Shown: positions 1 through 64,000 of the stretch, piece after piece | Position numbering within the stretch: position 1 is the first letter of the stretch | Layout: the number at the start of each line of letters is the position of its first letter | Source of the DNA: Xanthobacteraceae bacterium 501b | Lineage (GTDB): Bacteria; Pseudomonadota; Alphaproteobacteria; Rhizobiales; Xanthobacteraceae | Assembly (NCBI GenBank): GCA_000378025.1 | Contig: KB899087.1 | Coordinates: 558,001-622,000, forward strand | Length of the DNA: 64,000 nt | Reading direction: 5' to 3' | Program-made: the position numbers and the translations under genes | The notes under the pieces: model-generated | Database searches by the model: none | What the model saw: the letters and a program-made list of their open reading frames with translations, nothing else | Told to the model about the DNA's origin: nothing

Positions 1-2381
1 TCAATGTGACCAACGCCTATGCCGGCTCGATCGCCTGGTCGAACTTCTTCTCCCGCCTGACCCACAGCCATCCCGGCCGGGTGGTGTGGCTGGTGTTCAA
101 CGTCACCATCGCGCTGATGCTGATGGCGCTCGGCATCTACAAGGTTCTGGAGCAGATCCTCGGGCTGTATTCCATCGTCGCGGTGGCCTGGGTGGCGGCG
201 CTGGTGGCCGACCTCGTGGTCAACAAGCCGATGGGCTGGAGCCCGCCGGGCATCGAGTTCAAGCGGGCGCATCTCTACGACATTAACCCGGTGGGCGTCG
301 GCGCGCTGCTGGCCGGCACGCTGATCGGCGTCATTGCCTTTGCCGGCTTCTTCGGCCCGACGCTGAAAGTGTTCGCGCCGTTCCTGGCGTTGGTGGTCTC
401 CTTCGTCGCTGCGGCCGGCATCGCCTATGCCACCGGCGGGCGCTACTACATCGCGCGGCGGACGGCGAAGAACTGGGAGGCCCGCCACACGCTCAAATGC
501 TGCATTTGCGAGCACAAGTTCGAGCCGGAGGACATGGCGCACTGCCCGGTCTATGCCGGCCCGATCTGCTCGCTGTGCTGCTCGCTGGATGCCCGCTGCA
601 ACGACCGCTGCAAGGAGGATGCGCGCTTTCCCGAGCAGATTCTGGGCGCGCTGCGGGCCACCCTGCCGGGCTGGATGGTGGCGCAGCTCAATTCCCGGCT
701 GGGCCATTATATCGGCGTGATGTCGCTGCTGGCGATCGTCATCGGCGGCATATTGGGCGTCATCTATTTCCAGTCGACCTTCGCGCCGCCCGACCAGACC
801 GAGACGGTCGGCAATGTGCTGTTCACGCTCTATTTTATCCTTCTGATCATTGCCGGTGTCGCCGCCTGGCTGTTCGTGCTGGCGCAGGAGAGCCGGCGCG
901 TGGCGCAGGAGGAGAGCAACCGCCAGACCGCGCTGCTGATGCGCGAGATCGAGGCGCACAAGCGCACCGACGCCAAGCTGCAGAAGGCCAAGGAGGCCGC
1001 CGAGGCCGCCAATCTCGCCAAGAGCCGCTATGTGGTCGGCATCAGCCACGAGCTGCGCACCCCGCTCAACGCGATCCTTGGCTATGCCCAGCTGCTGGAG
1101 CGCGATGTCGCCATTCCCCCGCACCGGCGCGACGCCATCCGCGTGGTGCGCCGCTCGGCCGAGCATCTGTCCGGCCTGATCGACGGGCTGCTCGACATCT
1201 CGAAAATCGAGGCCGGCCGGCTCTATCTCACCCGCGACGAGGTGCGGATCGGCGAGTTCCTCGACCAGCTGGTCGACATGTTCCGGCTGCAGGCCACCGC
1301 CAAGGGGATCGATTTCGTCTATGTCCGGCCCGATCGGTTACCCGGAACCGTCTTCACCGACGAGAAGCGGCTGCGGCAGATCCTCATCAACCTGCTCTCC
1401 AACGCCATCAAGTTCACCGAGCGCGGCCGGGTGGCGCTGCGCGTTTCCTATCGCAACCAGGTGGCGGAGTTCGAGATCGAGGACAGCGGCATCGGCATTC
1501 CCGCCGCCGACCACAAGCGCATCTTCGAGCCGTTCGAGCGCGGCGAGAGGGCGGGCACCTATTCGACCGCCGGCATCGGCCTCGGCCTCACCATCACCAA
1601 GCTGCTCACCGAGATCATGGGCGGGGAAATCTCGCTGAAATCGGCGCCGGGCGAGGGCAGCGTCTTCCGCGTCAAGATGATGCTGTCGGAAGTGACCAAC
1701 CCCTCGCGCCTCGGCCCGATCCAGCACCGGCATATCGCCGGCTACACCGGCCCGCGCCGCACCGTTCTGGTGGCCGATGACGATGTCGCCCATCGCGACC
1801 TGATGCACGAATTGCTGGTGCCGCTCGGCTTCACCGTGCTCGCCGCCTCGGACGGCGTGCAGGCGCTCGACATGGTGCGCGAATGGGAGCCGGACATGCT
1901 GCTGCTCGACATCGCCATGCCCGGCCTCAATGGCTGGGAGGTGGTGCGCCAGCTGCGCGACGAGGGCTTCGGGCGGCTGCGCATCATCATGATCTCCGCC
2001 AATGCCGGGGAGATTCTCGGCGACGGCCTCGCCCAGAATGACGACCATCTGGTCAAGCCGGTGCATCTGCGCACGCTGCTGGAGAAGATGGCGGCGCTGC
2101 TCGATCTCGAATGGGTGGGTGATGGCGAACTCGCCGCCATGGCCGCCGGCGAAGCCACCAAGCCGGGCGAGTTGCGGCCGCCGGCGGGCGTGCATCTCGA
2201 CGACCTGATGAAGCTGGGGGAGATCGGCTATGTGCGCGGTATCCAGGCCAAGCTCAAGGAGATTGAAGGCGCCTCGCCCGACCACCGCGCCTTCGTCGCC
2301 CATATGCGCGACCTGATGGAAACCTTCGACCTCAAACAATACATGGCCGTGCTGGAGGCGTTGCGCAGCAATGATGCATAG
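1..2381 (+). CDS. Hybrid sensor histidine kinase with transporter-like membrane domain (5' end outside window)
   Basis: The frame is open to the left edge, so the N-terminus is missing; residues below count from the GTG at 6. The visible membrane part (about 1-150) resembles the end of an NCS1 cytosine/purine permease. A cysteine cluster follows (C165, C166, C168, C180, C188, C191, C192, C198, C202), which could bind metal. Two more membrane helices lie at about 235-255 and 270-292. Then come a linker, HisKA with the phospho-acceptor H348 (SHELRTPLNAIL), HATPase with the N box (LINLLSNAIKF), and a receiver domain with D635 (LLLDIAMPG). No clear HPt domain is visible in the last 80 residues. 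The transporter-like half probably senses a ligand, as in the SLC5-kinase fusion CbrA, but the ligand is unknown. The next gene overlaps by 11 nt and is probably its partner. Confidence 0.85.
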   Translation, partial: NVTNAYAGSIAWSNFFSRLTHSHPGRVVWLVFNVTIALMLMALGIYKVLEQILGLYSIVAVAWVAALVADLVVNKPMGWSPPGIEFKRAHLYDINPVGVGALLAGTLIGVIAFAGFFGPTLKVFAPFLALVVSFVAAAGIAYATGGRYYIARRTAKNWEARHTLKCCICEHKFEPEDMAHCPVYAGPICSLCCSLDARCNDRCKEDARFPEQILGALRATLPGWMVAQLNSRLGHYIGVMSLLAIVIGGILGVIYFQSTFAPPDQTETVGNVLFTLYFILLIIAGVAAWLFVLAQESRRVAQEESNRQTALLMREIEAHKRTDAKLQKAKEAAEAANLAKSRYVVGISHELRTPLNAILGYAQLLERDVAIPPHRRDAIRVVRRSAEHLSGLIDGLLDISKIEAGRLYLTRDEVRIGEFLDQLVDMFRLQATAKGIDFVYVRPDRLPGTVFTDEKRLRQILINLLSNAIKFTERGRVALRVSYRNQVAEFEIEDSGIGIPAADHKRIFEPFERGERAGTYSTAGIGLGLTITKLLTEIMGGEISLKSAPGEGSVFRVKMMLSEVTNPSRLGPIQHRHIAGYTGPRRTVLVADDDVAHRDLMHELLVPLGFTVLAASDGVQALDMVREWEPDMLLLDIAMPGLNGWEVVRQLRDEGFGRLRIIMISANAGEILGDGLAQNDDHLVKPVHLRTLLEKMAALLDLEWVGDGELAAMAAGEATKPGELRPPAGVHLDDLMKLGEIGYVRGIQAKLKEIEGASPDHRAFVAHMRDLMETFDLKQYMAVLEALRSNDA

Positions 2382-3303
2382 CGTGGAGCGCCGAGACATC
2401 GTCCTGGTGGTGGATGATTCGCCCGAAACCCTCAGTCTCCTCACCGATGCGCTGGAAGCGGCCGGCGCCACCGTGCTGGTGGCGACCGAAGGCGCCAACG
2501 CGCTGGCGCTGGTCGAGCGCATCACCCCCGATGTGGTGCTGATGGACGCGGTCATGCCCGGCATGGACGGATTCGAGACCTGCCGCCGGCTCAAACGCAA
2601 CAAAGCGGTGGCGCATGTGCCCGTCATCTTCATGACCGGGCTGTCCGAGACCGAGCAGATCGTGAAGGGGCTGGAGGCGGGCGGGGTCGACTATGTCACC
2701 AAGCCGATCTCGCCGGACGAGCTGATCGCCCGCATCCGCGTTCACCTCGCCAATGCCCGCCAGACCCACAGCGCCCGCGCCGCGCTGGACGCGGCCGGGC
2801 GCTATCTGCTCTCCGCCAACCGGGCGGGGAGGGTGCTGTGGAGCACACCGCAGGCCACCGCGCTGCTCACCGCCCTCAGCATCTCGCCCCCCGGCGACAG
2901 CTTCACTCTGCCGGAGGTGGTGCGGCGCTGGCTGGAAGGGCGCAAGGTAGAGGGCGCCACCAGCGAGCCGGAGGCGATCGAGGTGGTGCTGGAGGGCTCG
3001 GCCCGCCGGCTGAAGCTGTCCTATGTCGGGCAGATCGGCCCGGAGGAATTGCTGCTGCGCATTGTCGAGGATTCCGGCATTCCCCCCGAGCAGGTGCTGA
3101 AGACCAAGCTGGGCCTCACCTTGCGCGAATCCGAGGTGCTGGTCTGGCTGGCGCGCGGCAAGGCCAACCGCGATATCGGCGAGATTCTGGGCCTGTCGCC
3201 GCGCACGGTGAACAAGCATCTGGAACAGATCTACGCCAAGATTGGCGTGGAGAACCGGGCGGCGGCCACCGCGCTGGCGGTGACGGCGCTGGCGCCGCGG
3301 TAG
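2371..3303 (+). CDS. Response regulator, receiver plus LuxR-type HTH
   Basis: This 310-residue protein has a receiver domain at about 9-125, with acidic pocket D15/D16, phospho-acceptor D59 (VVLMDAVMPG) and the lysine of VTKPIS. A middle section of about 110 residues has no recognisable domain. The C-terminal LuxR/GerE helix-turn-helix spans about 248-305 (TLRESEVLVWLARGKANRDI, then SPRTVNKHLEQIYAKIGV). The start lies 11 nt inside the end of the upstream hybrid kinase gene, so the two are translationally coupled and should form one signalling system. The presence of a receiver in both partners suggests a phosphorelay needing an HPt encoded elsewhere, or direct phosphotransfer from H348. Targets are unknown; the neighbouring aldehyde oxidation genes are a possible but unproven link. 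Confidence 0.88.
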   Translation: MMHSVERRDIVLVVDDSPETLSLLTDALEAAGATVLVATEGANALALVERITPDVVLMDAVMPGMDGFETCRRLKRNKAVAHVPVIFMTGLSETEQIVKGLEAGGVDYVTKPISPDELIARIRVHLANARQTHSARAALDAAGRYLLSANRAGRVLWSTPQATALLTALSISPPGDSFTLPEVVRRWLEGRKVEGATSEPEAIEVVLEGSARRLKLSYVGQIGPEELLLRIVEDSGIPPEQVLKTKLGLTLRESEVLVWLARGKANRDIGEILGLSPRTVNKHLEQIYAKIGVENRAAATALAVTALAPR

Positions 3304-3315
3304 CGCTTTGCGCGC

Positions 3316-3735
3316 TCAATCCGCCGCGCCATAGGCGAGGGGGGCAAGGCGGTCCAGTTCGTCATCGGCGAACAGCCGCGAGCGGGTGAGGAAGCGCTGG
3401 TCGCGCCCGTTCTCCAGGCTGAACATGCCGCCGCGCCCGGGCACCACGTCGATGATGAGCTGTGTGTGCTGCCAGTACTCGAACTGCGACGGGCTCATAT
3501 AGAACGGCGCCCCGCCGATTTCGCCCATCCGCACGTCGCGGTCGCCGACAATATAGTCGCCTTGCGCGTAGCACATGGGCGAAGAGCCGTCGCAGCAGCC
3601 GCCGGACTGGTGGAACAGCAATTTTCCATGCTCGGCCGTGAGCGTCGCGATGAGCGCCAGCGCCGCCTCGGTGGCGCGGACGCGGGGGATGGTGTCTTGG
3701 ACCGGGTAGGCGGGGGCGGCTGTCAGCGTGTCCAT
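3316..3735 (-). CDS. DUF779 protein paired with aldehyde dehydrogenase
   Basis: This 139-residue protein belongs to the DUF779 family, commonly encoded beside acetaldehyde-type aldehyde dehydrogenases. It carries a cysteine-rich motif, QSGGCCDGSSPMCY, at about 43-56, and a conserved stretch FYMSPSQFEYWQHTQLIIDV. No signal peptide or membrane segment is seen. The start has a purine-rich ribosome site (AAGGAG) a few bases upstream. It lies downstream of the aldehyde dehydrogenase on the same strand with a 286-base gap that contains a REPIN-like element, so the two may share the sigma-54 transcript or be separated by it. Function is unknown; a role in maturation or activity of the dehydrogenase is only suggested by co-occurrence. 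Confidence 0.85.
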   Translation of the reverse strand: MDTLTAAPAYPVQDTIPRVRATEAALALIATLTAEHGKLLFHQSGGCCDGSSPMCYAQGDYIVGDRDVRMGEIGGAPFYMSPSQFEYWQHTQLIIDVVPGRGGMFSLENGRDQRFLTRSRLFADDELDRLAPLAYGAAD

Positions 3736-3888
3736 GGAAACTCCTTCGCTCCCTTTGCCTCGTCACCGGGCGCGACCCGCGAACCCGTCTTCGGCCTTCA
3801 AGAGGTGAGGGCCCGGTGCCGGAATCAAGCCCTGCCTGGAGGAGGGGGCAATTGCCCCTCGTTGTTCATTGTAGGTCAAATCCCCAGC

Positions 3889-3973
3889 CGTCATGGCCGG
3901 GCCTGGCCCGGCGATCCACGGCTTTGAGGAGGAGCCGAAGGCGTGAATCCCCGGGCCGGGCCCGGGGATGACG
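3889..3973. repeat. REPIN-like inverted pair of palindromic units
   Basis: Two 32-base GC-rich units (3889-3920 and 3942-3973) face each other across 21 bases. Each is itself an imperfect palindrome built on CCGGGC/GCCCGG, and each has a CGTCAT end and a C(A/C)CG-type end. The second unit is nearly the reverse complement of the first. The same architecture recurs at 14432-14522. It lies between the aldehyde dehydrogenase and DUF779 genes, so it could also fold as a transcript-stabilising or terminating hairpin. Confidence 0.65.
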
Positions 3974-4021
3974 TTCGTCAGGCGGTGCCGCCCGCGTTTC
4001 CGCGGGCGACCGCGCCTTCGC

Positions 4022-5539
<1,518 letters not shown>

Positions 5540-5569
5540 TGGATCCTCCCAGACTGGGACACTCAATAT

Positions 5570-5586
5570 TGCACCGGCCGTGCCAG
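5570..5586 (-). promoter_or_regulatory. Sigma-54 (-24/-12) promoter of the aldehyde dehydrogenase gene
   Basis: Read on the minus strand the site is CTGGCACGGCCGGTGCA. It matches the sigma-54 consensus TGGCACG-N4-TTGCA with one mismatch (GTGCA for TTGCA), with the -24 GG and -12 GC correctly spaced. The predicted transcription start lies about 20 nt before the ATG at 5539. The gene for a sigma-54 activator is divergent across the same intergenic region. Confidence 0.8.
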
Positions 5587-5777
5587 ACTGTTTCCGCAGT
5601 GCACAAAATCGTTATTGCGACACGGCAAAGGATTGGAATTGCTCGCAGTGGCGATGTACTCGCGCGGGGTTGAGGATGATACCGATGGACGCGGCCTGAA
5701 AACTTGGTGCAGACTGTCGGAAAGAACAACAAGACCTGCGACATGTGTGGCATTTTGCAACACTCCGGGAGGATCGC

Positions 5778-7619
<1,842 letters not shown>

Positions 7620-7699
7620 GCGGGCGGCGGCAGGGCACTGGCAGGGAACTCGCGACCATCCGGCCCGTTACCTCCTGACATATCCATGGAGGCCGCCCG

Positions 7700-7957
7700 A
7701 TGGTTCTTGATCCCCGCAAGCTCGACCAGAACCCCGTCGTCGTCGATCCCGCCAATATCGACGCCGTGCTCGAAGACCGGACGACGGCGGTGTCCGATCC
7801 GCTCAAGCCGCCGCTGGGCGAGGTGGACAACGACAATCACCCCACCGATGGCGAGCCGTCCGCCCGCGACGGCGGACGCTTTGCCCCTGATACCGTGAAG
7901 ACGGTCGACGGGTCGCTCGACGGCACGCCGAAGAAGCCGGACGACCCGCGCCGCTGA
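7700..7957 (+). CDS. Small hydrophilic hypothetical protein
   Basis: An 85-residue protein, not recognised. It is charged, rich in Asp, Pro and Lys, and has no signal peptide, membrane segment or cysteine, so it is probably disordered (for example VDNDNHPTDGEPSARDGG). GGAGG lies 9 nt before the ATG, which supports real translation. It stands alone on the plus strand between the acoR-like gene and the convergent end of the Mrp operon. The stop codons of this gene and mrpG are 18 nt apart. Confidence 0.6.
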   Translation: MVLDPRKLDQNPVVVDPANIDAVLEDRTTAVSDPLKPPLGEVDNDNHPTDGEPSARDGGRFAPDTVKTVDGSLDGTPKKPDDPRR

Positions 7958-7975
7958 ACGCAGGCGGGCCCGCGC

Positions 7976-8335
7976 TTACAGCTCGGTCGGCGGCGGGTCC
8001 TTCTTGGGTGCGGCGTCGTTGCCTTCCACCCGGTCGCGATAAAGCGAGGCGCTGGCCAGCAGCATCAGCGTGACCGGCGTGGTGATGGTGACGAACACGC
8101 CGATCAGCACCTCGTGCACCAGCGGCCGGCCCTGCAGCACCGAGAAGCAGATCATCGAGGCGACGAGGGTCAATCCGGTGCCCAGCGTGGCGCCGAGCGA
8201 GGGGGCGTGCAGCCGGGCGTAGAAGTCCGGCAGCCGCCACAGGCCGATCGAGCCGAGCAGCGTCACCAGCGCGCCGGCCACCAGGAAGAACGAGACGAGA
8301 ATGGCCGCCCAGAGCGGCAAGTCCGGGGCGCTCAT
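7976..8335 (-). CDS. mrpG: Mrp Na+/H+ antiporter subunit G
   Basis: This 119-residue membrane protein (also named MnhG or PhaG) has three hydrophobic helices and the family signature GLWRLPDFYARLHAPS near 28-43. It is the last subunit of the six-gene Mrp operon. The start at 8335 is fixed by an ATGA overlap with the stop of mrpF; the open frame extends further upstream only as antisense-like shadow of mrpF. The C-terminus is a short charged tail. Subunit G is needed for assembly and activity of the complex in studied Mrp systems. Confidence 0.92.
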   Translation of the reverse strand: MSAPDLPLWAAILVSFFLVAGALVTLLGSIGLWRLPDFYARLHAPSLGATLGTGLTLVASMICFSVLQGRPLVHEVLIGVFVTITTPVTLMLLASASLYRDRVEGNDAAPKKDPPPTEL

Positions 8336-8613
8336 TCGATCACCTCGCCGCGCATCAGGAACTTGGCCAGCGCCACCGTGCCGACAAAGCCGAGCAGGCC
8401 GATGACCAGCGCCGCCTCGAAATAGAGCGTGGCGCCACTGCGTATGCCGAGGGTGACGAGCAGCAGCATGGCGTTCACGTAGAAGGTATCGAGGCCGATG
8501 ATGCGGTCCTGCGCCCGGGGCCCGCGCATGAAGCGCAGCACCGCGCAGGCCATGGCGAGGGTCAGCAGCACCTGCGCCAGCGTGATCGACCAGCCGAGGA
8601 TGGCGACGCTCAT
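8332..8613 (-). CDS. mrpF: Mrp Na+/H+ antiporter subunit F
   Basis: A 93-residue three-helix membrane protein of the MnhF/PhaF family. The motif RGPRAQDRIIGLDTFYVNAMLL is typical and includes the conserved RxxDRIxGLD. It overlaps mrpE by an ATGA junction upstream and mrpG by an ATGA junction downstream, so expression is tightly coupled to the complex. In characterised systems MrpF has also been linked to bile salt or cholate efflux, but here the operon context supports the antiporter role. Confidence 0.92.
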   Translation of the reverse strand: MSVAILGWSITLAQVLLTLAMACAVLRFMRGPRAQDRIIGLDTFYVNAMLLLVTLGIRSGATLYFEAALVIGLLGFVGTVALAKFLMRGEVIE

Positions 8614-9107
8614 TCAAAGATCTCCATCAGCAGGCTCTCATAGCGCTCCTTGATGGTCCGCACCCAGTACCTGTCGTCCACCAGGTCGAGCACATGCAGC
8701 ATCAGCACGCGCCGCGAGGGATCGTAGCGCACCCATTGCGTGCCGGGCGTGCAGGTGAGGATGATGGCCAGGACAGCGAGCCCATAGGGGCTGGTGAGGT
8801 CGAGCCGCAGGCTCATGAAGCCAGAATGGGTGCGCCGGTCCTCATTGCCGAGGATGATGCTGCCGACCGCGAGATTGGAGCGAAACACGTCGACGAAGAC
8901 CCGCCCGGCGAGGCGCGCCACCGCGCTGGGACGGCGCAGTCGGCCGGCCGGCGGGTCCAGCGCCACCATCGTCCAGCAGCCGCCAAAGGCCACGATCGCC
9001 CCGAGCAGGATCTGCCCTGCCGACAGGCTCTGCGTCATCAGCAGCCACATGCCCAGCAGCGCCAGGAACAGCAGCGGGTAGGGCAGAACGCGCTTCAGCC
9101 GGGTCAT
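8610..9107 (-). CDS. mrpE: Mrp Na+/H+ antiporter subunit E
   Basis: A 165-residue protein with two or three N-terminal membrane helices (PLLFLALLGMWLLMTQSLSA onward) and a cytosolic C-terminal part ending in DDRYWVRTIKERYESLLMEI, typical of MnhE. The conserved LTCTPGTQWVRYDPSRRVLMLHVLD segment is present. The start at 9107 overlaps the mrpD stop (ATGA). It belongs to the Mrp complex in the inner membrane. Confidence 0.92.
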   Translation of the reverse strand: MTRLKRVLPYPLLFLALLGMWLLMTQSLSAGQILLGAIVAFGGCWTMVALDPPAGRLRRPSAVARLAGRVFVDVFRSNLAVGSIILGNEDRRTHSGFMSLRLDLTSPYGLAVLAIILTCTPGTQWVRYDPSRRVLMLHVLDLVDDRYWVRTIKERYESLLMEIFE

Positions 9108-10765
9108 GGCGGGCCTCCCGACGGGCCGTGCCCGCTGGCGCGGGGATCGCTGGTGATGTGGCCGGCGGGGCGGTCGCCGAGCACGTCACGGGCATATTCG
9201 CTCGGCCAGTACAGGATCTGCGCGGTGGCCTCCATGTAGCGCATGACCGGTCCGCCGGCGAAGGTCATCGCCGCGCACAGGAACAGCAGCGCTCCCACCG
9301 GGATCGCCTCGATGGCGCGCACGCGGGGGATTTCCGTCTCCGCCGGCACCCAGAGGGTGCGGATGCCGTTGCGGGTCATGGCGATGAGGGTGGCGAGGCC
9401 CGACAGCATCAGCAGCGCCACGAAGGACCAATGGGCGAAGGGAATGTCGCCGGCCTCGTTCAGCAGCGCCGAGAGCATGGCGAATTTGGCAATGAAGCCC
9501 GACAGAGGCGGCAGGCCGGCGAGCAGCGCCGTGGTGGCGAGGAACGCCCCGCCGAGCACGGCGATGGTGGCGGGAATGGCGACGCCCACCTCCTCGTCCT
9601 CGTCCTCGATGTCCTCTTCCGGGTCGCCGAAAATCTCCAGCGTGACCGCGAGCACATCGGCGCCGGCGGCCTGGCCGCGCTCGATCAGCTCGACCAGCAG
9701 GAAATAGGCGCTGATCGCCAGTGTGGAGGTGACGAGATAATAGAGCGCGCCTGATATCACCGCGCTGTTGCCGGTGCCGATGGCGGCGAGCAGCGTGCCG
9801 GAAGAGATCAGCACCGAATAGCCGCCGAGCCGCTGCATCGACTGCGAGGCCAGCACGCCGATGCCGCCGAACAGGATGGTGGCCATGCCGCCATAATACA
9901 GCCAGAGCGCGCCGAATTCCTCCGAGGCGCCCGCCTCGTCGCCGAAGCACAGCAGGAACAGCCGCAGGATCACATAGATGCCGACCTTGGTCATGATGGC
10001 GAACATGGCGGCGATCGGCGCGCAGGCGGCGGCATAGGTGGTCGGCAGCCAGAAGCTGAGCGGCCACATGCCGGCCTTCACCAGAAAGGCGATGCCGAGC
10101 ACCGCCGCGCCCGCCTCCATCAGCGTGCGCGACTCCGGCGCCAGGGTCGGCACGATCCGGCTGAGGTCGGCCATGTTGAGCGTGCCGGTGACGCCATAGA
10201 TCACCGCCACGCCGATCAGGAACAGCGAGGAGGCGACAAGGTTGATCGGGATATAGTGCAACCCCGCCCGAACCCGCGCGGTGCCGGAGCCGTGCAGCAC
10301 CAGCCCATAGGAGGCGGCGAGCAGGATTTCGAAGAACACGAAGAGATTGAACAGGTCGCCGGTGAGGAAGGCGCCGTTGAGGCCGGTCAGCAGCAGCAGG
10401 AACAGCGTGTAGAAGCGCGGCCCCGCCTTGTGCCAGCGCGCCATGGCGAAAAGCAGCGTGGCGCAGCCCAGCACCGAGGTGAGCAGCAGCATCATTGCCG
10501 CGAGCCGGTCCACCACCAGCACGATGCCGAAGGGCGGCGGCCAGTTGCCGAGCGGATAGACGATCATGGTCGACCAGCGGTCGCCATTGGGCAGGCCGAC
10601 CAGCACCACCAGCGTCACCGCGATTCCCAGCAGCGCGAAGACGGTGGCCAGGCTAAGCGACATCTTCAGCAGGCGCCGGCGCTCGTCGAACAGCAGCATG
10701 AAGGCGCCGACGGCCAGCGGCAGCAGGATCGGCAGGATGGCGAGATGGTCGAGAACCGGGGTCAT
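9104..10765 (-). CDS. mrpD: Mrp Na+/H+ antiporter subunit D
   Basis: This 553-residue, about 14-helix protein is homologous to the proton-pumping NuoM/NuoN subunits of complex I and is one of the two ion-translocating subunits of Mrp. Conserved parts include LLLTGLNGAFLTGDLFNLFVFFEILL and a lysine-bearing helix, LVKAGMWPLSFWLPTTYAAA. The start at 10765 overlaps the mrpC stop (ATGA); the frame open to 11170 upstream is shadow. An unusually acidic loop, DPEEDIEDEDEE, lies near residue 370-385 between helices, probably facing the cytosol. Confidence 0.93.
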   Translation of the reverse strand: MTPVLDHLAILPILLPLAVGAFMLLFDERRRLLKMSLSLATVFALLGIAVTLVVLVGLPNGDRWSTMIVYPLGNWPPPFGIVLVVDRLAAMMLLLTSVLGCATLLFAMARWHKAGPRFYTLFLLLLTGLNGAFLTGDLFNLFVFFEILLAASYGLVLHGSGTARVRAGLHYIPINLVASSLFLIGVAVIYGVTGTLNMADLSRIVPTLAPESRTLMEAGAAVLGIAFLVKAGMWPLSFWLPTTYAAACAPIAAMFAIMTKVGIYVILRLFLLCFGDEAGASEEFGALWLYYGGMATILFGGIGVLASQSMQRLGGYSVLISSGTLLAAIGTGNSAVISGALYYLVTSTLAISAYFLLVELIERGQAAGADVLAVTLEIFGDPEEDIEDEDEEVGVAIPATIAVLGGAFLATTALLAGLPPLSGFIAKFAMLSALLNEAGDIPFAHWSFVALLMLSGLATLIAMTRNGIRTLWVPAETEIPRVRAIEAIPVGALLFLCAAMTFAGGPVMRYMEATAQILYWPSEYARDVLGDRPAGHITSDPRASGHGPSGGPP

Positions 10766-11112
10766 CGATCCGGCTCCCGTCCATCGACATGGTCGGTGCC
10801 GGTGCGCCCGCGCGCGGCCAGCAGCACGACCAGGAACAGCGCCGTCATGGCGAAGCCGATGACGATGGCTGTGAGCACCAGCGCCTGCGGGATCGGGTCG
10901 GCGATGGCGGTGGGATCGCCGACGCCGCCGGGCGCCAGGATGGGCGGCGCGTCGACGCGCAAGCCCCCGCCGGCCATGGCGAAGATGAACAGGTTCACCG
11001 CATAGGACAGCAAAGCGAGGCCGATGATGACCTGGTAGGTGCGTGGGCGCAGCAGCAGCCAGACACCCGAGGCGGTGAAAAGGCCGATGCCGATGGAGAG
11101 GACGATTTCCAT
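10762..11112 (-). CDS. mrpC: Mrp Na+/H+ antiporter subunit C
   Basis: A 116-residue, three-helix protein homologous to NuoK (MnhC/PhaC). It starts MEIVLSIGIGLFTASGVWLLL and carries the family stretch RTYQVIIGLALLSYAVNLFIF and ALVLTAIVIGFAMTALFLVV. The ATG at 11112 shares one base with the stop of mrpAB (TGATG). A GTG three bases upstream (11115) is an alternative that would give a four-base overlap like those at the other junctions. Confidence 0.93.
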   Translation of the reverse strand: MEIVLSIGIGLFTASGVWLLLRPRTYQVIIGLALLSYAVNLFIFAMAGGGLRVDAPPILAPGGVGDPTAIADPIPQALVLTAIVIGFAMTALFLVVLLAARGRTGTDHVDGREPDR

Positions 11113-14021
11113 CACTCGCCCCCCTCATTGACCTGCGCGGCGCGTGAACTGCGCAGCGACTGGTGGGCAAGGGCGATGAGGATCAGCACGGTGGCGCCGA
11201 CCACCAGCGCGAACACGCCGAGATCGAACAGCAGCGCCGAGGCCGCCGGCATCTTGCCGATGAAGGGCACCTCCACATACTGGAAATGCGAGGTGAGGAA
11301 CGGGTAGCCGAACCACCAGGAGCCGACGCCGGTAGCGCAGGAGGTGAGCAGGCCCAGCCCCATCCAGCGCAGCGGCAGCACCCGCAGATGGTCCTCCACC
11401 CAGCGCGCCCCGCTCGCCATATACTGCACCACGAAGGCGATGGAGAGGGTGATGCCGGCGGCAAAGCCGCCGCCTGGCAGATCATGCCCGCGCATGAACA
11501 GATAGACCGCCATGACCGCGATCACCGGGAACAGCCAGTGCATGATGAGGCGCGGGATCAGCATATAGTCGGCCACGGTGTCGCCGGGCGAGCGGTCGGG
11601 CGAGGCTTCGTCATAGGCGTTCTGGATGCGCTGCTGCTCCGGGGTGCGGATGCTCTCCGGGGCGGGGCGGAAACGGCGCAGCAGGGCGAAGACGGTGAGC
11701 GCGGCGAGACACAGCACGACGATCTCGCCCATCGTGTCGAAGCCGCGGAAATCCACCAGGATGACGTTAATGATGTTGGTGCCGCCGCCTTCCGAATAGG
11801 CGCGCTCGACGAAGAAGCGCGAGACGCTTGAGGTCAGCGGGCGGGTCATCAGGCAATAGGCCAGGAACGCCATCACCCCGCCGAGCGCGCAGGCGATGGT
11901 GATGTCGACATAGCGGCGCAGCAGCACCTTCAGCGGCGGGCGCGTGGGATAGACCTCCTCGATCCGCTTGGGCAGCCAGCGCAGGCCGAGCAGCAGCAGC
12001 ACCGTGGTCACGATTTCCACCAGCAGCTGGGTGACGGCAAGGTCCGGGGCCGAGAGCCAGACGAAGGTGAGGCAGGTGACGAGACCCGCCCCGCCCACCA
12101 GCACCAGCGCGGCGAAACGGTGGTATTTGGCCTGATAGGCGGCGCCGAGCGCGCAGGCCCCGCCGATCAGCCACAGCAGGGCGAAGGCGGGCGGCAGCGG
12201 CGTGCCGGGCATGTCGCCGGTGCCGACGGCGCCATTGGCGAGGAAGGGCGCCAGCGCCGCCACTACGGCGAGGCTGATGACAATCCGCATCTGCGGCTGC
12301 AGGCGCCGCGTGCCAAGCGCGCTCTCGCCCGCCCGCGCCCATTGCCAGGAGAGCGTCGCCAGCACCTTTTCGAAGATGCGCTGGCCCTTGAAATCGCGCA
12401 GGATCGGCGGGCCCTCTATGCCGCTCTCAAGGTAGCGGCGCAGGCCGAGATACAGCACCACGCCGCCGGCCATGGCGATCAGGCTCATCATCAGCGGCAG
12501 GTTGAAGCCGTGCCAGAGCGACAGGCTGTAATAGGGCGGGGTGGTGTCCAGCAGGCCATTCACCGCCGTGGCCAGCACCGGGCCGACGGTCAGGCCCGGC
12601 ACGATGCCGATCAGCAGGCAGATCAGCACCAGCAGTTCGATTGGGAAGCGCATCCAGTGCGCCGGCTCGTGCGGGCGGTGCGGCAGATCGATGGGTGGGG
12701 GTCCGAAGAACACGCCGAGGATGAAGCGCAGCGAATAGGTGACGCTGAACACGCCGGCGAGCGTCGCCCAATAGGGCAGGCTGTCGTCGAGCAGCGAGCC
12801 GGTATGGTCGGCCACCGCCTCGGCGAAGAACATTTCCTTGGAGATGAAGCCGTTGAGCAGCGGCACCCCGGCCATGGCGGCGGCGGCGACCATGGCCAGC
12901 GTCGCGGTAAACGGCATGTAGCGGTAGAGCCCGCTCAGCTTGCGCAGGTCGCGGGTGCCAGTCTCATGGTCGATGATGCCGGCCGCCATGAACAGCGACG
13001 CCTTGAAGATGGCGTGGTTCAGCGTGTGGAAGATCGCCGCCACCGCCGCCAGAGGGCTGCCAAGGCCGAGCAGGAGGGTGATCAGGCCGAGATGGCTGAT
13101 AGTGGAATAGGCGAGCAGCCCCTTCAGGTCCTGCTGGAAGATGGCGATGAAGGCGCCGAGCAGCAGTGTCACCAGCCCGGCCGGTACCACCAGGTAGAAC
13201 CAGGCATCGGTACCCGACATCACCGGCCACAGCCGCATCAGCAGGAAGATGCCCGCCTTCACCATGGTGGCCGAGTGCAGATAGGCCGAGACCGGGGTCG
13301 GCGCCGCCATGGCGTGCGGCAGCCAGAAATGGAACGGGAACTGCGCGCTCTTGGTGAAGGCGCCAAGCAGGATCAGCACCAGCGCCGGCACGTAGAGATC
13401 GCTTTGGACGATGAGGTCGCGCGATTCCAGCACCTGGTCGATGTCGTAGCTGCCGACGATGCGCCCGACCAGCAGCACCCCGACCAGCAGGCACAGCCCG
13501 CCCGTGCCGGTAACGGTGAGCGCCATGCGGGCGCCGTCGCGCGCGCTCGCGCTGTGGTGCCAGTAGCCGATGAGCAGGAAGGAGAACAGGCTGGTCAGTT
13601 CCCAGAAGAACACCAGCTGGATGAGGTTGCCCGACAGCACGATGCCGATCATCGAGCCCATGAAGGCGAGCAGGAAGGAGAAGAAGCGCGGCACCGGGTC
13701 TTCGGGCGACATGTAGTAGCGGGCATAGAGCACGACGAGCGCGCCGATGCCGAAGATCATCATCGCGAACAGCCAGGCGAGGCCGTCGAGCCGCAGGGTG
13801 AAATCGAGCCCCAGCATCGGCAGCCAGGACAGCCAGAACTGCACCGGCGTGCCTTCCGCCACCATGGCGTAGAGCCAGATGGTGATCGCCATCCCCGCCA
13901 CCGCCACGCTTCCCGCCAGAACCGCCGCGGCATTGCGCGCATGGGTCGGCAGAAACCCCGCAGCGAGGCTGCCGAGAAACGGCAGAAGCAGCGCGACGAG
14001 GAGAAGCGTGTCATGCGGCAT
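11112..14021 (-). CDS. mrpA: Fused Mrp Na+/H+ antiporter subunits A and B
   Basis: This 969-residue protein fuses MrpA and MrpB. The N-terminal 500 residues are NuoL-like (PVSAYLHSATMVKAGIFLLMR; lysine and histidine helices). Residues about 600-790 are the MrpA C-terminal extension similar to NuoJ. The last 150 residues are MrpB (FPVIAVMAVYLFMRGHDLPGGGFAAG). This fusion is the hallmark of group 2 Mrp (PhaAB) systems of rhizobia and relatives. The complex exports Na+ (or K+) in exchange for protons and gives salt and alkaline pH tolerance. It is the first gene of the operon; GGGAGG lies about 10 nt before the ATG. The 110-base region upstream is shared with a divergent XRE gene and contains tandem palindromes. 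Confidence 0.95.
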   Translation of the reverse strand: MPHDTLLLVALLLPFLGSLAAGFLPTHARNAAAVLAGSVAVAGMAITIWLYAMVAEGTPVQFWLSWLPMLGLDFTLRLDGLAWLFAMMIFGIGALVVLYARYYMSPEDPVPRFFSFLLAFMGSMIGIVLSGNLIQLVFFWELTSLFSFLLIGYWHHSASARDGARMALTVTGTGGLCLLVGVLLVGRIVGSYDIDQVLESRDLIVQSDLYVPALVLILLGAFTKSAQFPFHFWLPHAMAAPTPVSAYLHSATMVKAGIFLLMRLWPVMSGTDAWFYLVVPAGLVTLLLGAFIAIFQQDLKGLLAYSTISHLGLITLLLGLGSPLAAVAAIFHTLNHAIFKASLFMAAGIIDHETGTRDLRKLSGLYRYMPFTATLAMVAAAAMAGVPLLNGFISKEMFFAEAVADHTGSLLDDSLPYWATLAGVFSVTYSLRFILGVFFGPPPIDLPHRPHEPAHWMRFPIELLVLICLLIGIVPGLTVGPVLATAVNGLLDTTPPYYSLSLWHGFNLPLMMSLIAMAGGVVLYLGLRRYLESGIEGPPILRDFKGQRIFEKVLATLSWQWARAGESALGTRRLQPQMRIVISLAVVAALAPFLANGAVGTGDMPGTPLPPAFALLWLIGGACALGAAYQAKYHRFAALVLVGGAGLVTCLTFVWLSAPDLAVTQLLVEIVTTVLLLLGLRWLPKRIEEVYPTRPPLKVLLRRYVDITIACALGGVMAFLAYCLMTRPLTSSVSRFFVERAYSEGGGTNIINVILVDFRGFDTMGEIVVLCLAALTVFALLRRFRPAPESIRTPEQQRIQNAYDEASPDRSPGDTVADYMLIPRLIMHWLFPVIAVMAVYLFMRGHDLPGGGFAAGITLSIAFVVQYMASGARWVEDHLRVLPLRWMGLGLLTSCATGVGSWWFGYPFLTSHFQYVEVPFIGKMPAASALLFDLGVFALVVGATVLILIALAHQSLRSSRAAQVNEGGE

Positions 14022-14060
14022 AGGTAGCGGGAGCCTCCCTGCGGGCGGTGAATCCTAGCG

Positions 14061-14085
14061 TCTTGCGAGAGCATCTTGCGAGATG
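14061..14085. promoter_or_regulatory. Tandem palindromic operator candidate, TCTTGCGAGA twice
   Basis: The 10-base palindromic word TCTTGCGAGA occurs at 14061-14070 and again at 14074-14083, a 13-base period, close to one helical turn plus a few bases. The second copy extends to a perfect CATCT-TGCG-AGATG. The pair sits 40 bases upstream of mrpAB (minus) and 47 bases upstream of the XRE gene (plus), where an operator for either promoter would be expected. Confidence 0.6.
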
Positions 14086-14131
14086 TCGCCCATTATGGTT
14101 GATTTGATCGTCTTCACGCAAGGCAGAAACG

Positions 14132-14359
14132 ATGGAACTTGCGCCCGAACAATGCCGCGCGGCACGTGGGCTTCTCGACTGGACGCAGGAGCATCTGGCC
14201 GAGCGCGCCGGCGTTTCCCGTAGCACGGTGCGTGATTTCGAGCGGCACCGCCATGTGCTGCACCGGGGCACGGAAACCCTGCTGGTTCGTACCCTGCAGG
14301 ATGCGGGCGTGATGCTGCTTCCTCGCGGCGAGCATGGGCCGGGGGTGCGGATACGCTGA
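14132..14359 (+). CDS. Small XRE-family helix-turn-helix protein
   Basis: A 75-residue protein that is almost entirely one HTH domain: residues 8-60 include QCRAARGLLDWTQEHLAERA and the recognition helix VSRSTVRDFERHRH. There is no sensor domain. It is divergent from the Mrp operon, and two copies of a palindromic word lie between the starts, so autoregulation and control of mrp are plausible. The ribosome site is weak (AAGGCAG about 11 nt upstream). Proteins of this size and type are frequent in Hyphomicrobiales and mostly uncharacterised. Confidence 0.75.
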   Translation: MELAPEQCRAARGLLDWTQEHLAERAGVSRSTVRDFERHRHVLHRGTETLLVRTLQDAGVMLLPRGEHGPGVRIR

Positions 14360-14431
14360 AGCCATCGCGCTGCATGCCGTGCAACGCCTCGCCCCGGCGC
14401 GGGGCTCGTTCATGCACTCGCCAATAACCTT

Positions 14432-14522
14432 CCTCACGACCGGGCTTGACCCGGCCACCCAGGCTTTCACACGCCGCGCCGGTGGCTGGGCTGGGTCCCC
14501 GGGTCGAGCCCGGGGATGAGGG
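14432..14522. repeat. REPIN-like inverted pair, second copy
   Basis: Units at about 14432-14463 and 14491-14522 are inverted relative to each other with a 27-base spacer. Each has a CCGGG(C/T)..(G/A)CCCGG core like the element at 3889-3973, and the second unit ends GGGGATGAGG, close to GGGGATGACG in the first element. The spacer differs from that of the first element, as expected for REPINs. It lies between the XRE gene and the end of the convergent helicase gene. Confidence 0.6.
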
Positions 14523-14557
14523 CCGCGGGGTGGGCGAGGGAAACGGAAAACAGCCCC

Positions 14558-16630
14558 TTACTTCCACATCGCCCGCATCCGCGCGCCGATATCGACGGCG
14601 GCGCGCGGCTCGCCTTGGCGGCCGGTGGCGTCGGCCTGCGCGGGTGGCCAACTGGCCATGGCGAAGCGGCCGAGGATGGTGGGCGGGATGAAGCGGGTGC
14701 GGGCGGCATAGACATGGCGGTCGCCGCGCGCGGCCTGCCCGTGGGTGAAGAAACGCTGCGGCAGCATCAGATGCAGGCTGTCCTTCGCCCGCGTCATCGC
14801 GACATAGAGCAGGCGCCGCTCCTCCTCGATCTCCTCGCGCGTGCCAGTGCCGAGATCGCTGGGGATGCAGCCATCCACCGCGTTGAGCACGAACACCGAT
14901 TTCCATTCCTGCCCCTTGGCGGAATGGATGGTGGAGAGGATGAGATAATCCTCGTCGCGGTGCGGCGGCCCGGCCTCGGCGCTGGTAGCGTCCGGCGGGT
15001 CGAGCGTCAATTCGGTGAGGAAGCGGGCGCGGGAGGGGTAGCTCGCGGCGATCTGCGCGAGTTGCACGAGGTCGGCCTGCCGGCTGCCGGCATCCTCGTG
15101 CAGCCGCTCCAGCAGTGGCTCGTACCAGGCACGCACTAGGTCGAGCTCGCCCGGCCAGCCCGCGCTGTTCGCCTTCAGCTCACGGGCCATGGCGAGGAAG
15201 GAAGGCCATTCCTTTTCCGCGCGGGCCGGGGGCGTCACCGCCTCCAGCGCCGGCACCAACGTGCCGGCGGCATCGACCGCGTCGAGAATGCGCCCGGCGG
15301 TGGCGGGACCGAGGCCGGAGAGCAGGCGCAGCACGCGGAAGCCCGCCACCCGGTCGCGCGGATTCTCGACGAAGCGCAGCACGCCGAGCACGTCTTTCAC
15401 ATGGGCGGAATCGAGGAACTTCAGCCCGCCGAACTTCACGAAGGGAATGTTGCGGCGGGTCAGCTCCACCTCCAGCGGCCCGCTGTGATGAGCGGCGCGG
15501 AACAGCACCGCCTGCTGCTTGAGGACGATGCCGTCCTCGCGGTTCTCCAGCACGCGGGAGGCGATGAAATTGGCCTGTTCGATCTCGTCGCGCACGCTCA
15601 CCAGCACCGGGCGCTCGCCGGCGGCGCGCTCGGACCAGAGATTCTTGGCGTAGCGCTCGCTGGCGAAATCGATCACCGCATTGGCGGCGGCGAGGATCGG
15701 CTGGGTGGAGCGGTAATTCTGCTCCAGCATGATGGTATCGGCACGGGGCGTGAAATGGCCGGGGAAATCGAGAATGTTGCGGACCGTGGCGGCGCGGAAG
15801 GAATAGATCGACTGCGCGTCGTCGCCGACCACGGTCAGACCGCGCCCGTCCGGCTTGAGACCCAGCAGGATCGAGGACTGAAGCTTGTTGGTGTCCTGAT
15901 ATTCGTCGATCAGCACATGGTCGAACCGGCTGGCCACCGTGGCGGCCAGCGCCGGCTCGCCCATCATCTGCGCCCAATAGAGCAGCAAATCGTCGTAATC
16001 GAGCACGTTTTGGCGCTGCTTTGCTTCGACATAGGCGCAGAAGATCGCCTTCAGCTCCCCGCTCCACCCGGCGCACCACGGGAAGGCGCGGCCGATCACC
16101 TCCTCCAGCTTCTGCTCGGCGTTCACCGCGCGGGAATAGATGGCGATGAGCGTACCCTTGGTGGGAAAGCGCTTCTCGGTCTTCGAGAAGCCGAGCTCAT
16201 GGCGGATGAGGTTGATGAGGTCGGCGCTGTCCTCACGGTCGTGGATGGTGAAGTTCGGGTCGAGGCCGATATCCAGCGCATGGTCGCGCAGCAGGCGGGC
16301 GCCGATGCCGTGGAAGGTGCCGGCCCAGTTCAGCCCCTCGGTCAGTGCCCTGGCGTCGGGGCCCAGCACCTTTGCGGCGATGCGCTCGACGCGGCGCGCC
16401 ATCTCCGCTGCCGCCCGGCGCGAGAAGGTGAGCAGCAGGATGCGGCGCGGATCGGCCTTGTTGACGATGAGATGGGCGACGCGATGGGCGAGGGTGTCGG
16501 TCTTGCCCGAGCCGGCCCCGGCAATGACGAGCAGCGGCCCGCCAATCACCTCGCCGATACCGGCGATGCCATGTTCAACCGCGCGCCGCTGCTGCGGGTT
16601 GAGCCGGTCGAGATAGGCGGCGGGGAGCAT
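14558..16630 (-). CDS. UvrD/Rep-type superfamily 1 ATP-dependent DNA helicase
   Basis: This 690-residue cytosolic protein has all SF1A helicase motifs in order: Q motif region (LNPQQRRAVEHG), Walker A IAGAGSGKT, motif II VLIDEYQDTN, motif III VVGDDAQSIYSFRAA, motif IV MLEQNYRST, motif V TIHSAKGQEW and motif VI YVAMTRAKDSL. It should be a 3'-5' translocase for repair or replication restart. It is shorter in the C-terminus than UvrD itself (about 720), so it may be a paralogue rather than the main UvrD. The start at 16630 (MLPAAYLDRLNPQ) is chosen from homology; the frame is open to 16705, but the extra residues look non-coding. Confidence 0.88.
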   Translation of the reverse strand: MLPAAYLDRLNPQQRRAVEHGIAGIGEVIGGPLLVIAGAGSGKTDTLAHRVAHLIVNKADPRRILLLTFSRRAAAEMARRVERIAAKVLGPDARALTEGLNWAGTFHGIGARLLRDHALDIGLDPNFTIHDREDSADLINLIRHELGFSKTEKRFPTKGTLIAIYSRAVNAEQKLEEVIGRAFPWCAGWSGELKAIFCAYVEAKQRQNVLDYDDLLLYWAQMMGEPALAATVASRFDHVLIDEYQDTNKLQSSILLGLKPDGRGLTVVGDDAQSIYSFRAATVRNILDFPGHFTPRADTIMLEQNYRSTQPILAAANAVIDFASERYAKNLWSERAAGERPVLVSVRDEIEQANFIASRVLENREDGIVLKQQAVLFRAAHHSGPLEVELTRRNIPFVKFGGLKFLDSAHVKDVLGVLRFVENPRDRVAGFRVLRLLSGLGPATAGRILDAVDAAGTLVPALEAVTPPARAEKEWPSFLAMARELKANSAGWPGELDLVRAWYEPLLERLHEDAGSRQADLVQLAQIAASYPSRARFLTELTLDPPDATSAEAGPPHRDEDYLILSTIHSAKGQEWKSVFVLNAVDGCIPSDLGTGTREEIEEERRLLYVAMTRAKDSLHLMLPQRFFTHGQAARGDRHVYAARTRFIPPTILGRFAMASWPPAQADATGRQGEPRAAVDIGARMRAMWK

Positions 16631-16761
16631 GGGCGGACGAATCTCCGGGTGGGGAACCTCCTGCCCAGAGAGCACGTTTCGCGTTTTGTTCCAATCGCAC
16701 CGCACGTGGAGGGGCGGTAGGAACAGGGGTCGCCATGCCTCTCAGCCCCTCTTCCGAAACG

Positions 16762-16793
16762 AAAAAGGCCGCCCCGGGGAGAGGCGGCCTTTC
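16762..16793 (-). terminator. Rho-independent terminator after the Ser/Gly-rich protein gene
   Basis: On the minus strand, GGCCGCC and GGCGGCC form a stem around a short CCCC-rich loop, followed by TTTTTCGTTT. It is 25 nt past the stop of the gene at 16818-17162 and before the divergent region upstream of the helicase gene. Confidence 0.8.
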
Positions 16794-16817
16794 CAGTAAA
16801 GCAACGGTTGCGCGCGA

Positions 16818-17162
16818 TCAGCAGGGGGTCTGCTGGCTGGTGCAGTCGCGGTTGGAACTGGTGTCGTCCGGCCGGTCGGCATTGGCCGGGGCGGTCGCGC
16901 CGGCATCCGTGCCCATGGTGCCGGAGGTGGTGTTGCGACCTTCCGACGAGTTCATGCCCGAGCCCGCAGCGGGGTTCATGCCGCCGGCAGTGCTGTCGGT
17001 GGTGCCCGAATTGCCCGTCGCCGAGCCGCCAGTGTTGCCCGAGTCTGAAGCGCCAGCGCTCGACGATGAGCCGCCCGTGCCGGAGCTCTGGGCGAAAGCC
17101 GGGGCGCTGAGAGCAAGCATCGCGGCGAGAACGGCCGCCGAAGTCGTCTTGACGTTAATCAT
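16818..17162 (-). CDS. Exported Ser/Gly/Thr-rich low-complexity protein
   Basis: A 114-residue preprotein, not assigned to a family. Residues 1-25 are a clear Sec signal peptide ending in PAFA-Q. The mature part is dominated by Ser, Gly, Thr, Ala and Asn (for example SSGTGGSSSSAGASDSGNTG), with only two cysteines, close to the C-terminus (RDCTSQQTPC), which could form a disulfide. GGAGGA lies 6-8 nt before the ATG. It is monocistronic, with its own terminator and a 313-base AT-rich upstream region containing a palindrome, so it is probably regulated. Likely periplasmic or secreted; function unknown. Confidence 0.7.
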   Translation of the reverse strand: MINVKTTSAAVLAAMLALSAPAFAQSSGTGGSSSSAGASDSGNTGGSATGNSGTTDSTAGGMNPAAGSGMNSSEGRNTTSGTMGTDAGATAPANADRPDDTSSNRDCTSQQTPC

Positions 17163-17475
17163 AGGATATCCTCCGGTTTGTGTGAGGAATAATCCTGAAG
17201 ATTACGTATGGTTCCGAGATAAGTTATGTTATCTCTGCCTTAAATTGCTACCACTCGACTGCAAAATGGTAGTCATTATGCGTCTGTTGCACCAGATATT
17301 ACCGGTGATACATGAAAATAACACCGGCAAAGGCGCCGGGACGGGGTCTCGTCGCGAGGCGTTTTTACGCCAGAGGAAAGCCAGCGCCGACCAGCCCGCG
17401 CCGCAGGCTGATCGGACAAAGTGTCGTCGATACTAAAGTGAGGGCGTCCCGCGACGGCCCGCCCCCGCGAGCGCC
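17163..17475. other. AT-rich intergenic region with palindromic operator candidate
   Basis: No gene is visible in these 313 bases, which are distinctly AT-richer near 17200-17330 than their surroundings. A perfect inverted repeat GAGATAA-GTTATG-TTATCTC lies at 17216-17235, 54 bases upstream of the Ser/Gly-rich protein start. A second, looser repeat ACCGGTG...CACCGGC lies at about 17300-17327. The promoter of the minus-strand gene should be here. Confidence 0.4.
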
Positions 17476-17775
17476 TCAGTTGTCGAACATCTCGTCGGCG
17501 GCGGTGATGAGGCCGATCGTGGGATTGGCGGCGCAATATTCGCCGAGCTTGCCGGCATTCTCGACGAATTTGTCGGTGTCGATGACAGGCGGCGCGTCGA
17601 CATCCTTGTAATAGGCGTCGAGCCAGGCCAGCGTCAGCATGATCTCGGTCTTGTCACTCTCCAGGAACTGCGCGCAGGTCGTGGTGGAGAGGTCGATCTT
17701 ATCCGCCAGAGCGGCGTGGGGCAGGCCTGCGGCGGCAGCGCCGGCAAGGGCGAAGGAGAGGACAAGCTTTCTCAT
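17476..17775 (-). CDS. HdeA/HdeB-family periplasmic protein
   Basis: A 99-residue preprotein with a Sec signal peptide (cleavage near HAALA-D, about residue 24). The mature domain resembles the HdeA acid-stress chaperone: the conserved TTCAQFLE motif, and two cysteines, C34 and C81, that match the disulfide of the family. HdeA in enterobacteria prevents aggregation of periplasmic proteins at low pH; alphaproteobacterial homologues are common and less studied. It stands alone, with no acid-resistance genes nearby. Confidence 0.8.
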   Translation of the reverse strand: MRKLVLSFALAGAAAAGLPHAALADKIDLSTTTCAQFLESDKTEIMLTLAWLDAYYKDVDAPPVIDTDKFVENAGKLGEYCAANPTIGLITAADEMFDN

Positions 17776-17855
17776 GGATCAACCTGCGGGGGGTGAGCGG
17801 TGGCACGCCGAAAGCTACCATGCCACCACGCCGCGCGCCACGCGGCCCCGCCCTC

Positions 17856-18161
17856 TCAGCCGCGCTTGCGCACGAATTCGGTGCGCAGGACCAGGCCCTT
17901 GATGCCCTCGAAGCGGCAGTCGATTTCCTCCGGATTATCGGTGAGGCGGATGGTCTTGATCACCGTGCCCTGCTTCAGCGTCTGGCCGGCGCCCTTCACC
18001 TTCAGGTCCTTGATGAGGACGACGGAATCACCGTCCACCAGCACGGTGCCGGAGGCATCGCGCACTTCCGGCGCGGCGGTGGCGGCCGCTTTCATTTCCG
18101 AGGCCGGGCGCCATTCGCCGGTGGCTTCGTCATAGACATAGGCGTCGTCTTCGTCGGCCAT
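17856..18161 (-). CDS. PhnA/YjdM C-terminal domain protein without zinc ribbon
   Basis: A 101-residue cytosolic protein. Residues about 37-100 match the C-terminal SH3-like domain of YjdM/PhnA (DASGTVLVDGDSVVLIKDLK, then IDCRFEGIKGLVLRTEFVRK). In E. coli this domain follows a four-cysteine zinc ribbon; here the first 35 residues lack those cysteines (MADEDDAYVYDEATGEWRPA). The start at 18161 has GGAGG 5 nt upstream; another ATG at 18173 overlaps that ribosome site. Despite the historic name the family is not established as a phosphonate enzyme. Confidence 0.8.
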   Translation of the reverse strand: MADEDDAYVYDEATGEWRPASEMKAAATAAPEVRDASGTVLVDGDSVVLIKDLKVKGAGQTLKQGTVIKTIRLTDNPEEIDCRFEGIKGLVLRTEFVRKRG

Positions 18162-18284
18162 GCGGGCCTCCATGGGTCGTCTTCAAAGGATCGAAGCGAA
18201 GAAGGCGGAGCCCGCGGCCCCGCCTCCTGTGCTGTTGCGGCTGACAGCCGGCGCGGTTGGCGCGGCCATCGGGTCATTGCCCGC

Positions 18285-20117
18285 TCAGGGAATCTGCCGC
18301 ACGGCGCCCTTGGCGGCGCTGGTGGCGAGCGCGGCATAGGCCTTGAGCGCGGTGGTGACGTTGCGCTTGCGCGGTTCGGCCGGAACCCAGCCCTTGGCCT
18401 GCTGCTCCTCGCGGCGGGCGGCGAGTTCGGCCTCGTCCACCGCGAGGTGGATCCGCCGGTTGGGGATGTCGATCTCGATCACATCGCCCTCGCGCACCAG
18501 CCCGATCGTGCCGCCTTCCGCCGCTTCCGGCGAAACATGGCCGATCGAAAGGCCCGAGGAGCCGCCGGAGAAGCGGCCATCGGTGATGAGCGCGCATTCC
18601 TTGCCGAGGCCCTTCGACTTCAAATAGCTGGTCGGGTACAGCATTTCCTGCATGCCCGGCCCGCCGCGCGGACCCTCATAGCGGATGAGCACGATCTGGC
18701 CCGGCTTCACCCGGTTGCCGAGAATGCCGGAGACGGCGTCGTCCTGGCTCTCGAACACACGGGCGGTGCCGGTGAACTTCAGGATGCTCTCGTCGACGCC
18801 GGCCGTCTTCACGATGCAGCCATCCTCGGCAAGGTTCCCGTAGAGCACGGCGAGGCCGCCATCGCGGGAGAAGGCGTGCTCCAGGTCGCGGATCACGCCC
18901 TTTTCGCGGTCGAGGTCGATTTCGTCATAGCGGGCGGCCTGGCTGAAGGCGACCTGGGTCGGCACCCCGCCCGGCGCGGCGCGGAAGAACTCGTGCACCG
19001 CCTCGCTTGCGTTGCGCTTTACATCCCAGTGCTCCAGTGCCGCGCCGAGCGAGGTGGCGTGGATGGAGCCGACCGAGGTGTCGAGCAGGCCGGCCCGGTC
19101 GAGCTCACCCAGAATGCCCATGATGCCGCCGGCGCGGTGGACGTCTTCCACATGCACATCAGGCACCGCCGGGGCGACCTTGCACAGCACCGGCACGCGG
19201 CGCGAGAGCCGGTCGATATCGGCCATGGTGAAGGGCACCTCGCCCTCATGGGCGGCGGCGAGCAGATGCAGCACGGTGTTGGTAGAGCCGCCCATGGCGA
19301 TGTCGAGCGTCATCGCGTTCTCGAAGGCGGCGAAGCTCGCCACCGAGCGCGGCAGGATGCTGGCATCGTCCTGCTCGTAATAGCGGCGGGCGAGATCGAC
19401 GATGGTGTGGCCGGCCTCGACGAACAGCCGCTTGCGGTCGGCATGCGTCGCCAGCGTCGAGCCATTGCCCGGAAGAGCGAGGCCGAGCGCCTCGGTGAGG
19501 CAATTCATCGAATTGGCGGTGAACATGCCCGAGCAGGAGCCGCAGGTCGGGCAGGCCGAGCGCTCGATGACGGCGACGTCTTCCTCGGACACTCGGTCGT
19601 CGGCGGCGGCGACCATGGCGTCGACCAGGTCGAGCGCCTTGGTCTTGCCGTTCAGCACCACCTTGCCGGCCTCCATCGGGCCGCCGGAGACGAACACGGT
19701 CGGGATGTTGAGGCGCAGCGACGCCATCAGCATGCCGGGGGTGATCTTGTCGCAATTGGAGATGCAGACCATGGCGTCGGCGCAGTGCGCGTTGACCATG
19801 TACTCCACGCTGTCGGCGATCAGTTCGCGCGAGGGCAGCGAATAGAGCATGCCATCATGGCCCATGGCGATGCCGTCATCGACCGCGATGGTGTTGAATT
19901 CCTTAGCGACGCCGCCCGCCGCCTCGATCTCCCGCGCCACCAGCTGGCCGAGGTCCTTCAAATGGACATGGCCGGGCACGAACTGGGTGAAGGAGTTGAC
20001 CACGGCGATGATCGGCTTGCCGAAATCGCCGTCCTTCATGCCGGTGGCGCGCCAGAGGCCGCGCGCGCCGGCCATGTTGCGCCCATGGGTGGTCGTGCGG
20101 GAACGATAGGCGGGCAT
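18285..20117 (-). CDS. ilvD: Dihydroxy-acid dehydratase
   Basis: This 610-residue enzyme removes water from 2,3-dihydroxy-isovalerate or -methylvalerate, the third step of valine and isoleucine synthesis. Iron-sulfur ligand motifs are clear: [18 protein letters not shown] and [20 protein letters not shown], and the C-terminal [20 protein letters not shown]. Length fits the long (about 610) IlvD class. GGAGGAATTCC precedes the ATG. It is not in an operon with other ilv genes here. Expression may be monocistronic; a weak GC hairpin followed by TTCTTC lies at about 18203-18232 past the stop. Confidence 0.95.
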
Positions 20118-20204
20118 GGAATTCCTCCAAACTCTTTGCCGCGCTTATGCCCCCCGTCGGCGTATCGCGCAACCGTTTAGGAGGTGCGGAACCCCGGCAT
20201 GGCC

Positions 20205-20513
20205 TCAACGCCAGCGAAAGCGCCGCTCGCGGCAGAGCTGGCCGACGAGGCATTGGGGATTGTCCCGCGTGGCGATCCAGGCCGGCTTGGAGCGCTGGGA
20301 CTGGCAATAGCCGGCATCGGTGACGAAACGGTCATAGAGGTTCGGCCCGGTGCCGATGACCACCGCCCCCTCGCGCTGCACCAGCGCCCGCGCCTGCGCG
20401 CAGCTCATGGTGAGCGAGTTGGGCATGGACTGCGCGGCGGCGGGCAGGGAAAGACCGAAAAGGGCGGCAAAAGCTGCCGCCAGCCAGGCGGAGGTGACGG
20501 AAGGGGTATGCAT
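20205..20513 (-). CDS. Small exported protein with conserved cysteines
   Basis: A 102-residue preprotein with a Sec signal peptide (residues 1-28, ending LPAAAQ). The mature part has four cysteines (SCAQAR, AGYCQS, PQCLVGQLC), probably two disulfides, and a basic C-terminus (RERRFRWR). I recognise it as a type common in Hyphomicrobiales but with no assigned function. It lies 87 bases upstream of ilvD on the same strand and could be co-transcribed or independent. Confidence 0.65.
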   Translation of the reverse strand: MHTPSVTSAWLAAAFAALFGLSLPAAAQSMPNSLTMSCAQARALVQREGAVVIGTGPNLYDRFVTDAGYCQSQRSKPAWIATRDNPQCLVGQLCRERRFRWR

Positions 20514-20847
20514 TATCGGGCCTCGTCGTTTCTCTCTCCATGGGCGGAGCGTCGCCCTCGAAATGACGCCGGGGTGCCGAAGGTCAAGTGCCGCCGCTGG
20601 CGGAGGCGATCACACGCGCGCGCGCCGCCGTGCGGGCACTGACGCGGCGTCGCGGATCGTGGCCTTGCGTGCCCCAAAAGGAAAGGGAGGGGGAGACGCT
20701 CGTCTCTCCTCCTCCCATCGGTCCTGGAAGCGCGGCTACCCCTGCATCCAGAGACGGTCGCAGGGGCACGATCAGCCTGCCGCGCCCTATTTGAGAAGGA
20801 AGGCTGTGCCGGGTTGGGACTCAGGCCGCAGCCCAGCGCCGGACGTC
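20514..20847. other. Intergenic region without a gene
   Basis: No frame here has a ribosome site and plausible codon use. The only structure is the purine/pyrimidine hairpin at 20681-20716. The rest is GC-rich and shows no repeat or promoter that I can support. Confidence 0.4.
20681..20716 (-). terminator. Purine-rich hairpin, probable terminator on the minus strand
   Basis: A 12-base arm GGGAGGGGGAGA (20685-20696) pairs with TCTCCTCCTCCC (20705-20716), with one mismatch and an 8-base loop. On the minus strand it is followed by TTTCCTTTTGG. It is about 130 nt past the stop of the DUF883-like gene. Confidence 0.5.
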
Positions 20848-21177
20848 CTAGCGACGCCCAGAGGCCAAATAGGCGATCAGCCCAATCGTCAACAGGCCGG
20901 CGATCGCGATGGCCGGATGCCGGCGGACCTGCGCCGCCACTTCGTCGGCCGCGTGCCGGGCGTGGCCGCCGGCTTCCTCCAGCAGGTCGGCACCACCATG
21001 CGCGGCATAATCCAAAGCCGCGCCGGCCCGTGCAGCGCCCTGACGCGCGTAGCGGCTGGCGTAGCGTCGGACACTGTCGCCTCCCTGGCTGGCAAGCGAT
21101 CCGGTCAGCTTCGCCACGTCGCGGCGGAGGACATCGAGATCGCGCGAGAGGGTGGCGAGGTCGGTAGAGGTGGCCAT
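20848..21177 (-). CDS. DUF883/YqjD-like membrane-anchored stress protein
   Basis: A 109-residue protein with an amphipathic, Ala-, Arg- and Asp-rich helical N-terminal part (LATLSRDLDVLRRDVAKLTG) and one C-terminal membrane helix, HPAIAIAGLLTIGLIAYLAS. This layout is that of ElaB/YqjD/DUF883 proteins, which in E. coli attach to the inner membrane and bind ribosomes in stationary phase. AAGGAG lies 8 nt before the start. It heads a run of three small minus-strand genes. Confidence 0.75.
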   Translation of the reverse strand: MATSTDLATLSRDLDVLRRDVAKLTGSLASQGGDSVRRYASRYARQGAARAGAALDYAAHGGADLLEEAGGHARHAADEVAAQVRRHPAIAIAGLLTIGLIAYLASGRR

Positions 21178-21233
21178 GATTTTGCTCCTTCGTGATGAAG
21201 GGGAAACGCGGTACTGACGACCGGGTTCCGCCG

Positions 21234-21464
21234 TCAGGACGCATGCCGAGCAGGCATGGACGGCAGCGGCACGGCATCGACCTCTACCACGTCAACGACC
21301 AGCCGGCGGACCTGCGGACAGCCGGCCATGACGCCCCAGCCATGCACCAGCACCGCAGCTTCGTCGTAGTCGGGAACCACCGGCTGCAGCTTCATGGCCA
21401 GACGTCCCTGCTGCCGATCGAACGAAAGGCTGGAGGAGTCGATGTCGAATTTATGCGCGAGCAT
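21234..21464 (-). CDS. Small hypothetical protein
   Basis: A 76-residue soluble protein of unknown function, starting MLAHKFDIDSSSLSFDR. No signal peptide, helix or known motif is seen. The start at 21464 is supported by GGGAGGT 7 nt upstream; the frame is open for 11 more codons that lack a ribosome site. It precedes the DUF883-like gene by 56 bases on the same strand. Confidence 0.55.
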   Translation of the reverse strand: MLAHKFDIDSSSLSFDRQQGRLAMKLQPVVPDYDEAAVLVHGWGVMAGCPQVRRLVVDVVEVDAVPLPSMPARHAS

Positions 21465-21654
21465 GGAGCGACCTCCCGTTGCAACAATCGTTAACAATTG
21501 GTGAACGAGATTGTTCCCGGCGAAGGCGGGCGACGTTCGGCCGGCGGACTGCGGGACCTGACGACGGCGTGGCGGATCAGGACGGTTGTCTCTGCGACAT
21601 TGGCGGCGGGAGAGCCGGCAAACCTCGCAATCAATGGCCGGCCATGACTTTCAT

Positions 21655-21954
21655 CTATTGCGTCTTTCCATCGATCGCGACGCGCGTCGTGCGGGCGTTC
21701 TCAAATTCGCACACAGCGGATCGCAATTCATCGTTGCGTATGAAGGCGCCCTGAACCTTGCCGTTCTGCGCGTCGCCGGTAACCGTCATCGCGGAGACCT
21801 CGCCAGCACTGAGATCGTGGCCTGTCGCGGTTTCAAGGTGGCTCTCGCATTTCAACCTAGCGGTTGTGGCGGGGGCATCGCCGCGCATGACCCACAGGCC
21901 GCCGATACCGGCACCGATAATGACGAGAGCTTTCAGGCCCGGATAGAGTTTCAT
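21655..21954 (-). CDS. Small membrane-anchored or exported hypothetical protein
   Basis: A 99-residue protein whose N-terminus, MKLYPGLKALVIIGAGIGGL, is a signal peptide or membrane anchor without an obvious cleavage site. The outer part has two cysteines (KCESHLET and AVCEFENA) that could pair. CAGGAGG lies 6 nt before the ATG, a strong ribosome site. No family recognised. Confidence 0.6.
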   Translation of the reverse strand: MKLYPGLKALVIIGAGIGGLWVMRGDAPATTARLKCESHLETATGHDLSAGEVSAMTVTGDAQNGKVQGAFIRNDELRSAVCEFENARTTRVAIDGKTQ

Positions 21955-22133
21955 GATGCCTCCTGAAAATCACTCGCTCTGCGCCGGGCGTTGCCCGCGC
22001 CGCAGGTCGCTCCCGTTGGCGAGAGCATCACAGGATGTGATGATGGAAGCTTGTGGGAAGCTTGTCGGGACGCGGCCGCACCTGAACCCGCGCGAAGCGC
22101 GGCAGGCGAAAATTCGGCACGTCGTTGAAATAA

Positions 22134-22209
22134 TGGTGGGCCCGGTAGGACTCGAACCTACAACCAGACCGTTATGAGCGGTCGGCTCTAACCATTGAGC
22201 TACAGGCCC
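22134..22209 (-). tRNA. tRNA with CAT anticodon, probably tRNA-Ile2 (lysidine-modified)
   Basis: The minus strand folds as a full cloverleaf: acceptor GGGCCTG pairing with CGGGCCC, D-arm GCTC, anticodon stem GACCG/CGGTC with loop CTCATAA, and T-arm with loop TTCGAGT. The CCA end is encoded (22134-22136). The D-loop sequence AATGGTTAGAGC is closer to the minor isoleucine tRNA read by TilS than to elongator or initiator methionine tRNA, but the identity is not certain. It stands alone. Confidence 0.9.
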
Positions 22210-22579
22210 GGCCGGCGGTGCTGTGGAGCGGCGCGGGCGGTGGAAACTAGCAAAGCGATGCGCCCGCGCCAACTGCGTCGCGGTGGCCATCCACCTTGGC
22301 GTGAGGGAAGGGAGCGCTCCGGCGGGAAAGACGTGCGCTCGGGTCCGTTTCGGGGCTCGGGGCTCTGGGCTTGGCGCGACCGCCGCAACGCGGCCCTGCG
22401 ACGTTGCGCAGCGCGGCTTGCAGCGCGGCCGCGACCCATCCCGGTGCGGCTGACGGCGTCGCCGCCGCAATCCCGCCGCCTTCGCGCGGTGCTCTGGCGT
22501 GCCGCACCGTCAGTGCGTCAGCTCAGGGACATGCCGGCCGACCGACGCCTGTCCCGGCAGTTTCAAGGAAGTGAAAGAC
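22210..22579. other. GC-rich intergenic region, no gene seen
   Basis: About 370 bases between the tRNA and the SIMPL gene. Short open frames exist on both strands, but none has a ribosome site, a recognisable protein or normal codon use. The tRNA promoter (minus strand) should lie in the first 60 bases and the SIMPL promoter near the right end, but neither can be drawn with confidence. Confidence 0.4.
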
Positions 22580-23314
22580 ATGAAGTTTCTCCGCGCCACC
22601 GCCTGCGCTGCCTTTCTCGGTGCCGCCGGGCTCGTCGCCAGCCTGTCGCCGCTCGCCGCGCAGGACCTCGCCCCCAACGCCCGGCGGGCGACGCTCTCGG
22701 TCTCCGGCGAAGGCCTGGCCAGCGCGGTGCCCGACATGGCGACGCTGACCTCTGGCGTGGTGAGTGAGGGCAAGACGGCGCGCGAGGCGCTCGACGCCAA
22801 TTCCGCCGCCGTGGCGACGATGATCGAGGCGATCAAGGCGGCGGGCGTCGAACCGCGTGACATCTCCACATCAGGCTTCTCGGTGCAGCCGCAATACGCA
22901 CCGCAGAAGAAGGAGGGCGACCCGCTTCGCATCGCCTCCTATCAGGTGAACAATGCCGTCACGGTGCGGCTGCGCGATCTCGGCAAGCTCGGCGATCTGC
23001 TGGACCAGCTTGTGACCAACGGCGCCAACCAGATAAGCGGCATCGCCTTTGACATCGCCGATCCCGCCAAGCTGGAAGACACCGCTCGGGCCGAGGCGGT
23101 GAAAGAGGCGCGCCACCAGGCCGAGATCATCGCCCAGGCTGCCGGGGTGCGGCTGGTGCGGGTGGTGTCGATCGCCAGCGACGCCGGCCCCCGGCCGATG
23201 CCGCGCATGATGATGGCGGCGCGGGCGGAGAAGATGGATTCGGTGCCGGTGGAGGCCGGCGAGACGCAGGTGCGCGCCGGCGTCACCGTGGTCTATGAGA
23301 TCGAGCCGCTCTGA
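22580..23314 (+). CDS. Exported SIMPL-domain (DUF541) protein
   Basis: A 244-residue preprotein with a Sec signal peptide (MKFLRATACAAFLGAAGLVA, cleavage near LAAQ). The mature region is a SIMPL/DUF541 domain, with LSVSGEGLASAVPDMATLTS at its start, ISTSGFSVQPQYAPQ in the middle and RAGVTVVYEIEPL at the end. Family members (YggE, BP26) are periplasmic or outer-membrane proteins that form large rings and affect oxidative stress; the mechanism is not settled. AAGGAAG precedes the ATG at 22580; upstream in-frame codons are not supported. Confidence 0.85.
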   Translation: MKFLRATACAAFLGAAGLVASLSPLAAQDLAPNARRATLSVSGEGLASAVPDMATLTSGVVSEGKTAREALDANSAAVATMIEAIKAAGVEPRDISTSGFSVQPQYAPQKKEGDPLRIASYQVNNAVTVRLRDLGKLGDLLDQLVTNGANQISGIAFDIADPAKLEDTARAEAVKEARHQAEIIAQAAGVRLVRVVSIASDAGPRPMPRMMMAARAEKMDSVPVEAGETQVRAGVTVVYEIEPL

Positions 23315-23368
23315 GGAAGAAGGCGGGCCTGCGGGCGCCGACCGAGGCGGAAACTCGGCAAAAGGGGC

Positions 23369-24334
23369 TCACGGCCGGGCCGTCTCGGGCGCCGCGCCGG
23401 AGGCCTCCGCCGTTGCCTCCGCCAGGGTCGCCGGCTCGCCCGGCGCGGCGGGCGGTATCAGCAGCTTGAGCCCGCGCGGTACGATGGCATAGGTGAGCGG
23501 CATGTCCTCGCGGCCGAGTTCGCCATCGGTCGAGACCCAGGCACGGGCACGATTGGCGCGGCGCAGCACGATTTCACGGCCGGTCAGGCTGATGATACCG
23601 GGATTGTCGCGCCAATTATCCGTCACCATGTCGGCCCCGGCCTTCAGCAGGGCGAGCCCGCCGCGATCCTCAGCGACGGTGAGTTCGAGCACGCCCTCGT
23701 CGAGCCGGCTGCGCCGCCAGCCTGGGCCGGTGAAGCGGTTGACCGACAGCAGCGCGGCAAAAGCCTGGAAATGGTGCGGCGTGCCATCCACTGTCACGTC
23801 GAGGTCGAAGCGGCCACTGCGGCGCAGCGCATAGACGGCGGCGATCGCAACGGCGAGAAAGCGCCAGAGTTTCCAGCGCCGGGCAGTTTCGCGGGCGCGG
23901 GCCATCTGGCTGAAGAAGCCCATGCCGGAAATGGTGTGGAAGCGCCGCCCATTCAGCGTCGCCAGGTCGATCTCCGCCACTTTCGCCTCGCTGAGGGCGA
24001 GGAGCGCCGCGTCGAGCTCGCGCGGCATGCCGATATCGGTAGCCAGCAAATTGAGCGTGCCGAGCGGCAGAATGCCGAGCGTCTTGCCGGAACCCTCAAG
24101 GCTCTGCACCGCCAGGCTCACGCTGCCGTCGCCGCCGCCGACGATGACGGTGTCGTGCTCGCCCGTGCCGGAGGCGCGGATCGCCTGCACCAGCTCCTTG
24201 CCGCGCAGCAGCTTCACCTCGACGCTCCGCCCGCCGCCGTCGAGCCCGTCGGCGATGTGCCGGCGCACCTCCTCGGCATTGCGGTCCAGCAGCGTGCCGG
24301 CATTAGCGTTCAGGAGGACGAGGAGCTGGGCCAT
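23369..24334 (-). CDS. Diacylglycerol/lipid kinase family protein
   Basis: A 321-residue protein with the DAGK catalytic domain in the N-terminal third: the nucleotide motif IVGGGDGSVSLAVQSL at about 73-88 and LGILPLGTLNLLATDIGMP after it. The C-terminal half is the beta-sandwich typical of YegS/LCB5-like kinases (LDEGVLELTV, WVSTDGELGREDMPL). It should phosphorylate a membrane lipid or sphingoid-like alcohol on the inner face of the membrane; the substrate cannot be read. The ATG at 24334 (MAQLLVLLNANAG) fits the family; a TTG at 24376 is the only extension and lacks a ribosome site. Confidence 0.83.
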   Translation of the reverse strand: MAQLLVLLNANAGTLLDRNAEEVRRHIADGLDGGGRSVEVKLLRGKELVQAIRASGTGEHDTVIVGGGDGSVSLAVQSLEGSGKTLGILPLGTLNLLATDIGMPRELDAALLALSEAKVAEIDLATLNGRRFHTISGMGFFSQMARARETARRWKLWRFLAVAIAAVYALRRSGRFDLDVTVDGTPHHFQAFAALLSVNRFTGPGWRRSRLDEGVLELTVAEDRGGLALLKAGADMVTDNWRDNPGIISLTGREIVLRRANRARAWVSTDGELGREDMPLTYAIVPRGLKLLIPPAAPGEPATLAEATAEASGAAPETARP

Positions 24335-24471
24335 GGGGGAACCGGATTCGGGGAGCCACGCGATACTCCCCTGCAATCGCGGCGGTGCAAAGACGTTCCC
24401 TTAACGGAAGCATGAAGTTTGCGCATCTGCGAGGGGAGGGCCGGATTCCGGCGAAAAAAGCCGCCCCGGCG

Positions 24472-24508
24472 AAAAAAGGCCGCCCCGGTTTACGCCGGGG
24501 CGGCCTTC
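24472..24508 (-). terminator. Strong terminator after the Gly-rich protein gene
   Basis: On the minus strand, AAGGCCGCCCCGGCG pairs with CCGGGGCGGCC across a TAAA-type loop and is followed by TTTTTT. It lies 19 nt past the stop of the gene at 24527-24916. A second, similar GCCGCCCCGGCG-AAAAAA block directly follows. Confidence 0.8.
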
Positions 24509-24526
24509 GTGCAGGCTTAGGTTGGG

Positions 24527-24916
24527 TCAGCCGCCGACGAGATCGCGGCACAGGGCGACGATGCCGGAATCATAGGCGCGCGGCTCGGACAGGACACCGG
24601 TGCAGCGCAGCTTCTTGGCCGCCATGTCGGAGCTGCCGGCTCCCGTCCCCGCGCCGGTGCCGCCGGCTGAGGGGCCGCCCGGGGTGCCAGGTCCGCCGGG
24701 CGAACCAGGTTCGCCAGGATTCCCGCCGCCGCCACCGCCAATGCCGATGCCGATGCCAATGGCGGCTGTGTTCTCGCCGCCGACATCAACGTCGGCGCTG
24801 GCACGCAGGCCACGCGGGCCGCCCAGACGGGCGCGGCTCTCCACATCCACGGCCTGCGCACCGCCGATGGTGGCGCTGTTGTTGCTGTTCAGGCCGCGCG
24901 GGCCGAGGGCGCTCAC
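24527..24916 (-). CDS. Gly/Pro-rich protein with collagen-like stretch, start uncertain
   Basis: A 129-residue product if the GTG at 24916 is used. It has two related segments, ALGPRGLNSNNSATIGG and LGGPRGLRASADVDVGG, then GIGIGIGGGGGG and a collagen-like run of about eight G-x-y triplets (GEPGSPGGPGTPGGPS). The last 25 residues have two cysteines (LRCTGVL, ALCRDLV). It begins only 21 bases past the stop of the Sel1 gene and ends in a strong terminator, so it is the tail of that transcript. A TTG at 24922 also fits. No signal peptide can be encoded upstream in this frame because a stop lies close by, which is odd for such a composition. Unknown function. Confidence 0.5.
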   Translation of the reverse strand: MSALGPRGLNSNNSATIGGAQAVDVESRARLGGPRGLRASADVDVGGENTAAIGIGIGIGGGGGGNPGEPGSPGGPGTPGGPSAGGTGAGTGAGSSDMAAKKLRCTGVLSEPRAYDSGIVALCRDLVGG

Positions 24917-24936
24917 CCGCAAGGCCCCCCGGAAGG

Positions 24937-25977
24937 CTATGACTTATTTGTGATTGGTCGGCGGCGGCTCAGGGAGAGCCCAAAGAGCCGGCCCAGGGCC
25001 GAAAGCGGTGTTTGCACCCGACGTCCGACCGGAGGGATACGGTCCGGCAAAGGGGCGGGAGATGCTGCCAAAGCAGCTTCGTCCGTCATCCGTCTCGCCT
25101 CCGCCTCGCGGGCGCGGCGGAAGGCGACGGCCGAGCCTTGCGGGTCAGGCTTGCCGCCCAGCCCTTCCGCCAGCGCCCCGCCGAGCACGCGCAGATCCGC
25201 CGGCTCGCCGCTCAGGGTGGCGCGTTCGAGCGCCCGCAGGGCGAGGCGCCGCAGTTCCGGGTGCGGCGCCTGCCGCAGGGCGACGCCAACATGCCGGCAG
25301 AAGGCCGGCACGCCGACCTCGATGCAGCGGGCGAACCATGGCGCGGCGAGGTCGACCCGGCCGCTGCGCTCCAGAAGCAGGCGGGCATAGTCGAACTGGC
25401 CGCGATAATCCCCGCCCTCGGCGCCCCGGCGATACCAGCGCAGCGCCGCTGCCGGGCGGGCCGGACGTTCCCAGCCAAGTTCGAGCGAGCGCCCGATCAT
25501 GGTGGCCGCCTTCGCGGCGACGTCTGCTTCTCCATTACGGGCGGCGCGGACGTACCAGTGCAGAGCCTGTATCCGGTCGGCGGCGACGCCCCGTCCATCA
25601 AGCAGCAGCGTGGCGAGGTTGAACTGCGCCCAACCATGGCCGCGCTCCGCTGCCTGCCGGTACAGCGCGGCGGCGCGGGTGGGGTCGATGGGCGCGCCCC
25701 AGCCGAGCTCATGGCAGCGCCCGACCATGTTGATCCCGTCAGTGCTGCCGGCGGCGGCGGCGAGTTGGAACCAGCGCAGCCCTGCGGCCGGGTCCCGCGC
25801 CACGCCGCGACCGTCAACCAGCATTTGCCCCCAGGCGATCTGGGCATTGACGATGCCAGCCAGCGCCGCCGCTTCCACCCAACGGGCGGCGGCGGCGGGG
25901 TTCTCACTGATGCGCGCGCGCAACAGTTCGGGGCCAATTTGTGTCAACTCTGTGAAGGAAATCCAGCCGTTCCCCAT
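24937..25977 (-). CDS. Sel1-like repeat protein
   Basis: A 346-residue soluble protein built of Sel1 (SLR) helical repeats from about 35 to 260: examples are NAQIAWGQMLVDGRGVARDP, DGINMVGRCHELGWGAPIDP and WAQFNLATLLLDGRGV. Such solenoids mediate protein-protein contacts. The start at 25977 (MGNGWISFTELTQIG) has AGGA 7 nt upstream; the open frame extends to 26106 but the extra codons are AT-rich and belong to the promoter region. It is divergent from a TonB siderophore receptor. Sel1 proteins of this kind accompany piuA/piuC iron genes in other Proteobacteria, so a role tied to iron uptake is likely but its mechanism is unknown. Confidence 0.82.
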   Translation of the reverse strand: MGNGWISFTELTQIGPELLRARISENPAAAARWVEAAALAGIVNAQIAWGQMLVDGRGVARDPAAGLRWFQLAAAAGSTDGINMVGRCHELGWGAPIDPTRAAALYRQAAERGHGWAQFNLATLLLDGRGVAADRIQALHWYVRAARNGEADVAAKAATMIGRSLELGWERPARPAAALRWYRRGAEGGDYRGQFDYARLLLERSGRVDLAAPWFARCIEVGVPAFCRHVGVALRQAPHPELRRLALRALERATLSGEPADLRVLGGALAEGLGGKPDPQGSAVAFRRAREAEARRMTDEAALAASPAPLPDRIPPVGRRVQTPLSALGRLFGLSLSRRRPITNKS

Positions 25978-26164
25978 CCCGTCCTGCCGCTTTGCGCGCT
26001 GTCGCGGCGCCGTCCCGGGGTGCCACCAGCGCTTAATATCCTTATAGCGCCTAATCTCAAGGGTAGTTTTCGTCAGAGTTTGTGCATTATATTCAAGTTT
26101 TAACAATTAAAAACAACAGTTTTGAATCGATATACAATTTCTACGTTGGAATACGTAAAAAACA

Positions 26165-26182
26165 TAACGTTTGAAGGCGTTA
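26165..26182. promoter_or_regulatory. Palindromic operator candidate upstream of the TonB receptor
   Basis: A perfect inverted repeat TAACG-TTTGAAGG-CGTTA lies 51 bases before the receptor start, inside a 250-base AT-rich divergent promoter region (25978-26232) that stands out from the GC-rich surroundings. It does not clearly match Fur, Irr or RirA boxes as I know them. Confidence 0.4.
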
Positions 26183-26232
26183 ACAATCGTAGATAATAGG
26201 CAAAAATAAGAAACATTAGGGGCTTGGATCTA

Positions 26233-28560
26233 ATGAAGACATTGCGATCATTGCGGGATACTTCTCATAACGCCGCCTGGACGGCCGGCCTGGCGGTGAC
26301 GCTGTCGACGCTGCCGCTGTTCTCCGCGCAGGCGCAGCAAGCCGCCGCGCCCGCACCCGAGGAGGATCTGCCGACGGTCACGGTCGAGGGCGAGAGCGCG
26401 CCGGACAACACGCTTGAGGGCACGACCGGCATTTCGCGTCTGCCCGGCCGGATCCAGGACATTCCCCAGGTCGTGCAGGTCATCAACCAGCAGACCATGC
26501 AGGAGCAGGGCGTCACCACGCTGGAGCAGGCGCTGCGCAATGTGCCGGGCGTCACCGTCGGCATCGGCGAGGGCGGCGGCGGCATGAATGGCGACCAGTT
26601 CCGCATTCGCGGCTTCCAGTCCAAGGGCGACGTCTACATTAACGGCCTGCGCGATTTCGGCGTCTATGTCCGCGATAGCTTCGCCTATGAGAGTGTCGAG
26701 GTCATCAAGGGCCCGTCCTCCGAGAGCTTCGGTGCCGGCACCACCGGCGGCGTCGTCAACTCGACGCTCAAGCAGGCGCATATCGGCGACAAGTACGACT
26801 TCGAGGGCCAGTTCGGCACCGGGCCGCTCTATCGCGGCGTGTTCGACATTAACAAGCAGCTCAGCGACACCTCCGCCTTCCGCATCGTCGGCATGGTGAA
26901 CGAGCAGGACGTGGCCGACCGCGACCATGTCGAATCGAACCGCTACGGGCTGATGGCCGATCTCGGTTTCGGCCTTGGCACCGACCAGACCCTGCACCTG
27001 AACTATCTCTACCAGAACGGCTCGCGCACCCCCGATTACGGCGTGCCTATCGTAACGCCACGCTATGGCGACGCGGTGCGCTACGGCTCGCTCGGCAAGC
27101 CGGTGACGGAGTGGGGCGTTCCGCGCACCAATTTCTACGGCAAGGTGACGGACCACGACGACACCGAAGCCAACATGTTCACCGCCAACTACAAGCGCGA
27201 GGTGAATGACTGGCTCACCATCACCAATGACTCCCGCGTCGGCTATTACACCCGCGACTTCGCGACGAGCGTCGCTGGCTGCTCCAACAGCCCGACTGGC
27301 GTGACCAACCCGACGCCCGAGCAGTATGAGGGGACCTGCACCGGCCAGTTCTTCGCCGGCAACAACCCGGCGATCGCCTTCGGCGGCGGCAATCCCGGCT
27401 TCGACCAGACCAGCTGGTCGGGCCAGAACGTCACCACCGCCATCGCCAAGTTCAACACCGGCTTCCTGCGCCATGAAGTGGTGGCAGGCATCGACATGTA
27501 TTTCGTCGATGACGAGCGCACACTGATCTCGGTGAACGGGTCGAAGGGCACGTCGACGATCTGGAACCCGGTCTACGCCAACACCACGGGCTATTTCCTC
27601 TACCCGAACCCTCTCGGCAATAACGGCCAGCGTGAATCGACGGCTACCGATTTCGGCGCCTTCGTCAGCGACCGGATCTGGCTGACCGAGCAGCTCTCGG
27701 TGCTGGGCGGCATTCGCTACGACACCTATTCGGCCGATTACAGGTTCTGGTGCGTGGGCTCGACCTGCGCCAACGGCACCAATAGCTGGACCGATGCCGA
27801 AAGCACGACCCAGTTCTCCAGCCCCAAGGCGAGCATCATCTGGGAGCCGAGCGCCAACCAGACCTATTACGCCTCCTGGGCGCGCTCCTACTCGCCGCAG
27901 GGCATGTTCCCGACCAACGACATCACCGTGGTCAATCCGACGCAGAACAACCTTCAGCCGGAAGAGAACGAGACCTACGAGATCGGCTTCAAGGTCTCGA
28001 CCCCGGACGGGCGGCTCGGCTTCACCGGCTCGCTGTTCCGGGTCGACAAGAGCAACGCGTATTATGTCGACCCCTTCACCTTCGACACGGTGGAGACCGG
28101 CGAGAACCAGCGGGTGCAGGGCGTCGAACTGGGCGTTACCGGCAACATTACCCGCGCCTGGGTGATCCAGGCGGGCTACGCCTATTATGACAGCGAGATC
28201 CAAACCTCGACTACCGCAGACTACGTCGGCAACGAGGTTCCCTTCGTCTCGGAGAACAACTTCACCCTGTGGACGACCTATGAGCTGACCAAGGATGTGC
28301 TGAGCCAGATTCCCGGCAAGCTGCTGGTCGGCGGCGGCATCACCTATGCCAGCGAATACTACACCAACAGCGCCAACACCGCGATCATTCCGGAGACCTT
28401 CTCGCTGGATGCGCTGGTTTCCTATGAATACGAGAATTACCGCATCGCGCTGAACGCCTACAACCTGACCGACGAACTGAACTACGTCGCCGGCTGGGGC
28501 AACCGGGCGGTGCCGTCCTCGGGCCGCACCTTCACCCTCACCGTCGGCGCGACCTTCTGA
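26233..28560 (+). CDS. TonB-dependent catecholate siderophore receptor (Fiu/PiuA type)
   Basis: A 775-residue outer-membrane receptor. Residues 1-35 are a signal peptide (ending SAQAQ). The TonB box region is LPTVTVEG at about 46-53; the plug domain includes LRNVPGVTVGIGEGGGGMNG, FRIRGF and VEVIKGPSSESFG. The rest is the 22-strand barrel, ending with the aromatic GRTFTLTVGATF. The spacing, and the pairing with a PiuC-like gene downstream, place it with Fiu/PiuA receptors for monomeric catechol siderophores. The ATG at 26233 follows AGGGG; a TTG three codons earlier is possible. Codon usage is more restricted than in neighbours, as for a highly expressed gene. Confidence 0.92.
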   Translation: MKTLRSLRDTSHNAAWTAGLAVTLSTLPLFSAQAQQAAAPAPEEDLPTVTVEGESAPDNTLEGTTGISRLPGRIQDIPQVVQVINQQTMQEQGVTTLEQALRNVPGVTVGIGEGGGGMNGDQFRIRGFQSKGDVYINGLRDFGVYVRDSFAYESVEVIKGPSSESFGAGTTGGVVNSTLKQAHIGDKYDFEGQFGTGPLYRGVFDINKQLSDTSAFRIVGMVNEQDVADRDHVESNRYGLMADLGFGLGTDQTLHLNYLYQNGSRTPDYGVPIVTPRYGDAVRYGSLGKPVTEWGVPRTNFYGKVTDHDDTEANMFTANYKREVNDWLTITNDSRVGYYTRDFATSVAGCSNSPTGVTNPTPEQYEGTCTGQFFAGNNPAIAFGGGNPGFDQTSWSGQNVTTAIAKFNTGFLRHEVVAGIDMYFVDDERTLISVNGSKGTSTIWNPVYANTTGYFLYPNPLGNNGQRESTATDFGAFVSDRIWLTEQLSVLGGIRYDTYSADYRFWCVGSTCANGTNSWTDAESTTQFSSPKASIIWEPSANQTYYASWARSYSPQGMFPTNDITVVNPTQNNLQPEENETYEIGFKVSTPDGRLGFTGSLFRVDKSNAYYVDPFTFDTVETGENQRVQGVELGVTGNITRAWVIQAGYAYYDSEIQTSTTADYVGNEVPFVSENNFTLWTTYELTKDVLSQIPGKLLVGGGITYASEYYTNSANTAIIPETFSLDALVSYEYENYRIALNAYNLTDELNYVAGWGNRAVPSSGRTFTLTVGATF

Positions 28561-28592
28561 CGAGTGCCTTCAAGACCTGACCGTCTCATCTC

Positions 28593-28629
28593 GGGGGAAG
28601 GCCGCTCATCCGGCTTTCCCCCTCTTTTC
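28593..28629 (+). terminator. Hairpin between the siderophore receptor and piuC
   Basis: GGGGGAAGGCCG and CGGCTTTCCCCC form a 12-base stem with one mismatch and a short CTCATC-type loop, followed by TCTTTTCG. It looks like an intrinsic terminator, 33 nt after the receptor stop, and ends only 18 nt before the piuC start, so it may attenuate rather than separate the two genes. Confidence 0.7.
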
Positions 28630-28646
28630 GTTGAACGGACCCACCC

Positions 28647-29330
28647 ATGCTGATCCAGATTCCCGACATCCTCACCCCGGACGAAGTCGCTCATTGCCGG
28701 CGCGTGCTGGAGGCCTCGCCCTGGGTCGATGGTCGCGTCACCGCCGGGCAGCAGGCGGCGCTGGGCAAGCTCAACCTGCAGATCCCGGTGGAGTCGAAAG
28801 AGGCGGCCGAACTGGGCGACATCGTGCTGCGGGCGCTGGGGCGCAACCCGATCTTCAACTCGGCTGTCATGCCACTGCGTGTGCTGCCGCCCATGTTCAA
28901 CCGCTACGATGTCGGCATGAAATTCGGCGCCCATGTCGATGGCGCGATCCGCGCCATTCCCGGCACCGGCATGCGGATGCGGGCGGATGTCTCCACGACC
29001 ATCTTCCTCACCGAGCCGGAGGATTATAATGGCGGCGAGCTGGTGATCGAGGACACCTATGGCACCCATGAGGTGAAGCTGCCGGCGGGCCATGCGGTGG
29101 TCTATCCCGCCTCCAGCCTGCACAGCGTCAACGAGATCACCCGCGGCAGCCGCTGGGGCTCGTTCTTCTGGTCGCAATCGATGATCAAGGACCAGGAGCG
29201 CCGCACCATGCTCTATGACCTCGACCGTGCCATCATGGGCACGCGGGCTCGGCTGCCGGACGACGACCCGTCCGTGCTGTCGCTGGCCAATGTCTATCAC
29301 AACCTGCTGCGCCACTGGGCCGAGCTCTGA
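28647..29330 (+). CDS. piuC: PiuC/YbiX-type Fe(II)/2-oxoglutarate dioxygenase
   Basis: A 227-residue PKHD-type hydroxylase. The double-stranded beta-helix metal site is visible: GAHVDGAI (His and Asp ligands, about residues 96-98) and [15 protein letters not shown] (third His and the 2-oxoglutarate Arg). YbiX in E. coli lies beside fiu, and PiuC in Pseudomonas beside piuA, both iron-regulated. Here it follows the Fiu-like receptor in the same order. The proposed role is modification or degradation of the imported siderophore, which is inference. It is expected to be iron-repressed with the receptor, although a hairpin lies between them. Confidence 0.9.
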
Positions 29331-29414
29331 CAGCCCCGGCGCCGCGCGATTGACAGGAGCCGGCAGGCGTGGGAACCGCCGCCCGGCGGCAAGGCGCCGC
29401 GCGAGGCGAATGGC

Positions 29415-29681
29415 ATGGTCGGCTCCTCCCTTTCCACCGAACTGATCGGCGGCGTCGCGGCGCTGCTCACCACGCTGTGCTGGCTGCCGCAGGCGCTGAA
29501 GATCCTGCGCACGCGCGAGACCCGCGACCTCTCGCTCATCGCCTATCTGGCATTTGCCGCCGGCGTCGCGCTCTGGCTGGTTTACGGCGTGCTGATCGGC
29601 TCGATTCCGGTCATCATGGCCAATGCCGTGACCCTCGTCCTGCTGGCCGGCATCCTGTCGCTCAAGCTGCGCTATGGCTGA
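29415..29681 (+). CDS. SemiSWEET-family sugar transporter
   Basis: An 88-residue inner-membrane protein with three helices, the single triple-helix bundle of SemiSWEET. The PQ motif region CWLPQALKILRTRETRDLSL is clear. Two copies dimerise to form a facilitative sugar pore in characterised members. It is followed 38 bases later by a DUF486 membrane protein on the same strand. Confidence 0.88.
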   Translation: MVGSSLSTELIGGVAALLTTLCWLPQALKILRTRETRDLSLIAYLAFAAGVALWLVYGVLIGSIPVIMANAVTLVLLAGILSLKLRYG

Positions 29682-29719
29682 GCGGGGGGCTTTATTATCC
29701 TCAATCGACGGAACCGCGC

Positions 29720-30076
29720 ATGTTCGGCTTCATCCCCCCGGCGTTGACGCCGATCCTGCTTCTCGTCGCCTCCAACATCTTCATGACCTTCGCCTGGTAT
29801 GGCCACCTCAAGCACAAATCGTCGCCGCTGCTTCTCGCCATTCTGGTGAGCTGGGGGATCGCCTTCTTCGAGTACTGCCTCGCCGTGCCGGCCAATCGCT
29901 ATGGCTCCGCCACCTATTCGACGGTGGAACTGAAGACCATGCAGGAGGTCATCACCCTGGTGGTGTTCGCCGGCTTCTCGGTGCTCTGGCTGAAGGAGCC
30001 CTTCCACTGGAACCACCTGATCGGCTTCGCCCTCATCGCGCTCGGCGCGTTTTTCATCTTCCAGAAGTGGTCATGA
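29720..30076 (+). CDS. DUF486 (DMT-like) small membrane protein
   Basis: A 118-residue protein with four hydrophobic helices. It matches DUF486: TPILLLVASNIFMTFAWYGH at the start, FFEYCLAVPANRYGSATYST in the middle, WLKEPFHWNHLIGFALIALG at the end. The fold is related to the small multidrug resistance/DMT superfamily, but no substrate is known. It ends 3 bases before the convergent sugar dehydrogenase gene. Confidence 0.85.
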   Translation: MFGFIPPALTPILLLVASNIFMTFAWYGHLKHKSSPLLLAILVSWGIAFFEYCLAVPANRYGSATYSTVELKTMQEVITLVVFAGFSVLWLKEPFHWNHLIGFALIALGAFFIFQKWS

Positions 30077-30079
30077 CCC

Positions 30080-31288
30080 TCACTCGGCCGGCGCGAGGCG
30101 CAGCAGGCGGCCGTTCGAGGGGTCGTCGGTCAGCAGCCACAGCGCGCCGTCCGGGCCCTGGCGCACGTCGCGTAGGCGTTCGCCGAGATCGGCGAGGAGG
30201 ATTTCCTCCTGGGCGATGCTCTGGCGCGCCGGGTCGAGCTTCAGGCGCACCAGCCGCGCGCCGGCAAGCCCGCCGGTGAACAGGTCACCCTTCCACTGCG
30301 GCATCAGCGTGCCGGTGTAGAAGGCGAGGCCCGAGGGTGCGAAGGACGGGTCCCAGTATTTCACCGGCTGTTCCAGGCCCGCCTTTTCCGTTCCCTCGCC
30401 GATCTTGGCGCCGGAATAGTCGCGACCATAGGTGATGACCGGCCAGCCATAGTTCTTGCCCGCTTCCGGGCGGTTCAGCTCATCGCCGCCGCGCGCGCCA
30501 TGTTCGATGGTCCACAGGAGCCCGGTGGCGGGGTCGAGCGCCGCGCCCTGCACATTGCGGTGGCCATAGCTCCAGATTTCCGGCCGGGCGCCATTTTGCT
30601 GCCGGAACGGGTTGTCGGCGGGCACGCTGCCATCGGGGGCGATGCGGACCACCTTGCCGATATGGTTGGTGAGGTTCTGCGCCTGGTCGCGCAGCGAGGC
30701 GCGGTCGCCCAACGTGACGAACAGCGTGCCGTCGCGGGCGAAGACGAGGCGCGAGCCGAAATGATTGCCGCCGCTGGCCGCTGGCGACTGGCGGAAGATC
30801 ACCTCGACATTGTCCAGCCGGGCATCGCCGTTCTGCTCCACCAGTTGGCCCCGCGCCACCGAGGTGCCGGCAGCGCCTTCGCGTGGTTCGGCATAGGTGA
30901 GAAAGACAAGCCGGCTATCGGCAAAGTCAGGCGCCCGCGCCACGTCGAGCAGCCCGCCCTGTCCGCGCGCCAGTACCGGGGGCACGCCGGCAACCGGCGC
31001 CGAGACGGTGCCGCTGCGGCTGACAATCCGCAACTGGCCGGGCCGCTCGGTCACCAGCATGCGGCCATCGGGCAGGAAGGCGAGGCCCCAGGGGCTGTGC
31101 AGCCCGCTGGCGACCGTCTCGACGCTGAGCGGCCCGATGGAGGAGGGGGCCTCGACCGGCTCGCCCGTAGCCGATTGCGCGGCCGCCGGGGCGCCGCTCG
31201 CCGCAAGCAGCAGAGCCATCACGCAGGCCGCAGCGCGTGTCGCGCGGCGAGTGTCGGGGCGGGGCGGGGCAGAAGGGTGGCGGCTCAC
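30080..31288 (-). CDS. PQQ-dependent aldose sugar dehydrogenase, exported
   Basis: A 402-residue preprotein with a Sec signal peptide after a basic N-terminus ([19 protein letters not shown]). The mature part is the six-bladed propeller of soluble glucose/aldose dehydrogenases (YliI/Asd type): [43 protein letters not shown] with the catalytic-site His, and [15 protein letters not shown]. It should oxidise sugars in the periplasm with PQQ. The start is a GTG at 31288 with CGGAG about 10 nt upstream. Confidence 0.87.
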
Positions 31289-31445
31289 GGCGGCGCTCCG
31301 GGGTTCGGTTGCGAGCCGTATGGTTAGAACACCCGGCCCGGCAGGCCAACCGCCGCCGCACGCACGATGCCGTTAGGGAAATGCCGCCGTCAGGCGATCG
31401 CGGCGCGGCGGAAAGGCGCTGCCGCGCCGGCAAAATCCGGGGCGT

Positions 31446-31802
31446 TCAGCCCCGGCGCCCGCGGTTGCCGCGCGGCTCGTCGGCGCTCAGCGCGCCGGAT
31501 GTCTGCAAGGTGTTGCGCAGCATGAAGGTGGTGAGGCCGCACAGGCCGACAAACGTCGCCAGCAGCACCGCGCCAATGGCGAGGCGCTCCTCCGAGGCCG
31601 CGTGGACGACCTCGAAGGCGGAAGCCCGCTGCAAACCGAACAGGCACAGCACGGCGATGATGGCAAAGGTCAGCGACAGCACGACGCCCGCTTCCATCGC
31701 GGCGCGGCGCAGCCGCCGGCCGGCGGTGTGGCGGGTGGCAAGAACGTCGCCGGCGCGGGGCGCGGCGGCAATTGTCTGGTTCGGCATGGTCTTGTCCGGC
31801 AT
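31446..31802 (-). CDS. Small two-helix membrane protein
   Basis: A 118-residue protein of unknown family with two predicted membrane helices (AGVVLSLTFAIIAVLCLFGL and LAIGAVLLATFVGLCGLTTF) separated by a short acidic loop, and polar ends. The start at 31802 has AAGGGG 8 nt upstream; the frame is open to 31919 but without a ribosome site. It lies alone between the sugar dehydrogenase and the GST gene. Confidence 0.55.
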   Translation of the reverse strand: MPDKTMPNQTIAAAPRAGDVLATRHTAGRRLRRAAMEAGVVLSLTFAIIAVLCLFGLQRASAFEVVHAASEERLAIGAVLLATFVGLCGLTTFMLRNTLQTSGALSADEPRGNRGRRG

Positions 31803-31931
31803 GGCGAAACCCCTTCGGTCCGTCCGGGCTGCTGCCCCTTTGGATGACGGTAACTTGGGAGGGGAAGGCGGCTCCGCGTGGACGCCACTTTGTGCAACCC
31901 GGTGCCATTTCGAGGCCATTTCACGGCAACC

Positions 31932-31949
31932 GGTTAAGGCGCGTTAACC
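31932..31949. promoter_or_regulatory. GGTTAA-GGCGCG-TTAACC palindrome, possible CtrA-like site
   Basis: A perfect 6-6-6 inverted repeat located 130 bases upstream of the two-helix membrane protein gene and 28 bases past the GST stop. The TTAA words are separated by 6 bases, one less than the usual CtrA spacing of 7, so the assignment is weak. Confidence 0.3.
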
Positions 31950-31976
31950 AGGGTCAAGGCGCGACAACCCCGGGGC

Positions 31977-32618
31977 TCAGGCGCTGTCGGCCCGGGGCGC
32001 GGCGTGCTCCGGGCGCCACTCCATGCCGACATGGCCGGGCTGCGCCGCCACCCGCGCCAGCCAGGCCCGCACCGCCGGGAAGGTGGCGAGGTCAAAGTCG
32101 CCCTCCCGCGCCACATGGATGTGGGCATAAAGGGCGAGGTCGGCGATGCTCAGCGTGCCGTCGACCACGAAGGGGCGGCGCGCCAGATGACGCTCCATCA
32201 CGCCCAGCGCGGCATAGCCCTCCTCCATCCACCGGTCGATGTCGTGGGTGCGCAGATCGCGCCCGCCGCGCACCAGCTTGAGCCAGAACCGCGCCAGCCC
32301 GATCGAGGAATCGACGCTGTGCTGCTCGAAGAACATCCAGCGCAGCGTCTCCGCCCGGCCCAGCGGATCGTTGGGCAACAGGGGCGTGCCGTCGGCGAGG
32401 TAGAACAGGATGGCGTTGGATTCGGGCAGATAGCGCCCGCCCGGCAGTTCCAGCAGCGGCACCCGGCCCTCCGGGTTCTTCATCAGGAAATCCGGGGTGC
32501 GGTTCTCCCCGCGCAGCAGGTCGACATCAATGAGCTGGAAGGGCAGGCCGAGCCGGGCGAGCAGCAGCCGCACCTTGTAGGAATTGCCGGAACTCTGCAT
32601 GGCATAGATCTTGAGCAT
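31977..32618 (-). CDS. Glutathione S-transferase family protein
   Basis: A 213-residue cytosolic protein with a thioredoxin-like N-terminal domain (MQSSGNSYKVRLLLARLGLP, cis-Pro in EGRVPLLEL, glutathione contact LPESNAILFYLAD) and an all-helical C-terminal domain with the SIADLALYAHIHVA capping box. The SSGNSYK segment probably places a serine as the catalytic residue. The substrate is unknown. It is divergent from aatA. Confidence 0.87.
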   Translation of the reverse strand: MLKIYAMQSSGNSYKVRLLLARLGLPFQLIDVDLLRGENRTPDFLMKNPEGRVPLLELPGGRYLPESNAILFYLADGTPLLPNDPLGRAETLRWMFFEQHSVDSSIGLARFWLKLVRGGRDLRTHDIDRWMEEGYAALGVMERHLARRPFVVDGTLSIADLALYAHIHVAREGDFDLATFPAVRAWLARVAAQPGHVGMEWRPEHAAPRADSA

Positions 32619-32727
32619 GCAGCAAACTCCGGCAGAACGGTCTGGATCGCGGCCGCGTCAGGAAAACGTGGCCCTCGTGACGCCCGGAGGTAGGGAATCG
32701 CTTGCCGGGGCGCAAGGGCTCGACTAG

Positions 32728-33966
<1,239 letters not shown>

Positions 33967-34074
33967 GGTAGAATGATATTGACCGGCCGGGAGACGCGCC
34001 CCGGTCGGCAAGCGCCTTAGGGCGGGGGCGCCGGTTCCCGTGAGCCGGTCGCGCGTCATCTTCAGGAGATTTGA

Positions 34075-34566
34075 ATGTTCCGTACTGTTCTGTCGCGCGG
34101 GCTGCTCGCCTCTGCGCTTGTCGCGGGCGCCGCCACCCTCGCCGCCGCGCCCGCCTCGGCCCAGACCAAGAGGGTTGAAGTCGGCTCGCTCGCCTGCGCC
34201 GGGTCGAAGTCGGTGAGCTTCATCATTGGTTCCAAGCGCACGCTCGACTGCACCTTCACCACGGCCCGCGGCAAGAAGTACGCCTATGAGGGCTCGATCC
34301 GCCGCTGGGGCCTCGATCTCGGCGTGACCGGCCGCAACATCCTGCTGTGGACCGTGCTGGCCCCCACCAAGGGCGTGCGCTCGTCTGATCTCGACGGCAC
34401 CTATGTCGGCGTGTCCGGCAGCGTCGCGCTCGGCGTCGGCGTGGCCGGCAACGTGCTGGTCGGCGGTTCCAACAAGACCATCGCCCTGCAGCCGCTCAGC
34501 GTCGAAGGCCAGACGGGCGTGAATGTCGCCCTCGGCGTGGGCGACCTGCGCCTCGTCTCCAAGTGA
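34075..34566 (+). CDS. Exported DUF992 protein
   Basis: A 163-residue preprotein with a Sec signal peptide (cleavage after APASAQ, about residue 30). The mature part matches DUF992, a family largely restricted to alphaproteobacteria: VGSLACAGSKSVSFIIGSKR, CTFTTARGKKYAYEGSI and GLDLGVTGRNILLWTVLAP. Two cysteines (SLACAG, DCTF) are placed as in homologues. AGGAGA lies 8 nt before the start and a terminator follows. Function unknown; probably periplasmic or outer-surface. Confidence 0.85.
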   Translation: MFRTVLSRGLLASALVAGAATLAAAPASAQTKRVEVGSLACAGSKSVSFIIGSKRTLDCTFTTARGKKYAYEGSIRRWGLDLGVTGRNILLWTVLAPTKGVRSSDLDGTYVGVSGSVALGVGVAGNVLVGGSNKTIALQPLSVEGQTGVNVALGVGDLRLVSK

Positions 34567-34614
34567 GCTGATGCTCTAAGCCGATGCCCGCCTGCGGGCG
34601 GCGTAATTTTGCTG

Positions 34615-34652
34615 AAGGCCCGTCGGCACCGCCGTCGGGCCTTTTGCTTTTC
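34615..34652 (+). terminator. Terminator after the DUF992 gene
   Basis: AAGGCCCG and CGGGCCTT close a stem with an inner CGGC-ACC-GCCG, followed by TTGCTTTTC. It is 49 nt past the stop and separates DUF992 from msrP. Confidence 0.75.
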
Positions 34653-34732
34653 TGCACGAGAAGTTGAAAGAGCGGCTGAAATAAACCACCCGGTTCCAGC
34701 GTACTCTCCTCGTCACTCAAGAGGAGTCCGCT

Positions 34733-35731
34733 ATGCCGATACGCCGTCGCCGGTCCTGGGAGTTGCCAGAGAGCGCGGTCACGCCCGAAGCCACCTATCT
34801 CTCCCGCCGGAATTTGCTCGGCGCGGGGGTGGGCCTGCTCGGCGTCGCGGGCTTGTCCGCCGCGCTCTCCCCCTTCGCCGATGCCGCCCCGGCGGTGGGC
34901 GACCCGGCCAATGACCCGACCAGGGATCTCTATCCCGCGAAGAAGAACCCCGCCTTCACCGCCGGCGACCGGCCGATCACGCCGGAGGAGATTTCCGGCA
35001 ACTACAATAATTTCTATGAGTTCGGCTCGGAGCGTTCCGGCTACCAGATCGCCGACGTGGCGGCGCGCATGCCGCGCCGGCCCTGGACGGTGAAGATCGA
35101 TGGGCTGGTCGAGCAGCCGCGCGAGGTCGGCATCGACGATCTCATCCGCGCCATGGCGCTGGAAGAACGCATCTACCGCCACCGCTGCGTCGAGGCGTGG
35201 TCGATGACGGTGCCGTGGACCGGCTTCGCGGTGAAGGACCTCGTCGCCTATGCCAAGCCGCTCTCGGGCGCCAAATATGTGCGCTTCGAGACCTTCATGA
35301 ATCCGGAAGTGGCGCTGGGCCAGCGCCGCTTCATCTACCCCTGGCCCTATTTCGACGGGCTCACCATGGCGGAGGCCACTAACGACCTCGCCTTCCTCGT
35401 CACCGGGATTTACGGCAAGCCGGCGCCCAACCAGTTCGGCGCGCCGCTGCGCCTCGCCGTGCCATGGAAATACGGATTCAAATCGGTGAAGTCGATTGTC
35501 CGCATCTCCTTCGTGGCCGAGCGGCCGGTAGGGCTGTGGGAGCAGGTGCAGGGCCGCGAATATGGCTTCTGGGCGAACGTGAACCCGGAGGTGCCGCATG
35601 CCCGCTGGAGCCAGGCCAGCGAGCGCGACATCGGCACCGGAGAGCGCCGGCCGACGCTGATCTATAACGGCTATGGCGAAGAGGTCGCCGGCCTCTACAA
35701 GGGGCTTTCGGGCGAGAAGCTGTTCATGTGA
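34733..35731 (+). CDS. msrP: Protein-methionine-sulfoxide reductase catalytic subunit MsrP
   Basis: A 332-residue molybdenum enzyme that repairs oxidised methionines in periplasmic proteins. A Tat signal is present (LSRRNLLGAGVGLLGVAGLS, cleavage near DAAPA). The molybdopterin-binding domain has C152 in YRHRCVEAWSM, the Mo ligand, and the family motifs FYEFGSERSGYQIAD and PWKYGFKSVKSIV. AAGAGGAG precedes the ATG. The usual partner msrQ (haem membrane subunit that supplies electrons) is not adjacent here; a terminator follows the gene. Confidence 0.93.
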   Translation: MPIRRRRSWELPESAVTPEATYLSRRNLLGAGVGLLGVAGLSAALSPFADAAPAVGDPANDPTRDLYPAKKNPAFTAGDRPITPEEISGNYNNFYEFGSERSGYQIADVAARMPRRPWTVKIDGLVEQPREVGIDDLIRAMALEERIYRHRCVEAWSMTVPWTGFAVKDLVAYAKPLSGAKYVRFETFMNPEVALGQRRFIYPWPYFDGLTMAEATNDLAFLVTGIYGKPAPNQFGAPLRLAVPWKYGFKSVKSIVRISFVAERPVGLWEQVQGREYGFWANVNPEVPHARWSQASERDIGTGERRPTLIYNGYGEEVAGLYKGLSGEKLFM

Positions 35732-35761
35732 GGTGAGCGGCCCGCTGCCGCCGCGGCACAG

Positions 35762-35794
35762 AAAAAAGGCCGGGTCCCAAAAGGGCCCGGCCTT
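35762..35794 (-). terminator. Strong intrinsic terminator of the small RNA, also serving msrP
   Basis: AAGGCCGGG-CCC-TTTT-GGG-A-CCCGGCCTT on the minus strand is followed at once by TTTT. Read on the plus strand, the same stem lies 34 nt past the msrP stop and is followed by AAGTTTT, so it is probably bidirectional. Confidence 0.8.
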
Positions 35795-35890
35795 AAGTTT
35801 TCGCTGCCGAAGCAGCGAACCTTCCAGAGGGGAACAGCCGAAACGCGAGGCGCCTCGGTGTCTGGGGTTCATATGCTCACATCGCGGGCA
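35762..35890 (-). ncRNA. Candidate trans-acting small RNA, AbcR/alpha-r15-like by context
   Basis: On the minus strand about 125 nt can fold into consecutive hairpins: CCAGA...TCTGG closing a domain that holds the CGAGGCGCCTCG palindrome; a loop with CCCCTCT within TTCC...GGAA; a perfect 8-base stem with TTCG loop (35800-35819); and a terminator stem followed by six T. The CU-rich loop is complementary to Shine-Dalgarno sequences, typical of trans-acting RNAs. A -10-like CATTAT lies at 35898-35903, with a perfect palindrome covering the -35 region. The LysR gene 0.7 kb away is LsrB/VtlR-like, the regulator class controlling AbcR RNAs in Rhizobiales. No reading frame explains these structures. 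Family assignment is inference. Confidence 0.62.
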
Positions 35891-35904
35891 CTCTGCAATA
35901 ATGT

Positions 35905-35923
35905 ATGCCTGCATAGCAGGCAT
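35905..35923. promoter_or_regulatory. Perfect 8-3-8 palindrome in the small RNA promoter
   Basis: ATGCCTGC-ATA-GCAGGCAT. It lies directly upstream of the -10-like CATTAT (minus strand) and covers the spacer and -35 position, as for an activator-dependent promoter. A further half-site CATGCCTGC occurs at about 35955-35963. The 8-3-8 form suits a dimeric regulator; the nearby LysR protein is an obvious candidate. Confidence 0.6.
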
Positions 35924-36076
35924 GCGTAATTGCATCGGGCGTTTCGCACGCCTGTCATGCCTGCGAATTGGGCGCCGCGATTACCTCCGAGTCGCCGCGT
36001 GTGCATGATGAAGTCGACTGAAACGCGCGTCATCACTGCAACGCTGCGCCAGCGCAGCCCCGATGGAGGACACGCC

Positions 36077-36595
36077 GTGCCCGTCTTTAGCGCCGCTACG
36101 TGCCACCGTGCCCCTGTTCTGATCGCGGTCCTGATGTCGCTGGCGCCCGCTGGGGCCGCGTGCGCGGCGGAGGCGGCGCGGGTCGCGGTCGCCGATATCG
36201 GCTTCACCGATTCGTCCGGCGAGGCGCGTGACCAGAGCCGCGACCACGAGGCGCGGCGCCTTTCGCTCACCCGGGAGGTGCGAGCCGACATCGCGCGTGC
36301 GGCGAGCCTCGACATGCTGGCTCTTCCCTGCGAGGGCGCCTGCCGGCTGGATGCGGAAGGGGTCGAGACGCTGCGCCAGCGGGCACGGCAGGCGGGGGCC
36401 GGCTTCCTGCTGGTGGGAAGCGTGCACAAGATGAGCACGCTGGTGCTGTCGATGCGGGTGGCGGTGCTCGATGCCGCGAACGGCAAGCTCGTGTTCGAGC
36501 GTCTGCTGAGCTTTCGCGGCGACAATGACGAGGGCTGGCGCCACGCCGGCGCCTATGTCGCCCGCGAGGTGGCCGAGCAACTGCCTCCCCGCTGA
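36077..36595 (+). CDS. Exported DUF2380-like protein
   Basis: A 172-residue preprotein with a signal peptide (APVLIAVLMSLAPAGAACAA). The mature region begins RVAVADIGFTDSSGEARDQS, and carries FLLVGSVHKMSTLVLSMRVA, as in DUF2380 periplasmic proteins; two cysteines (LPCEGACRL) are close together. The GTG at 36077 with GGAGGA 6 nt upstream is preferred over in-frame ATGs further upstream (for example 36005), since it puts the signal peptide at the N-terminus. It converges on the LysR gene with a 7-base gap. Function unknown. Confidence 0.7.
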   Translation: MPVFSAATCHRAPVLIAVLMSLAPAGAACAAEAARVAVADIGFTDSSGEARDQSRDHEARRLSLTREVRADIARAASLDMLALPCEGACRLDAEGVETLRQRARQAGAGFLLVGSVHKMSTLVLSMRVAVLDAANGKLVFERLLSFRGDNDEGWRHAGAYVAREVAEQLPPR

Positions 36596-36602
36596 GCGGC
36601 GC

Positions 36603-37553
36603 TCAGAAGCTCCAGCGCTGCGCCTTGGCGACAAGGAAGTCGCGGAACACCTGGATGCGCGCCACGGAGCGCATTTCCTGCGGGTAGACGAAATAGGCTT
36701 CCAGCGTCGGCGTGGTGCGTTCGGGGAAAAGCTGCACCAGCGTGGCGGAGTCTTCCAGCAGATAGTCCGGCACGATGCCGATGCCGACGCCGCGTTCCAC
36801 CGCCCGCTTCAGCCCGAGCACGTTGTTGACCGAGAGCGAGGGCACGCGGCCCTCCTGGTCGTCTTCCAGCCCGGCGCGCTCCAGCCAGTTCAGCCCCTGG
36901 AAATAGGAGGGGATGGGCCCGCCGAGCAGGATGATGCGGTGCTTGTCCTTGTCCAGCTCGTCCAGTGTGCGCGGATGGCCGTTGCGCTTGAGATATTCCG
37001 CCGAGGCGAAGGCATGGAAATGCACGGTGAACAGCTTGCGCTGGATCAGGTCCGGCTGCACCGGCTGGCGCAGGCGGATAGCGACATCGGCCTCGCGCAT
37101 GGCGAGATCGAGCTCGTCATCGGTGAGAATGAGAGTGATGCGGATATCGGGATAGAGTTCGAGGAACTCGCCGATCCGCGCCGTCAGCCAATGGGTGCCG
37201 AGGCCCATGGTGGTGGTGACGCGCAGTTCGCCGTTCGGCTTCTCGCGCGAATCCGTCAGCTTGGCCCGCGCCGCTTCCAGCTTCATGAACACTTCATGCG
37301 CGGTGCGGTAGAGTAGGTCGCCCTGCTCGGTCAGGATCAGCCCGCGCGCATGGCGGTGGAACAGCGGGATGTTGAGTTCCTGCTCCAGCGCCGAAACTTG
37401 CCGGCTCACCGCCGATTGCGACAGGCCGAGCGCCTCACCCGCATGGGTGAACGACCCCGCCTCCGCCGCGACATGGAACACTTTGAGCTTGTCCCAGTCC
37501 ATGTCGCGAGCGCGATTGGCTTTGTTGTCCATCCGGCGAGGGCCCTCGTTCAT
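36603..37553 (-). CDS. lsrB: LysR-family regulator, LsrB/VtlR type
   Basis: A 316-residue LysR regulator: winged HTH at about 19-80 (DKLKVFHVAAEAGSFTHAGE, LSQSAVSRQVSALEQELNIP) and the effector-binding domain after 105. The trxB neighbour, lrp beyond it and the sequence WDKLKVFHVAAEAGSFTHAG are those of LsrB (Sinorhizobium) and VtlR (Brucella), which control cell-envelope, oxidative-stress and small-RNA genes. The ATG at 37553 overlaps the trxB stop (ATGA), implying coupling; internal starts at 37532 and 37502 are possible. I find no cysteine in the whole protein, although cysteine-based redox sensing has been reported for rhizobial LsrB. Confidence 0.85.
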   Translation of the reverse strand: MNEGPRRMDNKANRARDMDWDKLKVFHVAAEAGSFTHAGEALGLSQSAVSRQVSALEQELNIPLFHRHARGLILTEQGDLLYRTAHEVFMKLEAARAKLTDSREKPNGELRVTTTMGLGTHWLTARIGEFLELYPDIRITLILTDDELDLAMREADVAIRLRQPVQPDLIQRKLFTVHFHAFASAEYLKRNGHPRTLDELDKDKHRIILLGGPIPSYFQGLNWLERAGLEDDQEGRVPSLSVNNVLGLKRAVERGVGIGIVPDYLLEDSATLVQLFPERTTPTLEAYFVYPQEMRSVARIQVFRDFLVAKAQRWSF

Positions 37554-38530
37554 TCGGCGGCTTGCGCGAGCGGCTCGCGGACGGCGAGGAAGCGCTCGAC
37601 CTCCAACGCCGCCATGCAGCCCATGCCGGCGGCGGTTACCGCCTGGCGGAAAATATCGTCGGCGACGTCGCCGGCGGCGAACACGCCTTCCACCGAGGTC
37701 TGGGTGGAGTGCGGCGCCGTCCAGACATAGCCGCTGGGCTTCAGCGTGAGCTGGCCCTGGACCAGATCGGTTGCCGGGGCATGGCCGATGGCGATGAACA
37801 CGCCATCGGCCGGACGCTCGGAGAGCGCGCCGGTGGCGACATCCTTCAGCACCACGCCCGTCACCTTCGGCGGCTCGTGCTGGCCCTTCACCTCATGCAG
37901 GGCGGCGTTCCACACCACCTCCACCTTGGGATGGGCGAACAGGCGCTCCTGCAGGATCTTCTCGGCGCGGAAGCTGTCGCGCCGGTGTACGACCGTGACC
38001 TTGGAGGCGAAATTGGTGAGGAACAGCGCTTCCTCGACCGCGGTGTTGCCGCCGCCGATGACCATGACTTCCTTGCCACGATAGAAGAACCCGTCGCAGG
38101 TGGCGCAGGCGGAAACGCCGTGGCCGCGATAAGCCTGCTCGGATTCGAGATCGAGCCAGCGCGCCTGCGCGCCGGTGGCGAGGATGATGGTCTCGGCGAT
38201 CCACACCGTGCCGGAATCGGTTTCGGCGCGGAAGGGGCGGCGGGACAGGTCGAGCCGCGTCACCAGGTCGTTGACGATGCGGGTGCCCATCTTCTCCGCC
38301 TGCGCCTGCATCTGCTCCATCAGCCACGGGCCCTGGATCGGATCGGCGAAGCCGGGATAGTTCTCGACATCGGTGGTGATGGTCAGCTGTCCGCCGGGCT
38401 GGATGCCCTGGATCAGCACCGGTTCCAGCATGGCCCGCGCGGCATAGACGGCGGCGGTATAGCCGGCCGGGCCCGAACCGATGATGAGGACCTTGACGTG
38501 GTTGGCCGGGCTGGCGGAGGGGGCCGACAT
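37550..38530 (-). CDS. trxB: Thioredoxin reductase
   Basis: A 326-residue FAD/NADPH enzyme that reduces thioredoxin. The FAD motif GSGPAGYTAAVYAARA lies at about 18-33, the active-site disulfide in ACATCDGFFYRG, the NADPH motif VIGGGNTAVEEALFL, and the C-terminal FAD contact GVFAAGDVADD. The start at 38530 is chosen by homology; the frame is open to 38761 but the N-terminal extension is Arg-rich noise. It is the first gene of a two-gene operon with lsrB (4-base overlap) and is divergent from lrp, an arrangement shared with rhizobia. Confidence 0.94.
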   Translation of the reverse strand: MSAPSASPANHVKVLIIGSGPAGYTAAVYAARAMLEPVLIQGIQPGGQLTITTDVENYPGFADPIQGPWLMEQMQAQAEKMGTRIVNDLVTRLDLSRRPFRAETDSGTVWIAETIILATGAQARWLDLESEQAYRGHGVSACATCDGFFYRGKEVMVIGGGNTAVEEALFLTNFASKVTVVHRRDSFRAEKILQERLFAHPKVEVVWNAALHEVKGQHEPPKVTGVVLKDVATGALSERPADGVFIAIGHAPATDLVQGQLTLKPSGYVWTAPHSTQTSVEGVFAAGDVADDIFRQAVTAAGMGCMAALEVERFLAVREPLAQAAE

Positions 38531-38814
38531 GGCAGGCTCACTGTGTTGCGACGAACGATTCGCCGGGCGGGACGATCCGGCTGTGGAGACGCTGCTGGGG
38601 CCCGCGCCTGCGCGCGCTGCAAAGGCCGCCCCGGCAGCCATGCGAAAATGTAGGGGCTGACCTGGGCAACCGCAAGGCAGCGGCCTTCTATCCATTAGTT
38701 TTCCATAAGGAAGATTGCGCGAGGCTCGCGCGCAAGATAATTGCTCTCGCGGCCGCCGCACTCCTCGCGCTGCCGCAGGCGCGCCGCCCCGGCCGCCGGA
38801 AACGGAGACCCCGC

Positions 38815-39291
38815 TTGGTTCGCCGCATCGACGCGATCGACTGGAACATTCTGCGCGAGCTGCAGGGCGATGGCCGCATCACCAATGTGGAGCTGTCGCA
38901 GCGCGTCGGCATTTCCGCCCCGCCCTGCCTGCGCCGCGTGCGCTCGCTCGAGGAGGAAGGCATCATCAAGGGCTACCGGGCGCTTCTTGACGAGAAGAAG
39001 CTCGGCTTCGACCTGATGGCCTTCGCCATGGTGCACCTGATCAGCCAGGCCGAGGGCGACCTTTCCGCCTTCGCCGCGCAGGTGGAGCGCTGGCCGCTGG
39101 TGCGCGCGTGCTGGATGCTGTCAGGCGAAACCGACTTCATCCTGCTCTGCGTCGCCCCTGACCTGCGCACCTTCCAGAACTTCGTGCTGGAACTCACCGG
39201 TGCGCCCAATGTGCGCAATGTGAAGACCGCGCTCACGCTGCAGCAGTCCAAGGACGCGGCGGTGGTGCCGATGGAAGGGGAAACCCGGTGA
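38815..39291 (+). CDS. lrp: Lrp/AsnC-family transcriptional regulator
   Basis: A 158-residue regulator with an N-terminal HTH (IDWNILRELQGDGRITNVEL, VGISAPPCLRRVRSLEEEG) and a C-terminal RAM ligand-binding domain. The start is a TTG at 38815 with GGAG 7 nt upstream; no ATG or GTG precedes it in frame. It is divergent from trxB and overlaps the glycosyltransferase gene downstream by GTGA, so it heads a four-gene operon with LPS-type genes, as lrp does near lpsBEDC in Sinorhizobium. The ligand is probably an amino acid. Confidence 0.88.
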   Translation: MVRRIDAIDWNILRELQGDGRITNVELSQRVGISAPPCLRRVRSLEEEGIIKGYRALLDEKKLGFDLMAFAMVHLISQAEGDLSAFAAQVERWPLVRACWMLSGETDFILLCVAPDLRTFQNFVLELTGAPNVRNVKTALTLQQSKDAAVVPMEGETR

Positions 39292-40184
39292 TCGTCGCCA
39301 CCGCTACCGATACCGCCTATGTCGAGCTGACCGGGGTGATGCTCGCCTCGCTCGCCGACAAGGCCGGCGGCAGCTTCGACCGGGTCTGCGTGTTCTGCGA
39401 CCGTGTGTCGGAGGAGGACAAGACGCGCCTCGCCGCCGCCTATGGCTTCGACAATATCGACTTCGTCGACATGAGCGACGACATGGTCCGCCACTTCGCG
39501 GCGCGGCCGGTCAACCACCACCTCTCACGCACCGCCTATGCCCGCATCCTCATGCCGCTGAGCCTGTCGCAGGCGACGGGGCGGCTGTTCTACATTGATT
39601 GCGACACGCTGGTGAACGCCTCGCTGGCCCCGCTGGCCGACCTGCCGATGCAGGGCTTCGCGCTGGCGGCGGTGGACGACATCGCCCATCAGGTGCCCGA
39701 GCGCCATGCCAAGCGCAATCGCGACATCGGCCTGCCGGATGCCATGCGCTATTTCAACAGCGGCGTGCTGCTGATCGACCTGGAGGCCTGGCGCGCCCAG
39801 CGGCTGACGGAGCGGACGCTCGATTTCATCGCCTCGCGGCCGAGCCTGCCGATGATGGACCAGGACGCGCTGAACGGCGCCCTGCAGGGCGAATGGCTGC
39901 CGCTCGATGAGAGCTGGAACCTGCACCGCCGGCTGGAGAAGGGCATCTACACCGACGATCCCGCCATCTGGCAGGAGGCCCGGATCATCCACTTCATCGG
40001 CCAGGTGAAGCCCAACTACACCGATTGCAACCACCCCGCGCGCGACCTGTTCCTTGCCTATCGCGCCGGCACGCCCTTTGCGCATGCGCCGCTGAAGACC
40101 CGGTTCGGCCGCAAGGTCGAGAAGCGGGCGCGCAAGTTGCGGCGCTTCTTCGGCAAGCTCAAGCGACGCCTTTTCGGAGCCTAG
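39288..40184 (+). CDS. Glycosyltransferase family 8 protein
   Basis: A 298-residue enzyme with the GT8 fold: VATATDTAYVELTGVMLASL at the start, the metal-binding DxD in LFYIDCDTLVN at about 97-107, FNSGVLLIDLEAWR, and the C-terminal IIHFIGQVKPN with the conserved histidine. GT8 enzymes such as LgtC and WaaJ add galactose or glucose to LPS core. The tail of about 40 residues is strongly basic (KVEKRARKLRRFFGKLKRRL), suitable for binding the inner membrane. The GTG start overlaps the lrp stop by 4 bases. Likely LPS core synthesis. Confidence 0.87.
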   Translation: MIVATATDTAYVELTGVMLASLADKAGGSFDRVCVFCDRVSEEDKTRLAAAYGFDNIDFVDMSDDMVRHFAARPVNHHLSRTAYARILMPLSLSQATGRLFYIDCDTLVNASLAPLADLPMQGFALAAVDDIAHQVPERHAKRNRDIGLPDAMRYFNSGVLLIDLEAWRAQRLTERTLDFIASRPSLPMMDQDALNGALQGEWLPLDESWNLHRRLEKGIYTDDPAIWQEARIIHFIGQVKPNYTDCNHPARDLFLAYRAGTPFAHAPLKTRFGRKVEKRARKLRRFFGKLKRRLFGA

Positions 40185-40186
40185 GG

Positions 40187-40825
40187 ATGGCACATAGCCT
40201 CGTCGACGAATATGCGAAGCTGCATGCGCGCCATCGCTACGGCGCCACCGCCCGCCACGCGCTGGCCGACATGCTGCCGCACATCCTGGCGCTGAAGCCG
40301 GCCTCGCTGATCGATTTCGGCTGTGGCCAGAGCAACCTCGCCTTCCTCATCGCCGCCAAGGCGGGGATCGGCGAGATCCACCGCTACGACCCCGCCATCC
40401 CCGCCATTTCGACCCTGCCGGACCGGCGGGTCGAGCTGGCGGTGAATGTCGACGTGATGGAGCATATCCCGGACGAGGAAATCGACGCGGTGCTGGCCTC
40501 CATCGCCGCATCCGCGCGCGATGCGCTGTTCGTCATCGACATCGGCCCGGCCAAGATGCTGCTCTCCGACGGGCGCAACGCCCATGTGTCGCAGCATGGC
40601 GCGGACTGGTGGCTGGCGCGGCTGAAGCCGCATTTCCCCACCATTCGCGAGATGCCGATCCATCGCCGCGCCCGCGTCGCCTTCAAGACCTGGGACGGCG
40701 AGGTGAGGGGGTTCACCGGCCTTGCCGTGCGGGCGCGCGAACGGGTGATCTACCGCACGCAGAAGCTGACCCGCTCGGCGCATCGCAAGCTGTTCGGGAC
40801 GAAGCCGCGCGGAGCCGCCCGGTGA
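40187..40825 (+). CDS. SAM-dependent methyltransferase
   Basis: A 212-residue protein with a class I methyltransferase core: LIDFGCGQSNLAFLIAAKAG (SAM-binding glycine motif), the acidic residue of IHRYDPAI, and NVDVMEHIPDEEI as post-motif. The C-terminus is basic (KLTRSAHRKLFG). It lies 2 bases after the GT8 gene and overlaps the next gene by GTGA, so it belongs to the same LPS-related operon. A sugar or lipid carrier may be the target; this cannot be decided from sequence. Confidence 0.82.
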   Translation: MAHSLVDEYAKLHARHRYGATARHALADMLPHILALKPASLIDFGCGQSNLAFLIAAKAGIGEIHRYDPAIPAISTLPDRRVELAVNVDVMEHIPDEEIDAVLASIAASARDALFVIDIGPAKMLLSDGRNAHVSQHGADWWLARLKPHFPTIREMPIHRRARVAFKTWDGEVRGFTGLAVRARERVIYRTQKLTRSAHRKLFGTKPRGAAR

Positions 40826-41868
40826 AGCTGCTGGTCCTGCGCGACAAGAAGCCGGGGCATTTCAACCAGGCGGAAGGCGTCGCGCGGGCGGTCGGGCGTC
40901 TCGCGCCCACCGAGGTGGCGCGGCTCGATATCCGCCCGACCTGGTTCGCCCATGACGACGTGCGCAAGATCGTCATGCGCCGCTACGGCCGCGACGCCCG
41001 CTACTGGCTGAAATCCATGTACGCCATCGCGGCGGAGAGCCTCGATAAGCCGGATGTCATCATCGGCTCGGGGCGGCCGACCATCGCGGCGGGAATCCTG
41101 CTCAGTCGGTTCTTCGGTGGCGTGCCCTTTCTCTATTCCGGCGGCATCGGCGGCTATGACACGCGCGAGGTCAGCCTGATGATCGTCGCCTCGCCACGCG
41201 CGGCGGGCAATCCGCGCTCGGCCTGGGCGCCGATTCCCTCCATCGTCGATCCCGCCGACTACCCCGCCCCGCGCCGGCTTTCGACACTTGCCGATCTCCG
41301 GGGGGCAGAAATCGCGCTGCTGGTCGGCGGCACTGCCTATCGCAAGGAATGGCCGGCGAAGGAATGGGATGCGCTGATCGCGCTGGTTCGCGCGGTGGCG
41401 AAGGAGCATGGCGTGCGCTGGCGGGTGACGACCTCGCGCCGCACGCCTGATGAAGTCGGGGAGCGCCTCGCGGCTTTGGCCGGGGAGGGCGTGCTGGCCG
41501 AATTCATCGACTACCGCAATGCCGGGCCCGGCTCCGTGCGGGCGCTGTTCGGCGCCGATGCGGTGGTGGTGACGGAAGATTCGATGAGCATGCTGGTCGA
41601 GGGGCTGACGGCCAAGCGCCCCGTCATCGGCCTGCGCTCGGCCAAGGTGCATGACGGCTATGCCAGCGAGGCGATCTCGGCCTGGGCGGCGAAGAGCTGG
41701 GCCGCGCCCGCCTTTGGCCCGAGCCTCGCCATCCTGCCGCTCGGCACGGTGACGGCCGCGCAATTCGCCGGCACGCTGATCAAGCTGGATCCGCCGACGC
41801 TCGATGTGCGCGGCGAGATCGCTGGCATCGTCGCCCCGGTGCTGGGTCTGGACGCACCAGCGATCTAA
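40822..41868 (+). CDS. ELM1-family protein of the LPS operon
   Basis: A 348-residue protein of the ELM1/GtrOC1 family, named after the plant mitochondrial fission factor but widespread in Proteobacteria, usually beside LPS genes. Visible features are KLLVLRDKKPGHFNQAEGVA, DVIIGSGRPTIAAGIL, RWRVTTSRRTPDEVGERLAA and VVTEDSMSMLVEGLTAKRPV, consistent with a GT-B glycosyltransferase-like fold. The GTG start overlaps the methyltransferase stop by four bases. It is the last gene before convergent lpsB. The role is probably in LPS core assembly; the reaction is unknown. Confidence 0.83.
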   Translation: MKLLVLRDKKPGHFNQAEGVARAVGRLAPTEVARLDIRPTWFAHDDVRKIVMRRYGRDARYWLKSMYAIAAESLDKPDVIIGSGRPTIAAGILLSRFFGGVPFLYSGGIGGYDTREVSLMIVASPRAAGNPRSAWAPIPSIVDPADYPAPRRLSTLADLRGAEIALLVGGTAYRKEWPAKEWDALIALVRAVAKEHGVRWRVTTSRRTPDEVGERLAALAGEGVLAEFIDYRNAGPGSVRALFGADAVVVTEDSMSMLVEGLTAKRPVIGLRSAKVHDGYASEAISAWAAKSWAAPAFGPSLAILPLGTVTAAQFAGTLIKLDPPTLDVRGEIAGIVAPVLGLDAPAI

Positions 41869-41882
41869 TTCTCTGTTTTGTC

Positions 41883-41926
41883 GCGTTTTCTTCACGCGAG
41901 CCGGTCGTCACTTCGCTCGAAAACGC
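41883..41926. terminator. Nested hairpin between convergent LPS genes
   Basis: A perfect GCGTTTTC...GAAAACGC pair (8 bases each) encloses a GAGC...GCTC inner stem. It occupies nearly all of the 59-base gap between the ELM1-type gene (plus) and lpsB (minus). No long T run follows on either strand, so if it terminates it does so by structure in both directions. Confidence 0.5.
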
Positions 41927-41927
41927 C

Positions 41928-43004
41928 CTAGGCCGCCGCCCAGACCTTCTCGTAGACCGCGTTGATCTTCTCGGCCTCGGTGGCGATAGAATGGTTGTCG
42001 ACGACATGCTGGCGCGACGCAGCCGCCATGTCGGCGCGGTGGGCATCGTCCAACGTCACGAAGGCCGTCACCGCCGCCGCCATCGCCAAGACATCGCCGG
42101 GCGGGATGATGGCGCCGGTCGTCCCCTCCACCACCAGTTCCTCGAAGGCGCCGACTTGTGTGGCGACGACCGGCACGGCGCAGGCCATCGCCTCCAGCGG
42201 GGTGACGCCGAAGCCTTCCCAACGCTGGGGGGCGACGTAGAGGTCGAGCGCTCGGTACCACAGCGCGATGTCGGAGGTCGCGACCTCGCCGGGGAAGAGG
42301 ATGCGGTCGGCGAGACCGGCCTTCTCCACCTTGGCGCGCTGATCGGCGAAGAAGGCGGTGTGCGCGCCGGTGGCCCGCCCCAGCACCACGCCGCCCCAGT
42401 CGGGATGGTCGGGGAGCACGCGGATCAGCGCGTCGACAAACACGTCCGTCCCCTTCTGGGCGCGGATGCGGCCGAAGCAGCCGATCATCCTGAGATCATC
42501 CGGCAGGCCCACCGCCCGCCGCGCCGCCGCCTTGTCGGGCGCGGGGGCGAAGCTGTCCATGTCGATGCCGTGGTGAATGACGGTGGAGGGGCGCTGGAGA
42601 TAGCCCGCCGTCTTCTCCGAGGTCGCGATCACCGCGTCCATGCGGGAAATGAGGAAGCGGCTCCAGCGCGTATGCCAGCGCTGCGAGGCGGAGGTGAAGA
42701 CGAGGCTCAGCTTCATCCGCAGCAGATCGCGCAGCACCACGCCGGCGAGCATCTCGACATTACGGCGGGCGTGCCAGATGCGGGTGGGGCGGCGGGCCGG
42801 CCGGCGCCAGAAATGGCTGAGGTCGGCCACGCCGATGCGCGGCACGCTGTCCGCCAGGCCGGGGCCGAAGGCGGCGATGCCGATGGAGCGCGCCTGAAAG
42901 GGCAGCACGCGCTCCAGCGTCGAGGTGACGCCGGAGAGGCGGCGCTTGAAATTCGGCGCCACGACTTCGAGCCGTGCCGGATCGATCGCCGCCTTCTCCG
43001 TCAT
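41928..43004 (-). CDS. lpsB: LPS core glycosyltransferase (LpsB/LpcC type, GT4)
   Basis: A 358-residue GT-B enzyme of family 4. The acceptor domain includes TRIWHARRNVEMLAGVVLRD; the donor-binding half has VIHHGIDMDSF, GCFGRIRAQKGTDVFVDALI and the E-x7-E motif in YVAPQRWEGFGVTPLEAMA. It matches LpsB/LpcC mannosyltransferases of the rhizobial LPS core. In Sinorhizobium lpsB lies beside greA and the lpsE-lpsD-lpsC-lrp genes; here greA is 19 bases upstream and the lrp cluster is convergent on the other side. It acts at the cytosolic face of the inner membrane. Confidence 0.82.
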   Translation of the reverse strand: MTEKAAIDPARLEVVAPNFKRRLSGVTSTLERVLPFQARSIGIAAFGPGLADSVPRIGVADLSHFWRRPARRPTRIWHARRNVEMLAGVVLRDLLRMKLSLVFTSASQRWHTRWSRFLISRMDAVIATSEKTAGYLQRPSTVIHHGIDMDSFAPAPDKAAARRAVGLPDDLRMIGCFGRIRAQKGTDVFVDALIRVLPDHPDWGGVVLGRATGAHTAFFADQRAKVEKAGLADRILFPGEVATSDIALWYRALDLYVAPQRWEGFGVTPLEAMACAVPVVATQVGAFEELVVEGTTGAIIPPGDVLAMAAAVTAFVTLDDAHRADMAAASRQHVVDNHSIATEAEKINAVYEKVWAAA

Positions 43005-43023
43005 GTCGGGCCTGCGTCCGTGC

Positions 43024-43497
43024 TCAGGCGAAGCGGACGGCGGCGATCTCGTAGGAGCGGGCGCCCTTGGGCGTCACCACTTCCACCGACGTGCCGAGCT
43101 TCTTGCCGATCAGCGCGCGGGCCATGGGCGAGGAGATGGAAATGCGCCCCGCCTTGGCGTCGGCTTCCATGTCGCCGACGATCTGCCAGACGCGCTCTTC
43201 CTCGGTGTCCTCGTCGATCAGCTTGACCGTGGCGCCGAACATCACGGTGTCGCCGGTCAGCTTGGCCACGTCGATGATCTCGGCGCGGGACAATTTGTCC
43301 TCAAGCTCGGCGATGCGGCCCTCGTTGAGCGCCTGCTGTTCCTTGGCAGCGTGATATTCGGCATTCTCCGACAGGTCGCCATGGGCGCGCGCTTCCGAGA
43401 TGGCCTCGATGATGCGCGGGCGCTCGACCTGCTGGCGGCGCTTGAGTTCTTCTTCCAGCGCGGCGTGGCCGCCGGCGGTCATCGGAATCTTTTCCAT
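43024..43497 (-). CDS. greA: Transcription elongation factor GreA
   Basis: A 157-residue protein, the family length. The N-terminal coiled coil ([20 protein letters not shown]) carries the acidic tip in [20 protein letters not shown] that enters the RNA polymerase channel and triggers cleavage of backtracked RNA; the C-terminal FKBP-like domain has [19 protein letters not shown]. The ATG at 43497 follows from the conserved MEKIPMT. It sits between carB and lpsB on the same strand. Confidence 0.96.
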
Positions 43498-43639
43498 TGG
43501 TCTGTTCTTGACCTCCCAAAAGCAAACGAAGCCCCCGCGGGCGGAAGATCGGGCCACCTCGGCCTCGATCGAACCACCCGCGCGGGCTTATCCGTTGTCC
43601 GGCTCCTAACGCCGCGAGGCGCCGTCAGGTTCGGCCGGT

Positions 43640-46960
<3,321 letters not shown>

Positions 46961-47308
46961 CGGATCCCGTGCGGCTCGCGCATTGGTCCGGGCGCACAAA
47001 AAAGGACGCGCTGTGCGACGCGTCCTTGGGCGGACCCGGATTGAACTTTCTGGGCGAGGTCACGCCCCGCAATTGGGGGCTTCCCTTAACGCAGATTCCC
47101 TCGGGGGGGAAGGGCGCGGGTGCCTTTAAGCCCTGCAGTCGACGCACGGGGCGCATGAATTCCACAGGCCACGCGGCTCTTCGGCCGAACACGATGGCGG
47201 AGGGTATGTCCCGCGCGTCGTTTTGTGTCCTTGTTGCCCGAGTGCAGGCGGCGGCTGGCCGAGAGCAGCCGCGCGCCGCATATCGTCCGCCCCGGGGCGT
47301 CCCCTGTT
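46961..47308. other. carB upstream region
   Basis: About 350 bases without a supported gene. It holds a terminator-like hairpin at 46998-47027 on the carB strand and a G-run (47101-47110), and is otherwise structureless to my eye. Any carB promoter must lie either between the hairpin and the start, which is only 37 bases, or upstream of the hairpin. Confidence 0.4.
46998..47027 (-). terminator. Terminator-like hairpin just upstream of carB
   Basis: On the minus strand AAGGACGCG and CGCGTCCTT form a perfect 9-base stem with an 8-base loop, followed by TTTTGTG. It ends 37 nt before the carB start, so it either stops transcripts from the gene at 47309-47743 or acts as a leader attenuator of carB. 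Confidence 0.65.
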
Positions 47309-47743
47309 CTATTTGGTCATCTTGAACAGCCCGCAGGACACCGCGTTCCACTTTGGCAGGCTATCGATCCAGCAGAGTTCGAGCTTGTCGTCGACAAGGC
47401 GGCCTTCCACCGTGCCGCTGTCGCCGGACATCAGGATTTCCTTGTTGTCGAACCGGATGACGCCGACGATGGCCTCGCTCTTGCCCTGCGGCCCGGTGGC
47501 GACGCCATGGAAGGCACGGCCGTCCTGCGCCTCGATCGTGTAGGTGAAGGCCTGGTCGGGCGTGCCGAAGGTGGGCTTGGGCAGATCGTCGAAATATTTG
47601 TTGCCGGAGCCGGCGCGCGAGGCGGCGAACGCCTCGTCGGCGAGCGCCCAGGTGCCGATGAGGCTGGGCACCGTGTCGGCGCGGGCGGTAGCGGCCGGCA
47701 GCAGGGCGAGGGTCAGCGAGGCAAGCAGCAGGGGGGGCTTCAT
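47309..47743 (-). CDS. Exported hypothetical protein, lipocalin-like composition
   Basis: A 144-residue preprotein with a Sec signal peptide (MKPPLLLASLTLALLPAATARA). The mature part begins VPSLIGTWALADEAF and continues as predicted beta strands (YTIEAQDGRAFHGVATGPQG, AIVGVIRFDNKEILMSGDSG), suggesting a small beta-barrel like lipocalins; two cysteines (LCWIDS, SCGLF) may pair. The start at 47743 has GGAGGA 11 nt upstream; the Arg-rich upstream open frame is not real. It lies between carA and carB. Confidence 0.65.
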   Translation of the reverse strand: MKPPLLLASLTLALLPAATARADTVPSLIGTWALADEAFAASRAGSGNKYFDDLPKPTFGTPDQAFTYTIEAQDGRAFHGVATGPQGKSEAIVGVIRFDNKEILMSGDSGTVEGRLVDDKLELCWIDSLPKWNAVSCGLFKMTK

Positions 47744-47917
47744 GGCGGGGCTCCTCCGAAAGCGGCGGCGCTTGGCGCGTCGCCGCATCGGGCGAGCGCG
47801 CGGCACCGGCAGGGCCCCCGCAATGCCGCCGCGCGCCGCCCGCATGGTGACAGGCCCCCATGCAAGCGCAATGACCTTGCCGGCGCAGCCGCCGGCACGG
47901 TTCAGCGCAAAGACGGC

Positions 47918-49120
47918 TCAGGCCGCCTTGTTCTTCGCGATCATCTCGACGAAGCGGTCGAACAGATAGTGGCTGTCCTGCGGGCCCGGGCTGGCTTCGG
48001 GGTGATACTGCACCGAGAACACCGGCTTGTCGGACAGTGCGATGCCGGCATTGGAGCCGTCGAACAGCGAGACATGCGTCTCGGTGGCGGTAGCCGGCAG
48101 GCTGTCGCGGTCGACAGCGAAGCCGTGATTCATCGAGGTGATCTCGACCTTGCCTGTCGTGTTGTCCTTCACCGGATGGTTCGCGCCGTGATGGCCCTGG
48201 TGCATCTTCACCGTGCGCCCGCCGACCGCGAGGCCGATCATCTGGTGGCCGAGGCAGATGCCGAAGGTCGGTACGCCGCGGGCGATGATCTCGCGAATCA
48301 CCGGCACGGCGTATTCGCCCGTCGCCGCCGGGTCGCCGGGGCCGTTGGAGAGGAACACGCCGTCCGGCTGGAGAGCCATGATCTCTTCCGCCGAGGTGGT
48401 GGCGGGCACCACCGTCACCTGGCAGCCGGCGCGGGCGAGCAGGCGCAGAATGTTGCGCTTGATGCCGTAATCGACAGCGACGACATGGTGGGCGGGGGCG
48501 GTCTGCCGGCCATAGCCCTCCGGCCAGCTCCAGGTGGTCTCGTCCCAGGTGAAGCGCTGGGCGGAGGTGACCATCGGTACCAGGTCCATGCCCTCGAGCC
48601 CGGGCCAAGCGGCGGCTTCCGCCTTCAGCGCCGGCAGGTCGAACTGGCCGTTGGCGGCATGGGCGATGACCGCGTTCGGCATGCCGCCGTCGCGGATGAG
48701 TGCGGTCAGGGCGCGGGTGTCGATGCCGGAGATGGCGATGATGCCGCGCGCCTTCAGCCAGGCATCGAAATGCCGGGTGGCGCGGTAGTTCGACGGGTCG
48801 GTGATGGCGGAATGCAGCACCACGCCGCGCACGCCGGAGGCGCCGGCCATCGAGATGGTCTCGACATCCTCCTCATTGGTGCCGACATTGCCGATATGGG
48901 GGAAGGTGAAAGTGATGATCTGCCCGGCATAGGACGGATCGGTCAGCACTTCCTGATAGCCGGTCATGGCGGTGTTGAAGCACACTTCGCCGACCGCATG
49001 GCCGGTGGCGCCGAGGCCGAAGCCTTCAAGCACGGTGCCGTCGGCAAGAACGAGGATGGCGGTCGGGAGCGGCTCGGCCCACACGTCGTCGCCGGAGTGC
49101 TGTTCAGCGCTACCGTTCAT
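47918..49120 (-). CDS. carA: Carbamoyl-phosphate synthase small subunit
   Basis: A 400-residue glutaminase subunit that hydrolyses glutamine and channels ammonia to CarB. The N-terminal CPSase domain starts TAILVLADGTVLEGFGLGAT and includes FNTAMTGYQEVLTDPSYAGQ. The class I glutamine amidotransferase domain has the nucleophile elbow FGICLGHQMIGLAVG, and the His-x-Glu of VQYHPEASPGP. AGGGAAC lies 6 nt before the ATG. carA and carB are separated by the exported protein gene and a terminator-like hairpin, so they are probably not one transcript. Confidence 0.96.
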   Translation of the reverse strand: MNGSAEQHSGDDVWAEPLPTAILVLADGTVLEGFGLGATGHAVGEVCFNTAMTGYQEVLTDPSYAGQIITFTFPHIGNVGTNEEDVETISMAGASGVRGVVLHSAITDPSNYRATRHFDAWLKARGIIAISGIDTRALTALIRDGGMPNAVIAHAANGQFDLPALKAEAAAWPGLEGMDLVPMVTSAQRFTWDETTWSWPEGYGRQTAPAHHVVAVDYGIKRNILRLLARAGCQVTVVPATTSAEEIMALQPDGVFLSNGPGDPAATGEYAVPVIREIIARGVPTFGICLGHQMIGLAVGGRTVKMHQGHHGANHPVKDNTTGKVEITSMNHGFAVDRDSLPATATETHVSLFDGSNAGIALSDKPVFSVQYHPEASPGPQDSHYLFDRFVEMIAKNKAA

Positions 49121-49364
49121 TGATCTTGTTCCCTGTCATCTCGTGCCCTAATTAGTCCGTTGCCGCGCCGGATGCCAGCCTTGCCGCTGCGTATCTGGGC
49201 TACGATTTGCGGATGGCTGCGCCGGAACCGGCGGCGGCGCGTCCGGGTCCGCGCGGCGACCCCCGGAAAGCGCGGGGCGATATCCATTGGAGCGCGAGTG
49301 GCGTGCGGCCCGGTTTCTCGGGGTTTTGGCGCGCCGTCTCGCGGATTGCAGGAAGGCTTGAGCC

Positions 49365-49820
49365 GTGTTGCGCGACGAGATCAACCAATCGCTGAAAAGC
49401 GCCATGAAGGCGCAGGACAAGCTGCGCCTGGGCACGCTGCGGCTCGTCAATGCCGCGATCAAGGACCGCGACATCGAGGCGCGCGGCCATGGCAAGGACC
49501 CGCTCTCCGACGACGAACTGCTCGGCCTGCTGACCAAGATGATCAAGCAGCGCGAGGAATCGGCGAAGGTCTATGAGGAAGCCGGCCGCGCCGATCTCGC
49601 CACCCAGGAGCGCGAGGAAATCGTCGTCATCCAGTCCTTCCTGCCCGCCCAGATGAGCGAAGCCGAGGCGCAAGCCGCCATCGCCGCCGTTATCTCTGAG
49701 ATCAACGCCCATGGCCTCAAGGACATGGGCCGCACCATGGCGGCGCTGAAGGAGCGGCATACCGGGGTGATGGATTTCGGCAAGGCCAGCGGCACGGTCA
49801 AGGCGCTGCTCACCGCGTGA
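49365..49820 (+). CDS. GatB/YqeY domain protein
   Basis: A 151-residue all-helical protein of the YqeY family, related to the tail domain of the GatB amidotransferase subunit: MKAQDKLRLGTLRLVNAAIK, EIVVIQSFLPAQMSEAEAQA and GLKDMGRTMAALKERHTGVM. It may bind tRNA, but no activity is proven. The start is a GTG at 49365 with GGAAGG upstream. It is divergent from carA, as in many alphaproteobacteria, and dnaG/rpoD follow a few genes on. Confidence 0.9.
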   Translation: MLRDEINQSLKSAMKAQDKLRLGTLRLVNAAIKDRDIEARGHGKDPLSDDELLGLLTKMIKQREESAKVYEEAGRADLATQEREEIVVIQSFLPAQMSEAEAQAAIAAVISEINAHGLKDMGRTMAALKERHTGVMDFGKASGTVKALLTA

Positions 49821-49865
49821 GCGGCGACGCCGGCCCAACACACCCTTTCAGCGCGTAGCCCCGCC

Positions 49866-50591
49866 ATGCCGCCAGCCTCCGAACCGCACCCGCCCGGTGC
49901 CACGCTCACTTTGGCGGGATGCTGGCGCGGGGCGCGGGCGATTCTTCCCGTCCTGCCGCCCGTCTTCGTGTTCGGCATCGCCTTCGGCATTGCCGCGCGC
50001 GGCGTCGGGCTGGAAGGCTGGATCGCGGCGTTGATGAGCATGGCCGTCTTCGCCGGCGCGGCGCAGTTCGCCGTGCTGGACCTGTGGACGAGCCCGGTGC
50101 CGTGGCTGCCGCTGCTGGTGGCCACCTTCGCCATCAATGCGCGGCACATCCTGCTCGGCGCCTCGTTGCGGGCGCTGTGCCGGGGGCTTTCGCCGTGGAA
50201 GGTCTATGGCGCGATGACGCTGCTCAGCGATCTCAACTGGGCGGCGCTGATCGCCGCCGAGCGCAAGGGCGAGCGCGACCTCGGCTATCTCGTCGGCGGC
50301 GGCGCCCTGATGTGGGCCACATGGGTGTCGGCGACCATCATCGGCGCGGTGGCCGGCGGGCTGACGCTGGACGATGTGAAGACCTATGCGCTCGACCTCG
50401 TATTGGTCACTTTCTTCGCCGTCACGCTGGTGGGGCTGCGGCGGGGACGGGTCGATGACCTGCCCTGGCTGGTGGCCGGCGTCGCGGCGATGGGGGCTGT
50501 GTGGTTCCTGCCGCCCAACTGGCACGTGATGGTTGGCGGGCTGGCTGGCGGCCTCGCCGGCCTCATCCGAGACGAGCTGAAGCGGTCATGA
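49866..50591 (+). CDS. azlC: AzlC-family branched-chain amino acid exporter, large subunit
   Basis: A 241-residue inner-membrane protein with about six helices. AzlC signatures are FGIAARGVGLEGWIAALMSM, VFAGAAQFAVLDLW and FAINARHILLGASL. With AzlD it forms an exporter for branched-chain amino acids or related compounds. Its stop overlaps the azlD start (ATGA). No regulator gene is adjacent. Confidence 0.9.
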   Translation: MPPASEPHPPGATLTLAGCWRGARAILPVLPPVFVFGIAFGIAARGVGLEGWIAALMSMAVFAGAAQFAVLDLWTSPVPWLPLLVATFAINARHILLGASLRALCRGLSPWKVYGAMTLLSDLNWAALIAAERKGERDLGYLVGGGALMWATWVSATIIGAVAGGLTLDDVKTYALDLVLVTFFAVTLVGLRRGRVDDLPWLVAGVAAMGAVWFLPPNWHVMVGGLAGGLAGLIRDELKRS

Positions 50592-50896
50592 ACACCTCGC
50601 AGGCCCTCCTCGTCGTCCTCGCCATGGCGCTCGTCACCTATGCGACGCGGGCGGGCGGCATTTTTCTGGTCGGCTTCGTGCCGATGTCGGCCCGCACCGA
50701 GAATTTCCTGCGCTATCTCGCCGGGGCGGTGCTGGTGGCGCTTGTCGTGCCGGCGACGGTGCGCGGCGGGCCGGAGGGCTATGTCGCGGTCGGCGTCGCC
50801 ATCCTTGCCCGGCTGGTGCTGCGCAAGGCGCTGCCGGCCATCGCCCTCGGCATCCTCGCGGCGGCGCTATGGCGCGCTTATATGGGAGCCAGCTGA
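50588..50896 (+). CDS. azlD: AzlD-family transporter small subunit
   Basis: A 102-residue protein with four helices, the small partner of AzlC: VVLAMALVTYATRAGGIFLV, RTENFLRYLAGAVLVALVVP and the C-terminal LPAIALGILAAALWR. The 4-base overlap with azlC fixes the start and couples synthesis of the two subunits. Confidence 0.9.
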   Translation: MNTSQALLVVLAMALVTYATRAGGIFLVGFVPMSARTENFLRYLAGAVLVALVVPATVRGGPEGYVAVGVAILARLVLRKALPAIALGILAAALWRAYMGAS

Positions 50897-50959
50897 GGGC
50901 TGGGGACGCCTGAGCGGCATCGGCCGGGGCTGGCCCCGGCCGATTTCCTGGTGCTCGCC

Positions 50960-51508
50960 TTATTCCGGCAGGCGCTGTTCGTATTCGTCCCGGTAGCGGG
51001 CGACGAGGGGCCAGAAAGCCGGGCGCGCGGCATTGTCCAGCTCGGCCTCCAGCAGGGCGAGGTGGGAGTGCCAGCCTCCAGCGACGCCGAGCAAGGTGCT
51101 GCGCGTGGCGAGGCGACGGTGGGTGACGGTAAGCAGCACCCGCTCGCCGCGCGGGGCGAGTTCGAACGTGACATCCGATTCGGAGGGCGACCCGGCTTCC
51201 CAACTGAAACGCAGCAGGCGGTTGCGCTCGCAGGCGATCACCACGCCCTTGTTGTGAAATTCGCCGGAATGGCAGGCGAAGCGCTCCGGCGGCGGCTCGT
51301 CGCCGCCCAGTTCGCCATTGCGGAAGACGAGATCGACCGCACCGCCGGGCGCCAGCTGCATCGGTCCGTCGGCGAGCCAGAGCCGGCGCTTCTCCGGCTC
51401 GGTGAGATAGGCCCATACCCGCTCGATCGGGCCGGGCAGAAGGCGCTCGAAGCGCAGAGTGTCGGCAGCTTGACGGGTGGCATATCCATTCGCGGCGTGC
51501 GTGTTCAT
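50960..51508 (-). CDS. SRPBCC (AHSA1-like) domain protein
   Basis: A 182-residue cytosolic protein with the AHSA1/START-like helix-grip fold: FERLLPGPIERVWAYLTEPE at the start, LAPGGAVDLVFRN, FSWEAGSPSESDVTFELAPR and the C-terminal GGWHSHLALLEAEL. Such domains bind hydrophobic ligands. The start overlaps the stop of the ArsR-type gene (ATGA), a very common ArsR-SRPBCC pair in Proteobacteria. The ligand is unknown. Confidence 0.87.
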   Translation of the reverse strand: MNTHAANGYATRQAADTLRFERLLPGPIERVWAYLTEPEKRRLWLADGPMQLAPGGAVDLVFRNGELGGDEPPPERFACHSGEFHNKGVVIACERNRLLRFSWEAGSPSESDVTFELAPRGERVLLTVTHRRLATRSTLLGVAGGWHSHLALLEAELDNAARPAFWPLVARYRDEYEQRLPE

Positions 51509-51885
51509 GCGTCGTCTCCCTTGGGTTCAGATGGAGGCACTATGTCGGGTTCGGGCTGTCGCAGCAGGGCGTCGAGGGCGTCGAGGCGCTCGGTCCAGAA
51601 GCGTTCGTAGAAGCTCAGCCATTCATGCGCCTCGGCGAGGCGCCCGGGCTGGAGCCGGCACAGATGCTGCCGGCCCCTGATGTCGCGTGCCACCAGCCCG
51701 GCAGCCTCCAGCGCCTTGATGTGCTTTGAGGCGCCGGCCAGTGACATGGCGAAGGGCTCGGCGAGTTCGCTCACCGTGCGTTCGCCGGAAGCAAGGCTTT
51801 GCAGCATCGCCCGCCGCGTCGGATCGGCGAGGGCGTGGAAGACGTGATCAAGTCGGCTGTCGGCGATGAGTAGATGTTCAACCAT
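51505..51885 (-). CDS. ArsR-family repressor
   Basis: A 126-residue winged-helix regulator: LDHVFHALADPTRRAMLQSL, SELAEPFAMSLAGASKHIKA and the wing VARDIRGRQHLCRLQP. It has a single cysteine (HLCRLQP), so a thiol metal site is unlikely; the SRPBCC partner suggests a small-molecule or stress signal. No Shine-Dalgarno is present before the ATG at 51885, and the promoter at 51893-51921 predicts transcription starting at or within a base or two of the A, so the message is probably leaderless. It forms an operon with the SRPBCC gene. Confidence 0.87.
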   Translation of the reverse strand: MVEHLLIADSRLDHVFHALADPTRRAMLQSLASGERTVSELAEPFAMSLAGASKHIKALEAAGLVARDIRGRQHLCRLQPGRLAEAHEWLSFYERFWTERLDALDALLRQPEPDIVPPSEPKGDDA

Positions 51886-51892
51886 AAGGTTT

Positions 51893-51930
51893 AATATCAG
51901 TGCGTCGAGCCGGAATGTCAACCGATTGGT
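51893..51930 (-). promoter_or_regulatory. Promoter and operator of the arsR-SRPBCC operon
   Basis: On the minus strand: -35 TTGACA (51921-51916), 17-base spacer, -10 GATATT (51898-51893). The end of the -10 is 7 bases from the ATG. An inverted repeat AACC-AATC-GGTT overlaps the upstream edge of the -35, suitable for autorepression by the ArsR protein. Confidence 0.7.
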
Positions 51931-52072
51931 TTAGTGTCGTCATATTTTTCCGCGGTGAATTGCGGGGATTGCGGGATCAGCGCCGCGCCGCCACCTCACA
52001 GGCCAGACGCCCGCGAACGGCCCGCCTCTTGCCTGCTAGAAGGTGCGCTTCGACCGAAGGACCGAATCTCCC

Positions 52073-54013
52073 ATGCGCTTTCCGCCCTCGTTCCTCGACG
52101 AGATACGCGCCCGCCTCCCGGTGTCGGAGGTGGTGAGCAAGCGCGTGCCGTTGAAGAAGCAGGGGCGGGAATGGCGCGGCCTGTCGCCGTTCAACCCGGA
52201 GAAGACCCCGTCCTTCTATGTCAACGACCAGAAGGGCTTCTATCACTGCTTCTCCTCCGGCAAGCATGGCGACCAGTTCGACTTCCTGATGGAGGCCGAA
52301 GGCCTGCCCTTCCCGGAAGCGGTGGAACGGCTCGCCTCCATGGCCGGCCTCGCCATGCCGGTTCAGTCGCGCGAGGAGGAAAAGCGCGAGAGCCGGCGCA
52401 AGACGCTGCACGAGGTGATGGAACTCGCCGCGCAGTATTTCGAGGCGACGTTGCAGGGCCGCGCCGGTGCCAAGGGGCGCGGCTATCTCGCCGATCGCGG
52501 CCTCGGCCCCTCGGTGCAGGCCCGCTTCCGCCTCGGCTACGCCCCGCCGGACCGATTCGCGCTGAAGGAAACGCTGGGCGGGCGCGGCGTGCCGGTGGAG
52601 GACATGGTCGAGGCCGGTTTGCTGATCGCGGCCGAGGACATTGCCATCCCCTATGACCGCTTCCGCGATCGGGTGATCTTCCCGATCACCGATCTGCGCG
52701 GGCGGGTGGTCGCCTTTGGTGGGCGGGCGCTGGAAAAGGACGTGCCGGCGAAGTACCTCAATTCGCCGGAAACGCCGCTCTTCCATAAGGGCGCGCTGCT
52801 CTACAACGCCTTCAACGCCCGCACGGCCGCCCATAATGGCGCCGCCGTCATCGCGGCTGAGGGCTATGTCGACGTCATCGCCCTGGTCGAGGCCGGCTTT
52901 GCCGGGGCGGTCGCCCCGCTCGGCACGGCGCTGACCGAGGAACAGCTGGCGCTTTTGTGGAAGATGGCGCCCGAGCCGGTGCTGCTGTTCGACGGCGACA
53001 AGGCCGGCCGTCGCGCCGCCTGGCGGGCGATGGACCTCGCTTTGCCGCACCTCAAGCCCGGGGTGAGCCTTTCCTTCGGCCTGCTGCCGGAGGGGCAGGA
53101 CCCGGACGACCTCGTGCGGGCCGGCGGCCGCGAGGCGGTGGACGCGGTGCTGGCGCAGGCCCGCCCGCTGGCGGATGTGCTGTGGGCGCGGGAAATCGAG
53201 AGCGCGAGCGTCGATACCCCCGAGCGCCGCGCGGCGCTGGAGGCGCGCATCGGCGAGATCGTCAAGGTGATCGGCGACGAGACGGTGCGCAAACATTACC
53301 GCGCCGAGCTGATGGACCGCTTCCGCCGCCTGTTCGCCCCCGCTTCCGGGGGCGGTGAGGGCGGACGCCGCTCGGCCAATGACTATTCCGGCTATTCCGG
53401 GCGTGCCGGCGCAAAGGGCGGGCGCCGGCCCGGCACCGGGCGGCCGCTGGCGGGGCGCGGGGCGAGCGAGACCATGCGCCGCTCGGCGTTGGTGCGCGGC
53501 GCGGCGGCTGACATGCCGCGCAACGAGGCGCTGCTGCTGTTCGCCCTGATCAACCATCCCTGGCTGATCGACCAATGCGCCGAGGAACTTTCCGACCTGC
53601 ATCTGCAGCATCGGGAACTGGCCGATCTGCGCCGGGTGCTGCTCGACGCCCATATGGAGGGCGAGACCGAGGCGCCGGAGACTTTGGCGGCGCGTTTGGA
53701 GGGGCAGGGGCTGGCACCGCTGGTCGACCGGCTGAGCCGCCTGGCGGTGGCGCGGCACGACTGGCCGGCCTTCTCGGATGCCGGCCGGGTCGATGTCGAG
53801 CTGTGGTGGCACCAGCGTCTGGTCTTGCACCGGCGGGGGCACGCCCTATCTAAGGACCTGAAAGAAGCCGAGAAACGGCTGGCCGAAGAACCCACCGACA
53901 TGAACTGGGCGCGGTTTCTCGACGTACAAAGGCAGCTCGCGGCACTTGACGGAACCGAAGCTTTGGTAGAGGGGTTCGGCGCTGCGTCGGGTCGCCCGGC
54001 GCGGTCGATGTAA
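52073..54013 (+). CDS. dnaG: DNA primase
   Basis: A 646-residue primase that makes RNA primers at the fork. The N-terminal CHC2-type domain is present (GREWRGLSPFNPEKTPSFYV, FYHCFSSGKHGD), but the four zinc-ligand positions read Ser38, Asn41, Cys59, Ser62, so zinc cannot be bound in the usual way. The catalytic core has EGYVDVIALVEAGF near 263 and the TOPRIM acidic motif LLFDGDKAGRRAAWRA near 306. The C-terminal part from about 480 is the helicase-binding domain. The ATG at 52073 is the conserved start (MRFPPSFLDEIRARLP). It precedes rpoD by 175 bases, the usual macromolecular-synthesis pairing. Confidence 0.95.
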   Translation: MRFPPSFLDEIRARLPVSEVVSKRVPLKKQGREWRGLSPFNPEKTPSFYVNDQKGFYHCFSSGKHGDQFDFLMEAEGLPFPEAVERLASMAGLAMPVQSREEEKRESRRKTLHEVMELAAQYFEATLQGRAGAKGRGYLADRGLGPSVQARFRLGYAPPDRFALKETLGGRGVPVEDMVEAGLLIAAEDIAIPYDRFRDRVIFPITDLRGRVVAFGGRALEKDVPAKYLNSPETPLFHKGALLYNAFNARTAAHNGAAVIAAEGYVDVIALVEAGFAGAVAPLGTALTEEQLALLWKMAPEPVLLFDGDKAGRRAAWRAMDLALPHLKPGVSLSFGLLPEGQDPDDLVRAGGREAVDAVLAQARPLADVLWAREIESASVDTPERRAALEARIGEIVKVIGDETVRKHYRAELMDRFRRLFAPASGGGEGGRRSANDYSGYSGRAGAKGGRRPGTGRPLAGRGASETMRRSALVRGAAADMPRNEALLLFALINHPWLIDQCAEELSDLHLQHRELADLRRVLLDAHMEGETEAPETLAARLEGQGLAPLVDRLSRLAVARHDWPAFSDAGRVDVELWWHQRLVLHRRGHALSKDLKEAEKRLAEEPTDMNWARFLDVQRQLAALDGTEALVEGFGAASGRPARSM

Positions 54014-54188
54014 GGTCCCATCGGGCTGCACGCCCGCGCGTCTTCAGTCGCGTGGTGCGCGTGGCCCTGTTTGTGTCTCGTGCCGGGCACTGTGCGGGAC
54101 GCCGGGTTGAACGATCGAAGGGTGGTTCCGCGAGGGCCGCCATCGCACGCCGGGACGCAGGTCGCTGGCGCTTGAGGAGCACACACGC

Positions 54189-56192
<2,004 letters not shown>

Positions 56193-56211
56193 GAAACACC
56201 GTCTCGGGATG

Positions 56212-56241
56212 AAAAGGCGGCCTTTGGGCCGCCTTTTCTTT
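56212..56241 (+). terminator. rpoD terminator, bidirectional
   Basis: AAAAGGCGGCC-TTTG-GGCCGCCTTTT followed by CTTTT, 19 nt past the rpoD stop. The A run on the other arm makes it work for the convergent DUF2798 gene too, whose stop is 5 bases away. Confidence 0.88.
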
Positions 56242-56245
56242 TGTG

Positions 56246-56521
56246 TCAGCGCCTGGGCGCCTCCACCACGAGGCCGACGATGCGCCGGACAATCGGCAGC
56301 ACGAGCAGGAGGGTGGGAAAGGCCACCAGCCACGACAGGCCCCAGGCGACCGGCCAGGTGGCGAGGAAGTCGGGGCCGGGCCCGAGGCTGCGCAGGGTTG
56401 CGATGGCCGAGACCACGAAGGTCATCAGCACCGACAGCACGAACGGCAGGACGATGGCGCCGTAGCGCGCCGGCAGCTTGCGGGAAGGGGGCGTGGGGTT
56501 TGGGGAAGCGGGTGTTGGCAT
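56246..56521 (-). CDS. DUF2798 small membrane protein
   Basis: A 91-residue protein with two membrane helices (GAIVLPFVLSVLMTFVVSAI and WPVAWGLSWLVAFPTLLLVL) and the family ending PIVRRIVGLVVEAP. A Pro/Ser-rich tail precedes the first helix. GAGGAT lies 9 nt before the ATG at 56521. It converges on rpoD and shares its terminator. Function unknown. Confidence 0.78.
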   Translation of the reverse strand: MPTPASPNPTPPSRKLPARYGAIVLPFVLSVLMTFVVSAIATLRSLGPGPDFLATWPVAWGLSWLVAFPTLLLVLPIVRRIVGLVVEAPRR

Positions 56522-56819
56522 GGGCCATCCTCGTCGGATGGTCTCGGCTGGTCCGGACCGCCACGCGCATCCGGCCGGCCGAAACCGGGTTGGATGCGTT
56601 GCCTGACGTTGGACGCTTACGGCTGAACTCATGTCAGCCTTCGCTCTCTAGCGCAAAAGCGCGCCCGCTGCCAGAGGCGGCGCCGAGCGCTCCGTCGAGG
56701 TGTCGCTCTCCACGCCGTTGGGCAGTGTATGCAATCAAAGCGGGTGTTATCTAAATTTAAAGTTGTAACAATGTAGATCGGTGCTAGCCTACCCCCTTAG
56801 AGATAACTGGGGGGTCGAC

Positions 56820-58655
56820 ATGTCGCATCACGGCTGGGTTGACGTCATCAACCCGCAAACGCTCGCCCCGGAGGGGCTCAAGGCGCCTTTCGGACGGCTG
56901 TTCGCGTCCGAGGATCATCAGTACAATTCGTTGGCCCTTGCCCTCTTCGCGGGGCCGATGGGGCCGCTGCACCGGCTGACGCCGCTGCCGGCAGGCGGTA
57001 AGCCGGCCAATCTCTCCGGCTTCACCTTTCTCGGCCAGTTCATCGACCACGACCTGACCGAGTTCCGGGTGATAGGCCGCGATTTCGGCATCATCCCGCA
57101 GAACCCTACCATCGGCCAGCGCCAGCATGTTCTTGAGGATGTGCGCGACCCGACGCAGGATCTGCCCTCAACCACCAATGGTCGTTCGGGCAAGCTCGAT
57201 CTCGATTCGGTCTATGGCCTGCTGGGCGCGCCGCAGCCCGAACTCTATGACAAGGACGGGCTGTTCCTGCTCTACCAGCCCGGCCCTGGCACGACAGCGC
57301 AAAGCTATGTGCCCGATGCCAACGTCGTGCCCGACATCTGGCGGGGCAATGGGTATCGCAACAAGCGCCTCATCGCCGATCCGCGCAATGATGAGAACAA
57401 GCTCATCCTGCAGGTTCACCTGCTGTTCGAGCGCCTGCACAACAAGATCCACGCCGCCCGCACCGGCGCGCCCCGCGCCCCGAGCAGCCTCGCCTTCAAG
57501 GACACGCGCCGGCAGGTGGAGGAGGTCTATCGCCGCATCGTGCTGTTCGACTATCTCCCGCGCATCGTCCAGGCCGACCACATCCGCGCCGTGCTGGCCA
57601 AGTTCGCCCGCCAGGAGACGCTGTTCCAGGCGATGAACGCGCGCAATGACGGCATCCTGCGCGCGCTCGGGGTCGCTGAGAAGGTGATCGCGCAGGCGGT
57701 GGCCATTCCGGTGGAGTTCTCGCATGCCGTGTTCCGACTGGGGCACACGCAGCTGCGGAACTTCTATTTCCTGCGCCAGGGTTTCGGCGTTGCGCTGTTC
57801 GATACCTCACGGCGCGGGCTCGACCTGCGCGGCGACCAGCCGCTGCTGTCCCATGGCGTCGATCCCACTACGGGAACGCTGGAGGTTCGCGACTTCCATC
57901 TCGACTGGCGGCTCTTCTTCCAGGTCGCGCCTTCGGCCAGCTTCACCGATGCGGCCGGCATGGTCCACCCGGTCCCGCAGCATGGCGAACCGCTGGACGC
58001 CCATCTGCCGCCCGCCATCTTCCGCCTGCCGCCGCCCTCCATCGGCGAGCCGCCGCAATCTCTGGCCGAGCGCAACCTGCGTCGCGGCGTCGATTTCGGG
58101 CTGCCCTCCGGCCAGTCGGTTGCCGGCCAGCTGGCCGATGTCTACGGCTTCATCCAGCCGCTGGGGCGCGAGGATCTGTTTCCGAAGGGAGACTTCGCGA
58201 CGTTCGACGAATTGTTCGCGCTGGAGCCGTCGCTGCTGTGGAACACGCCGCTGTGGTTCTACATGCTGCAGGATGCGGCCGTCCTCGCCGGGAAACCGCA
58301 ACTCGGCCCGGTGGGCGGCTACATCGTCGCCGAGACGCTGATCGGTGCGCTGCTCGAAGCGTCGGTCGACATTGTCGACGATCCGCGCAACCCGCCCGTC
58401 CGCGCCCCGGCCATCGCTGCGATGGCAGGGACTTTGCTGGGCGAGTTCAACACCCACCGCCCGACCGGCGAGGATGTGCTCGACACCAACTCGGCGCTGT
58501 ACTGGGACAAGCCGGTGGCCGGCCCCGCCGACATTTTCACCATGAGCCAGCTGGTTCGCTACGTCACGCAGGACGAGGTCAGGCCGGTGCTGCCTTCCCC
58601 ATGCCCGCCGACCGACGACACGTCCGACATCGAGGCCGATGTGGCGGGCGGCTGA
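56820..58655 (+). CDS. Animal-type heme peroxidase (bacterial peroxicin-like)
   Basis: A 611-residue protein of the peroxidase-cyclooxygenase superfamily, like vertebrate myeloperoxidase. The distal site is FIDHDLTEF with H77 and its neighbouring Asp that can ester-link heme; the catalytic arginine is R189 in ADPRNDENK; the proximal ligand is H309 in FRLGHTQLRN. It starts MSHHGWVDVINPQ with no signal peptide, so it is either cytosolic or exported by a route not visible here. GGGGGG lies 7 nt before the ATG; an open frame 13 codons longer is not supported. It should oxidise halides or organic substrates with H2O2. The AT-rich 60 bases upstream probably hold the promoter. Confidence 0.88.
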   Translation: MSHHGWVDVINPQTLAPEGLKAPFGRLFASEDHQYNSLALALFAGPMGPLHRLTPLPAGGKPANLSGFTFLGQFIDHDLTEFRVIGRDFGIIPQNPTIGQRQHVLEDVRDPTQDLPSTTNGRSGKLDLDSVYGLLGAPQPELYDKDGLFLLYQPGPGTTAQSYVPDANVVPDIWRGNGYRNKRLIADPRNDENKLILQVHLLFERLHNKIHAARTGAPRAPSSLAFKDTRRQVEEVYRRIVLFDYLPRIVQADHIRAVLAKFARQETLFQAMNARNDGILRALGVAEKVIAQAVAIPVEFSHAVFRLGHTQLRNFYFLRQGFGVALFDTSRRGLDLRGDQPLLSHGVDPTTGTLEVRDFHLDWRLFFQVAPSASFTDAAGMVHPVPQHGEPLDAHLPPAIFRLPPPSIGEPPQSLAERNLRRGVDFGLPSGQSVAGQLADVYGFIQPLGREDLFPKGDFATFDELFALEPSLLWNTPLWFYMLQDAAVLAGKPQLGPVGGYIVAETLIGALLEASVDIVDDPRNPPVRAPAIAAMAGTLLGEFNTHRPTGEDVLDTNSALYWDKPVAGPADIFTMSQLVRYVTQDEVRPVLPSPCPPTDDTSDIEADVAGG

Positions 58656-58677
58656 CCGGGGCGGTGGCGCCTGCCGC

Positions 58678-58809
58678 TCACTCCCCGGGGATCGGGTGGT
58701 TGGTGCGGCGCACCGCCTTGGTCGAGGCCTCGACATAGGCCAGCGTGGCGGCAAAGCCACTGAAGGCGATCACGATGGCGGCGACGAAAAACAGGGTCTC
58801 GGTCGGCAT
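58678..58809 (-). CDS. 43-residue single-helix membrane peptide
   Basis: A short frame starting MPTETLFFVAAIVIAFSGFA, i.e. one N-terminal membrane helix, followed by a charged tail ending NHPIPGE. AGGAGGA lies 5 nt before the ATG, an excellent ribosome site, and the codon use is normal for the genome. No family recognised. It is convergent with the peroxidase gene (22 bases between stops). Confidence 0.68.
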   Translation of the reverse strand: MPTETLFFVAAIVIAFSGFAATLAYVEASTKAVRRTNHPIPGE

Positions 58810-58983
58810 GGCATCCTCCTGCTGATTTTCCAGGAGCTTAGCGCCACGGCCGGCCGGCGCCTTGCGCTAGGTCAAACCGCGCGGCGCTACGCGTGGAACG
58901 ATGTGCACGGCCCATATCAAGGCGCTGCTGGGTGAGAGCGTGAACTGGGCCGCTGCCGGCGACAGGCTGGGCGCGTGATCTCT

Positions 58984-59157
58984 TTACGAGACCGCCTGGT
59001 CGACCAGCATGGCGAAGCCGATCAGCAGCAGGAAACCGAGGAAGAACAGCCCGAACAGAACCAGCGAGATCTTGCGGGCGAGCTGCGAGACGCCGGTCAG
59101 GCCGATGCCGCCGGCGATCATCGAAATCACCAGGAAGATCACGGCGTATTTGATCAT
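58984..59157 (-). CDS. DUF1328 small membrane protein
   Basis: A 57-residue protein with two membrane helices, starting MIKYAVIFLVISMIAGGIGL and containing VSQLARKISLVLFGLFFLGF, the DUF1328 (YtjA-like) pattern. GGGGAC precedes the ATG; the frame is open upstream to 59214 without support. These proteins are often induced by stress in the general stress response regulons of alphaproteobacteria. Confidence 0.85.
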   Translation of the reverse strand: MIKYAVIFLVISMIAGGIGLTGVSQLARKISLVLFGLFFLGFLLLIGFAMLVDQAVS

Positions 59158-59229
59158 GCTTAAGTCCCCGGAGGCGCGGGTGGCGGGTGCGGTATCAACG
59201 CACGCACGCGGCATCGGTTCCCGCGTGGC

Positions 59230-60594
59230 TCAGGCGCCGTCGGAACGTCCGTCCTGCGCGGAAGGGAAGTCCTCGCGGGTTGCCGGGCTTTCCGGTGCGG
59301 GCTTGGTCGGGGCCGGGCGGGTCGGGGCGGGCGAAGAGGCGCGGCGCCAGCGCTTGAGCCGCGCCAGCGGTGCCTCCCTGCGCTCCTTGTCCGGCCGGGG
59401 CACGGTGCCGGTCGCCGCTGAGGCGATCGGTTCGCTCTTGGTGTCGACCTGCCGCCCCCTCTCGCGCAGCAGGACGCGCCAGAGCACAAAGATGAGCAGC
59501 AGCCCATAGGCGCCGGCGGTGAAGAAGAACAGCGCGCCGGGTCCGTAATGCTGCATGCCGAGCGCCGCCAACGCCGGGCCGACCACCGAGCCGAGGCCAT
59601 AGAGCAGCAGCAGCCCCGCCGCCGTTTCCACCGCCTCGGAAGGGGCGGTGCGGTCATAGGCGTGGGCGGCGGCGAGCGAATAGGCCGGCAGCGAGAGCGC
59701 GCCATAGACCATGCCGAGCAGGCTGAGGCCGAGAAGATCGAAAGGCAGCGCCCCCAGCGCCAGCCCCGCCAGCAGCGCCCCCACCAGCAGCGCGGCGAGG
59801 ATGCGGCGGCGGTCCATGCGGTCGGAGAGATAGCCGATCGGCCATTGCGCCAGCGCACCCGCCACCACGACGGCGCTCATGAAGGTCGCGGCGCCGTCCG
59901 AGGTCAGTCCCCGCCCTATGCCGAAGATCGGCCCCAGCGACCAGAGCGAGCCATTGGTGAGGCCGATGGCGAAGCAGCCGACCATCGCCACCGGCGCCGC
60001 CCGGAACAGGCGCGGCAGGCGGATGCGCGCGGTCTCGATCGGGGCCGGCTGGGTGCTGGAGCCGATCGCCACCGGCAGGGTGGCGAGCGAGAACAGGATG
60101 GCGGCGATGGCGAACAGGTCGAAGCTGCGCACGGGATAGAGGGTGATCATCATCTGGCCGGCGGTCAGCGCGGCATAGTCGACGATGACATAGGCGCTCA
60201 TGACGAAGCCGCGCGTCTGGTTGGTGGCGCGGTCGTTGAGCCAGCTCTCGATCACGAGATAGAGCCCGGCGAAGCAGAAGCCGGTGATGGCGCGCAGCAC
60301 GAACCAGAAGATCGGGTCGACGAAGAGCGGGTGCGCCATCATCGCCGCCACCACGCCCGAGGTGAGGGCGGCGAAGGCGCGGATGTGGCCGGTGCGGCGC
60401 ACCAGATGCGGCACGGCGAGGCAACCGACGACGAAGCCGAGATAATAGCTCGATCCCAATATGCCGAGATTGATCGCGCTGAAGCCCTCAAAGGCGCCGC
60501 GCAGAGGCAGCAGGGTGTTCTGCAGGCCGCTCCCGGTTACCAGAAAGAACACGCCGAGCAGGAGTGCGGCGACAGGGCCGAGAGTCTGGGCCAT
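59230..60594 (-). CDS. MFS transporter
   Basis: A 454-residue inner-membrane protein with 12 predicted helices, the first halves marked by GSSYYLGFVVGCLAVPHLVR and WPIGYLSDRMDRRRILAALL (MFS loop 2-3-type motif in the second half). It resembles YcaD-like sugar/drug proton antiporters (SLWSLGPIFGIGRGLT). The final 70 residues are a cytosolic tail rich in Pro, Arg and Ala, unlike the family norm. Substrate unknown. It is divergent from the aldose epimerase. Confidence 0.85.
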   Translation of the reverse strand: MAQTLGPVAALLLGVFFLVTGSGLQNTLLPLRGAFEGFSAINLGILGSSYYLGFVVGCLAVPHLVRRTGHIRAFAALTSGVVAAMMAHPLFVDPIFWFVLRAITGFCFAGLYLVIESWLNDRATNQTRGFVMSAYVIVDYAALTAGQMMITLYPVRSFDLFAIAAILFSLATLPVAIGSSTQPAPIETARIRLPRLFRAAPVAMVGCFAIGLTNGSLWSLGPIFGIGRGLTSDGAATFMSAVVVAGALAQWPIGYLSDRMDRRRILAALLVGALLAGLALGALPFDLLGLSLLGMVYGALSLPAYSLAAAHAYDRTAPSEAVETAAGLLLLYGLGSVVGPALAALGMQHYGPGALFFFTAGAYGLLLIFVLWRVLLRERGRQVDTKSEPIASAATGTVPRPDKERREAPLARLKRWRRASSPAPTRPAPTKPAPESPATREDFPSAQDGRSDGA

Positions 60595-60692
60595 GATGGG
60601 AACCGGACGATGAGGGTGGCGGGCGCGCGGAATCGTTGATCCGCAAGGTCCCGTTAGACCTGATCTTGGGCGAAGTCGAGACGGGGATTGGT

Positions 60693-61607
60693 ATGAGCGA
60701 GGGTGCGGTGCGGCTGAAATCGGAATTCCTTGAGGTCGAGATCTCGTCCCAGGGCGCGGAGATGGTGGCTTTGCGCGACCGGCACGGGCATGACCTGCTG
60801 TGGAACGGCGACCCGGCCTTCTGGACCGGCCGCGCGCCGCTGCTCTTCCCCATTGTCGGGCGCCTGCCGAACGACCAACTGCTGCATGACGGGAAGGTTT
60901 ACCCGATGGCGCAGCACGGTTTTGCCCGCCGCCGCGCCTTCACCCTTGAGGAGGCGAGCGAGCAGGTGGTGCGGCTGGCACTTCACGATGACGAGGAAAC
61001 GCGCAAGCAATACCCGTTTGCCTTCTCGCTCACCGTCACCTACCGGCTGGCCGAGGCGACGCTGAGCATCGAGGTCGAGGTGGCCAATACCGGCGAGGGG
61101 GTGCTGCCGGCGAGCGTCGGCTTCCACCCGGCCTTCCGCTGGCCGCTGCCCTATGGCGGCACGCGGGACGACCACAGGCTGGTGTTCGAGAAGGCGGAAG
61201 CCGAAGCCATCCACCGCCCGGTGGGCGGGCTTCTCTCCACCGCCACCGAGCCGAACCCGGCGGTGGACGCGATCCTCGAGCCGACCGATGCGCTGTTCGA
61301 GCGCGACGCGCTGATCTTCCTCGATCTGCGCTCGCACCATGTGCGCTTCGGCGTGCCGGGCGAGCCGGGGCTGGAGATCGCTTTCCCCGACATGCCGCAT
61401 CTCGGCCTCTGGTCGAAGCCCGGCGCGCCGTTTTTGTGCATCGAGCCCTGGGCCGGCTATGCCTCGCCGGAAGACGGGCCGGCCGAGTTCATGGAAAAGC
61501 CCGGCCTGTCGCTGATCGCGCCGGGGGAGGCGAAGCGCTTCGCCATGGCGATCCGCTGGCTGCCGGATGTCGGCCGGCTGATCGGCGCGCATGAGGCGGA
61601 GGGATAG
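60693..61607 (+). CDS. Aldose 1-epimerase family protein
   Basis: A 304-residue cytosolic protein with the galactose mutarotase beta-sandwich (YeaD/LacX type): LLWNGDPAFWTGRAPLLFPI, the catalytic His of MAQHGFARRRAF, and ASVGFHPAFRWPLP with the second His; the base Glu lies in CIEPWAGYASPED. It should interconvert anomers of aldoses or phosphorylated sugars. The ATG at 60693 is preferred to upstream in-frame codons. It is followed by an unrelated convergent gene. Confidence 0.85.
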   Translation: MSEGAVRLKSEFLEVEISSQGAEMVALRDRHGHDLLWNGDPAFWTGRAPLLFPIVGRLPNDQLLHDGKVYPMAQHGFARRRAFTLEEASEQVVRLALHDDEETRKQYPFAFSLTVTYRLAEATLSIEVEVANTGEGVLPASVGFHPAFRWPLPYGGTRDDHRLVFEKAEAEAIHRPVGGLLSTATEPNPAVDAILEPTDALFERDALIFLDLRSHHVRFGVPGEPGLEIAFPDMPHLGLWSKPGAPFLCIEPWAGYASPEDGPAEFMEKPGLSLIAPGEAKRFAMAIRWLPDVGRLIGAHEAEG

Positions 61608-61701
61608 GGTGGATCCAGAACCATGGGATGCTGATTGAATGTAGCTTTATCATCCGTCAGCATCCCGGACGTTCCCGGCCTCGCCCGTCATGTGGTCTCT
61701 G

Positions 61702-62733
61702 TCACCGGTTGGGATTGGGCACTTCGCCGCGCGTTTCCCTCAGCCGGGCGATTTCCGCCCTGATCGGTGCGAAGGGGCCGAAGCGATGTTGCTCCACAGA
61801 GAAGCTGTCGGCATAGGGCGGATAGCCCGCATCCACCGGTTTCAGCAGCAGGTCGGGGAAATCGCGCTCAATGCCAGCCAGTTGGGGCCGAGGTTGTGAC
61901 AGCACGAATGCCGCCACGTCCCAGGCGTCTTCCGGCGCGAGCGTCGGGGCGATCCATGAGGTGCCGTTCGGCATGTTGTCATGCACGAAGTTGGCGAGCG
62001 TGATCAGCCGCGCGGTGCCCGCTCCATCGTTGAAGCTGGCCGGGCCCCACAAGGGCGGGATGGCATAGCCCATGTTCGGCAGCGCCTCATTGCGCCGGAC
62101 GCCGAGGCCATCGCGGCGATGGCAGTCCGCACAGGTGCGGGCATAGACCGCTGCCCCCCGTGACAGGTCCGCCGCGCGATCCAGTTCCGGCATGGCTCCC
62201 GCTCCGGCCCCAATGATCGTCGCATCGGGCGGAATATGGGTCGAGAGGACGTCGAGATAGGCGAGGATCGCCTGCATCGGCCGCTCATCCCGAGGCATCG
62301 GCCGTCCGTTCATGCTGCGCTTCAGGCACTGGTTCACCCGGTCGAAGATCGAGCTGACCGTGCCGGTCCGCGAGCTGTAGGCGGGGTAGTCGGCGGACGC
62401 CGCAACCAAGGGAAGGCCGAATTTCTTCAGGCCAGCGTGCAGGTGGCAGTTGGCGCAGGCCAGATTATTGCCGGCATAGCGGGCTGCAGGGTTGGCGGCA
62501 GCCGGACCAATATGCGCGTAAGTGGCCTCGATGATGGAGCGGCCATAGCGGGCGAGCCGGCCATTCTCGTCATCCGGCAGGGCATCGAACGCCGGGACGT
62601 CCCAAATGACGATACCCTTGCGGGGCGAGGGGGGCGGTTTATCGGTCTGCGCAAAGGCCAGCAGGGTTGAAAATGCCAGCGCAGCGGTGAAGCCGGCGAT
62701 GACCTTTAGGCCGCAAAAACCGTAACGTGTCAT
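61702..62733 (-). CDS. TsdA-like dihaem cytochrome c (thiosulfate dehydrogenase)
   Basis: A 343-residue preprotein with a Sec signal peptide (cleavage near LAFAQ). Two c-type heme sites are present: C93-x-x-C-H97 in ACANCHLHAG and C201-x-x-C-H205 in CADCHRRDG. The N-terminal domain follows the TsdA pattern, including RVNQCLKRSMNGRPMPRDE. TsdA oxidises thiosulfate to tetrathionate in the periplasm, or the reverse. The axial Cys ligand of TsdA cannot be confirmed by eye. No sox genes lie in the window. The ATG at 62733 is used; a GTG two codons upstream is possible. Confidence 0.8.
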   Translation of the reverse strand: MTRYGFCGLKVIAGFTAALAFSTLLAFAQTDKPPPSPRKGIVIWDVPAFDALPDDENGRLARYGRSIIEATYAHIGPAAANPAARYAGNNLACANCHLHAGLKKFGLPLVAASADYPAYSSRTGTVSSIFDRVNQCLKRSMNGRPMPRDERPMQAILAYLDVLSTHIPPDATIIGAGAGAMPELDRAADLSRGAAVYARTCADCHRRDGLGVRRNEALPNMGYAIPPLWGPASFNDGAGTARLITLANFVHDNMPNGTSWIAPTLAPEDAWDVAAFVLSQPRPQLAGIERDFPDLLLKPVDAGYPPYADSFSVEQHRFGPFAPIRAEIARLRETRGEVPNPNR

Positions 62734-62824
62734 GTTCACAGACGACTAGAGTTGCGTCCCGATAATCTCAGACTCCCATACTCCCATATCCAAGGCAATC
62801 GGGCTCGACGAGCGCCGGTTCGTT

Positions 62825-64000
62825 TCACTGCGGCCGGGCATTGCCCCATTGGTCGCCGGGGGGGCCGAACTGGTCGGTGACGTTGGTCAACTCGTCGATG
62901 AAGCGCTGGCACCAATGGTGGATGGTGTTGGTCTCCACATTGTCCATGTTGGTGCGCCAGCGCTGCCGGCGCTCCTCCAACGGCATGGTCAGCGCCCGGT
63001 CCATCGCCGCCGCCATGCCCTCAATGTCGTAGGGGTTGACCAGCAGCGAGCCCTTCAGCTCGTCCGCCGCGCCGGCAAAGCGCGAGAGTACCAGCACGCC
63101 GGGGTCTTCCGGGTCCTGCGCCGCGATGTACTCCTTGGCGACGAGGTTCATGCCGTCGCGCAGCGGCGTCACCACTCCCACCAGGGCGCGCCGATAGATG
63201 GCGGCGAGCGTGGCGCGCTGGAACGGGCGGTTGAGGTAGCGCAGCGGCACCCAGTCGAATTCGGCGAATTCGCCATTGATCGCGCCGCCCAGCTCTTCCA
63301 GCTCGCGGCGCAGCGCCTGATACTCGGCGACTTCGCTGCGCGAGAGCGGCGCCACCTGCATCATCGTCACCTTGGAGCGGTGCTCGGGGTAGCTGCGCAG
63401 CAACTCGCCGAAAGCGGCGAACTTGCCGGGCAGGCCCTTGGAATAGTCCAGCCGGTCGACGCCGACGGCCAGCATACGGCCGGCGAGGCTCTCGTTAAGG
63501 CGTCGCTCCTCGTCCTTGCCGACCGACTTTTGAGCGTCGCTGACGAAGGCTTCGGCGTCGATGCCGATCGGGTAGGCGGCGACGCGGAAGCGTCGGTCCT
63601 TCAGCCCCACCGTACCGCCCGGGGCGATCCAGCCGTGGATCTCGGAGGAGATATAGGTCAGCAGCGCCCGCACATCGTTCTCGGTCTGCAGGCCGACAAG
63701 GTCGTAATGCGAGAGGTCGTCCACCAGCGCCGCATGCGAGGGCAGGCTGAGATAGACCTCGGGCGTCGGCCAGGGAATGTGGTGGAAATAGCCGATCCGC
63801 CCCGTGAAGCCGAGTTTGCGCAGCTCCGCCGCCAGCGGGATGAAGTGATAGTCATGCACCCAGACGATGTCGTCGGGCTTCAGCAGCGGCAGCAAAGCGC
63901 GGGCGAAGTGCTCGTTCACCCGGCGATAGCCCTCCCAGTCGGCGCGGCGGAAGGTCAGCAGGCCGAGCCGGTAATGGCACAGCGGCCAGAGCGTGCCATT
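62825..64000 (-). CDS. otsA: Trehalose-6-phosphate synthase (5' end outside window)
   Basis: The last 391 residues of a GT20 enzyme; the start is beyond the right edge. It begins [11 protein letters not shown], a conserved segment about 85 residues into OtsA. Also visible are [48 protein letters not shown] and [16 protein letters not shown]. It condenses UDP-glucose and glucose-6-phosphate to trehalose-6-phosphate, the first step of trehalose synthesis for osmotic and desiccation tolerance. Whether otsB lies upstream cannot be seen. Confidence 0.95.

Follow-up and report, generated by a model that had tools for sequence, protein, structure and literature searches.

The closest described relatives of the RNA discussed here are the AbcR sRNAs. 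In the cited description of S. meliloti, AbcR1 and AbcR2 carry an aSD1 motif, CUCCUCCC, in the first hairpin and an aSD2 motif, UUCCCCUC, between hairpins 1 and 2, the latter within an ultraconserved stretch (PMC8844928). The Brucella AbcR RNAs are described with the motifs M1, CUCCCA, and M2, GUUCCC (PMC5461406), and AbcR2 of A. tumefaciens is reported to lack M1, so that M1 is not strictly required (PMC7486931). The LsrB/VtlR box has the consensus GCAT-N3-TG-N3-T in the cited accounts (PMC7486931, PMC8844928), and that of S. meliloti abcR1 is placed at -61 to -49 (PMC8844928). A second family, alpha-r8, has a conserved 10-mer (PMC12559287) and includes MmgR, whose gene in S. meliloti is controlled negatively by AniA and positively by NtrC according to a reference cited in PMC10746234. 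The AbcR/alpha-r15 literature also states that a few S. meliloti chromosomal sRNAs, which it leaves unnamed, occur in Xanthobacteraceae.

The host analysed here, a soil bacterium, belongs to Ancylobacter. The best explanation of the locus as a whole, to which we give a probability of about 0.88, is that it is the abcR of this organism: LsrB-activated, equipped with aSD2 only, and repressing mRNAs for solute uptake. Orthology, structure, box, seed and complementary sites were observed by computation. In the window, that is, the whole 64-kb stretch of DNA analysed, the predicted AbcR-type sRNA (35762..35862, minus strand) is intergenic between msrP and a PF11684 gene, followed by lsrB and trxB. 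The convergent msrP (34733..35731, plus strand; NF003767, 401.7 bits against a cut-off of 207) is outside the sRNA/lsrB system. The PF11684 gene (about 36020-36595, plus strand), to which its family assigns no function, lies between the sRNA and the lsrB/vtlR-type LysR regulator gene (36603..37553, minus strand; HTH_1 and LysR_substrate domains). The thioredoxin reductase gene trxB spans 37550..38761 on the minus strand as the longest ORF (TIGR01292, 402 bits, cut-off 343), and its true start is probably inside that frame. The name LsrB is applied to 36603..37553 because of the gene neighbourhood and the published trxB-vtlR order (PMC7486931); in Agrobacterium, lsrB and trxB likewise adjoin the AbcR locus, as described in the same source. 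The window thus has the abcR1-type setting beside lsrB/vtlR and trxB, with lsrB as the next same-strand gene upstream of the sRNA and a single opposite-strand gene intervening.

This order was followed in other genomes by a scan for the core, whose pattern holds GGAAGG and places GGAGG cores (as in the distant genome G059) outside the sample. The scan gave at least 118 stretches, and lsrB was found in 101, each time upstream and on the same strand as the sRNA core (101/101). The 17 without an lsrB match were left out; several are plainly chance (Arthrobacter, Treponema, Brachymonas, Ruminiclostridium), and one is an Ancylobacter stretch ending short of lsrB. Among the loci listed with both core and lsrB, 27 form an Ancylobacter/Xanthobacter/Aquabacter clade, defined by an LsrB identity of at least 75% and including a few further Xanthobacteraceae and Rhizobiales records, and 74 lie outside it. 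In the clade loci among the first 80 listed, some 150-950 nt separate lsrB from the sRNA core. One genome that groups with the Ancylobacter genus and has the same locus is filed under Bosea sp. 117 (NZ_JNLC01000012.1; L234, G003) and is probably misnamed. A narrower alignment of 30 loci, all recruited by similarity to the window, comprises 29 from the genus, with the window among them and G003 not included, plus G030.

The promoter is well fixed in this alignment: TTG-N3 stands exactly 17 nt upstream of the -10 element in 30/30 loci, and CATAT is found at the -10 in 28/30. In the window the two elements are TTGCAG (-35; 35893..35898, minus strand) and CATATG (-10; 35870..35875, minus strand); read as 35898-35893 and 35875-35870, they place the start of the sRNA near 35862, and its length, with the end given by the terminator, is therefore about 101 nt. 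The original prediction had taken CATTAT for the -10, which is not conserved and overlaps the true -35, and its RNA of about 129 nt (35890-35762) has to be shortened. The perfect 8-3-8 palindrome that it described is present (plus strand, 35905-35923), not over the -35 as had been thought but upstream of it, at about -63 to -43. It extends to GCATGCCTGCTATGCAGGCAT (35905..35925, minus strand), which is conserved in the 30-locus alignment and encloses, as its left part, a predicted LsrB/VtlR box, GCATGCCTGCTAT (35913..35925, minus strand). This matches GCAT-N3-TG-N3-T exactly and, counted from the predicted start, lies at about -63 to -51, so that an LsrB/VtlR box lies upstream of a sigma-70 promoter, as in abcR1-type genes. 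The proposed link to LsrB/VtlR therefore holds at the sequence level: the published box is found in the palindrome at nearly the published distance, and lsrB and trxB adjoin.

The box is exact in 26/30 aligned loci and off by one base in the remaining four; the longer form GCAT-N3-TG-N3-TGC-N2-GCAT occurs without mismatch once in the 5.1-Mb genome, at the sRNA locus. A more symmetric reading of the site, GCAT-N7-ATGC, is likewise possible in many loci. Of the listed core-and-lsrB loci, CAT-N7-ATG lies upstream in 27/27 of the clade and 30/74 others, and the asymmetric box in 18/27 and 31/74, respectively; one form or the other is exact in 39/74 non-clade loci. A constant 50 nt separates box and -10 in all of the aligned loci with an exact box (26/26), and the box sits near the position it has in S. 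meliloti abcR1, which makes it unlikely that the sRNA is an AbcR outside the control of LsrB, with the palindrome bound by another regulator, even though LsrB binding is predicted from sequence, the 13-base box has only seven fixed letters and matches seven times in the 64-kb window (both strands), and 35 of the 74 other lsrB-linked loci listed have neither box form exact, so that about half of the distant loci lack an exact copy of either.

The family to which the RNA belongs was approached with covariance models. At the Rfam gathering threshold, only a tRNA is found in the window. The window search dropped one overlapping match from the clan of suhB, which we infer to be ar15, and its other low-score matches (E 0.06-10; sX11, SNORA14 and ar35 among them) were taken as chance. 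The Rfam/Infernal search put forward with the original prediction gave a divided answer: ar15 (RF02345) matches the own genome at E<=0.1 at this locus only, and the score, 26.5 bits, is below the cut-off of 40. When 61 genomes were searched, ar15 matches at E<=0.1 appeared in 25 of the 30 genus genomes, all 25 of them at this locus and below the cut-off, with a second, weak match in one (G023); the other five had no ar15 match at that threshold. Taken with the exact aSD2/M2 seed and the binding-protein sites described below, these matches support the AbcR/alpha-r15 hypothesis with which the work began.

The suhB match had first pointed to an MmgR-like RNA, a reading given up once ar15 had been searched. 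Elsewhere, this genome carries three suhB copies above the cut-off (65.0, 64.4 and 60.6 bits; of 21 RF00519 matches at E<=1 only these three were counted as copies), and the true copies contain GGGCGTTTCCTCCCTAGACTT, which is absent from the RNA of the abcR locus. They also contain UUUCCUCCC, which we take to be the conserved 10-mer of the alpha-r8 family and which is absent from 35762-35862. The RNA moreover stands at the lsrB locus and has aSD2. That it is a divergent MmgR/suhB (alpha-r8) sRNA instead of an AbcR is accordingly very improbable, although RF00519 scores 38.7 bits here against a cut-off of 41, more than ar15, and reaches 41.1 bits in a relative (G028). A suhB score of this kind is to be expected of an AbcR, because alpha-r15 members are described as partly homologous to SuhB (PMC7143759) and a match from the same clan was dropped in the window.

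Canonical members of the family are found at the same kind of locus in the distant genome G059, which has three ar15 copies (112-127 bits). Two of them (127 and 119 bits) adjoin its lsrB and carry AGCTGTTCCCCTCTGGAGG; in both, the core is again UUCCCCUC and the promoter reads TTG-N17-CATATC, and the LsrB box is exact in the first and one base off in the second. Of 249 genomes of the order, 103 contain a match (E<=0.01) to a covariance model built from the 30-locus alignment, a count that depends on rough E-values and includes weaker, unchecked matches. The single own-genome match of this model at E<=0.01 scores 105.6 bits, with the own sequence being part of the model. The two sibling copies typical of AbcR are not found in the own genome, which has one. 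A contig filed as Candidatus Adlerbacteria (MEWW01000017.1; L170), possibly an alphaproteobacterial contaminant, also holds AbcR-like sequence in which CCTCCC and the exact core are both present.

By fold and covariation, the RNA has the three stem-loops of an AbcR, the last being an intrinsic terminator. Stem-loop 1 (35833..35862, minus strand), supported by folds and covariation, is short and has no aSD1 motif. An ultraconserved block of 19 nt, GCUGUUCCCCUCUGGAAGG (35820..35838, minus strand), is identical in 30/30 aligned loci. Stem-loop 2 (35800..35819, minus strand) consists of an 8-bp stem with a UUCG loop, and helix 3 is paired in 100% of cells; the terminator (35762..35792, minus strand), recognised from sequence and fold, ends in T6. 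Both the stem with its TTCG loop and the six-T terminator had been predicted correctly. The segment 35890-35762 folds at -62.4 kcal/mol (z -5.5), and the trimmed RNA, 35862-35762, at -55.1 kcal/mol (z -6.1), with 0/200 shuffles as good. The CU-rich loop of the original prediction was confirmed as a segment, and its state differs between folds: for the 101-nt RNA, the minimum-energy fold shows it as a single-stranded linker, whereas the consensus fold of the alignment has a small hairpin with CCUCU in its loop, closed by five pairs whose invariance supports neither loop nor linker.

Twenty-seven pairs make up the consensus fold of the 30 loci. Covariation was counted for 22 of these over 28 distinct rows, leaving out the five invariant core pairs; 95.4% of the cells are paired, and changes on both sides occur in 12/22 counted pairs. 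Double-sided changes were seen in 58 cells; shuffles gave 17.7 +- 3.9, and sliding the partners gave 0-7. The comparison is tilted towards the structure, which was drawn from this very alignment of related sequences. One of five covariation measures, further pair types, was not above shuffles (330 of 500).

The aSD2 seed, UUCCCCUC (35827..35834, minus strand), lies between hairpins 1 and 2 and within the GCUGUUCCCCUCUGGAAGG block, and matches the published motifs exactly, the match to Brucella M2 GUUCCC beginning one base upstream. Read as 35834-35827, it is unpaired in the minimum-energy fold and partly within the small hairpin in the consensus fold. In hairpin 1 of the window RNA, neither aSD1 CUCCUCCC nor M1 CUCCCA is found. 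With CTCCC as a proxy for aSD1, scored by sequence and not by folding the hairpins of each locus, the motif is absent from the 75 nt ahead of the core in 27/27 core loci of Ancylobacter/Xanthobacter/Aquabacter and near kin, and present there in 72/74 other lsrB-linked loci, the exceptions being Enterovirga (L161) and a soil MAG (L231). The first 80 listed loci give the same picture (CTCCC in 0/19 of the clade and 48/49 others). Within the family, G031-G033 keep CTCCC, and G030 and G035 are without it. Box and core are separated by 82-92 nt in clade loci and, for the most part, by 108-123 nt in the others (80 loci), which points to a 5' part that has become some 25-30 nt shorter. Judged from these sequences, only one of the two pairing segments described for AbcR seems to survive in Ancylobacter, Xanthobacter and Aquabacter.

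Candidate targets were sought as AGAGGGGAA followed by ATG within 18 nt, which occurs at eight sites in the own genome, all of which were examined. The five covered by the family scan lie before genes whose products Pfam recognises as SBP_bac_3 (two), SBP_bac_5, DctQ and YkuD (one each), that is, three ABC binding proteins, a TRAP permease subunit and an L,D-transpeptidase (YkuD); the other three precede short frames of 18-109 aa. A permuted purine word, a small control, gave nine matches at eight sites, none before an ORF of at least 50 aa. The purine-rich target word resembles any Shine-Dalgarno, so that short matches say little, and target duplex energies were disregarded, as they were computed without the cost of opening the sRNA stretch. 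Four other genus genomes have 19 AGAGGGGAA matches, of which 18 were examined (one was a duplicate). Six of the 18 precede the two binding-protein genes, with the same SBP_bac_3 gene recurring in 4/4 relatives and the SBP_bac_5 gene in 2/4; one falls on abcR itself, on the opposite strand, and the others are mostly at genes other than uptake genes. In G025, AGAGGGGAA is found before an SDR-type reductase that by eye resembles acetoacetyl-CoA reductase (PhaB), perhaps a connection with carbon storage there (L274; G025:C3:125746).

The SBP_bac_3 site is the most widely shared one. CAGAGGGGAACANCATG, with at most one mismatch, occurs in 27/30 genus genomes. Of the 41 matches listed, 30 were examined: in 22/30 genus genomes the site precedes an orthologue of the own SBP_bac_3 protein, an amino-acid binding protein (72-100% identity, at least 257 aa, own gene included), and 10-18 nt at the gene start are perfectly complementary to the sRNA core. 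The frame after the conserved site measures only 33-39 aa in G005 and G017 (L302, L327, L329), possibly a broken copy or a frame shift. The remaining six genus genomes have no site of the CAGAGGGGAACANCATG pattern at the SBP_bac_3 gene, where a weaker site is possible.

It is hardly credible that the functional elements here are just a LysR operator and a bidirectional terminator of msrP, and that the RNA between them has no function: the terminator stem (35762..35792) could also be used by the convergent msrP, and some loci differ in flanking sequence at the msrP side, but the longest invariant stretch in the 30 loci is the core between the hairpins and not the terminator, the core is complementary to conserved gene starts, and helices 1-3 vary with compensation in the alignment, contrary to the pattern of unconserved stems beside a conserved msrP terminator that had been named in advance as speaking against an sRNA.

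If the locus is an LsrB-controlled abcR, as we prefer, LsrB made from the nearby gene would bind the palindrome, with the box near -57 as its left part, and would activate transcription from the sigma-70 promoter TTGCAG-N17-CATATG. The RNA of about 101 nt would fold into a short 5' hairpin, a conserved core, the UUCG hairpin and the terminator. Its core, with aSD2 UUCCCCUC, would then pair, in an Hfq-dependent way, with the ribosome-binding sites of solute-uptake mRNAs, chiefly those for amino-acid and peptide ABC binding proteins, whose translation would be blocked. In the Ancylobacter/Xanthobacter/Aquabacter lineage aSD1 would have been lost, with the RNA working via aSD2 alone.

A similar box precedes a second sRNA. 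MmgR arrays were examined in 19 of the 30 genus genomes (50 copies, in stretches of about 3 kb, the first copy being the first within a stretch), and the exact box GCATGGCTGCYAT stands before the first copy in 16 of the 19 and before no later copy, about 121 nt ahead of the MmgR core motif. One example (L088; G000:C1:242660-242680, plus strand) precedes the first copy of a tandem suhB/MmgR array. A promoter-like series, TTG-N3, 16-18 nt, CATATT, follows the box in 15/16. In an alignment of 17 first copies, of which 16 have the box exactly and one has it off by a base, it was among the most conserved stretches of an otherwise variable region; outside the genus, a box match precedes 1/15 MmgR copies (12 loci). 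Given this shared box, LsrB may drive both AbcR and MmgR. No statement on LsrB control of MmgR was found in the portions of the literature seen to name both, and nothing was found on VtlR together with suhB.

A further, rather doubtful proposal is that the ancestral AbcR seeds were divided between two sRNAs under one redox-responsive LysR: AbcR would keep aSD2 (UUCCCCUC), and LsrB would have acquired the first tandem MmgR copy, whose CCUCCC resembles the lost aSD1. The contrast between 16/19 boxed first copies in the genus and 1/15 copies outside speaks for it; against it, G030 and G035 are without aSD1, yet the box is found on 0/4 of their MmgR copies examined. If true, the rewiring of a promoter would have moved a seed from one RNA to a second, related one.

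The family, the regulator and the mechanism are already known; what looks new are two details, the lineage with a single seed and the box before MmgR. Nothing was found in the literature on AbcR1 in Xanthobacteraceae, an earlier mention being possible; no AbcR was among the matches listed for Xanthobacter, Azorhizobium or Starkeya, in a whole-word search that misses AbcR1, and Ancylobacter with small RNA gave only unrelated literature. The LsrB-AbcR circuit, studied in a few symbionts and pathogens, would be extended to Xanthobacteraceae in which Rfam misses it. A whole lineage whose AbcR is without one of two seeds amounts to a natural experiment, and a comparison of target sets with and without aSD1 would reveal the role of each seed. 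The conserved box before MmgR predicts that one regulator serves uptake silencing and an sRNA that in Sinorhizobium is linked to carbon storage.

Among the known systems, VrsA of Agrobacterium, an sRNA directly activated by VtlR via the same kind of box (PMC7486931), is likened to the Ancylobacter RNA by description only. NfeR1 (alpha-r14, Sinorhizobium) is described as another LsrB-activated sRNA (PMC10746234), set apart, also by description only, by its three identical aSD motifs (PMC8844928). MmgR, suhB and SisA-D (alpha-r8, RF00519) have a similar 3' part and terminator, and the RNA scores just under their cut-off; unlike them, it has no UUUCCUCCC, and clear suhB copies exist elsewhere in the same genome. 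AbcR1 and AbcR2 (alpha-r15, RF02345; Sinorhizobium, Agrobacterium, Brucella) differ from it in having aSD1/M1, in occurring as a pair instead of a single copy, and in length, the Ancylobacter RNA falling 13-20 nt short of the 114 and 121 nt given for S. meliloti (PMC8844928) and scoring below the Rfam cut-off. With these two, the RNA has in common the lsrB/trxB locus, the LsrB box and its distance, the hairpins with a terminator, the aSD2/M2 seed and the candidate sites in ABC-transporter mRNAs.
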